In this document: piece after piece, positions 1 to 38,743 of the stretch
Layout: the number at the start of each line of letters is the position of its first letter
Numbering within the stretch: the first letter of the stretch is position 1
Translations under genes and position numbers: made by a program
Origin: Planctomycetaceae bacterium
GTDB taxonomy: Bacteria; Planctomycetota; Planctomycetia; Planctomycetales; Planctomycetaceae
Length of the DNA: 38,743 nucleotides
Assembly (NCBI GenBank): GCA_028284885.1
Contig: JANQQW010000232.1
Location: 1-38,743 of the forward strand
Direction of reading: 5' to 3'
The notes under the pieces: generated by a model
What the model was told of the DNA's origin: nothing
The model's input: the letters and a program-made list of their open reading frames with translations, nothing else
The model's database searches: none

Positions 1-45
1 GAAGGGCCTCTGATCCCGCTGAGTCCTTCGGACGCCAACGAGTCC

Positions 46-84
46 ACGGCCCGGCCACCTCGCGTGGTCGGGCCGTTCTTGTGC
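46..84 (+). terminator. Hairpin terminator of a gene left of the window
   Basis: A 13-pair stem (46-58 with 64-76, one G-T wobble) closes a 5-base loop, and TTCTTGT follows on the plus strand. This is the shape of an intrinsic terminator with a broken T-tract, so it probably ends a plus-strand gene lying before position 1. The outer stem (ACGGCCCG/CGGGCCGT) resembles the terminator at 11747-11776. Confidence 0.6.
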
Positions 85-248
85 GCCGCCGCCGCCGCAC
101 GTTCGCCACGTCCGGGCGAATCCGCACGACCCGTGCCGTTCGACTCCAGACACGGCCGGTTGGCGGACGATGTTGAGGTCGGGACGAGTCGGCTCGTCCC
201 CGTCGAGGACGTCGTGGACACGTAGGGCCCTGCCGGAAGGACGAAGCC

Positions 249-584
249 ATGCGAGCACTGCTCGCGGTCGCCGCCGCCACCTGCATTCTCGCTCTCGCCC
301 GCGACGCCGTCGCGCAGCCACCCGAGGCGTACGCGCCGGCCTACCCGTCGGTCTCGCGCGGCCGGTCGCTGACGCAGGAGCTGATCCTCGAACGCGAGCT
401 CAACCGCGCTCGGCACCGCTTGGCCCGGATCGAGGCCCGCCGCTGGGCCGGCCAGACCCCGCAGCGCCCCCTCGACACCCGCGGCTTCGGCTTCTCGAAC
501 TTCTACGCCTACCGCCCCGTCTTCGTGCCCCAACCGGCCCCGTTCTGGTCCTGGGGCGGCGGCCTGTCGTACTACGGCTACTGA
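249..584 (+). CDS. Small secreted protein of unknown function
   Basis: The 111-residue product begins with a Sec-type signal peptide: MRAL, a hydrophobic run of about 15 residues, then a likely cleavage after AVA-Q near residue 22. The mature part is rich in Arg, Tyr and Pro. Its middle (about 40-70) reads as a short basic/acidic helix, and the tail is aromatic and glycine-rich (FWSWGGGLSYYGY). The ATG at 249 is supported by GGAAGGA seven bases upstream. I recognise no domain. It is probably a small envelope or periplasmic protein. The next gene faces it, and the 64-base gap between them holds a weak 7-bp hairpin (640-658). Confidence 0.6.
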   Translation: MRALLAVAAATCILALARDAVAQPPEAYAPAYPSVSRGRSLTQELILERELNRARHRLARIEARRWAGQTPQRPLDTRGFGFSNFYAYRPVFVPQPAPFWSWGGGLSYYGY

Positions 585-648
585 GGGCGTTCGTGGTTCA
601 CCACGCTCGGGATCCCGCCTTCATCCTGACGGCCGATCCCGGCTCGGT

Positions 649-1134
649 TCACGAGCCGCTTCGCTCGCGGACTTCGTGTCCGCTCTCTACGCGGGTCGTC
701 GGCGCGTCTCCCTGAAGCTGCAGCGGCTCACGCCCCGCGCGACGGCGAATCCAGTCGATCGCCGTGCGGACTCGGGGGCGGCTCACGAGCCAACGTTCCA
801 CGGCGAACTTGCCCGGCAGGTCGACGAGCACCAAGCCGAGCAGAATGGTCAGCAGACCTTGGCCGGGAAGGACGAGCATCGCGACGCCCGCGAGCACGAC
901 GACCCAACCGACCGCGTTTCGGCCGATGCGAACGATCACGGCCAAGAGCGGATGCCCCGGTGACGGGAGCGGACGCCGGGACGCGAGAAAGTAGTCGGCC
1001 GGCAACCGCGCGACGACGCCCGCGACGAGCAACGGCGTTCCGAGGAATGTGACGACGGAACCGGCCGCCAGCCACCACGCGAGCGTGTCGTGCGTTCGGA
1101 GCCAGGCAACGACTTCGGCGACCCGTTCGGACAT
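649..1134 (-). CDS. PGPGW-type small membrane protein
   Basis: The 161-residue product has two or three hydrophobic segments: about residues 19-42 (one or two spans) and 70-103. The segment VLPGQGLLTILLGLVLVDLPGK matches the core of the putative transmembrane PGPGW family (glycine/proline turn between helices, then a basic tail with RxRxxIDWIRRRAG). The biochemical role of that family is not established. The gene begins 34 bases after the rho stop on the same strand, so the two may be cotranscribed. The last 20 or so residues look non-conserved and run into the GC-rich hairpin region shared with the convergent gene. Confidence 0.7.
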   Translation of the reverse strand: MSERVAEVVAWLRTHDTLAWWLAAGSVVTFLGTPLLVAGVVARLPADYFLASRRPLPSPGHPLLAVIVRIGRNAVGWVVVLAGVAMLVLPGQGLLTILLGLVLVDLPGKFAVERWLVSRPRVRTAIDWIRRRAGREPLQLQGDAPTTRVESGHEVRERSGS

Positions 1135-1168
1135 CGGCGGCCGACCTCGTCGATCGCGTCCGACGCCG

Positions 1169-2911
1169 TCACAGCACGGAGCGGACGCGTTGCAGGAACT
1201 CGGCGTTCGTCGGGAACTTCTGCAGCGTCCGGATCAGCTGCTCCATCGCCTCGACGGAGCTGAGCGAGACGAGGCTGCGGCGGAGCATGGTGACCCCTTC
1301 GAGCACCTCGGGGTCGAACAGCTTCTCCTCGCGGCGGGTGCCGGACTTCTCGATGTCCATCGCCGGGAAAATGCGGCGGTCGGCGAGGTCGCGGCTGAGG
1401 ACGAGCTCCATGTTGCCCGTCCCCTTGAACTCCTGGAAGATCGCGTCGTCCGCCCGGCTGCCGGTCTCGATGAGGGCGGTGCCGATGACGGTCAGCGAGC
1501 CCCCCTCGTCGAAGCGGCGGGCCGTGCCGAACATCTTGCGGGGGATGTCGAGGGCCCGCACGTCGAGGCCACCCGTGCCGGTCCGCCCGGAGTTCCCGAC
1601 CCACTTGTTGAAGGCCCGCCCCAGCCGCGTGATGCTGTCGAGCAGGATGAGCACGTGCTTGCCCGACTCGGCCATCCGCTTGGCCCGCTCGACGAGCAGC
1701 TGGCTGACGCGGACGTGGCTCTCGACGTCGCGGTCCATCGACGAGGCGATGACCTCGCCGCGGACGCTCCGCCGCATCTCGGTCACCTCCTCGGGTCGCT
1801 CGTCGATGAGCAGCACCATGAGGTGGATCTCCGGGTGGTTCTCGGAGACCGACTCGGCGATGTCCTGCATCAGCATCGTCTTGCCGGACCGCGGCGGGGC
1901 GACGATGAGCGCTCGCTGGCCCTTGCCGATCGGCGTGAGCAGGTCGAGGACCCGCATCGTGATGGGCGACGGCCCCCGTTCGAGCTGGATCTTCTCGAAC
2001 GGGTTGATAGGGGTCAGGTCTTCGAAGTTCTTGATCTCGGCGTACTCCTCGGGAGTCCGGCCGTCGATCGTCTCGACGGACTTCAGCCGCGGCCCCTGGT
2101 TGCGGGAGCCGGGACCGACGTCGCCTGTGATGAGGAGACCCTCGCGGAGCCCGTACCGCTCGATGAGCGAGCTGGAGACGAACGGGTCGTTGTCCTGCGA
2201 CGTGTAGTCCTTCTCGGCGTCGCGGAGGAACCCGTAGTTCTTGGGGTGCAGTTCGAGGATGCCGGTGTAGCTGCCGGTGACGACCTCCTCGTTCCGGTTG
2301 CCGCCGCCTCCCCGCCGCTGCTGCTGCGGCGGCTGCTCGTCGCGTCCGCCGTCGCCGCGTCCTCCCCGTCGGCGTCGGCGCCGACGTCGGCGTCGACGAC
2401 CGCCGCGGCCGTCGTCCGCGGCCCCGTTGTTCGAGGACTGCCGCGGCCGGTCGTCCCGGTCGCCGGAGTCGGATCCGCCGGAGTCGCCGTCGTCGGACTC
2501 CGAGTCGTCCGCCGAGGCTTCGACCGGCTCGTCGTCGGCGTCGTCCCGGCGGTGGTCTCGGTCGTCCTCGAGCGCCTCGTCGGGGTCGTAGGTTCGCGGC
2601 AGCGGGGGCTCCGGGTCGTCCGGAACGGAGTCCTCGACCGGTTCGTCCGGCACCTCGTCGGGCGCGGGCTTGGCCTTCTTCCGCTTGGTGGTCTTCTTCT
2701 TGGCCTTCTTCTTCGTCTTCGTCGAGGCGGACTTCGCGGCCGTCTTGCGGGCGGCCTTCTTCCGCTTCGGCTTCTCCTCCTCGACGTCCAGGTCGGCGTC
2801 GAAACCGTCGTCGGGCGACTCCTCGACCGCAACGGCGTCGTCCGTCTCCGGAACGTCGTCGTAGCTGCGGGACGTGCTCTTACGACTGCGGGAAGCGGCC
2901 TTGCGTGCCAT
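1169..2911 (-). CDS. rho: Transcription termination factor Rho, long disordered N-terminus
   Basis: Rho is the hexameric RNA-dependent ATPase that pulls RNA polymerase off unstructured transcripts. The 580-residue product has a charged low-complexity extension (about 1-210: acidic stretches, a Lys-rich block near 48-82, an 11-Arg run near 172-182). The cold-shock-like RNA-binding domain follows (about 212-285, with GILELHPKNYGFLR). The RecA-like ATPase carries a Walker A APPRSGKTM near 336 and a Walker B region LILLDSITRLGRAFN. E. coli Rho has 419 residues, so nearly all the extra length is N-terminal. I chose the ATG at 2911 (MARKAASRSRK); an in-frame start 25 codons upstream gives an unconvincing extension. 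The assignment is very secure; the role of the extension is not known from sequence. Confidence 0.97.
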   Translation of the reverse strand: MARKAASRSRKSTSRSYDDVPETDDAVAVEESPDDGFDADLDVEEEKPKRKKAARKTAAKSASTKTKKKAKKKTTKRKKAKPAPDEVPDEPVEDSVPDDPEPPLPRTYDPDEALEDDRDHRRDDADDEPVEASADDSESDDGDSGGSDSGDRDDRPRQSSNNGAADDGRGGRRRRRRRRRRRGGRGDGGRDEQPPQQQRRGGGGNRNEEVVTGSYTGILELHPKNYGFLRDAEKDYTSQDNDPFVSSSLIERYGLREGLLITGDVGPGSRNQGPRLKSVETIDGRTPEEYAEIKNFEDLTPINPFEKIQLERGPSPITMRVLDLLTPIGKGQRALIVAPPRSGKTMLMQDIAESVSENHPEIHLMVLLIDERPEEVTEMRRSVRGEVIASSMDRDVESHVRVSQLLVERAKRMAESGKHVLILLDSITRLGRAFNKWVGNSGRTGTGGLDVRALDIPRKMFGTARRFDEGGSLTVIGTALIETGSRADDAIFQEFKGTGNMELVLSRDLADRRIFPAMDIEKSGTRREEKLFDPEVLEGVTMLRRSLVSLSSVEAMEQLIRTLQKFPTNAEFLQRVRSVL

Positions 2912-3684
2912 GAAGCCTGCTCGAACTTGGAGAAGACGCGACCCGACGGACGGGCCACGGAGCGAGGGCGTCGCCGTGAAGACCACGACGCCGTGCTGAA
3001 GAAGCGATTCGCCGATGCGTGACGTTCACGCCTACGATCCCGGGGTGGTCCCTGCGGGAGGGAAACGAGTGTCGCCTCGACCGGGAAGTCGGCCGAGTGT
3101 TCGGTCCCATCTGCGAGCGAGTCGAATCACGAAACCCGGAACGCCGTTGGTCGCGGCCTCCCGGTCAACCGCGGTCAGCGGCTGGTCCTACACGACGTGC
3201 GGGGACGGCTCTCGAGCGACAACGAGCGCTCCGAGAACCGATTCCACGGTCGTCGAAGGATGCAGACGATCTCCCGACCGGGCCCACGTCGAGGCGTCAG
3301 AGCCGACACTCTGGGGAGTGCAGCAACGCCCCGAAGAAAACCTGCCGTGAGCGGCGGGGGGAGGCGTCCCGTTTCGAGCCTTGCCAGTCTCAGGGTGACC
3401 CGGATCGACTTGAACGCGAGCGACCCAGAGCCAAAGGAAGCATCGTCAAGGCTCCAAGACTCGCTGCATCATACCTCGAACGAAGCGTGTGTCAATCGAA
3501 ACCAAATGGGCCGGGCTGGAAAGTCGTGCCGATTCGGCAAGCCAGAATCGGCCGGTCCGTCGCGCGCGAAGCATCGACCGGACGACCGTCGCCCCGTCGT
3601 TGAGTCCGAGTCCCGATTCTCGTTCAATGACGGGCATCGCTCGTCCCGACCCGCGGCTTCGTCGTTCCCTCGATCCAACGTCCC
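2912..3684. other. 773-base gap with no convincing gene
   Basis: This gap lies between the divergent rho and HerA-like genes and must hold their promoters. Open frames exist on both strands (for example 3019-3603 plus) but are Arg/Pro/Ser-rich, lack recognisable domains and overlap one another. The base composition is less extreme than in the flanking genes, as expected of non-coding DNA. A simple hairpin, GCCGATTC/GAATCGGC with a 9-base loop, sits at 3528-3552 without a T-tract. A long untranslated rho leader would be plausible, because rho is often autoregulated through its leader, but I see no specific structure that proves it. Confidence 0.5.
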
Positions 3685-6150
3685 ATGCAAGCCTACGAAC
3701 AGCTCGGCAGCTTCTACCTCGGCCGCACCTACGACGTCGACGAGCGACGCGTGAAGCCGGAGACGCTGCTGTACGACTCAAAGGACCTCTGCACGCACGC
3801 CGTCTGCGTCGGCATGACGGGCAGCGGCAAGACCGGGCTCTGCCTCAGTCTGCTGGAGGAGGCCGCGCTCGACGGCATCCCCACCATCGCCATCGACCCC
3901 AAGGGGGACCTCGGCAACCTGAAACTGCAGTTCCCCGACCTGCAGCCCGCGGACTTCGAGCCGTGGGTCGATCCCGGCGAGGCGACCCGCCGCGGGATGA
4001 CGACCGAGGAGTTCGCCAAGGCGACCGCCGCCACCTGGGAGAAGGGACTCGCCGACTGGGACCAGGACGGCGACCGCATCGCCCGACTGCAGGCCGCCGC
4101 CGACGTCGCGGTCTACACGCCCGGCAGCAAGACGGGCATCCCGCTCACCGTCCTCCGTTCGTTCGCCGCGCCCTCCGCCGCGCTGCGTGCCGACGAGGAA
4201 CTGTTCCGTCAGCGGGTCGGCTCGGCCGCGTCCGGGTTGCTCGCGCTCATGGGGGTCGTCGGCGACACGCTGCAGAGCCGGGAGCACATTCTCGTCGCCC
4301 GCATCCTGGAGGAAGCCTGGTCGGCGGGTCGCAACCTCGACGTCCCCACGCTGCTCCGCGAGATCCAGTCGCCGCCGTTCGACCGCGTCGGCTTCCTCGA
4401 CCTCGAGTCGTTCTTCCCCTCCGGCGAGCGGTTCGAGCTCGCCATGCGGCTGAACAACCTGCTCGCCTCGCCGGCGTTCGCCTCGTGGTTGGAGGGCGAG
4501 CCGCTCGACGTCGGCCGGCTGCTCCGCTCGCCCGACGGCAAACCGAAGGTCTCCGTCCTCTCCATCTCGCACCTCTCCGACTCCGAGCGGATGTTCTTCG
4601 TGACCATCCTGCTCGAAGAGGTGCTCGCGTGGATGCGGACGCAGGCCGGCACGAGCAGCCTGCGGGCCATCCTCTACATGGACGAGATCTTCGGCTACTT
4701 CCCCCCCACCGCGAACCCTCCCAGCAAGAGGCCGATGCTGACGCTGCTGAAGCAGGCCCGCGCGTACGGCCTCGGCTGCGTCCTCGCCACGCAGAACCCG
4801 GTCGACCTCGACTACAAGGGCCTCTCCAACTGCGGCACCTGGTTCCTCGGCCGGCTGCAGACCGAACGGGACAAGCTCCGTGTACTCGACGGGCTGGAGA
4901 CGGCGGCCACCGGCACGGGCACCGGGCTCGACCGCAAACGGCTGGAGGGCATCCTCTCGAACCTCGGCAGCCGCGTGTTCCTGATGAACAACGTGCACGA
5001 GGACCACCCCGAGGTGTTCCACACCCGCTGGGCCATGTCCTACCTCCGTGGTCCGCTCAGCCGCGAGCAGATTCGGTCGCTGACCCCCGACCGCCCCGCC
5101 TCCTCGGCCGCACCGGGCTCCCTCGCCGCCGCGGCGGCCGAACGCGAAGCCGTGCAACCCGCCCCGGTCGCCGCGGCCCCGACGTCGTCGGCGAGCGTCA
5201 CCTCCGGCCGCCCGGTCGCGCCGCCGGAGATCGACGAGGGCTTTCTCGCCGCGTCGTCTCGCGGTACCGGCCGGCTCGTCTACCGGCCAGGCCTGTTCGC
5301 GAAGGCGAAGCTGCACTTCGTCCGCAGCACCTGGGACCTCGACGCCTGGCGGACGGCCCGCGTGCTGGTGACCGCGACCGAGAACGACGACGTCTGGAGC
5401 GAGGCCGACGTCGTGTTGGGCGACGAAGACGCGGACGTCGATCCCCAACCGGTGAACGGCGCCGAGTTCGCCGGCCTGCCGTCGGGCTGGGCGGACCCGT
5501 CCCGGTACAAGAAGTGGCGAACGGCGCTCAAGGACCACCTGTACCAGACACAACGCGTGACGCTGAAGAAGTCGTCGAAGCCGAAGGTGATCTCGTCGAT
5601 CGACGAGACCGAGGCCGACTTCCAGGCCCGACTCTCCCAGGCGGCCCGCGAACTCCGCGACCTCGAGGTCGAGAAGCTGAAGAGCTCGCTCGCCACGAAG
5701 GTCGACCGGTTGAAGGAACGGATCCGCAAGGCGGAGCAGCGGGTCGACCGGGAGAAGGCCCAGGCGAACCAGTCGGCCCTCTCGGCGGCCCTCCACTTCG
5801 GCAGCACCGTCCTCGGCGCGATGTTCGGCCGCAAGACGATGAGCGCGACGACCGTCTCCCGCTCGGCCACCTCGATGCGCTCCGCCGGCCGGGCCGCCGA
5901 GCAACGGGCCGACATCGGCCGCGCCCAGCAGGACGTGAAGGCCCTCGAAGAGGACCTGCAGGAACTGGAAGCCGAGTTCGAGGAGAAGTCGGCCGCCGTC
6001 CGCGAGAAGTTCACCGTCGACAACATCGAACTCGACACACTCGACGTCCGCCCTCGGAAGTCCGACGTCGACGTGGAGAACGTGATGCTGCTCTGGACGC
6101 CTTGGTACGTCGACGCGACGGGCATCGCCACGCCCGCCTTCGACGCCTGA
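3685..6150 (+). CDS. HerA-like/DUF87-type ATPase with C-terminal coiled coil
   Basis: The 821-residue product is a P-loop ATPase of the HerA/FtsK/VirB4-like group. Walker A is GMTGSGKT at residues 43-50, followed by IDPKGDL, as in DUF87/HerA proteins (DPKGD or DPHGD). Walker B is AILYMDEI near 328-336, with the downstream sensor-like segment LATQNPVDLDYKGLSNCGTWFLGR. After about residue 470 comes an Ala/Pro linker, then a charged coiled coil (about 640-780) interrupted by a small hydrophobic Gly/Ala patch (SALHFGSTVLGAMFGRKTMS). Such ATPases translocate or pump DNA or protein as hexamers. The substrate here is unknown, and no NurA-type nuclease is adjacent. The next gene starts 95 bases downstream. 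Confidence 0.8.
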   Translation: MQAYEQLGSFYLGRTYDVDERRVKPETLLYDSKDLCTHAVCVGMTGSGKTGLCLSLLEEAALDGIPTIAIDPKGDLGNLKLQFPDLQPADFEPWVDPGEATRRGMTTEEFAKATAATWEKGLADWDQDGDRIARLQAAADVAVYTPGSKTGIPLTVLRSFAAPSAALRADEELFRQRVGSAASGLLALMGVVGDTLQSREHILVARILEEAWSAGRNLDVPTLLREIQSPPFDRVGFLDLESFFPSGERFELAMRLNNLLASPAFASWLEGEPLDVGRLLRSPDGKPKVSVLSISHLSDSERMFFVTILLEEVLAWMRTQAGTSSLRAILYMDEIFGYFPPTANPPSKRPMLTLLKQARAYGLGCVLATQNPVDLDYKGLSNCGTWFLGRLQTERDKLRVLDGLETAATGTGTGLDRKRLEGILSNLGSRVFLMNNVHEDHPEVFHTRWAMSYLRGPLSREQIRSLTPDRPASSAAPGSLAAAAAEREAVQPAPVAAAPTSSASVTSGRPVAPPEIDEGFLAASSRGTGRLVYRPGLFAKAKLHFVRSTWDLDAWRTARVLVTATENDDVWSEADVVLGDEDADVDPQPVNGAEFAGLPSGWADPSRYKKWRTALKDHLYQTQRVTLKKSSKPKVISSIDETEADFQARLSQAARELRDLEVEKLKSSLATKVDRLKERIRKAEQRVDREKAQANQSALSAALHFGSTVLGAMFGRKTMSATTVSRSATSMRSAGRAAEQRADIGRAQQDVKALEEDLQELEAEFEEKSAAVREKFTVDNIELDTLDVRPRKSDVDVENVMLLWTPWYVDATGIATPAFDA

Positions 6151-6245
6151 GCCCTGCGACGGCCCGCCTGCGGTTCTTGAGCTACGGGTTAGGCCGTAGT
6201 AAGCTGGGGCCGAGCTCGGTTGTTCCAGCGATTCGAGGAGTCGGC

Positions 6246-8609
6246 ATGAGCAGGTTCTCGACGACGGTCGTGCTGTGTGTCTGGACGTCCGCGGCGTTCG
6301 CGGAGAACGTCGTCTTTCCGCCCGATGCCGGCGTCGTCGACGTCACGACGTACGGGGCCGTGCCGAACGACGGCCGCGACGACACGCGTGCGATCCAGAA
6401 GGCACTGGCGGACCACCCGACCGGCAACCACCTCTTCTACTTGCCGAACGGAGTCTACGACGTCAGCGACGTGCTGATGCGGCTCCCTGAGGACGACCCC
6501 GACCGGAACACCCGGGCCTGCATCGAACTCCGGGGCAGCAAGAAGCGGAACATCCTGCAGGGGCAGAGCGAGCTGGGCACGATCCTGCGGCTCGCCGACT
6601 CCGTCCCCGCCGCGTTCGACGGAGCCGTCCTCAACTTCGGCCAAGCCCCCGCTCAGCGCTTCCGCAACGCGATCCGGAACATGACGGTCAGCATCGGCAC
6701 CGGTCACCCGAAGGCGACCGGGGTCCAGTTCAACGCCAGCAACCAGGGAACCGTCCACGGCGTCACGATCAAGACCGAGGACCCCGGCCGAGCGGGAAGC
6801 GTCGGCCTCGACATGCGGCACACCGACGAGATCGGCCCGCTGCTCGTCGAGCACCTCACTGTCGAGGGCTTCGACTACGGCGTTCGCACCGCGTGGCAGA
6901 CGGCGAGCCAGACCTTCGAGCACGTCACGCTCCGCGACCAACGCCGGTTCGGCTGGCAGAACGGGTTCTCGCAGCGAGTCTTCGTCCGCAAGCTCACGTC
7001 CCGCAACGCCGTCCCGGCTTTCGCGAACGTCCCCGGCGGCGGCCGCGATCCCGGGCAGGGGGGCGTGGTGCTGCTCGACTCCGAACTCGTCGGCGTCGGC
7101 GAGGAGGCCATCAAGCAGGCCGCGGTCCGCAACCACAAGTCGGCCTACCTGCGGAACGTGCGCGGACCGGGCTACGGCCGGGTCGTCTCGCGGGAGATGA
7201 CGGCCTACCGCGGCAACGCCGGACCCGACGGGGCCGAGGTCGAGGAGTACTGGGCGAACGGCGTCGCCGACCGCCGCCGCGGCGGGGCCTTCTCGCTGTT
7301 CCCCTCGCCGGACCGCACGCTGCGACTGCCGGTCGAGGAGACGCCCGAGGTCGCGTGGGAGGCCGACCTCGCAAGGTGGAGCGGGCCGCACCGCTTCGCC
7401 GAAGGCGGGCCGGGCGACGGACCGGGGCACCCGGACGACGCGATCGACGACACCGTGGCCGTTCAACGGGCGATCGACTCCGGGGTGACGACCGTCTACC
7501 TGCCGCGGGGAACCTGGCGGGTCGGCGGGACGCTCGTCCTCCGCGGCAACGTCCGCCGCCTGCTCGGCTGCGAGTCCCGCATGGTCGGCCCCCGCGACGG
7601 TGGTCCCGGCATCGTCCGCGTCGGCGACGGGACGGCCGACGTGGTCGTCGTGGAACGACTCGAGTCGGGCGGCATCCGCTACGAGCAGGCGACCGGGCGA
7701 ACGCTCGTTCTCAAGAACCTACTCGGCGGCTCGTACGCGACGCCGAAGGACGTCGAACGGCCCGGCCCGCTGTTCGTCGCGGACGTCGTCTTCGGCCCGT
7801 CGGTCTTCCGCGGCCAACGGGTCTGGGCTCGGCAGTACGACACCGAAGGGGACACCGAGGCCGACCCCGACGTCGCGGCGAAGATCGTCAACGACGGTGG
7901 CGCGCTGTGGATTCTCGGCCTGAAGACCGAGGACGCCGGGACCGTGGTCCGCACGACCGCCGGCGGCCGGTCCGAGATCCTCGGAGCAATCCACGTCGGA
8001 GCCGCGGGCGAGGAGCCCCGCTTCGAGGTCGTCGATTCCGCCTTCTCCGCCGCCGGGGTCTACGGCGGGGCGTTCCGCTCGGTTCTCTCGGAGACGCGTG
8101 ACGGCGAGACGCGGGTCGCGACCGCGAAGGACATCGCACAGGCCGACGTGATCTCGGCGTTCCCCGCTTCCGCGATTCCCGACGAGGTCGTGCTCGACAC
8201 CGAGTCGCCGACCGGCGTCGAGATCGTCGGCGAGTGGCGGCTCACGGCCGACTACCCCAGCGGCTTCCTCGGCCGCGGCTTCCACACCACGAAGGCCGCC
8301 CCTGGTTCCGAGGCCGCCGTCGTGTTCACACCGAACCTCCCGGCCGCCGGCGAGTACGAGGTCGCCCTCCGCTGGACCCCGCAACGCAGCGGCTTCGGAC
8401 TCGCGAAGAGCGTCCCCGTCACGATCGACCACGCCGACGGCACGGCCGAGACGACCGTCGATCAGTCGCAGGGAGCCGCGCGATGGAACCCCGTCGGCAC
8501 GTTCCGCTTCGAGAAGGGGATCGCCAAGATCACCCTCTCCGCCAACACCCGCGGCGGCAACGTCGCTGCCGACGCCCTCCGCCTACGCCGAGTACCGAAG
8601 GGCCGCTGA
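6246..8609 (+). CDS. Secreted pectate-lyase-3-like beta-helix protein
   Basis: The 787-residue product starts with a signal peptide (MSRFSTTVVLCVWTSAAFA-EN). Two stretches carry the hallmark start of the Pectate_lyase_3/GH28-like right-handed beta-helix: DVTTYGAVPNDGRDDTRAIQ (about 27-46) and DDAIDDTVAVQRAI (about 398-411, followed by TTVYLPRGTWRV). The last 130 residues (about 657-787: GEWRLTADYPSGFLGRGF ... GEYEVALRWTP ... VAADALRLRRV) resemble the golvesin/xanthan-lyase carbohydrate-binding-like beta domain. It is probably an exported polysaccharide-active or polysaccharide-binding protein; the substrate cannot be read. The ATG at 6246 is fixed by the signal peptide, although the frame stays open far upstream. 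A hairpin CTACGG/CCGTAG lies just upstream at about 6181-6198. Confidence 0.85.
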   Translation: MSRFSTTVVLCVWTSAAFAENVVFPPDAGVVDVTTYGAVPNDGRDDTRAIQKALADHPTGNHLFYLPNGVYDVSDVLMRLPEDDPDRNTRACIELRGSKKRNILQGQSELGTILRLADSVPAAFDGAVLNFGQAPAQRFRNAIRNMTVSIGTGHPKATGVQFNASNQGTVHGVTIKTEDPGRAGSVGLDMRHTDEIGPLLVEHLTVEGFDYGVRTAWQTASQTFEHVTLRDQRRFGWQNGFSQRVFVRKLTSRNAVPAFANVPGGGRDPGQGGVVLLDSELVGVGEEAIKQAAVRNHKSAYLRNVRGPGYGRVVSREMTAYRGNAGPDGAEVEEYWANGVADRRRGGAFSLFPSPDRTLRLPVEETPEVAWEADLARWSGPHRFAEGGPGDGPGHPDDAIDDTVAVQRAIDSGVTTVYLPRGTWRVGGTLVLRGNVRRLLGCESRMVGPRDGGPGIVRVGDGTADVVVVERLESGGIRYEQATGRTLVLKNLLGGSYATPKDVERPGPLFVADVVFGPSVFRGQRVWARQYDTEGDTEADPDVAAKIVNDGGALWILGLKTEDAGTVVRTTAGGRSEILGAIHVGAAGEEPRFEVVDSAFSAAGVYGGAFRSVLSETRDGETRVATAKDIAQADVISAFPASAIPDEVVLDTESPTGVEIVGEWRLTADYPSGFLGRGFHTTKAAPGSEAAVVFTPNLPAAGEYEVALRWTPQRSGFGLAKSVPVTIDHADGTAETTVDQSQGAARWNPVGTFRFEKGIAKITLSANTRGGNVAADALRLRRVPKGR

Positions 8610-8743
8610 CGGCTAACGCAGGGGACAGGGAGCAGGAGACAGAAGCCGTCAGCGGTGGCTCGGTCGAATTCGGCATTGATCTCGCCGCGCACGTGATCCA
8701 CCCTTGCCCCTCACCACCTCATCCCCTCACCACCCCACCCCAC

Positions 8744-9169
8744 ATGCCGTCCGTCTACGAACACCATCACGCCGTCCAGCCTCACGAGATCGACCGCAAC
8801 GGGCACGTCAACAACGTCGCGTACGTGGCGTGGATGCAGGATGCGGCGGTCGCCCACTCAACGGCCCAGGGCTGGTCGACCGAGCAGTACGAGGAGTACG
8901 GCACGGCGTGGATCGCCCGCTCGCACAGCATCGAGTACCTCACCGAGGCGTTGGCGGGGGACACGGTCGTCGTGCGGACGTGGGTGGCCGACATGAAGAA
9001 GGTGATGTCCCGCCGCCGCTACCGCATCCTGCGAGCGTCCGACGAGGTCATCCTCGCGACCGCCGAGACCAACTGGGTCTACGTCAGCGTCGAACAGCGA
9101 CAACCGACCCGCATCCCGCCGGAGATGGTCGACGCCTTCGACGTGGTCGACGACGAGGCGTGGCCGTGA
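8744..9169 (+). CDS. Hotdog-fold acyl-CoA thioesterase (4HBT family)
   Basis: The 141-residue product fits the 4-hydroxybenzoyl-CoA thioesterase/YbgC-FadM-like family in length and motifs. HEIDRNGHVNNVAYVAWMQ (about 11-29) is the family's active-site segment (usually D-x-x-GH-x-x-N-x-x-Y). The later HSIEYLTEALAGDTVVVRTWV and RRRYRILRA form the expected beta strands. It should hydrolyse acyl-CoA thioesters in the cytosol; the acyl chain cannot be predicted. The ATG at 8744 has no Shine-Dalgarno sequence. The 134 bases upstream hold a purine-rich GGGGACAGGGAGCAGGAG tract and then a C/A-rich leader. Confidence 0.9.
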   Translation: MPSVYEHHHAVQPHEIDRNGHVNNVAYVAWMQDAAVAHSTAQGWSTEQYEEYGTAWIARSHSIEYLTEALAGDTVVVRTWVADMKKVMSRRRYRILRASDEVILATAETNWVYVSVEQRQPTRIPPEMVDAFDVVDDEAWP

Positions 9170-9193
9170 GTTCGACCGTTGCGAAGACGTCGA

Positions 9194-9210
9194 TCAGGCT
9201 GTGCCTGACG
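9194..9210 (+). repeat. Palindromic repeat, left copy
   Basis: TCAGGCTGTGCCTGACG contains a 6-bp perfect palindrome around TGT (TCAGGC/GCCTGA). An exact inverted copy lies at 9266-9282. The two copies together look like a REP-type or small MITE-like pair just after the thioesterase gene. Confidence 0.7.
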
Positions 9211-9265
9211 ACTCTGACAAATTGCGAACGCTGGCAACTCGCCAATCGCGATTGACGCGGAGATG

Positions 9266-9282
9266 CGTCAGGCACAGCCTGA
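9266..9282 (-). repeat. Palindromic repeat, right inverted copy
   Basis: CGTCAGGCACAGCCTGA is the exact reverse complement of 9194-9210, 55 bases away. The DNA between the copies is noticeably AT-richer (CTGACAAATTGCGAACG...) and contains a second loose inverted pair (ATTGCGAACG with CGCCAATCGCGATT). The right copy sits 28 bases before the next coding start. Confidence 0.7.
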
Positions 9283-9309
9283 CCTACAGGAACTCAACCC
9301 ACGGGATCG

Positions 9310-9735
9310 TTGCTCAACATGTCGGAAGTCCCAACAGAGTGTGACATCTGTGGCAAGCCGGGGACCCTTAGGCACTATCCGGCCCCAGTGCCGTGCAGTG
9401 GGGGATTCTGCGATGACTGCTACGAATTCCTGCAGCGTGGCTACGATCCAACAGTCGCGGCGGAGTACAGATACCTCACGGGACCAACCGAACGATTCGA
9501 CACGTATGCTGAAGTCGTCGCGTTCTACGAATTTCATGGTGAGTGGTGCGTCAGGCAGATCGAGCAGTTCGAGGGAAGGACTGTGCGGTCTGAACGAAAC
9601 GGTGACTGGGCCAGCGTGTGCGAGTCACCGCTTAGAGACATCGACCTCAATCATGCGGACTTCCCGCTGACAGAGCTCGCGAAGGAAGACTTCGAGCGAC
9701 TTTGGCGAATCGCCGAACCAGACGTTAGGGACTGA
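9310..9735 (+). CDS. Small Cys-rich orphan, possible zinc-binding N-terminus
   Basis: The 141-residue acidic product has an N-terminal cysteine set, C-D-I-C (about 11-14), then P-C-S-G-G-F-C-D-D-C (about 29-38), suggesting one zinc knuckle. The remainder is mixed alpha/beta with many aromatics and no motif I know. Starts are possible at 9310 (TTG) or the ATG at 9319 (MSEVPTECDIC); the second is more natural. The gene is clearly less GC-rich than its neighbours and follows palindromic repeats, which suggests recent arrival. Size, acidity and isolation resemble polymorphic-toxin immunity proteins, but that is only an impression; no toxin is nearby. Confidence 0.6.
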   Translation: MLNMSEVPTECDICGKPGTLRHYPAPVPCSGGFCDDCYEFLQRGYDPTVAAEYRYLTGPTERFDTYAEVVAFYEFHGEWCVRQIEQFEGRTVRSERNGDWASVCESPLRDIDLNHADFPLTELAKEDFERLWRIAEPDVRD

Positions 9736-9790
9736 TCAAGGGTGACGTTCTGGGGCACCGCTCCTACGTCGCTTCGCTCCAGCCACACTG

Positions 9791-11719
9791 TTGTTCACGT
9801 TGAACCGTTCCTTGGGTCTCGTCTCCCGACTCCTGCCGATGCGATCGTCCCTGCCGTGGGACGCGGTGCGTCGCGTGGGTGTCGTCGAGAAGGAACTCGC
9901 TCAGCTTTCGGACGACGAACTCGAGTCGCGGACGCGGTCGCTGCGGTACCGGGCGAAGTCGGGGGAGCCGCTTCAGCGGTTGTTGCCGGAGGCGTTCGGG
10001 CTCGTGCGGGTGGTGGCGGAGCGTACGCTCGGCATGCGGCACTACGACGTGCAGGTGCTCGGCGGGGCCGTCATCCACCGTGGGTGCGTCGCCGAGATGG
10101 AGACCGGCGAGGGGAAGACACTGACGGCCACGCTGCCGGTCTTCCTCGCCTCGCTGACCGGCGGCGGCGTGCAGGTGGCGACGTCGAACGACTACCTCGC
10201 CGCCCGCGACGCCGAACTCGTCGCCCCCGTCTACGAGAAGCTCGGCCTCTCCGTCGGCGTCGTCACGGCGGACTCGAAGCCGAGCGAACGCCGGCACGCC
10301 TACGACCGCGACATCACCTACGGCACCGCCAAGGAGTTCGGCTTCGACTTCCTCCGCGACCGCATGAAGGAACGCGAGGCAACCGGCCCGGCCGGGTTGG
10401 CGGCGTTCCTGGCCGACGACGAGAACGCGGAGGTCGAGCGGGGCGTGCACCGCGTGGCCGGCTTCCTGCTGCTGGACGAGGTCGACTCGCTGCTGATCGA
10501 CGAGGCCCGCACGCCGCTCGTCATCGGCACGATGGGGGCCGACGACGGCGACGTGCAGACCACCTGCTACCAGTGGGCGGCCGACCTCGTGAAGCGGGTC
10601 GACGACGAGCACTTCGAGTACGACGAGAAGACGAAGCAGTGCGACCTAAGCGACGCCGGCCGGCGGTTCGTCCGCAGCGAGCCGAAGTGGCCGGGGACCG
10701 AACCGGTCTCGACGCGGGAGCTGTACGACTACGTCGAGCGGGCGATCCACGTGGCCCGCGAATTCCAACGGGACCGGCAGTACGTGATTCGGGACGACGA
10801 GGTGGTGATCGTCGACGAGAACACGGGCCGGCTGGCCGAGGGTCGCAAGTGGCGGGGCGGCATCCACCAGGCGGTCGAGGCGAAGGAGGGCGTGCCGATC
10901 ACCTCCGGGACCGGGCACGCGGCACGGATCACGATGCAGGAACTCGTCGACCTGTACCCCCGCGTCGGCGGGATGACGGGCACGGCCCGCACGTCGGCCA
11001 GCGAGTTCCGCGGCCTGTACGGCCTCGACGTGGTGAAGATACCGACGAACCGGCCGAACCGCCGGACGATGTGGCCCGACCGCGTGTTCGCCCGCGAGGC
11101 CGAGAAGTTCGCGGCGATCGTCGAGGAGGTCGTCGACGTCCATCGCAGCGGCCGGCCGGTCTTGGTGGGGACGCGGTCGATCGACAAGTCGATGCTGTTG
11201 TCGTTCATGCTGGAGGCGGAGGAGATCCCGCACCGCGTGCTGAACGCCCTGAACGACGAGGAGGAGGCGGCCATCGTGAAGGAGGCCGGGCAGCCGGGGC
11301 GGGTGACGGTCGCGACCAACATGGCGGGCCGCGGGACCGACGTCGGCCTCGGCCCGGGCGTCGAGGTGCTCGGCGGGCTGCACGTCATCTGCTCGGAACT
11401 GCACGACTCCGCCCGCATCGACCGACAACTCGTCGGCCGTTGTGCCCGGCAGGGCGACCCCGGCACGGCCCGGCGGTTCCTGTCGTTCGAGGACCAGGTC
11501 GTCCGCGACGGCTACGACGAAGACTGGGCCGTCCACCTCGTCGACGCCGCGACACGCGGCCGGCCGGAGCGACTCCGCAAGTGGTTCGACGCCGCCCAAC
11601 GACGCATCGAACGGGAGCACACTCGCCAGCGAAAGCTGCTGTTCCGGCAGGTGAAGCGGCGGACGGAACGCCAGAAGCGAATGGGCCTCGACCCGTGGCT
11701 GGACACGGTCGAGGACTGA
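9791..11719 (+). CDS. Short SecA-like translocase ATPase
   Basis: SecA-family motor. The ordered hallmarks are EAFGLVRVVAERTLGMRHYDVQ, Walker A METGEGKT (103-110), VATSNDYLAARDAE, a DEAD-like LLLDEVDSLLIDEARTPL near 225-242, GMTGTARTSASEF, and NMAGRGTDVGLG with a C-terminal GRCARQGDPG motif VI. The product is 642 residues against about 830-1000 for housekeeping SecA. It ends soon after the second nucleotide-binding domain with a basic helix, so most of the helical scaffold, the wing domain and the zinc C-tail are absent. It therefore looks like an accessory SecA paralogue. A TTG at 9791 gives the longest form; the ATG at 9839 (MRSSLPWDAV) also aligns with SecA. Neither has a clear Shine-Dalgarno sequence. 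Confidence 0.88.
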   Translation: MFTLNRSLGLVSRLLPMRSSLPWDAVRRVGVVEKELAQLSDDELESRTRSLRYRAKSGEPLQRLLPEAFGLVRVVAERTLGMRHYDVQVLGGAVIHRGCVAEMETGEGKTLTATLPVFLASLTGGGVQVATSNDYLAARDAELVAPVYEKLGLSVGVVTADSKPSERRHAYDRDITYGTAKEFGFDFLRDRMKEREATGPAGLAAFLADDENAEVERGVHRVAGFLLLDEVDSLLIDEARTPLVIGTMGADDGDVQTTCYQWAADLVKRVDDEHFEYDEKTKQCDLSDAGRRFVRSEPKWPGTEPVSTRELYDYVERAIHVAREFQRDRQYVIRDDEVVIVDENTGRLAEGRKWRGGIHQAVEAKEGVPITSGTGHAARITMQELVDLYPRVGGMTGTARTSASEFRGLYGLDVVKIPTNRPNRRTMWPDRVFAREAEKFAAIVEEVVDVHRSGRPVLVGTRSIDKSMLLSFMLEAEEIPHRVLNALNDEEEAAIVKEAGQPGRVTVATNMAGRGTDVGLGPGVEVLGGLHVICSELHDSARIDRQLVGRCARQGDPGTARRFLSFEDQVVRDGYDEDWAVHLVDAATRGRPERLRKWFDAAQRRIEREHTRQRKLLFRQVKRRTERQKRMGLDPWLDTVED

Positions 11720-11742
11720 GCCGTCGCTGCTCGACAGCGCAC

Positions 11743-11776
11743 GAAAACGGCCCGAAGTCTCTCGACCTCGGGCCGT
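11743..11776 (-). terminator. Intrinsic terminator of the HNH gene
   Basis: Read on the minus strand, ACGGCCCGA then GGTC, a GAGA tetraloop, GACT and TCGGGCCGT form a 13-pair stem (one G-U), followed directly by TTTTCGT. It starts three bases after the HNH stop. On the plus strand the same stem lacks a T-tract, so it is weaker for the converging SecA-like gene. Confidence 0.85.
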
Positions 11777-11778
11777 CG

Positions 11779-12375
11779 TCAGTCTTCGAGCTCGACGTTC
11801 CAGTACGCCTCGCTCAGGAACTTCTGCCAGCTGTCGATGCGGTGGCCGCGGGCGGCGAACAGGGGCGTCCACCGCGGCCGCTTCGGCGTGTTCAGCAACC
11901 GCATCCCGGCCTCACGCGGAGTCCGGTTCGCCTTGCGGTGGTTGCAGGCCACGCACGCCAGCACGCAGTTCTCCCACGTGGTGCCGCCGCCGCGGGAGCG
12001 GGGCATCACGTGGTCGATCGTCAGCTCCTCCGAACCCGGGCGGCAGCCGCAGTACTGGCACTGGTGCCCGTCCCGCTTGAACAGGTTGCGGCGGCTGAAC
12101 GCGACCGTGTTGACCGGCACACGGTCGTACTCCAGCAGCGTCACCACCTCCGGCACGCGGATGCGGGAGTTCTGCGTCCGCACGAACGGCTCGTCACCCT
12201 TCGGCACGAGCTCGGCCCAGTCGGCCCAGTCGTACGTCTGGTAGTCGTGCGGATCGACGATGCGGGCCGAGTCCGCGAACACCTTCACCAGCGACCGGGC
12301 CACCGTCGAGACGGAGACCGGCTGCCAGTTCCGGTTCAGTACCAGCGTCGGACGCTCGAGCGCGGATGCAACCAC
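11779..12375 (-). CDS. HNH endonuclease family protein
   Basis: The 198-residue product has a C-terminal HNH domain (about 95-160): KRDGHQCQYCG, then ELTIDHVMPRSRGG (the His-Asp pair), then TTWENCVLACVACNHRKANRTP. The two CxxC pairs should hold a structural zinc, and the DH and N residues a catalytic metal. The N-terminal part (LVLNRNWQPVSVSTVARSL) is typical of widespread solo HNH proteins whose target is unknown. The GTG start at 12375 is well supported: AGGAGG lies six bases upstream. That Shine-Dalgarno sequence is itself in a hairpin (12382-12416), which could control translation. Confidence 0.9.
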   Translation of the reverse strand: MVASALERPTLVLNRNWQPVSVSTVARSLVKVFADSARIVDPHDYQTYDWADWAELVPKGDEPFVRTQNSRIRVPEVVTLLEYDRVPVNTVAFSRRNLFKRDGHQCQYCGCRPGSEELTIDHVMPRSRGGGTTWENCVLACVACNHRKANRTPREAGMRLLNTPKRPRWTPLFAARGHRIDSWQKFLSEAYWNVELED

Positions 12376-12381
12376 GGCGTA

Positions 12382-12416
12382 CCTCCTGTAGGGAGTCTCT
12401 TGTCTCCCCTAGGAGG
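12382..12416 (-). promoter_or_regulatory. Hairpin sequestering the Shine-Dalgarno of the HNH gene
   Basis: On the minus strand the leader reads CCTCCT, then GGGAG, an 8-base loop, CTCCC and finally AGGAGG. The outer 6-bp and inner 5-bp stems are separated by a small internal loop. The 3' arm of the outer stem (12382-12387 on the plus strand) is exactly the Shine-Dalgarno sequence six bases before the GTG at 12375. If folded, it would block ribosome entry, so it may be a thermometer, a protein-binding site or an attenuator-like switch. The pairing is seen in the sequence; regulation is inferred. Confidence 0.6.
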
Positions 12417-12617
12417 ATTTCAAGCCCGATCGGGTTCGCCAACATCCGACTTCACGCGTTCTTCTTCGAACGATTCGTCGACTGTGGGAAAGGCGTTCGA
12501 AACGGACGAGCGTCCTCCGTCGGCATTCTGCTTCGAATCCGAACCGGAGCGGGCTAAGATCGCCTCCACGCCGACCGCCAGGGCCACCTTTCGGCGTCCC
12601 CCCGCCCGAGGACTCCC

Positions 12618-12989
12618 ATGACGACCCGTTCCCCCGAGTTCAACCGCAACGGCAGCGTGACCGTCGTGAAGCTCGGCGAGGGTTACGAGAACCTCGACGA
12701 GACCTCCGTCCGCGAGGTCCGCGAGTCGGTCATGGAGGCGGCGACGAACGCCGACCCGCCGCTGCTGCTGCTGAACCTCTCCGCGACGGAGTTTTTCGGC
12801 TCGTCCTTTCTCGAGGCGTTGTTCCGGGCCCACAGCCGCATGAAGGAGCGGGGGGGCCGCTTCGCCCTCTGCAGCCTCAGCGCGTACTGCAAGGAGGTCG
12901 TCGAGGTGACCCATCTCGACCGCCTCGTGGAGGTCTTCCCGGACGAGGCGACCGGGGCCGCGGCGCTGGAAGGCTCCGTCGACGGCTGA
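12618..12989 (+). CDS. STAS-domain protein (anti-sigma antagonist-like)
   Basis: The 123-residue product is a single STAS domain, the fold of SpoIIAA-type anti-anti-sigma factors. The core LLLLNLSATEFFGSSFLEALFRAHSRM (about 50-76) matches the family pattern where a Ser/Thr in D-S-S-G-L is phosphorylated; here the segment is FGSSFL, so the usual Asp and Gly differ while a Ser pair remains. RFALCSLS and the helix CKEVVEVTHLDRLVEVF complete the domain. No partner kinase or sigma factor is adjacent. The ATG at 12618 is preceded by GAGG six bases upstream. Confidence 0.85.
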   Translation: MTTRSPEFNRNGSVTVVKLGEGYENLDETSVREVRESVMEAATNADPPLLLLNLSATEFFGSSFLEALFRAHSRMKERGGRFALCSLSAYCKEVVEVTHLDRLVEVFPDEATGAAALEGSVDG

Positions 12990-13132
12990 CCGCCGGTCGG
13001 CCCGATTCCGCCCCGGCACTTGACGATCACGGTCCGCGCCGTGTATCGGAGTCGAATCAGGGCCGATTTCCTCGCCTCCGAGCGGTCTCCCCAGCGACGA
13101 GGGACTCCGTGGCGGCGAGACTCGAGGGCGAC

Positions 13133-14377
13133 ATGAAGCGACGCAGGAAGCGCGCCGACAAACCGACCGATTCGGGACGCAAGACCGAGTCCCGGCTGAT
13201 CGTCGAACAAGCCGAGTTCGAGGCCGTCTGCGACGCCGCCCGCGAGGCCGGCATCGCCGCGTTCGACACGGAGTTCGTCTCCGACGCCTCCTACCGCCCG
13301 GAGCTCTGCCTGCTGCAGTTGGCCGTCGGGGAGGAACGTTTGGCGGTCGATCCGCTCGTCGACGGGATCGACCTCGCCCCGTGGTGGGACCTCGTGATCG
13401 ACGACGAGACGACGATCGTCGCGCACGGCTCGCAGGCCGAGATTCGGTTCTGCCTGGACGCGACCGACGAGCGTCCGCGGAGGTTCGTGGACGTGCAGGT
13501 GGCCGCCGGGCTGCTGGGGCGGGGGTACCCACTGTCGTACACGAACCTCGTCTCCCGCGTCCTCAACCGGCGGACGAAGGGGAAGGCGACCCGCACCGAC
13601 TGGTCCCGCCGGCCGCTCAGCGACAAGCAACTGGAGTACGCACTGGAGGACGTGGAGTACCTGCCGGACGTCTGGACGAAGCAGAGCAAGAGCCTGAGGA
13701 AACGGGGCCGGCTCGACTGGGCGTGGGCCGAGTTCGACCGGCTGATCGACGACGTCGCCGCCGACCGCGAACGGGAGCCGTGGACGCGGCTCTCCGGCAT
13801 CAACAAGCTGAACCGTCGCGAACTCGGCGTGCTCCGCGAACTGGCCGAGTGGCGGGAGAGCGAGGCGGAACGGCAGGACAAACTCCCCCGCCGCGTGCTC
13901 CGGGACGACCTGCTGATCGACGTCGCCCGCCGGCACCCCTCGACGCGCGAGGAACTGCTGGAGACGCGGGACATGAACCGCGGCAACTTCCGCAAGGCGG
14001 CGGACGACATCATCGACGCCGTCCGGCGGGGACTCGAGGTGCCGGACGACGAGCTGCCGCAGAAGCGACGCAAGGGGGGCGGGGACTTCTCCGAGGAGGA
14101 GCAGGTGCTCGGCAAGCTGCTGGCGATCGCCCTCGCCAACCACTGTGCGGAACTCGACGTGGCGACGAGCCTCGTCGGCACGGCGAGCGACCTCCGCGAC
14201 CTCGTCCGCTGGCACGTCCTCGACGGCGACAAGGGCGCCCCGCCCGCCCTGATGAAGGGTTGGCGGGAGGAAGTCTGCGGCGACCTCCTCGTCGACGTCC
14301 TCGACGGCAAGATCGTCATGCGCGTCGGCGACGTCCGAAGCGACCACCCCTTGGTGTTCGAACGCCGCGGCGGTTGA
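13133..14377 (+). CDS. rnd: Ribonuclease D-like 3'-5' exonuclease
   Basis: The roughly 414-residue product has a DEDDy exonuclease domain followed by an HRDC-like region. Motif I is FDTEF (about 45-49). Motif II lies in VAHGSQAEIRFC, where the usual H-x4-D is H-x4-E. Motif III is YALEDVEYLPD with Tyr and Asp in the Y-x3-D spacing. The HRDC region (about 215-300) has REELLETRDMNRGNFRKAADDIIDAVRRG. The family trims tRNA and other RNA 3' ends. The N-terminus is basic (MKRRRKRADK). I chose the ATG at 13133 with GAGGG upstream; a GTG at 13109 would add eight residues. Confidence 0.9.
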   Translation: MKRRRKRADKPTDSGRKTESRLIVEQAEFEAVCDAAREAGIAAFDTEFVSDASYRPELCLLQLAVGEERLAVDPLVDGIDLAPWWDLVIDDETTIVAHGSQAEIRFCLDATDERPRRFVDVQVAAGLLGRGYPLSYTNLVSRVLNRRTKGKATRTDWSRRPLSDKQLEYALEDVEYLPDVWTKQSKSLRKRGRLDWAWAEFDRLIDDVAADREREPWTRLSGINKLNRRELGVLRELAEWRESEAERQDKLPRRVLRDDLLIDVARRHPSTREELLETRDMNRGNFRKAADDIIDAVRRGLEVPDDELPQKRRKGGGDFSEEEQVLGKLLAIALANHCAELDVATSLVGTASDLRDLVRWHVLDGDKGAPPALMKGWREEVCGDLLVDVLDGKIVMRVGDVRSDHPLVFERRGG

Positions 14378-14457
14378 CTCAGGTTGGGTTGGCTCCGCCT
14401 AAAACGCCAAAGATAAGACACCGAGCGTCGAGGCGCGTGTGCGAAGCCTACCCTACC

Positions 14458-15939
14458 TCACTGCTGACCCCGGGAACGCTCCCGAATCGCTTCCAACAGC
14501 TTGGGACGGTTCTTGCGACGGAGGTGCTTTGTGGTGAAGTCCGCGTAGAACCTGCTGGCGAGAAATCCAGGCAAGTGGCAGTCCTCGATGACTACCGGAA
14601 CCACTACGAACTCTCTGTCGTTGACCTGACGGGTCATGGCTAACTCGAGCTCCTCCAAGACCCAGCGAGATCCAACCGATGCGGTTGATAAAACGGCAAT
14701 CACAGCATCCACCGAGTCGATAGCCATGCGGAGACTCTCGATCATCGGATCCCCGAACGAGAGTTCCACTTCGTCGATCCAAACTTCGATGTTGTGGTCC
14801 TGTAGGTACCGTCTGAGTCGCTCAACGACGCGTTTGTCCGAGTGCGAGTAACTGATAAACACCCTCGGTGCAGGTGACTGCGTCCCATGTGTCTTGCGGG
14901 AGCACGCGTGTGATTCTGCCAATGCAGAGTCGGAAGCAGAAGTTGCGTGCAGCCGGTCGGTTCGGGGCATCTCAACGACACTGTCAGTGAAGGATGCCTC
15001 CGGGTCCTCGATGGGCACTGTGTCTGTATGATGATGCCATGGGAGCATCACCCAACGACCGACTCCAAGGGCATGGGCAGACTCACGGAACACGCAGCGA
15101 GCACTCTTGAATGTAACGGTGGAAGAGTCCACGCAAATCAATCTCGCTTCGCACTCGGAGCCTATGTAGCGGCCGGGCAAGTCACCACCGAAACCGCTTG
15201 TGGACACTTGCAGAAGGCTGTCCTCCCTGTGGGTGAAGGGGAAATGACAGTCACCCGTCAGGATGAGCGTGGGGAGGTCTGGACGAGCACGCTGGACGAG
15301 TTCAAGAAGGGGGGCTCCCGATGGAGAGAAATGACGCTCGAAGTAGTCTGTGTCATCCACTCTGAGCGGCCCTGGGAGGATCGGGTAGTGCGTCGCGATG
15401 ACGAGCAGGCCCTTCCCGCAGTGCTTCTCAACGACGTAGCCAACTCTCCCAATGAAGTCCAGTGTCCATTGCCGCGGGCGGCCGCGAGAGCTGCCGAAGG
15501 TCGAGTCAATAGCAATACAGGAAAGGGTCTCGTCGGGCGTGTGGAATGCAAAGTCGTGCTGGGAGCATAGCGAGGAACGGTTGCCGTAACGCTCAGAGAA
15601 CCGACCGAACGCGAAGCGTGCACGCTCCGGGTTCCATTGGTCGATCTCCCGGTCAACGTCGTGGTTGCCGGGACACACAACGACTCTGTCGAGCGGGACT
15701 CCGAGCTCATCGGCGAGGCGGTCAAGTACATTAGCCGCGTGCGTGAAAGACTCCGCTTGGCCTCGTTCAACAAAATCGCCGGTGGCTATGATCGCCTGCA
15801 CGTCACCCAGAGAGGTTTGGCGGAGTGTCTCGCCGAACGAGGAGATGTACTCACGGTAGAAGGCTTGAGACAGCGGGTTGCCACGTTGTGCATCTGCCCC
15901 GATGTGGAAGTTGCTGACGTGCAGGAGTGTCCACGACAT
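14458..15939 (-). CDS. Metallophosphoesterase-TIR fusion, candidate immune effector
   Basis: The 493-residue product joins two signalling-type domains. Residues 1-285 follow the calcineurin-like phosphoesterase plan: LLHVSNFHIG (motif I), ATGD at 52-55, GNHD at 91-94, ATH at 182-184, and GDCH at 229-232. Two positions depart from the canonical set: Asn10 where S-D-x-H has Asp, and Asp230 where G-H-x-H has the first His. After a Ser/His-rich linker (about 300-355), residues 359-490 form a TIR domain: RVFISYSHSDKRVVERL, VWIDEVELSFGDPM, and SRWVLEELELA, where Glu430 occupies the place of the NADase glutamate (W-x3-E). The gene is clearly less GC-rich than its neighbours, which suggests transfer. 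The ATG at 15939 begins the phosphoesterase strand; the open frame upstream lacks domain character. Function is inferred: NAD depletion or nucleotide signalling. Confidence 0.88.
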   Translation of the reverse strand: MSWTLLHVSNFHIGADAQRGNPLSQAFYREYISSFGETLRQTSLGDVQAIIATGDFVERGQAESFTHAANVLDRLADELGVPLDRVVVCPGNHDVDREIDQWNPERARFAFGRFSERYGNRSSLCSQHDFAFHTPDETLSCIAIDSTFGSSRGRPRQWTLDFIGRVGYVVEKHCGKGLLVIATHYPILPGPLRVDDTDYFERHFSPSGAPLLELVQRARPDLPTLILTGDCHFPFTHREDSLLQVSTSGFGGDLPGRYIGSECEARLICVDSSTVTFKSARCVFRESAHALGVGRWVMLPWHHHTDTVPIEDPEASFTDSVVEMPRTDRLHATSASDSALAESHACSRKTHGTQSPAPRVFISYSHSDKRVVERLRRYLQDHNIEVWIDEVELSFGDPMIESLRMAIDSVDAVIAVLSTASVGSRWVLEELELAMTRQVNDREFVVVPVVIEDCHLPGFLASRFYADFTTKHLRRKNRPKLLEAIRERSRGQQ

Positions 15940-16255
15940 CGGGTTGGTACCCCGTAGAGTTGGTACGCGTCTGAGTGAGACTTGCTCCACGCAAGGCTCG
16001 AAGCTAACGGAGCCGGACAGGCCGGAGAACCCTGAGTCTGTGACGGACGCTGGCCCGACGATCGACGGATCGCAGGGGTCTGACAACGGAAGCCCCCGTT
16101 GGCTGACCCCATTTCCGTTGCAGCCAGTCGGTCTTGGACGACCTCGGGGCGTCCTTCGGCGAACCCTAGCCATCCCCGAGTCCACAACTGTGCGTTCTCG
16201 TGGCCGCGGCTGCAACTGTTGGCGCTAGCCTCGGTTCCGCGATTGAGGCACTACC
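15940..16255. other. 316-base gap: promoter region of the fusion gene
   Basis: No coding region is convincing here. An open frame continues upstream from the phosphoesterase-TIR start to 16215, but its Arg/Pro/Gly/Ser composition and lack of a domain argue against translation. The region must hold the promoter of the fusion gene and lies downstream of the DinB-like stop. Next to that stop is a short hairpin, TGAGG/CCTCA with a 5-base loop (16244-16258), too weak to call a terminator. Directly upstream of the fusion start are two copies of GTTGGTAC. Confidence 0.45.
15943..15966 (-). promoter_or_regulatory. Tandem 8-bp repeat just upstream of the fusion start
   Basis: GTACCAAC (minus strand) occurs twice, at 15943-15950 and 15959-15966, with a 16-base period, ending three bases before the ATG of the phosphoesterase-TIR gene. 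A period of about one and a half helical turns and the position suggest an operator or leader-binding site. No regulator gene is adjacent, so this is only a possibility. Confidence 0.3.
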
Positions 16256-16759
16256 TCAGAACTGCGGCGGTCGGCCCAGCTTCCTCCGGATCACGGCCCA
16301 CTGGCCGGCGTGCATCATCCAGTGGGCGGACTGGGCGGCGAAGACGCAGCCGATGGTGGGGCCGAGGTAGGCGATCGGCTCGGGGGAGGGGGACGCGAGT
16401 TCGGCGTCGGTGAGCTTCGCGAGGACGCCGAGCGTGCCGGCGCGCTGTTCCTGCATCAGGGCGAGGTAGGTCGCCTTGTCGAGGAAGTCGGCCGGGTCGT
16501 CGGAGGTGGCCTGCGGCTTGTCGTGGGCGTCGTAGAAGCCGTCCGGCAGCGGCGGCATGCTGTCCGGGTAGACCGTCTCGACGTGGAACTTCTCGGACCC
16601 GATGAGGTGCCCCAACTGCCACGCGAGGTGGTTCATCCCCTCGAACGGCCGCACGAGCAGGTCGGCGTCCGTGAGGTCCTCCAGGTAGGCGTTCACGACG
16701 AACGCCGGCAGTTCGAGTTCCGCCTTGATCTGGGCTGCGAGTGACGGACGGGAATTCAT
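16256..16759 (-). CDS. DinB-like four-helix protein
   Basis: The 167-residue product reads as a DinB/YfiT-like superfamily four-helix bundle: AAQIKAELELPAFVVNAYLEDL, then MNHLAWQLGHLIGSEKFHVE, then a C-terminal helix AAQSAHWMMHAGQWAVIRRKLG. Histidines at LGHL, KFH and the C-terminal AHWMMH could form the family's metal site. Members include thiol-dependent transferases and damage-inducible proteins; this one's substrate is unknown. The ATG at 16759 has AGGA seven bases upstream. That AGGA lies in the 3' arm of the perfect 21-bp inverted repeat at 16767-16837, so translation from a long transcript may be blocked. Confidence 0.8.
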   Translation of the reverse strand: MNSRPSLAAQIKAELELPAFVVNAYLEDLTDADLLVRPFEGMNHLAWQLGHLIGSEKFHVETVYPDSMPPLPDGFYDAHDKPQATSDDPADFLDKATYLALMQEQRAGTLGVLAKLTDAELASPSPEPIAYLGPTIGCVFAAQSAHWMMHAGQWAVIRRKLGRPPQF

Positions 16760-16766
16760 GCTCGAA

Positions 16767-16837
16767 TCCTGCTTGCGATTAGCGGTCACTCACGGATTGG
16801 ACGTCCAGCGTCGGGCGACCGCTAATCGCAAGCAGGA
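16767..16837. repeat. Perfect 21-bp inverted repeat
   Basis: The arms at 16767-16787 and 16817-16837 are exact reverse complements, with a 29-base spacer. The match continues past one mismatch for three more bases on each outer side (cga/tcg). The arms contain GCTTGCGATTAGCGGTC and its complement. It sits between the YHS-like gene and the DinB-like gene. It could be a MITE-like or REP-like insertion, a terminator of the upstream gene without a T-tract, or a translational switch, because one arm covers the DinB Shine-Dalgarno sequence. Confidence 0.85.
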
Positions 16838-16879
16838 CTCGGAGCTGCGAGAACGCGGTGATCCCGTGCCGTTCCCCGT

Positions 16880-17743
16880 TCACTCTTTGACGAGACGGTC
16901 CGGGACGACCCAGACGAACTTGCCCTGCCGCTTGATCTCACGGCCCTCGACGCGGAGCGTGATGCCGTCGAAGCGGGCGTTGTAGAGATCGACGTACTTC
17001 GTCTCGGCGTGCTCGACGACGTAGACGGTACCGTCCTTCGCCTCGACGGCGAGGCCGAGTTCCCCCTCGGAGAGGAGCGGCCAGACCTTGTGGTCGCAGA
17101 AGGCACACGCGCTCTTCCCGGCCACGTCGATCGTCGCCTCGCCCATCGCCAGTTCGAGGTGTCGGCCGTCGACGGCGTACTCCTGCGGGTCGGCGAGGAA
17201 CGCCTTCCGTTCGGCCGTGGTGGCGAAGTGGTACCGGAATCCGTCGTGGACGAGGGCGTGCTTCGCCTTGCCGCGAACGGTCTCGCCGTCCTTCACGAGG
17301 GCGATCGGGCTGCGCCCCTCGAACGCGAGGTCGGCCAGGCCGTACTCGTCCGCCTTCTGGCGGAAGGCGTCCTGGTCCTTCGCCGAGGCGGTCAGGAACA
17401 TTCGCCCGTCGTAGAAGACGCCGTGCTCCAGCTTGCCCGGCACCCGCTTTCCCGTCCGCTTCCAGGTGACGATGCAGTCGCCGCCGAACGCCGGGGCGAA
17501 CGCGACGGGGTCGTCGAGAAACGTCTCGCGGTCCTTCTCGCTGGCGAAGCGGTACTCGTGGCCGTCGAAGACGGTCGTGATCGACTCGTCGCCGGCGACC
17601 CACTGCTTCGACTGGACGATGCTGACCGGGCAGAACCCGCGGATCGCGAGCGTGGGCGCATCGGCGGCGGTGGCGGTGGCGGCTGCGAGGGCCAGTACGA
17701 GAGCGCACGCCGTGCGCAGACCGAGAACGTTGTTCTGGACCAT
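16880..17743 (-). CDS. Secreted protein with YHS-like repeats
   Basis: The 287-residue product has a signal peptide (VQNNVLGLRTACALVLALAAATATA-AD). Two stretches resemble YHS domains: GFCPVSIVQSKQWVAGDESI ... FDGHEYRFASEKDRETFLDDPVAF (about 33-80), and SPIALVKDGETVRGKAKHAL ... HDGFRYHFATTAERKAFLADPQEY (about 145-190). The YHS cysteine is kept in the first and lost in the second. A C-terminal C-A-F-C-D-H (about 227-232) could bind metal. The fold class is linked to metal or haem handling outside the cytoplasm, but the role here is unknown. The ATG at 17743 has AGGAG nine bases upstream; the frame also opens at a TTG ten codons earlier. Confidence 0.75.
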   Translation of the reverse strand: MVQNNVLGLRTACALVLALAAATATAADAPTLAIRGFCPVSIVQSKQWVAGDESITTVFDGHEYRFASEKDRETFLDDPVAFAPAFGGDCIVTWKRTGKRVPGKLEHGVFYDGRMFLTASAKDQDAFRQKADEYGLADLAFEGRSPIALVKDGETVRGKAKHALVHDGFRYHFATTAERKAFLADPQEYAVDGRHLELAMGEATIDVAGKSACAFCDHKVWPLLSEGELGLAVEAKDGTVYVVEHAETKYVDLYNARFDGITLRVEGREIKRQGKFVWVVPDRLVKE

Positions 17744-18027
17744 CCGTCGGTACTCCTGGAATCCGTTCCCCAACCGCGAATGAGGGGAGCAGCCCGCGGC
17801 ATCGTCGGCCGCGGTGATTCGGCTTGTTCGTTGGCCGGCGTGGGTGCCGGGGTGCGGTCACGGACCCCTCCGCGAACGCACGCTGCCGATTGGCCCGCAG
17901 GCGAGGCGGCGCGAGACGCCGTGCCTCCCCCGAACGTGAAGTGGGCTACCTTGACCGCGCGGGGCCAGGAACGCAAGCGCGACTGGGCGGTCTGGGAAGA
18001 AAATGCGGGGCCCGCGACGGCCCCCGT

Positions 18028-18639
18028 TCAGAGCCGTTCCACGACGTACAACGCACTGTGGGCCCGCCAGTTCGCCGCCCACGCCCGCTCGAGCGGGCGG
18101 TGGTTCACGACCGGGATCTCCTGCGTGATGCGGATGGCGAGCGTGTCCGCGAGCGCCCGGAAGTCGCGCATCGACATGAAGTGCAGGTTCGGCGTCTCGT
18201 ACCACTCGTACGGCAGGTTGCGGGTCACGGGAGCCCGGCCGGTCCGCATCACCGACCAACGGACCCGCCAGTGCCCGAAGTTCGGCACCAGCACCACCGC
18301 CCGCCGTGCCACGCGGAGCATCTCCCGCAGCACGCGCTTCGGCAGGCGGACCTGCTGCAGCGTCTCGCTGAGGACGGCCACGTCGAACGCGTCGTCGGCG
18401 ACGAGCGGCAACCCCTCGTCCAGGTCGCCCTGGATCACCGGGACGCCGTTGGCGATCGACCCGCGAACGCGGTCCCCCTTCAGTTCCACGCCCTGAACCG
18501 AGCACTGCTTCTCGTCCCGCAACTTGGCGAGCAACCGCCCGTCGCCGCAGCCGAGGTCGATGACGCGGCTGCCGGGCGCGATCTGTTCGACGATCAGGGC
18601 GTCGGTCAGGGACTGCGGGTCGGCGAATTCGGTGGGCAT
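18028..18639 (-). CDS. metW: MetW-like methyltransferase-fold protein
   Basis: The 203-residue product matches MetW in length and motifs: the SAM-binding glycine loop VIDLGCGDGRLLAKL (about 26-40), GVELKGDRV, VAVLSETLQQV, VLVPNFGHWRVRW and NLPYEWYETPNLHF. MetW acts with homoserine O-acyltransferase MetX in methionine synthesis. In many bacteria the genes are adjacent, but no metX is visible in this window. The ATG at 18639 is preferred; a TTG four codons upstream is possible. The 284-base gap before the downstream YHS-like gene shows no gene. Confidence 0.92.
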   Translation of the reverse strand: MPTEFADPQSLTDALIVEQIAPGSRVIDLGCGDGRLLAKLRDEKQCSVQGVELKGDRVRGSIANGVPVIQGDLDEGLPLVADDAFDVAVLSETLQQVRLPKRVLREMLRVARRAVVLVPNFGHWRVRWSVMRTGRAPVTRNLPYEWYETPNLHFMSMRDFRALADTLAIRITQEIPVVNHRPLERAWAANWRAHSALYVVERL

Positions 18640-18726
18640 ACCAAGGGGCAACGTGGTCTGGGGTGATTCGACACGTCTCCACCGGAGTGTACGGCTCGTT
18701 GGGCCAGGGACAATGGAAGCACTTCG

Positions 18727-19950
18727 TTAGTCGCCGCTGCCTGTGTACTGCGCGAGGAAGGAGCGTACGGCGGGATCGGTCGTTAGTCCGATGGCTCGTT
18801 GCCGTGCCCGGTAGGCATCCGCCGGGTCGACCGGCGCGAGGGCAGCCGAGCGGATCACCCAGTACGGCTGGTGGGTCGAGACTCGCTCGGTCGGAAGCGA
18901 CTCGAGTGCCGCGACCGCGTCGGGCTCGCGTCCCAGGGCGACGAGCGCCGCCGCGCGGCCTACGACGACGCCGACCGTCGGCGTCGTCTGCACGGCGTGA
19001 TCGTACAGTTCCAGAACCGCTTGCCAGTCTGTTCGGCCGGTGCGTCTGCGGTCGGCGTGCACGGACTGGATGGCGGCCATCGTCTGCAGCGGCCCCGGTC
19101 GTCGCAACGAGGCCGCGTGCCTCAAGTGTCCTTCGGCCTCGTCGATCTGCTCGTGGTCCCAGAGCCGGCAGTCCTGCTGTCCCAGCGGGACGAAACCACC
19201 GTCGTTGCCTCGTCGAGCGCCTCGTCTTGCGTTCGAGTGCAGCAGCAACGCGAGCAGTCCCCGCGGTTCCGGTTCGTCAGGAAGCCGTTCCACTACGGAG
19301 CGCGTCAACCAGATCGACTCTTGCACCAAGGCGACGGAGTCGGGTTCGCCGCACCCCTCCCACCCCAGAGTGAAGGCGGTGTGTACCGCGTCGAGCACGG
19401 GTTGCAGGCGCTCGGGCAGCCGCTCGACGTCTGGTATCTCGAACGGCACGGCTGCCTCACGGAGCTTCGCCTTGGCTCGGGAGAGTCGTCGGGCCAGGGT
19501 ACCGGGGGCCACGAGGTAGGCAGCGGCGATGCGGTCGACGGGCAACCCCAGGGTCGCCTGCAGCATCAACGGTCCGTGCACGTCCTCGGGAGTCGTCGGA
19601 TGTGCACATGCGAGAAGCAGCGAGACCCGCTCGTCGGGTGGGCTGTCGCCGGCAGTGGGCTGGCGCACGTTCGCGAACTGGTCGCAGAGTCGCCGCTCGC
19701 GCTCGTGCCGACGATGGTCGTCGGTGCTGCGTCTCCGCGCGGCCGTGGCGAGCCACGCGACGGGATCTCGCGGCACTCCGTCGCGCGGCCAAGCACGCAA
19801 CGCCTGCACGAGGCCCTCGGACAACGCGTCCTCGGCGGCCGCCAGGTCTCTCGTCCGAGCGGAAAGGTACGAAACGAGGCGCCCGTACGCCGTGCGCACG
19901 GCCTCCTCGACGGCTTGCTCAGCCGCAGTGCGATGTGTCGAGCGACTCAA
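18727..19950 (-). CDS. ECF-type sigma factor, ECF42/DUF6596 group
   Basis: The 407-residue product has a sigma-2 region (AYGRLVSYLSARTRDLAAAEDALSEGLVQALRAWP), a sigma-4 region (LMLQATLGLPVDRIAAAYLVAPGTLARRLSRAKAKLREA), and then the long DUF6596/TPR-like extension (VLDAVHTAFTLGWEG ... LLALLLHSNARRGARRG ... LQTMAAIQSVHADRRRTGRTDW ... VVGRAAALVALG) typical of ECF42. This group is regularly encoded beside DGPF/YCII proteins, as here. The start is inferred to be the TTG at 19948-19950, which overlaps the TGA of the upstream DGPF gene, so translation is probably coupled. The frame continues open upstream but lies inside the other gene. Confidence 0.9.
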   Translation of the reverse strand: MSRSTHRTAAEQAVEEAVRTAYGRLVSYLSARTRDLAAAEDALSEGLVQALRAWPRDGVPRDPVAWLATAARRRSTDDHRRHERERRLCDQFANVRQPTAGDSPPDERVSLLLACAHPTTPEDVHGPLMLQATLGLPVDRIAAAYLVAPGTLARRLSRAKAKLREAAVPFEIPDVERLPERLQPVLDAVHTAFTLGWEGCGEPDSVALVQESIWLTRSVVERLPDEPEPRGLLALLLHSNARRGARRGNDGGFVPLGQQDCRLWDHEQIDEAEGHLRHAASLRRPGPLQTMAAIQSVHADRRRTGRTDWQAVLELYDHAVQTTPTVGVVVGRAAALVALGREPDAVAALESLPTERVSTHQPYWVIRSAALAPVDPADAYRARQRAIGLTTDPAVRSFLAQYTGSGD

Positions 19951-20300
19951 TCGTCCATTTCCAGCACGGGACGCACCTCGACCGACCCCGTGGCAGACGC
20001 CGGGCAGCGGGCGGCCCACTCCACGGCCTCGTCGAGTGAGTCGACGTCGATCAGGTAGAAGCCGCCGAACTGCTCCTTCGAGTCCGCGAACGGCCCGTCC
20101 TGGACCTCCCTCACTCCGTCGGAGATGCGTACCGTCGTCGCGGTTTCCGGCGGTTGAAGGGCGGCGCCGCCCGTCATCACGCCAGACTCCCGAATCGCCT
20201 CGGTGTAGGCCTGCCAGCCGGCCCAGTACTCGGGGGCCTCTGGTCCCTCGCGCTTGTCGAAATCGGACTTCGGCTCGTGGATCAGAATCGCGTACTTCAT
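19947..20300 (-). CDS. YCII/DGPF-domain protein
   Basis: The 117-residue product is a single YCII-related domain with the DGPF signature (QDGPFADSKEQFGGFYLIDVDSLDEAVEWAARCP, about 66-99) and the N-terminal strand MKYAILIHE. YCII domains form ferredoxin-like dimers; the enzymatic role of the DGPF subgroup is unknown. It precedes an ECF42 sigma factor and overlaps it by the TTGA junction. That partnership is recurrent in the family and suggests that the two act in the same regulatory unit. Confidence 0.92.
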   Translation of the reverse strand: MKYAILIHEPKSDFDKREGPEAPEYWAGWQAYTEAIRESGVMTGGAALQPPETATTVRISDGVREVQDGPFADSKEQFGGFYLIDVDSLDEAVEWAARCPASATGSVEVRPVLEMDD

Positions 20301-20453
20301 CGTGATCGTCCTCGACTTGCTTGCTCACTACTGACGGTTCCCTCGAACCGTTGTTCGATCAGGGGACGACCGCCGAGCGACCGGTCGGACACTCGATTCG
20401 GATTCCCTGTCGGAATTCGCCTGTTCGATCACCGGCTCGACGGATCGCCCCCT

Positions 20454-21395
20454 TCAGCGGCCTCGCATGCGGTGCCGGAGTGGTTGGCCGCGGGGGGCTC
20501 GGCGGGGTGGTTGGGCGTGGCTCTTGATCACCAGCCAGAGCACGTAGAACCGGTTCGGCTCGTACGGCTGAAGCAGGCGGAACAGGTCCTCGTCCGTTCC
20601 CTCCTCGGCCCGCTCGAAGAAGAAGGCGACCTGCGACGGAAAGCTGTAGTCGCCCGGGACGAGAGCGTCGGCGTCCGCCATGCTGGACCCGCGGAGGTAG
20701 CCCAGCGTCCAGGGACCGATGCCGCGGAGGCGGCCGAGGAAGTCGCACGTTCGTCGGACCGCGTCGTCGTCGAGTCCGGCGTTCCAGGCCTTCTCGATGC
20801 GACGGGCCTCCCGCGCGAGCGAGACGATCCTACGGCCGTGCTGCGGGAGGATGCCGCACTCGACGAACGCGTGCGACGGCATGCGGGCGAGCACGTCGGC
20901 CGCCGGCGGGGCGATCAGGTCGTCGTAACCGTCTGCCGGTCGACCGTGCCGGCGGACGAGCTGCCGCCACCCGTGGGCGGCGTCGCGCCAGCTGATCAGC
21001 TGCTGCAGCACGATCGGCACGAGGCGTGGGAAGAGCAGCGGGGCCCGGGGCAGCCGCATTCCGCGGTACCGGTGGGCGACCTCGCGAAGCCGGCGTGGCC
21101 GGTCGAGTGTCGGGACCTCGAAGTCGAGCCCGAGCAGTGCCGGCAGCAGCGGCTGCAGCCAGTCGGCGTCCGCTCCGACGACCCGGACGTCGAGTCGGTC
21201 CGACGTGCTCTCGACGGTCAGGACGAGGTCGTCGGTCGGTCCGTTCAAGGCGAGCCGGACGCGGTTGGGGCCGTCGACTCGCAGGCACGGGTCCCCGGGA
21301 CCGATGGACAGGAGCGAGAGCGTGGCGGCCGGGTCGTAGGGTCGGCCGACGACGTAGGACTCAACGATCTCCGGCACCGGCCCGGTCCTGCTCAA
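20454..21395 (-). CDS. AlkA-like DNA-3-methyladenine glycosylase
   Basis: The roughly 313-residue product is an HhH-GPD superfamily base-excision glycosylase. The helix-hairpin-helix is RLRGIGPWTLGYLRG, and the catalytic Asp is in DALVPGDYSF, the place of AlkA D238 (usually DxFPxxD). The preceding LVPIVLQQLISWRDA fits the GPD core. The first 90 residues form the N-terminal AlkA-like domain (LSLLSIGPGDPCLRV ... VRLALNG). It should remove alkylated bases. No ATG is near the start; a TTG at 21395 or a GTG at 21377 are the candidates. The last 20 residues are Arg/Pro-rich and look non-conserved. Confidence 0.82.
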   Translation of the reverse strand: MSRTGPVPEIVESYVVGRPYDPAATLSLLSIGPGDPCLRVDGPNRVRLALNGPTDDLVLTVESTSDRLDVRVVGADADWLQPLLPALLGLDFEVPTLDRPRRLREVAHRYRGMRLPRAPLLFPRLVPIVLQQLISWRDAAHGWRQLVRRHGRPADGYDDLIAPPAADVLARMPSHAFVECGILPQHGRRIVSLAREARRIEKAWNAGLDDDAVRRTCDFLGRLRGIGPWTLGYLRGSSMADADALVPGDYSFPSQVAFFFERAEEGTDEDLFRLLQPYEPNRFYVLWLVIKSHAQPPRRAPRGQPLRHRMRGR

Positions 21396-21436
21396 CCCGC
21401 GGACTTCGACTGCCGGATTGTAGGAGTCGGCGCACG

Positions 21437-21471
21437 AAAAAAACGCCGCACCCCGGTGGGAGTGCGGCGTT
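21437..21471 (-). terminator. Intrinsic terminator of glnII
   Basis: On the minus strand, AACGCCGCAC and GTGCGGCGTT form a 10-bp stem (21462-21471 with 21442-21451). An additional CCC/GGG pairing lies inside, and a run of seven T (21437-21443) follows. It is 32 bases after the glutamine synthetase stop, a textbook rho-independent terminator. Confidence 0.93.
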
Positions 21472-21503
21472 CAGTGCGATGGTCTCTCGTCAGGGGACGA
21501 AAG

Positions 21504-22523
21504 TCACGAGGAGACGGTGCTGGCGTTCTTGACCGTCTGGATGATGACGGCGGCGATCTTGTATGGATCGCCGTTGGAGGCCGGGCGACGGTCCTCCAAC
21601 CAGCCCTTCCAACCGGAGGTGACGGTCGCGACCGGGATGCGGATCGAGGCTCCGCGGTCGGAGACGCCGTAGCTGAACTGGTCGATCCGCTGCGTCTCGT
21701 GGAGACCGGTCAGTCGTTGGTCGTTGTCGGCGCCGTAGACGTCGATGTGCTCCTTGACTCGCGGCTCGAAGGCTCGACAGATCGTGTCGTAGGTCTCCTT
21801 GTTGCCGGCCTCTCGCAACGCCGTGTTGGAGAAGTTGGCGTGCATGCCACTGCCGTTCCAGTCGCCTTTGATGGGCTTGCAGTGCCAGTTGATGGCGACG
21901 CCGTACTGCTCGCCGATTCGCTCGAGCAGGTAACGGGCGATCCAGATCTGGTCGCCGGCCTCGGCGGCTCCCTTGGAGAAGACCTGGAACTCCCACTGTC
22001 CGGCGGCGACTTCGCCGTTGATGCCCTCGACGTTGATGCCCGCCTCGAGGCACATTTCGAGGTGCTCCTCGACGATCTCACGCCCGTAGGCGTTGGCGGC
22101 TCCGACCGAGCAGTAGTACGGACCCTGCGGACCGGGGTAGCCGTCCTTGGGGAAGCCGAGCGGCTTGTTGGTCTCGGTGTTCCAGAGGAAGTACTCCTGC
22201 TCGAACCCGAACCAGAAGTCGTGGTCGTCGTCCTCGATGAGGGCCCGACCGTTCGACTCGTGGGGCGTGCCGTCGGCGTTGAGCACCTCGCACATGACCA
22301 GCCAGCCGTTCTTGCGGCCGGGGTCCGGGTAGAGTGCCACCGGCTTCAGCAGGCAGTCGGAGGAACCGCCCTCGGCCTGCTCGGTCGACGATCCGTCGAA
22401 GGACCACATCGGGCAGTCCTCGAGGGTGCCGCCGAAGTCCTTCTCGATCCGCGTCTTGCCGCGGAGGCTCTGCGTCGGCGTGTAGCCGTCGAGCCAGATG
22501 TACTCCAGTTTCGCCTTGCTCAT
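21504..22523 (-). CDS. glnII: Glutamine synthetase type II
   Basis: The 339-residue product is a GSII (eukaryote-type) glutamine synthetase, which makes glutamine from glutamate, ammonia and ATP. It is shorter than the roughly 470-residue GSI. Motifs include [19 protein letters not shown] at the start, [18 protein letters not shown] (about 42-59), [25 protein letters not shown], and RGASIRIP near the C-terminus. The ATG at 22523 ([10 protein letters not shown]) is natural. It stands alone with its own terminator; no PII or amt gene is adjacent. Divergent from the kinase gene across 182 bases. Confidence 0.95.
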
Positions 22524-22705
22524 CTACTCTCGTCCCTTCCAGAAGTGTCCTCGAGCGCCAAGGGCGTCCAGCGGGTCACACGCCCGCACGGTGGGCAGGA
22601 CCGCGCGCGTTCTGTGCAACGCGCCGCCTTCCCTGCGACCGGTTCCTGCGGGATTCCGCTCCGTGGACCCCTGCGGAGAACTTCGGTTGCAAAGTGTGTA
22701 CCATC

Positions 22706-23746
22706 ATGCGTCACCCATTTCATCCGATCAAGCCCCTCGGGCGGTCCGAAGACGTGCAAGGCAACCCCGAGACCAACATCATCCTCGGCGGGACCGACCC
22801 CGACCTTCCCCCCGGCAAGGTCGGCGAGTTCGAGAAGTACACCGTCGTCCGTGAGATGGCCCGCGGCGGGAAGGCCGTGCTCCACGAGTGCTACGACCAG
22901 ATCATCGGTCGCATCGTCTGCATGAAGCGGTTGCTGCCCGAGTTCCGCGACGACGAGGCGGAGAAGCGTCGCTTCCTCCGTGAGGCCCGGGTGACCGCCC
23001 AGCTCGCCCACCCGAACACGGTTCCCGTCTACGAGATCGGTCGCGACGACGAGGGTTGCACCTACTTCACCATGAAGCGGGTCTTCGGCGACAACCTCTT
23101 CGAGATCCTGAAGAAGATCGCGACGGGCGACGAACCGACGATTCGCGCCTTCCCGATCGCCCGGCGGATCGAGATCGTCTCCGACGCCTGCCTCGCACTC
23201 GCCTACGCCCACTCGCACGGCGTCGTGCACCGCGACGTGAAGCCGGAGAACATCTGGGTCGGCAAGTACAACCAGGTCGTGCTGCTCGACTGGGGAGTGG
23301 CGAAGGTGTGGGGCGTGGCGGACGACTTCGGCTACGACCCGCTGGACCCGAACCACGTGTTGGCCCAGGCCGACCTGTCCGTCGACCAGCAACTCCGGAC
23401 GTTGACGCGAACGGGGCAGCTGCTGGGCACGCCGCTCTACATGTCGCCCGAGCAGGTGCTCGGGCACCGCTACCTGGACGAGCGGTCGGACGTCTTCGGC
23501 GCCGGCGTCGTGCTGTACGAGGCGCTCGCGGTCCGGGAGCCGTTCCGCGGCCGCGACGTGCGGGCGACGTTCGACAACATCATCCACGAGACGCCGCCCC
23601 CGCCGCACGAGCGGTCGCCCGACGCCGGCATCCCGCCCGAGGCGTCGGCCGTCACCATGAAGGCGATCGCCAAGAAGCCCGAGGACCGGTACCAGTCCAT
23701 GCTCGAGTTCATCGAGGCGCTGCACGACCTCGCCCGCGCGAACTGA
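22706..23746 (+). CDS. Cytosolic Ser/Thr protein kinase
   Basis: The 346-residue product is a Hanks-type kinase. The glycine loop is reduced ([11 protein letters not shown]). IVCMKRL holds the Lys of subdomain [23 protein letters not shown] carries the helix-C Glu, and [14 protein letters not shown] is the catalytic loop. LLDWGVAK has DWG in place of DFG, and MSPEQVLG replaces APE. An insertion of about 30 residues ([16 protein letters not shown]...) lies in the activation segment before [10 protein letters not shown]. There is no transmembrane segment, unlike the big kinase at 29707, so it should be cytosolic. The ATG at 22706 follows a 40-residue disordered N-terminus in the protein. Confidence 0.9.
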
Positions 23747-23785
23747 CGACGCGGACCTGACGACGCCGGGCGCCGACGACGCGGA

Positions 23786-24673
23786 TCAGTCGAAGGCGGA
23801 GTCGATCTCGCGGCCGCCCCGGGTCCCCAGGGACTCCCAGACGTCACGGTCGACCGACTCGCTGATGAAGTGGACGGCCCCGTCGCAGGCGACGAACTGG
23901 GCTCCGCCGGTGTGGTAGCTGCTGAACCGTCGCGGGTTCGCGTTGATCAGCCAGTCGGCGTGCCGCCGCACCCCGAGGATCGGGTCCTGCACGCCGCCGT
24001 CGTGAATGCCGCCGCCGTTGAAGTCGCCCCAGCCGAACCACGGGTCCTTCACCTCGCCCAGCATGATCGTGTTGCTGAGTCCGTCGGTGACGTCGCGGAA
24101 GCGGATGCCCCGCTCCTCGAAGCTGCCGTGGTGGACGTTGTGGTGGGCGAAGACGCCGCCGTTGCCGCCGCCGCGGCCACAGGTTTCCGGCAGGATCGTG
24201 CCCTGCGACCCGGCGTAGGAGAGGTAGTCCGTGAAGTCGACGTCGCTGCCGTCCGGGTCCTTCTCGATGTTCGAGGGGCAGAGGTAGGCGGGCAACGGCC
24301 CTTTGTCCCGGTGGTCCTGCATGTTGTTCGACCGCGGGTCGATCAGTTCGTAGAGCGCGTTCTGCTCGATGTACGGCAGCAGGAACGCGGACCAGTTCGA
24401 CCGGTTGCCCGTGTGGTTGGAACTGCCGCAGTTCGTCAGGTCGGCGACGGCGGTCTGCGTCCCGGTCTGCCCCATCGGGAGGGCGTTGTAGACGTCGTGG
24501 TGGTTGTGCATCGCGACGCCGAGCTGCTTGAGCTTGCTCTTGCAGTCGGACCGGCGGGCCGCCTCCCGGGCCTGTTGGACGGCCGGCAGCAGCAGGGCGA
24601 TGAGAATGGCGATGATCGCGATCACCACCAACAACTCGATGAGCGTGAAGCCGGACCGGCGGCTGCGGAACAT
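23786..24673 (-). CDS. DUF1559 pseudopilin-like protein
   Basis: The 295-residue product has the type IV prepilin leader FRSRRSGFTLIELLVVIAII (cleavage between Gly and Phe, Glu at +5 of the mature protein) and a 20-residue hydrophobic helix. It is followed by PAVQQAREAARRSDCKSKLKQLGVAMHNHHDVYNALP. The C-terminal SSYHTGGAQFVACDGAVHFISESVD is the H-x9-DG signature. DUF1559 proteins are expanded in Planctomycetes and are thought to be surface or pseudopilus-like components; their exact role is unsettled. The ATG at 24673 is fixed by the leader. It converges with the kinase gene. Confidence 0.95.
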   Translation of the reverse strand: MFRSRRSGFTLIELLVVIAIIAILIALLLPAVQQAREAARRSDCKSKLKQLGVAMHNHHDVYNALPMGQTGTQTAVADLTNCGSSNHTGNRSNWSAFLLPYIEQNALYELIDPRSNNMQDHRDKGPLPAYLCPSNIEKDPDGSDVDFTDYLSYAGSQGTILPETCGRGGGNGGVFAHHNVHHGSFEERGIRFRDVTDGLSNTIMLGEVKDPWFGWGDFNGGGIHDGGVQDPILGVRRHADWLINANPRRFSSYHTGGAQFVACDGAVHFISESVDRDVWESLGTRGGREIDSAFD

Positions 24674-24816
24674 GGAGAACCTCGTCGAACGACTGAAGGG
24701 AAGGGGTCTCCAGAAAGGAGAACACCCGAGCACGAACCAGAACGGTATCGCATCCGCCGGTGGCCGTCTACGATCTTCCCGTCCGCCCGTCCGTCCCCGA
24801 GAGAGCCAAGTCGAAC

Positions 24817-25248
24817 GTGAATCGCATCCTCTTCCTCTGCACGGGCAACTCGTGTCGCAGTCACATGGGCGAGGGGCTGCTGCGGCACCTCGCCGGGGAC
24901 CGGTACGTGGCGTTGTCCGCCGGTTCGAAGCCGTCGGGCTACGTGCACCCGTTGGCGATCCGCGTGATGGACGAGATCGGGATCGACGTCTCGGGCCACG
25001 AGAGCAAGTCGATCCAGTCGTTCCTGCCGCCGGAGGGGACGCCGCCGGACGTGGTCGTCAGCGTCTGCGACTCGGCGGCGAGCGAGTGCCCGACGTTCCC
25101 CGGCAAGGACGTCGAACGGATTCACGTTCCGTTCTTCGACCCGGCCCACGCCGAGGGGACCGAGGAGGAGAAGCTCGCCGTCTTCCGCCGCGTGCGGGAC
25201 GAGATCCGCGCGATGATCGAGGAGCGGTTCGTCGCCGCGGAGGCGTGA
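24817..25248 (+). CDS. arsC: Thioredoxin-type arsenate reductase ArsC-like
   Basis: The 143-residue product belongs to the low-molecular-weight phosphatase/ArsC fold. The P-loop is LFLCTGNSCRS (Cys8, Arg14), and SAGSKPSG follows. The redox pair is Cys84 and Cys91 in VCDSAASEC, the spacing of the C82/C89 pair of the thioredoxin-coupled enzyme. FFDPAHAEGTEEEK is the family's DPA motif with the general acid. It should reduce arsenate to arsenite. No arsR, arsB or acr3 is adjacent. The GTG at 24817 gives the canonical start MNRILFLC; an upstream GTG at 24760 would add 19 unlikely residues. Confidence 0.88.
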   Translation: MNRILFLCTGNSCRSHMGEGLLRHLAGDRYVALSAGSKPSGYVHPLAIRVMDEIGIDVSGHESKSIQSFLPPEGTPPDVVVSVCDSAASECPTFPGKDVERIHVPFFDPAHAEGTEEEKLAVFRRVRDEIRAMIEERFVAAEA

Positions 25249-25251
25249 CGA

Positions 25252-25434
25252 TCAGCCTGCCTTGATCGTCTCGATCTGTTCCTCGACCGCCTTGATCTCG
25301 GCCTTCAGCCGTTCGACTTCGGCGGGATCGTCCATCTGCTGCTTGGCTCCGGAGAGCCGTTTCTGCAGCCCCGCGATCTTCGTGCGGGCGGCGTCGATCT
25401 GCTTTTTCTGCTTCTTGTTCAGTTTGGCGGCCAT
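25252..25434 (-). CDS. 60-residue coiled-coil protein of unknown function
   Basis: The product is almost entirely a charged helix with heptad-like spacing (LNKKQKKQIDAARTKIAGLQ ... VERLKAEIKAVEEQIETIKAG). A Lys-rich N-terminus precedes an acidic/basic coiled coil. There is no signal peptide. The ATG at 25434 is clean and the composition is unlike a chance frame. It converges with arsC, whose stop is only three bases away, and is 57 bases downstream of the TauE gene on the same strand. Confidence 0.65.
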   Translation of the reverse strand: MAAKLNKKQKKQIDAARTKIAGLQKRLSGAKQQMDDPAEVERLKAEIKAVEEQIETIKAG

Positions 25435-25491
25435 CCGGCGACTTCCGGTCGAGGGGCTTCGATCTCCGAGCAGTCTACCGCGCGGGAGGCG

Positions 25492-26334
25492 TCACGTCGT
25501 CGGGCGGAACAGTTGGAAGGCCACGAGGCCGGCGGCGGCGAGCAGTAGGATACCGAATCGCAGCCGCAGGCCGGTTCCGCCGAGTCGCGACCCGACGGCC
25601 GACCCGAGCCGGGCCCCGACCGTTCCGCCCAGCATGAGCGCCGAGACGAGCCAGAGGTCGACGTTGCCGTTCCAGGCGTGGACGGCGGTCGCCTGCACCG
25701 AGACGAGCCAGACGACCACCAGCGAGCAGCGGACCGAGTCCTGGGCCGGCACGCCGAACAGGTAGACCATCGCCGGCAGCAGGACCAGGCCGCCGCTGAT
25801 GCCGAGCAGCCCGGACAGGTAGCCCACGCCCAACCCGAACCAGACGAGGACCGGCAGCGACAGCCGCGGCTGGGCGATGTCGGGAAAGCGACCGTAGGGC
25901 GGAATCGGCACGAACCGCAGCCAGCCCCGCGGGAGCGGCCGGCCACGGGACGACAGCCACGACTCGAGGATCACGAACACCGCCAGCACGAGCAGCAGCA
26001 CGAGGTAGACGACGAGGACGACGTGCTCGGCCGACTCCGTGCCCGCGTGGGCCGCCCCGCCGAACAGCACGCCGACGAACAACCCGCCGAACAGGACGAA
26101 CGGCAGCCGCAGCGTCTCGCGGTCCGGCCGGCGGTAGAGCAGGGCGGTCGTCGACGGTCCGAGCGCCTGGCAGGTGCCGGCCCCCACGGCCGTCGAGACC
26201 GGCACGCCCAGCAGCACGTGCAGCACGGGGACCAGCAGGAAGCCGCCCCCCACGCCGAACACGCCGGCCACGAGACCCACCGCGCCACCGGTCAGCGTCG
26301 TCACGAGGAATTCGACGACGGTCGTCTCCGGCAT
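25492..26334 (-). CDS. TauE/SafE-family membrane permease
   Basis: The 280-residue product has about eight hydrophobic segments in two halves. Each half starts with the family signature: GGAVGLVAGVFGVGGGFLLVP (about 15-35) and GVGYLSGLLGISGGLVLLP (about 170-188). A charged loop (about 127-160, ESWLSSRGRPLPRG...) separates them. TauE/SafE proteins move sulfite, sulfoacetate or other organosulfur anions; the substrate here is unknown. The ATG at 26334 starts MPETTVVEFLV; the frame extends 20 residues further upstream without hydrophobic character. A 48-residue membrane-protein gene ends 19 bases upstream, suggesting an operon. Confidence 0.9.
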   Translation of the reverse strand: MPETTVVEFLVTTLTGGAVGLVAGVFGVGGGFLLVPVLHVLLGVPVSTAVGAGTCQALGPSTTALLYRRPDRETLRLPFVLFGGLFVGVLFGGAAHAGTESAEHVVLVVYLVLLLVLAVFVILESWLSSRGRPLPRGWLRFVPIPPYGRFPDIAQPRLSLPVLVWFGLGVGYLSGLLGISGGLVLLPAMVYLFGVPAQDSVRCSLVVVWLVSVQATAVHAWNGNVDLWLVSALMLGGTVGARLGSAVGSRLGGTGLRLRFGILLLAAAGLVAFQLFRPTT

Positions 26335-26353
26335 CGGCTCTCGGGCGAACGGG

Positions 26354-26500
26354 TCAGATCTGGAAGTCGGAGAGAACCGAGTCCTCGTCGTCACGTGGTC
26401 GCGAACGGAGCCGCTCGAAGACCGCGTGCACGATCACGCCCCACACCACCGGCACGGTGATGCAGACGACGATCCACAGCAGTTTCCACAGCACGTCCAC
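26354..26500 (-). CDS. 48-residue single-span membrane protein
   Basis: Starting at GTG 26500, the frame reads MDVLWKLLWIVVCITVPVVW..., with one hydrophobic helix (about 3-26). A basic stretch (ERLRSRPR) and an acidic tail (DDEDSVLSDFQI) then end at TGA 26354. GAGG six bases before the GTG supports translation. The Arg-rich side suggests the C-terminus is cytosolic. It lies between the cytochrome gene (88 bases upstream) and TauE (19 bases downstream) on the same strand, so it may be an accessory subunit, but no homologue is recognised. It is short enough to be missed by gene callers. Confidence 0.6.
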   Translation of the reverse strand: MDVLWKLLWIVVCITVPVVWGVIVHAVFERLRSRPRDDEDSVLSDFQI

Positions 26501-26588
26501 GTCCGACCTCGACCGACGGGGGACTCGTTGGTCTGGCCGATGTAGGGGCTGCCGGGGGGAGGTGTCAAGGACGGTCGGCCGGTGACCG

Positions 26589-29500
26589 TCACCGCTCGAC
26601 GACCGCCTTCTCGTCGCCGGCGATCTCGAGCTTCCAGTCCTCGACGGGGGTCCCCTTCAGCTGCATCCGGCTCACCAGGTAGTGCAGCCGCCGAGTCGCC
26701 TCGCCGTCGGGTGCCGTCTCGAACCGCTGCTTCAGGTAGTACGGCGGCTGGGCCTGGTAGAACAGCGTCGCCCGCACGGCGAGTCGGCTCGGATCGACGC
26801 CCTCGGGCAGCACGACCTTGTAGGTGACGAGGTCGGAGCCGCTGCCGTCGGTGTAGCGCGGGTCCTTCTCCGCGTCGTGGCCGGGGTGCGTCGCCTTCAG
26901 GAACCGGCCGGTCAGCAGGCCGTTCCCCTCGGGCTTCCAGCCCCGTGGCAGCAGCCGGTTGTCCTTCAGGTGGTGGGTCGTGTGCAGGAAGCTGGTCGTC
27001 AACCGGCCGGTCGCGTCGGTCATCAGCTCCTCGTAGACCTGGACCTGTTGGTCGCTGGTGATCACCTCGTGGTGCGGCTGGTAGTTCGGCTTCCTGGCCG
27101 GGTCGGTCTCGAAGAACTCCGTGTGCAGCGGGTTGCCCTCGGTGTCGACGATCACGCCGACCGAGTTCGTTCGCCCCGACGCCCAGACCGTGCGTTCGTC
27201 GCCGGTCGCCGACTTCTGGACGACGGCGAACTCCAGGAACGCCCGGCGGAAGCCGACGCCGCTGGGGAAGCGGTGCCCGGCCTGGTTTCGCACGTCGACG
27301 GTCGCCGTCAGCGTGCGGGTCGCCGGGTCGAAGGACTTCACGTCCACGGCGACCGAGGCGGTCCGCTGCCGGGCCTGTTCGACGACGTTGTGGATCGTGT
27401 TGTCGAGGTCCTTCTCGCCGCCCGTCATGTAGTCGGTCTTGCGGACGCCGAGGACCGGGTCGAACTGGCGGAACATCTCCAGCAGGAAAGCGTTCAGCCC
27501 CAGCAACTCGTGCCGGGACTTGCTCTCGCGGACCCGGACGCGGATCTCGTCCCACTCGGCGAGGTGGTCGGCGTGCGGGTAGGTCTCGTCCTGGATGGTG
27601 GCGATGCGGGTGTCGAACCCGGCGATGTGCAGGCCGCGGTGCGTGTGCTTGTACTCCCGCGGCATGTGGCAGTCCTGGCAGCTCTTCGCCTTGGGGTTGT
27701 CCGGGTCGGCCTCGTTCTCGTACTCGCTGTTCAGCCACTCGAGGTACGTCGCCTGCTCGATGTTGTGGTTGAAGCCGCGAAGCTCGGGGTTGTTCTCGGC
27801 GAGGACGAGTTCGTCCGGCTCCTCGCCCGGTTCGAGCGGGTCGTCGAGGACCGGGACGTTCACGGTGTGACAACTCGCACACGCCCGGGACGACTTGAGG
27901 AAGTCGCTGTGCTTGGGGGTGATGCCGATGCCGTGCTTCATGCCGTAAGGCGAGATCTCCTTGTCCTCGTAGGGCCCGAACAGCACGCCGGGCGGGGCGA
28001 GCTTCAGGTGGCCGGTGTTGGTCGTGGCGACGAAGAACTCCGTGTAGCTGCGTTCGTCGCCGGCCGGCTTCTCGGGGGCCTCTTGTCGGTGGCAGACCAT
28101 GCAGCTGATCCCCTCGCGGGCGAGCGCCCCGTACTCGAACTCGTCGTGCCCGGGGTCCTCCGAGTTGATGGCCGTGTTGTAGAAGTGCTCCGTCGTGAAC
28201 TCGGGCTTGGCGTGCGGGTCGGCGGCGAGGGCGTCCGACTCGTGGGCCCGCTGCCCCATCGCCCCGTGGCAGCGGAGGCACGTGTTCTGCACGTTCCGCC
28301 GAATGGTGTCCCGCGTCGCCGGGTCGTCGGCGAACTCGCGGTCGATGATGGCGAGCTCCCCCTCCAGCTGGGCGTGGAAGACCGGATCCCGTCCTGCGAG
28401 CCCCATCGGCGACCACCGCCACTCCCCGTACGGCGAGACGTGTACGCCGTTCGCCCCGTAGGTCTTCTTCTCCTCGAGCGGGACGAACATCGTCGGCCCG
28501 AACGGGGCGGCGAGGCCAGCGTGGCAGTTCATGCACTGGTTCGACGTCAGGAACCCGTCCTTCCCCTCTGCGCTCGAGACGACCCAGTCGTACGTCACCG
28601 GCGGGAAGTGGCGGACCTCCTTCGACTCGAGGGCCGGGATCTCGGGGAAGGTCTCGAGGAACGCGGCCCGCAGGGCCGGCTCGGCTCCCGGTGCCGTCTT
28701 CACGCCTTTCGTCGCGGTGGCCGGAAGGTGGCCCCCGGCGTCCTTCTCCGCGTCGGCCCCTGCCTTGCGAATCCAGCCGTCCGCCCGTAGCACCGAGGCG
28801 TGCGGGTTGGCGGCGATCCTCTGCGGCTCCCGCCAAGAGTCGTCCACCCGGTAGACGAGCGGGTTCCCGGGGAAGCCGGCGATGTTGTTCAGCGTGGAGA
28901 ACGTGTACTCGGGGTTCTCGCCGGGCGACTTGGCGGACGTGTGGCAGCGAATGCAGTAGATGCCGAACCCGCTGCCCGGGTACGAGAACGGGTGCTCCTT
29001 GTTGTCCGCGGGCTCGTGGTTCGGGCTGAGCTCGCTCCAGTACCAGCCGTCGTAGCTGCCGGCCTTGTCCTTCACCATGATCGTCCAGCTCTTCACGTTT
29101 GCGACGATCTCCTCCTCGGAGAGGTGCTCGTAACGCGCGGCCGGCGGGGCGAACTGTTCTTTCACCATCATGGCGTTGTCGGGGATCGGACCCTTCCGGC
29201 CGCCGACGAGCCACTCGATCATCTCCGGCGAGTAGAAGATGCGGACGGCCGGGTGCGTGCCGTAGTACACGCCGTCGATGAAGGGCCCGGTGTCCCGAAT
29301 CCGCTTGTCCTCGGCCCAGCCGAGCGTCTCAAACTCGCGGTTCGTCAGGAACGCGTGAAGTCGTTTCTCGTACGCGAGGTTCGAGAGCGTGTGCGGCAGC
29401 GGCAGGTCGTGCGGCTCGCCGGGGATCTCCACGCCGGCCGGGGCGGCGTGTTCGCCGTGCGACTCCTCCGCGGCCGCCGCCGCGGGGCCGTTCGGGGCGT

Positions 29501-29663
29501 CGTTCCGGCTCGTCGACCAGACGAGCATCGAGACGGTCGTCCCGACGACGAACAACGCGGCGACCGCCACCACGACCCGCACCTGACCCGCACGCCGAAC
29601 AACGTTCCCCACGACTTCCCCCCCGTCCTTGACTGGTCCGCCGAAATCGAGCGGCGGGATCAT
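26589..29663 (-). CDS. Membrane-anchored six-haem cytochrome c
   Basis: The 1024-residue product has an N-terminal membrane anchor (about 29-50, VRVVVAVAALFVVGTTVSML) and then a large extracytoplasmic part. Six CxxCH haem-binding motifs are present: CIRCH (about 239), CMNCH (about 375), CLRCH (about 461), CMVCH (about 521), CASCH (about 594) and CQDCH (about 661). The last third (about 740-1024, including AGHRFPSGVGFRRAFLEF) is haem-free and reads as beta-rich. It should carry electrons in the periplasm. The donor, the acceptor and any catalytic activity cannot be deduced. The TauE permease and the 48-residue protein follow on the same strand. Confidence 0.9.
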   Translation of the reverse strand: MIPPLDFGGPVKDGGEVVGNVVRRAGQVRVVVAVAALFVVGTTVSMLVWSTSRNDAPNGPAAAAAEESHGEHAAPAGVEIPGEPHDLPLPHTLSNLAYEKRLHAFLTNREFETLGWAEDKRIRDTGPFIDGVYYGTHPAVRIFYSPEMIEWLVGGRKGPIPDNAMMVKEQFAPPAARYEHLSEEEIVANVKSWTIMVKDKAGSYDGWYWSELSPNHEPADNKEHPFSYPGSGFGIYCIRCHTSAKSPGENPEYTFSTLNNIAGFPGNPLVYRVDDSWREPQRIAANPHASVLRADGWIRKAGADAEKDAGGHLPATATKGVKTAPGAEPALRAAFLETFPEIPALESKEVRHFPPVTYDWVVSSAEGKDGFLTSNQCMNCHAGLAAPFGPTMFVPLEEKKTYGANGVHVSPYGEWRWSPMGLAGRDPVFHAQLEGELAIIDREFADDPATRDTIRRNVQNTCLRCHGAMGQRAHESDALAADPHAKPEFTTEHFYNTAINSEDPGHDEFEYGALAREGISCMVCHRQEAPEKPAGDERSYTEFFVATTNTGHLKLAPPGVLFGPYEDKEISPYGMKHGIGITPKHSDFLKSSRACASCHTVNVPVLDDPLEPGEEPDELVLAENNPELRGFNHNIEQATYLEWLNSEYENEADPDNPKAKSCQDCHMPREYKHTHRGLHIAGFDTRIATIQDETYPHADHLAEWDEIRVRVRESKSRHELLGLNAFLLEMFRQFDPVLGVRKTDYMTGGEKDLDNTIHNVVEQARQRTASVAVDVKSFDPATRTLTATVDVRNQAGHRFPSGVGFRRAFLEFAVVQKSATGDERTVWASGRTNSVGVIVDTEGNPLHTEFFETDPARKPNYQPHHEVITSDQQVQVYEELMTDATGRLTTSFLHTTHHLKDNRLLPRGWKPEGNGLLTGRFLKATHPGHDAEKDPRYTDGSGSDLVTYKVVLPEGVDPSRLAVRATLFYQAQPPYYLKQRFETAPDGEATRRLHYLVSRMQLKGTPVEDWKLEIAGDEKAVVER

Positions 29664-29706
29664 CCCTCGCAGGCGGGGAACGCGTCAAGAAGGGTTCGCG
29701 GTTCGC

Positions 29707-32700
29707 TCACGGAGCGGCGGTCGGAGACGTCGACCGGATTCGGACGTTTCGGTACTCGACCGGGACGTCGTAGGTGCGGAAGCCGACGCGGCCGCGGTTC
29801 TCGCCGCCGTACGAGTGCTCACCCGCCGGCTGGCCGTCGACCGTGACCGAGAGTCGATTCCGGCGTTCGACGACCCGCACGCGCCGCCACGTCCCGTCCG
29901 CCGGAATCGGAGCGGTGGTGCCGACGTTGACCTGGGAGCCGTCCTGGTGCTTGTCGACGACGGCGTGCACGTCACCACCGTCGTCCGTCACCCGGATCTC
30001 GAATTCGAGTTCGTAGTCCGTGAACTCGGCCTTCGTGACCAGCGCCCCGCCGCCGGTCTGCCGTGACTGCGGACCGGAGCTCAGCACACCCTCCTCGAGC
30101 GGCCACTCGATCTCGCCGAGACGCTCCCACGCGTCGAGCGTCCCGCCCGAGAGGAGGTTCGTCCATCCCGGTGCGTCGGACCGCATCCCGCCGACGGGCG
30201 ACCCTCTCTTGCCGCCCTCGCCGACCCGCACCCACTTCGCCCCGACGATCTTCCCGTGGTGCCCGTTGCCGCTGCTGTCCTTCAGGACGTCCCCGCCGCC
30301 CTCGTCGAGGTGGTACAGGACGACGGTGTTCGCGTCCTTGGTGAACCGGTCTGGCGGGTCGAAGTCGCGGTCGTACCGCGCCGACCAGGACACGCGGACC
30401 TCGTCGACCATTCCGTCGAAGACGGTCCGCCCGGACGCCCCGCCCACCAGCAGCGACTTCGAGTCGAACAGTCGCTTCAGTTCGAGCCGGGGTTCCTCGT
30501 CGGCGTCGAACCGGTTCGTCTTCCCGTCGTCGTACTCGGAGAGCGGCGTCTCCTGCAGCACGCCGTCGACGAACAGGCGGAGCCGACCGTTCGCGAGGAC
30601 GGTCGCGAGATGGACCCGCCGCCCCGGGACCGGCAGCTCGTTCGACTCCCGCGTGAAGGCGGCCGGGTCGTCCGCGTCGCCGACGTACGCCTTCGACCGC
30701 CACCGTCGCTGCTGGACCAGCGAGAGCGACCCGCCGAGCGAGACGACGACCGCCCCCTTGTCGTCGGGCGTGTCGCTCCGCGGGGTGGTCCATGCCTCCA
30801 GCGTCCACGCGTCGAGGTCGTCCGGCACCACGTCCGGCACCTCCACGTAGTCGTCCTCGCCGTCGAACCGGAGTCCCGTCGTCGTGGACGAAGGTCCGCG
30901 CTCGCCCACCCGCACCCACTTCGCCCCGACGATCTTCCCGTGGTGGCCGTTGCCGCTGGCGTCCGGCAGAACGTCGCCCTGGCCCTCGTCCACGTGGTAG
31001 AGAGCGAGTGTCTGGGCGTCCGGTTCGTGCCGTTTCGGCGGGGTGAAGTCGTTGGCATAGCGGGCGGTCGAGGAGATGCGGACCTCGTCGATCGTGCCGC
31101 GGCAGAACCACTTCGGCCTCTCCCGACCACCTTCGACGAGGATCGCCGCCCCGAGGACGGACTTCGAAGCGTGCCGGTGCTTGGTCGGGAACGTTCCCTT
31201 CGTGCCCCGCGAGACGAGCTTGCCTTCGAAGTACAGCGCGAGTTCCTTCCCGTCCCACACGCCGGCCACGTGGGTGGGGCCGTCCGCCGTCCCGTCGACC
31301 GTGTCGACGTCGAACGTCGACTGGAGCTTCCCCTTCTCGAGCCGGCCGAAGGAGAACCCGCCGCCGTCGTCCGGGCCCATCGAGAAGTGCTGGTCGTCGT
31401 TGCCGAACGCGACGAGGTGGGCGTACGGATCCGTTTGCCGACCCGCGTGCACGAGCATCTCGACCGTGCAGGGCCCTTGGCCGACCGGGATCGGGGGGAT
31501 CTCGACGTAGTCGTCGACGCCGTCGAACGCGAGGGCCGATCCGGACGCTCCAACACCGGGAGGATCCAGGAGCATCACCTCGACGTCCTTGAAGGACGCT
31601 CGCCCTCGGAACGCACTCAGGTCGAGGCCCCCGGAACCCGGCTCCCGAGCCACCGCCTGAAGCACTCGGCGACCGCCGGCGTACATCTCGACTCGGTCGC
31701 CGATCGTCGCCAGGACCACCTCGACGAACCCGTCCTCGTCCGTCGGAACGGAGCCGTCGGGCAGGGTCGTCTGCGTCAGGTTCTCATAGTCTTCGTCCGT
31801 CACACGCCGGCCGAGTCCCAGTTTCGTCGTCGTGTGCAGCCAGCCGGCGACGTACTCCGTACTCGACCGGTAACGCAGCTTCAGCGACGCGTTCTGCCCT
31901 TCGTCTTTGCGAACCTTGGCACGGAGGAGCATGTCGCGGCCCGAGAACCGGGACGCCGTCCACGCGGCACGGTCCAGTTCGAGAACCCCGTCCTCGAACC
32001 GGATGCCGTCCTCGTCTCGGGGAGGCGGATCGACGTCGAAGACCCGAACCCATTCGCCCGTGGCCAAGGGGGCGTAGTCCGGCAGGGGCGTCGCGGAGGC
32101 CGCGTCCGCCCGGACCCACTTCGCCCCGAAGATCTTCCCGTGGTGCCCGTTGCCGCTGGCGTCCGTCAGGACGTCGCCCTGCCCCTCGTCGAAGTGGTAT
32201 AGGGCGAGGGTCTCGGCGTCGGCCGTCAGTCGTTCCGACGGCTCGTACGGGGCGTCGTAACGGGCGATGCGTGAGACGCGCACTTCGTCCACGCGGCCGG
32301 CGAAACCGACGACCTTCTCGTGGGCGGGCGTGAGGTTGTTGAGTGCGCCGATCACGAGCGGGAGTCGCTTCCCCGCCACCCCTTGAAACCGCACGCCTTG
32401 CTCGGCAGTTGGCTTGCCGTCGACGAACAAGCGAATCTCCTCCGAGCCGACGACCGCAGCGACTCGAACCCTCTTGCCGATGGCGACGGGCTCCGAACTC
32501 GTACTGTGATTGGTCCCGTCGCCGGCGTTCAGTCCCAGAGCGTAGTAGGTGTTGCCGTCGCGGCTCGTTCCCACGACGAGGCCGAACCCCTCCTTCACCG
32601 TCGAGGTCGTCCCGATGACCGCCGCGATCCCCTTCAACTTCGTCTCGTCGGGGATGGTCACCGTCGCCTCGAGCGTCACGGGGTGGGACCCGTCGAGCGA

Positions 32701-34779
32701 GAGACTCGGAACCTCGACGTAGTCGTCAACGCCGTCGAACTCGAGGGCGTAGTCCTTGGTCGGCGGAGGAGAGGCCGAGGGCACGTGTGGCTTGCCGGCC
32801 TTCACCCACTCGGCCCCGGTGATCTTGCCGTCGTGCCCGTTTCCACTCGCGTCGGCGACGACGTCTCCCGCGCCCTCGTCGAAGTGGTAGAGGGCGAGCG
32901 TGTCGGCGTCCTTGGTGTGTCTTGTTGGCGGGGTGAAGTCGGCGTCGTACCGATGTACTGTCGTAATGCGGACCTCGTGGACGATTCCGCGAAGGTAGTA
33001 TCCGATGTCGAACGCCTTGCCGCCCGCCAGTTCACCGTCGAACGCGGCCGAACCCACCTGCTTGCCGTCCACGTAGAGCCGGAATTGATCGCCGTGCCGC
33101 ACGGCGGCGACGTGAGTCTTCCGGCCGACCTCCGCTTCGACCTTGCTCTTGATCTTCGGCGTGCCAAACAGGAGGAACCCGTCGCCCTCGTGGTGGGCCA
33201 CGCTGAAGCCGTACGGGAACCCGAACAGGGACTGCCGCCCGACCGGCTCGTGCATCGTGACGTAGCCCTCGATGCAGAGGTCGCCGTCTCCAGGGGGGAT
33301 CGTCAGGCCGGGCACGCTCACGCGGTCCGGCTTACCGCGAAACACCAGCCCGCCCTCGACGACGGGCCCGCCCGGTTCGTCGGGGGGCGACTCGCCACCT
33401 CCTCCACCTCCGCCGCCGGTCGAAAGGGCGATGAGCAGGACCACCGCCAGCAGCCCGCCGCCCGCTCCGGCGAGCACCCGCCAGTCGCGGAGCCAACTCG
33501 GCAGGCGTTCGGGCAGGGACGGTCCGCCGGCGACGTTCCGGTCGGTCTTCACCGTCTCCGAGATACCCGTGGAGATGACGGTCCCCTCGCCGATGGTCAC
33601 CTCGCTCTCCGGGTCCGTCCCGGCGGCCGTCGCGGTGGCGACGTAGGCGTCCGTGGCGTCGGAGAACTCGTCGGCGTCGATCTGCTTCAGGAACTGCGAG
33701 AGTTCCTTGTCCGACCGGCCCGAACCGGACTCGGCCGCGGCGGCCGTGGTGGCGGACTCGCCGGAACGCGCCTCCACCAGGGACGCGACGACCTCGGTCA
33801 TCGTCTGGTAACGGTCCTCGGGCTTCTTGGCGACCATCTTCGCGAAGACGGCCTGCACGGCCTCGGGGACGTCGGGCCGTTCCTTCCGGAGGTCGGGGAT
33901 CGGGTGGTTCGCGTGGGCCATCATGCGGGCCATCAGCGACTCGCCCCGGTAGGCCGGTCGGGCGGTGAGCAGGTAGTACAGGGTGATGCCCAGGCTGTAG
34001 ACGTCGCTCCGCTCGTCGGCGTCGCGGGTGCTCATCGCCTGCTCGGGGGACATGTAGTCCACGGTCCCCATGATCGTCCCGGTGCCGGTCAGCTCGGCCT
34101 GCGTGCCGACGTCCGCCGCGTCCGAGAAACGGGCGAGCCCCATGTCGAGGATCTTGACCGTCCCGTCGGCGTCGAGCAGCAGGTTGGCGGGCTTGATGTC
34201 CCGGTGGACGACCCCCCGCCCGTGGGCGTACTCCAGCCCCCGGGCCGCCTGCACGACGCAGTCGACCGCCTGCTCCGTCGGCAGCCGACCGGTCTTCTTG
34301 ACGACGGACGACAGGTCGCGGCCGTCGACGTACTCCATCACGAGCACGTGCCGGCCGTCGAACTCGTCGGCGTCGTACGCCCCCACGATGTTCGGGTGGC
34401 TCAGCTGCGCGGCGGCGACGACCTCCCGCTCGAACCGGGCGATCGCGTCGGCGTCCTTCAGCATTTCGGCCGGCAGCACCTTGATGGCGACCAGCCGCTG
34501 CATCCGCTTGTGCCGCGCCTTCAGCACCACGCCCATGCCGCCCCGGCCCAGCTCGTTCTCGACGACGTAGTTGCCGAAGGCGAGTTGGCTGCCGCGGTTC
34601 TTCCACAGCAGCTTGGCCTGGTGGGCCGTCAGCCGGCCGCTCTTGTGCAGCGACTTGACGAACTTCTCGGCGTTCCCGTCCGACGCGTCCGCCTCGACGC
34701 GGATCTCGGCCATCGTCGCGTCGTCGACGATGCCGGTCTGCTCGAGACGGTCGAGAAACTCGTTGATGCTGACGGCCAT
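29707..34779 (-). CDS. Giant Ser/Thr kinase with LamG-like and DUF1080-like ectodomain
   Basis: In this 1690-residue product a short N-terminal helical segment leads into a Hanks kinase (about 70-340): GRGGMGVV, VAIKVLP, VVHRDIKPANLLLD, KILDMGLAR (DMG for DFG), MGTVDYMSPEQ. A Ser/Ala linker and one membrane helix follow (about 434-456), then a poly-Gly hinge. Outside are four LamG/concanavalin-like units starting near 474, 674, 1078 and 1301, each with a DASGNGHHGKI-GAKWVRV-type end. A DUF1080-like insert (about 903-1073) and a C-terminal DUF1080-like domain (about 1533-1688) complete it. It is probably a receptor kinase sensing an envelope or external glycan; the ligand is unknown. The ATG at 34779 is chosen. 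The cytochrome gene begins 43 bases after its stop. Confidence 0.93.
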   Translation of the reverse strand: MAVSINEFLDRLEQTGIVDDATMAEIRVEADASDGNAEKFVKSLHKSGRLTAHQAKLLWKNRGSQLAFGNYVVENELGRGGMGVVLKARHKRMQRLVAIKVLPAEMLKDADAIARFEREVVAAAQLSHPNIVGAYDADEFDGRHVLVMEYVDGRDLSSVVKKTGRLPTEQAVDCVVQAARGLEYAHGRGVVHRDIKPANLLLDADGTVKILDMGLARFSDAADVGTQAELTGTGTIMGTVDYMSPEQAMSTRDADERSDVYSLGITLYYLLTARPAYRGESLMARMMAHANHPIPDLRKERPDVPEAVQAVFAKMVAKKPEDRYQTMTEVVASLVEARSGESATTAAAAESGSGRSDKELSQFLKQIDADEFSDATDAYVATATAAGTDPESEVTIGEGTVISTGISETVKTDRNVAGGPSLPERLPSWLRDWRVLAGAGGGLLAVVLLIALSTGGGGGGGGESPPDEPGGPVVEGGLVFRGKPDRVSVPGLTIPPGDGDLCIEGYVTMHEPVGRQSLFGFPYGFSVAHHEGDGFLLFGTPKIKSKVEAEVGRKTHVAAVRHGDQFRLYVDGKQVGSAAFDGELAGGKAFDIGYYLRGIVHEVRITTVHRYDADFTPPTRHTKDADTLALYHFDEGAGDVVADASGNGHDGKITGAEWVKAGKPHVPSASPPPTKDYALEFDGVDDYVEVPSLSLDGSHPVTLEATVTIPDETKLKGIAAVIGTTSTVKEGFGLVVGTSRDGNTYYALGLNAGDGTNHSTSSEPVAIGKRVRVAAVVGSEEIRLFVDGKPTAEQGVRFQGVAGKRLPLVIGALNNLTPAHEKVVGFAGRVDEVRVSRIARYDAPYEPSERLTADAETLALYHFDEGQGDVLTDASGNGHHGKIFGAKWVRADAASATPLPDYAPLATGEWVRVFDVDPPPRDEDGIRFEDGVLELDRAAWTASRFSGRDMLLRAKVRKDEGQNASLKLRYRSSTEYVAGWLHTTTKLGLGRRVTDEDYENLTQTTLPDGSVPTDEDGFVEVVLATIGDRVEMYAGGRRVLQAVAREPGSGGLDLSAFRGRASFKDVEVMLLDPPGVGASGSALAFDGVDDYVEIPPIPVGQGPCTVEMLVHAGRQTDPYAHLVAFGNDDQHFSMGPDDGGGFSFGRLEKGKLQSTFDVDTVDGTADGPTHVAGVWDGKELALYFEGKLVSRGTKGTFPTKHRHASKSVLGAAILVEGGRERPKWFCRGTIDEVRISSTARYANDFTPPKRHEPDAQTLALYHVDEGQGDVLPDASGNGHHGKIVGAKWVRVGERGPSSTTTGLRFDGEDDYVEVPDVVPDDLDAWTLEAWTTPRSDTPDDKGAVVVSLGGSLSLVQQRRWRSKAYVGDADDPAAFTRESNELPVPGRRVHLATVLANGRLRLFVDGVLQETPLSEYDDGKTNRFDADEEPRLELKRLFDSKSLLVGGASGRTVFDGMVDEVRVSWSARYDRDFDPPDRFTKDANTVVLYHLDEGGGDVLKDSSGNGHHGKIVGAKWVRVGEGGKRGSPVGGMRSDAPGWTNLLSGGTLDAWERLGEIEWPLEEGVLSSGPQSRQTGGGALVTKAEFTDYELEFEIRVTDDGGDVHAVVDKHQDGSQVNVGTTAPIPADGTWRRVRVVERRNRLSVTVDGQPAGEHSYGGENRGRVGFRTYDVPVEYRNVRIRSTSPTAAP
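30221..32920 (-). repeat. Four internal copies of a coding repeat
   Basis: Near-identical segments within the kinase gene lie at about 30221-30305, 30906-30990, 32106-32190 and 32801-32885. They encode the end of each LamG unit (DASGNGHHGKI, GAKWVRV). The first three share longer runs such as CACTTCGCCCCGA and GATCTTCCCGTGGTG. The fourth (KITGAEWVK) is the most diverged. They point to domain duplication inside the gene. Confidence 0.8.
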
Positions 34780-34915
34780 GCCCGTTCCCGTGGTTCGCAC
34801 AATCTACCCGGTCACGCTGGACGGCGTCACCCCGTGGAACCCCGAGGTGGGCGAACGTTGACGACGGCTCGGCGACCGGCGAAAACCGACTCTCGTCAAA
34901 CGAGTTGAGCAACGC

Positions 34916-36535
34916 ATGCAGTCGATCACCGAGACACTGGACGTACCGGACGAGGACCGCTTCACCGCGAGTGCGCTCCGCGTGCTGGAACGGGCGGGTG
35001 CGCTCGCCGTCGAACGCGGGCACGCGATCGTCGGCCCGGCGCACCTGTTGATCGCGTTGCTCGACGACGAGTCCTGGGCGGCGGAGATGCTCGTGCGGCG
35101 TGGGATCGATCTCGCCGAGGCCGAGGAACTGCTGGTCGGACTGCCGGAGGCGACGGCGGCCGACGGCGACTTGGAACCCGTTCAGCCGCCGCGGGGACCG
35201 GAGACGCAGATGGCCGTGCTGCACGGTCTCCGACTCGCCCAGCGGGACCGCGAAGGCTCGCGGCAGGCCGGCAGCGTCCACTTGCTGTACGGGCTCGCGG
35301 CCGGTGACTCCCACGTGGCCGTGCGACTGGAGACGGCCGGGCTCGACGAGTCCGTGCTTCAGGAGGCCGTGCTCGGCCCGCAGGACGCAACGGCGGAGCC
35401 GCTCCCGATCGACTTCTCGCTGCAACTCGACGAACGACCGGAGCCAACCCGGCTCGTCGAGCGACCCGCGGAGCCACCCCGAGCCGGCGGCCCCGTGGAC
35501 GGGGACCTCGCCGTCTACCGGGTGATCGACGCGTCCGCGAATCGTGCCCGCGAGGGGCTCCGAGTCGTGGAGGACTTCACCCGGTTCGTCCTCGACGACG
35601 CCCACCTCGTCACGCTGCTCAAGGAACTGCGACACGAGCTGGCCGCAGCGCTCGCCCCGTTCGACGACCACCGGCTGCTCCGCGCACGGGACACCACGGC
35701 GGACGTCGGGACCGGCGTCTCGACAGACTCCGAGTCACGTCGCGCGGACGTCGCCGACGTGGTCCGGGCGTCGTTGAAGCGGGGCGAGGAGGCGCTCCGG
35801 TCGCTCGAGGAGTTCGGCAAGGTGCTCGACCCGGCGGCCGGCCGTCGGTTCGAGACGCTGCGGTACCGCCTCTACACGGTGGAGAAGGCCGTGCTCGGCA
35901 CGCTGGCCGGCCGGGCGTCGCTCGCCGGCCGTCACCTCTACCTGCTCCTCACCCGCGACCTCTGCCGTCACGACCCCGAGCACGTGCTCCGCGAGGCGAT
36001 CGCCGGGGGCGTCTCCGTCGTGCAGGTTCGCGAGAAGTCGGCGTCAGACCGTGAACTGCTCGACTGGCTGGGCCGCGTCCGCGAGATCACGCACGCTTCG
36101 GACACCCTTCTGGTCGTGAACGACCGCCCGGACCTCGCCGTGCTCTGCGACGCCGACGGCGTGCACGTCGGCCAGGACGAGGCGACCGTTCGCGACGCCC
36201 GCCGGGTGGTCGGACCGAACCGTCTGGTCGGCGTCTCGACCCACGATCTCGAACAGGCGCGGGCGGCGGTTCTGGAGGGGGCGGACTACGTCGGCGTGGG
36301 GCCGACGTTTCCCTCGCGGACGAAGTCGTTCGACGAGTTCGCCGGCATCGAGTTCGTGCGCGCCGTCTCGACGGAGGTCACACTGCCGACCTACGTGCTG
36401 GGCGGCGTGAACGAGACGAACGTTTCCGAGGTCGTGGAGGCCGGGGGGACACGCGTCGCCGTGACGGCGGCGATCAGCTCCGCCGACGACCCCCGCGCGG
36501 CCGCGGCCGCGTTGAGGTCCTGGCTTCCGAGGTGA
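34916..36535 (+). CDS. thiE: Clp_N domain fused to thiamine-phosphate synthase
   Basis: The 539-residue product has three parts. Residues 15-150 carry two Clp R-domain-like repeats: FTASALRVLERAGALAVERG with VGPAHLLIALL, and TQMAVLHGLRLAQRDREG with SVHLLYGLAAGDS. A Pro-rich linker follows (about 165-195). Residues 198-330 form the N-terminal extension seen on some ThiE proteins (VYRVIDASANRAREGLRVVEDFTRFVLDD). Residues 335-539 are the ThiE TIM barrel: VQVREKSASDRELL, VVNDRPDLAVL, DGVHVGQDE, GVSTHDLEQA, YVGVGPTFPSRTK. It should join HMP-PP and HET-P to make thiamine phosphate. The Clp repeats, normally on ClpA/ClpC, have no obvious reason to be here; they may bind a regulator or protease adaptor. 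The frame has no break. Confidence 0.9.
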   Translation: MQSITETLDVPDEDRFTASALRVLERAGALAVERGHAIVGPAHLLIALLDDESWAAEMLVRRGIDLAEAEELLVGLPEATAADGDLEPVQPPRGPETQMAVLHGLRLAQRDREGSRQAGSVHLLYGLAAGDSHVAVRLETAGLDESVLQEAVLGPQDATAEPLPIDFSLQLDERPEPTRLVERPAEPPRAGGPVDGDLAVYRVIDASANRAREGLRVVEDFTRFVLDDAHLVTLLKELRHELAAALAPFDDHRLLRARDTTADVGTGVSTDSESRRADVADVVRASLKRGEEALRSLEEFGKVLDPAAGRRFETLRYRLYTVEKAVLGTLAGRASLAGRHLYLLLTRDLCRHDPEHVLREAIAGGVSVVQVREKSASDRELLDWLGRVREITHASDTLLVVNDRPDLAVLCDADGVHVGQDEATVRDARRVVGPNRLVGVSTHDLEQARAAVLEGADYVGVGPTFPSRTKSFDEFAGIEFVRAVSTEVTLPTYVLGGVNETNVSEVVEAGGTRVAVTAAISSADDPRAAAAALRSWLPR

Positions 36536-36541
36536 GCCGGT

Positions 36542-37393
36542 TCAGCGGCGTTCGACGTGCTGCGGGTCCCAGCCGGCGACGACGGCGTCCGGGGCGAGCA
36601 CATAGATCTCGACGCGACGGTTGCGCTGGCGCCCGGCCTCGTCGTCGTTGGTGGAGACCGGCTGGAACATGCTGTAGCCGGCCGCTCCCATGCGGGTCTC
36701 GTTCAGACCGAACTGGTTCAGCAGCAGCACGACCGAGTCGGCCCGGTTCGTCGAGAGGTGCCAGTTCGTCGGGTGCTTCGCCTTCACCACCGGCTTCAGG
36801 ATGTCCTCGTCGTCGGTGTGGCCGACCACGAGGATCTTCAGGTCGCGCGCCTTCCCGTCGTTCATGATCTCCGCGAACTCCTTCAGCACGGGGTGGGCGT
36901 GCTTGCGGACGACCGCGGAGCCGGAGCGGAAGAGGACGTCGGCGTGGAACTTGCTGACGCCGGTGGACGGGTCGAACTCGAACTCGGGGTACCGTCGGGC
37001 GAGGTCCTCGAAGCGGCGGGTCGCGTCGCCCGGCAGCGGGTTCCCCTTCTCGTTGACCCGCTTCAGCAGGCCGACGTAGCGGTCGTGCAGCTTCGACCGC
37101 TCGCTCGCCAGGTTGTTCAGCCGGCGGTGGGCGACGTCGACGTCCGACTCGAGCTTGGCGGCCCGGTGCTCGAGCTCGGCGTTCCGCGAGGCGAGCTGGG
37201 CGTTCTGCTCGGACATCGTCGCGAGTTGCGTCGCGGCCGCGTCCCGTTCCCGGGCGATGACCGTGTTCTGCTGGTGCAGTCGCATCGCCTGCCACTGGGC
37301 GTTCCGCAGGTTCGGCGGCGGGGCGTGACAGCCGATCGGGGCAGCGGCGACGAGCACGGCGAGGGCGAGCAGGGTCGGGGACTTGGCGGTCAT
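36542..37393 (-). CDS. OmpA-family lipoprotein with coiled coil
   Basis: The 283-residue product has a lipoprotein signal (LLALAVLVAAAPIGC, lipobox Cys at about 22). A long coiled coil follows (about 40-110: RERDAAATQLATMSEQNAQL ... AKLESDVDVAHRRLNNLASER). The C-terminal OmpA/MotB-like domain (about 145-275) contains LKILVVGHTDDEDIL, STNRADSVVLLLNQFG and RNRRVEIYVLAPD. It probably links the outer membrane to peptidoglycan or an equivalent envelope layer. The ATG at 37393 is fixed by the signal; the frame opens further upstream without sense. It converges with thiE, leaving only six bases. Confidence 0.93.
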   Translation of the reverse strand: MTAKSPTLLALAVLVAAAPIGCHAPPPNLRNAQWQAMRLHQQNTVIARERDAAATQLATMSEQNAQLASRNAELEHRAAKLESDVDVAHRRLNNLASERSKLHDRYVGLLKRVNEKGNPLPGDATRRFEDLARRYPEFEFDPSTGVSKFHADVLFRSGSAVVRKHAHPVLKEFAEIMNDGKARDLKILVVGHTDDEDILKPVVKAKHPTNWHLSTNRADSVVLLLNQFGLNETRMGAAGYSMFQPVSTNDDEAGRQRNRRVEIYVLAPDAVVAGWDPQHVERR

Positions 37394-37654
37394 CGACGGG
37401 TACCTCGGTCGAACCGGACGAACGGATGCCGCACGACCACACCGGCAGGTGCGCACGCGGACCGGTCGCAGAGAACGGAGGGGAGTGGACTGTGGAGGGA
37501 GTGCAGAGTCGACGAGAGGGTGTGAGAGCACCGCGACTCTTGGAGGAGCGGATTTCTAACAGCGAGCGAGAATCGCTGCAAGAGGTCTTTCGCGCGCCAC
37601 TCGTCGGCGCGCCGTGGTTCCGCGCGCGACGCAGCCCGGGCGAGTCGGCGGGGA

Positions 37655-38743
37655 TCAGCTGAAGAGCTTGGCCGCGAACCAGTCGAGCATGTCGGTGCCG
37701 GTCGCGGTCGGGCCGCCGGCGGCCCACATGTTGCGGACCAGGTCGTACATCATCATCCCGCCGACGGTCAGCGAGAAGAACGAGAGGAGCAGGATGGTGA
37801 ACGGCAGCGGGCCCCACTCGGGCTCGGCCGGTCCGGCCGCCACGCCGCCCGCCGGGGCGACCGTTCCGCCCACCTCGAAGTCCTCGGCGAAGTCGTCCGC
37901 CTCGTCGAACACGTCGAGGTCGTCCAGCTCGTCGTCCTCGCCCTCGATGTCGGCGGCGACCTCGAGCTCGTCGTCCTCGAAATCGTCGTACTCGTCCTCG
38001 AACTCGTCGTCGTCCTCGAAGTCGTCCGCGGCGAGGTCGAACGAGTCGTCGTCCTCGAGGTCGGATCCCTTCCGGACGACGGTGGCCGCGTGGTCGTCCG
38101 CCTCCTCGTCGTCGAAGGCGATGACGTTCGAGTCGTCGTCCCCGTCCATCGCGAGCTCGAAGGTGTCGCCGCCGTCGGCGTCGAGGGCCGGGAGGTCGTG
38201 GGCCGTCTTGTCCTCGTTCTCCGCCTCGAGGTCGATCGCGTCGATCTCGGACATCGTGGCGTCGAGGTGGCCGGAGTCGGCGTCGAGGGCGACGTCGTCG
38301 CCGTCGAGGGCGATCGAACTCGGCTCGTCGTCGAGGGTGATCTCGCTGGCGTCGTCGCCGAGGAACAGCTCGTCCCCGTCCTCGAACATCTCGGTCGCGG
38401 CGCCGACGCCGGTACCGACCTCGCTGTCGTCGTCGTCCAGCAGGACGCCGCTGCCGCCGCCGATCTCCAGGTTGATGCCGCTGTCGTCGGGCGCGAGGAT
38501 GCCGCTCCCCTCGGAGCGGATCATGGTGGCCCCGTGCCCCTCGTCCGGTTCGTCGTCGGCGAAGATCGCGTTGTCGTCGTCGTCACCCAGGAACAGGCCG
38601 CTCCCCTCGGTCCCGACGAGGGCGACGTCGCTGTCGCTGCCCGCGGCCGGCGAGTCGGAGCCGATCAGCTTCACGTCGCTGTCGCTGCCGCCCAGGCCGG
38701 AGTCGCCGACCAGCTTCACGTCGCTGTCGCTGCCAGTCAGGAC
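37655..38743 (-). CDS. Acidic repeat protein with C-terminal membrane helix (5' cut off)
   Basis: The frame is open to the right edge, so the N-terminus is missing; 362 codons are visible. The product is extremely acidic, with repeats G-S-D-S-D-V-K-L-V/I-G at the start, then Asp/Glu-rich low-complexity (EDDDEFEDEYDDFEDDE). It ends in one transmembrane helix (PLPFTILLLSFFSLTVGGMMMY) and a short tail. From general knowledge, planctomycetes have proteins with an N-terminal DNA-binding (excisionase-like) domain followed by similar GSDSDVKL repeats, but nothing visible here confirms that domain. Confidence 0.7.
   Translation of the reverse strand, partial: VLTGSDSDVKLVGDSGLGGSDSDVKLIGSDSPAAGSDSDVALVGTEGSGLFLGDDDDNAIFADDEPDEGHGATMIRSEGSGILAPDDSGINLEIGGGSGVLLDDDDSEVGTGVGAATEMFEDGDELFLGDDASEITLDDEPSSIALDGDDVALDADSGHLDATMSEIDAIDLEAENEDKTAHDLPALDADGGDTFELAMDGDDDSNVIAFDDEEADDHAATVVRKGSDLEDDDSFDLAADDFEDDDEFEDEYDDFEDDELEVAADIEGEDDELDDLDVFDEADDFAEDFEVGGTVAPAGGVAAGPAEPEWGPLPFTILLLSFFSLTVGGMMMYDLVRNMWAAGGPTATGTDMLDWFAAKLFS
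38625..38734 (-). repeat. Three copies of a 17-bp coding repeat at the right edge
   Basis: ACGTCGCTGTCGCTGCC occurs at 38625-38641, 38673-38689 and 38718-38734 (plus-strand reading), spaced 48 and 45 bases, always in the same frame. They encode the GSDSDV units. The last two copies extend to CAGCTTCACGTCGCTG. More copies may lie outside the window. Confidence 0.85.

Follow-up and report, generated by a model that had tools for sequence, protein, structure and literature searches.

In the class Planctomycetia, thiamine phosphate synthase (ThiE) is in most of the genomes that hold the gene fused to an N-terminal domain of the Hsp100 type (Clp_N), and its gene usually lies head-to-head with clpC. 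Known N-domains of the Hsp100 type either belong to unfoldases or occur as free accessory proteins (ClpT and ClpC2). We infer, with a probability of roughly 0.38, that Clp_N serves here as a docking domain that would couple ThiE to the ClpC protein quality-control system.

An uninterrupted Clp_N-ThiD2-ThiE gene

The window, i.e., the whole stretch of DNA that was analysed (38,743 nucleotides from a Planctomycetaceae bacterium), carries the following features:

34916..36535, + strand: complete gene of the Clp_N-ThiD2-ThiE fusion, 539 aa (ORF listing, Pfam, NCBIfam, architecture kept in relatives)
34958..35137, + strand: Clp_N repeat 1, aa 15-74 (Pfam Clp_N, AF2 and fold match, conservation)
35198..35377, + strand: Clp_N repeat 2, aa 95-154 (whole-domain Clp N-domain matches, AF2 and fold match, alignment)
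35384..35512, + strand: disordered linker, aa 157-199 (AF2 pLDDT, alignment, linker dN/dS)
35519..35887, + strand: ThiD2 domain (HMP-P kinase family), aa 202-324 (PF17792, 8.8e-40)
35936..36511, + strand: ThiE domain (thiamine phosphate synthase), aa 341-532 (PF02581, 2.5e-55; TIGR00693)

The open reading frame begins with ATG and has no internal stops. Clp_N (PF02861) was matched by Pfam at aa 28-72 (2.3e-8; 34.5 bits, cut-off 20.7); Pfam by itself scores only repeat 1, and the second repeat was seen in whole-domain matches to ClpB and ClpG models. In the alignment, repeat 2 has the family motif G[TS]EHLL, which reads GSVHLL in the window copy, and the linker carries a weak family motif, [ED]P[IL]xVD. 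ThiD2 (PF17792) was matched at 136.4 bits (cut-off 23.5) over profile positions 1-123 of 124, and TMP-TENI (PF02581) at aa 341-520 (2.5e-55) over positions 1-180 of 180, i.e., the whole barrel; the ThiE family TIGR00693 scored 175.3 bits (cut-off 145.1), and aa 197-537 correspond to the bifunctional ThiD2-ThiE equivalog family NF002727 (360 bits, cut-off 335). Among 24 homologues, Q370, R372, K374, N402, D403, S441, K470 and G497 of ThiE are invariant and D414 is kept in at least 90%; we take the motifs QxRxK, ND, DGVH, STH, GPTF..TK and GG to hold the substrate- and Mg-binding residues. No AAA match was found by Pfam in the 539-aa protein. Since the Clp_N part is in one continuous frame with ThiD2-ThiE, it is not a free N-domain protein of the ClpC2 or ClpT type. 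Domain matches and structure prediction together showed a ThiD2-ThiE enzyme, predicted to be bifunctional, that is preceded by an N-domain of the Hsp100 type and a flexible linker. The first-pass annotation of this DNA had described an unbroken frame with two Clp_N-like repeats and a full ThiE barrel, and on this the open reading frame, Pfam/NCBIfam and AF2 agree; the segment that it had called a ThiE-associated N-terminal extension is actually the ThiD2 domain (PF17792; NF002727), so that the annotation of the middle domain is corrected to a kinase.

The same two domains, in the same order, form the ThiD2-ThiE enzymes (NF002727 / PRK02615) of cyanobacteria and other planctomycetes, but this known form lacks Clp_N, and the cyanobacterial loci compared begin at ThiD2. 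At a locus of Desulfotomaculum sp. UBA9916 (L129, match 1651-2766) a response-regulator receiver domain is joined in frame ahead of ThiD2-ThiE, so that there, too, a regulatory domain precedes the enzyme.

ThiD2 is a kinase specific for HMP phosphate (PMC12345177). ThiC is encoded in the window genome, and no match to the classical ThiD (PF08543) was found there with a search that was positive in 14/14 control genomes. Because ThiC is present and classical ThiD absent, the fusion probably supplies both the HMP-P kinase and the thiamine phosphate synthase activities, ThiD2 being probably the sole HMP-P kinase of this organism. At 12 loci, the surroundings of thiE gave no match to the TPP riboswitch or to any other Rfam RNA.

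The N-terminal domain is predicted to fold like an Hsp100 N-domain

When solved structures were searched with the single sequence, the N-domains of ClpC, of a mycobacterial ClpC2-type protein and of ClpB were retrieved at ~1e-7, with the ClpC N-domain entries aligned over aa 14-151; a profile built from 22 homologues retrieved Clp N-domains at 5e-16 to 4e-15. The AF2 model made with the full alignment is confident both for the N-domain (~aa 15-154) and for the enzyme part, and pLDDT falls below 50 at aa 157-159 and 163-193; its pTM of 0.61 is consistent with modules that are tethered flexibly. Modelled alone, the N-domain forms two pseudo-symmetric four-helix repeats, which superimpose on the ClpB N-domain 1khy with a Z of 16.5 (2.2 A over 127 residues), on ClpT2 with a Z of 16.5 and on ClpC-type N-domains with a Z of ~16. 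Thus, the region folds, according to the model, like an Hsp100 N-domain with both repeats present, and the claim of a Clp_N-like N-terminal region held up in the predicted structure (Z ~16 to ClpB, ClpC and ClpT N-domains).

The ClpC/ClpB/ClpA N-terminal domain (PF02861) has the same two-repeat sequence and fold (Z ~14-16.5); in contrast to those proteins, the ThiE fusion lacks AAA+ modules and has lost the ClpC phosphoarginine glutamate in repeat 1. Plant ClpT1/ClpT2 likewise present this fold apart from an ATPase (Z 16.1-16.5), but ClpT is a separate protein that attaches to the ClpPR core (PMC8889267), whereas the ThiE N-domain is fused to an enzyme. In mycobacterial ClpC2 a ClpC-type N-domain also occurs outside an ATPase (PMC10030653); it has its own dimerisation domain, and the window protein has a metabolic enzyme instead.

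Besides a hydrophobic groove, the N-domain of ClpC has two pockets for phosphoarginine (E32, E106; T7) (PMC12583610). The equivalent of E32 is a glutamate in 3/58 ThiE N-domains (repeat 1) and that of E106 in 44/58 (repeat 2), and the window copy has A and V at these positions, so that both glutamates are absent. By symmetry, T81 is presumably the second-pocket counterpart of T7. Recruitment through phosphoarginine (McsB) was rejected, the ClpC pocket residues being mostly lost in ThiE N-domains; with the pocket glutamates lost, recognition of this mark is unlikely despite the encoded McsB-type kinase homologue. Other positions are kept: R22 of repeat 1 is present in 57/58 ThiE N-domains and E52 in 95%. 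The equivalent of R22 is K in the ClpC and E in the ClpB of the window genome, and R22 is, in this alignment, a signature of ThiE N-domains.

The fusion is spread through the class Planctomycetia

The search set comprised 392 genomes of the phylum and 21 further relatives; the regions upstream were then scanned with an N-domain profile, and one divergent genome (G407) was inspected. The Clp_N-ThiD2-ThiE architecture was present in 45 of the 58 gene-holding Planctomycetia genomes, and one more has Clp_N joined straight onto ThiE, which gives 46/58 as the spread of the fusion among the planctomycetal ThiE proteins of the class; Clp_N is missing from ThiE in the other 12. By family, fused ThiE was found in 35/38 genomes of f1 (the window's family), 0/8 of f2, 1/2 of f3, 1/1 of f4, 3/3 of f5, 3/3 of f101, 2/2 of f102 and 1/1 of f103 (Clp_N directly on ThiE). 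Named records that carry the fusion include Singulisphaera acidiphila, Isosphaeraceae, Gemmatales/Gemmataceae, Pan216 and some Pirellulales. Outside Planctomycetia, no alignment in the Clp_N region was observed among the best matches listed, and the profile scan of the out-of-class rows detected Clp_N in none. As had been supposed, ThiE needs no such domain, since it is absent from the 12 class genomes and from the out-of-class relatives seen. An assembly error or chance joining was rejected because dozens of genomes that were assembled independently have the fused form, several of them within one contig.

The single genome of f103 (G407) encodes a 375-aa protein in which Clp_N is followed directly by ThiE. 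ThiD2 was not found in this genome, a strong classical ThiD is present elsewhere in it, and clpC is still head-to-head with thiE; this architecture indicates that Clp_N travels with ThiE and not with ThiD2.

The N-domain was gained once and is under selection

The N-domains of ThiE proteins all group in a single clade (support 99/99) that lies apart from ClpC as well as from ClpB, which points to one origin and several losses. On a tree of the ThiD2-ThiE core the fused/unfused label requires 7 changes, against a mean of 28.7 for shuffled labels. The rows with the fusion sit together in a single class-wide region of this tree, although its support is weak (82), and one gain followed by about six losses is the simplest reading. 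The phylogenies thus showed that the N-domain was gained once near the base of Planctomycetia. Given the head-to-head order of the genes, descent from an inverted copy of the adjoining clpC 5′ end was attractive, but it is not supported, because the ThiE clade lies outside ClpC and ClpB and because a broad profile of ThiE N-domains gives the two nearly equal scores (medians of 63 and 64 bits). Narrow profiles prefer ClpB in 56/57 cases, which may merely reflect the uniformity of the ClpC set.

In the six closest pairs, dN/dS was 0.10-0.21 for the N-domain, and 0.03-0.08 both for the linker and for the enzyme core, and the rate of evolution is about 2- to 6-fold higher in the N-domain than in the core. 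As estimated from these ratios, the N-domain is under purifying selection, weaker than that on the enzyme. The rapid divergence and the about six inferred losses would be in keeping with a nearly neutral relic, that is, an N-domain that landed on thiE once and has since been a tolerated extension; however, a dN/dS of 0.10-0.21, an R22 kept in 57/58 copies class-wide and the retention of Clp_N after the loss of ThiD2 make such a history quite improbable.

The thiE gene is paired with clpC in the class

A comparison of neighbourhoods revealed clpC as the sole widely shared neighbour of thiE. Among the 40 class genomes in which the upstream flank of thiE spans 4 kb or more, 29 have clpC head-to-head with thiE (33 when four short-flank genomes are included), and this arrangement was found in 0/20 genomes outside Planctomycetia. 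The start codons are mostly 0.2-0.6 kb apart in f1 and ~1 kb apart in f2, and no CIRCE heat-shock element was found between clpC and thiE. The pairing also occurs in class genomes without the fusion (f2, G357, G361 and G402), with the exception of the unfused G353, in which clpC is nearby but on the same strand; hence, the pairing is older than, or independent of, the fusion. Gene order across the class showed that the head-to-head pairing is ancestral. About 11 of the 40 well-flanked genomes are without it, the window's included: no clpC is present in the 34.9 kb upstream of thiE, and clpC is on another contig (C11, locus L242), so that the window genome has lost the linkage. This genome encodes ClpC, ClpS and a McsB-type kinase homologue. 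The fusion has been lost several times while the clpC linkage stayed, which indicates that neither requires the other.

Other reading frames were noted at these loci. In G257, an independent ORF of 277 aa, in which Clp_N is matched three times (L063:8618-9448, - strand), lies between clpC and the fused thiE, and its first repeat resembles the adjoining ClpC N-domain; G409 encodes a free-standing 166-aa double Clp_N protein, ClpC-like and without ATPase modules (L238:1420-1917, - strand). At L067:10511-11173 (+ strand), and also at L068, L072 and L062, a partly hydrophobic ORF of ~210-240 aa occupies the thiE-clpC gap on the clpC strand. In the window itself, the 1697-aa product of positions 29707-34800 (- strand) combines a Ser/Thr kinase domain with four laminin-G-like domains and a 3-keto-disaccharide hydrolase domain, and the 1706-aa product of positions 3489-8609 (+ strand) has both a pectate-lyase-like and a golvesin C-terminal domain.

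A possible docking role for Clp_N

If Clp_N is a docking domain, it would compete with, or be bound by, partners that recognise the ClpC N-domain or ClpC itself, with adaptors such as ClpS, peptides or unfolded segments, and the ClpC ring as candidates. The stability or amount of the enzyme of the last thiamine phosphate synthesis step might in this way be tied to ClpC(P) activity, and the divergent clpC-thiE gene pair could serve co-expression. Trapping of CLPC1 in plants enriched THIC and the TPP enzyme DXS1 (PMC8889267), so that a link between Clp and thiamin is not without parallel. On the other hand, the fast divergence of the N-domain, as might be expected of a spacer or stability module, might speak against docking, and the thiE-clpC linkage may be inherited gene order. 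The coupling to proteolysis put forward in the first-pass annotation was strengthened in one respect, the conserved head-to-head clpC neighbour, and weakened in another, the residues of a phosphoarginine receptor being mostly absent. A bolder variant, in which the Hsp100 N-domain is a built-in tag and ThiE is directly controlled by, or competes with, the neighbouring ClpC unfoldase, is doubtful.

Clp_N might also act without any contact with ClpC, as an intramolecular or assembly module whose affinity for exposed hydrophobic segments folds, stabilises or oligomerises ThiE, or recruits another thiamine enzyme. Its fold and similarity are as near to ClpB, the N-domain of which binds unfolded segments, as to ClpC, it follows ThiE upon the loss of ThiD2, and it is kept where clpC is unlinked. 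We nevertheless regard this as somewhat unlikely, because ThiE is made without Clp_N in many class members and in all the out-of-class relatives seen, the clpC pairing is left unexplained, and the pLDDT falls in the long linker, with no sign of a fixed packing onto the enzyme.

Cyclomarin is bound by ClpC2, an N-domain-only homologue that protects ClpC1 (PMC10030653), and in sequence and fold ClpC2 ranks with the nearest matches of the ThiE N-domain; together with the N-domain-only ORFs at L063 (between clpC and thiE) and L238, this would suit a decoy or sensor that soaks up ClpC N-domain ligands or toxic peptides, with the enzyme as a mere carrier. Such a role is very improbable, since the ThiE N-domains are far diverged from the very conserved planctomycete ClpC N-domains, a poor fit to mimicry, and a constitutive vitamin enzyme would be an odd carrier.

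Each of the families, and the ThiD2-ThiE fusion, were known, and the three-domain architecture and the clpC pairing are apparently new; no published account of the three-domain fusion, its class-wide retention or the clpC pairing was found in the open-access literature. The natural losses of the fusion would serve as controls, and the question is testable in cultured planctomycetes. If the tag reading were true, a metabolic enzyme would be regulated through the unfoldase's own receptor domain. A class-wide selected fusion to an enzyme of vitamin synthesis, together with the pairing with clpC, would be a direct genetic hint that proteostasis controls a metabolic pathway, or the reverse.
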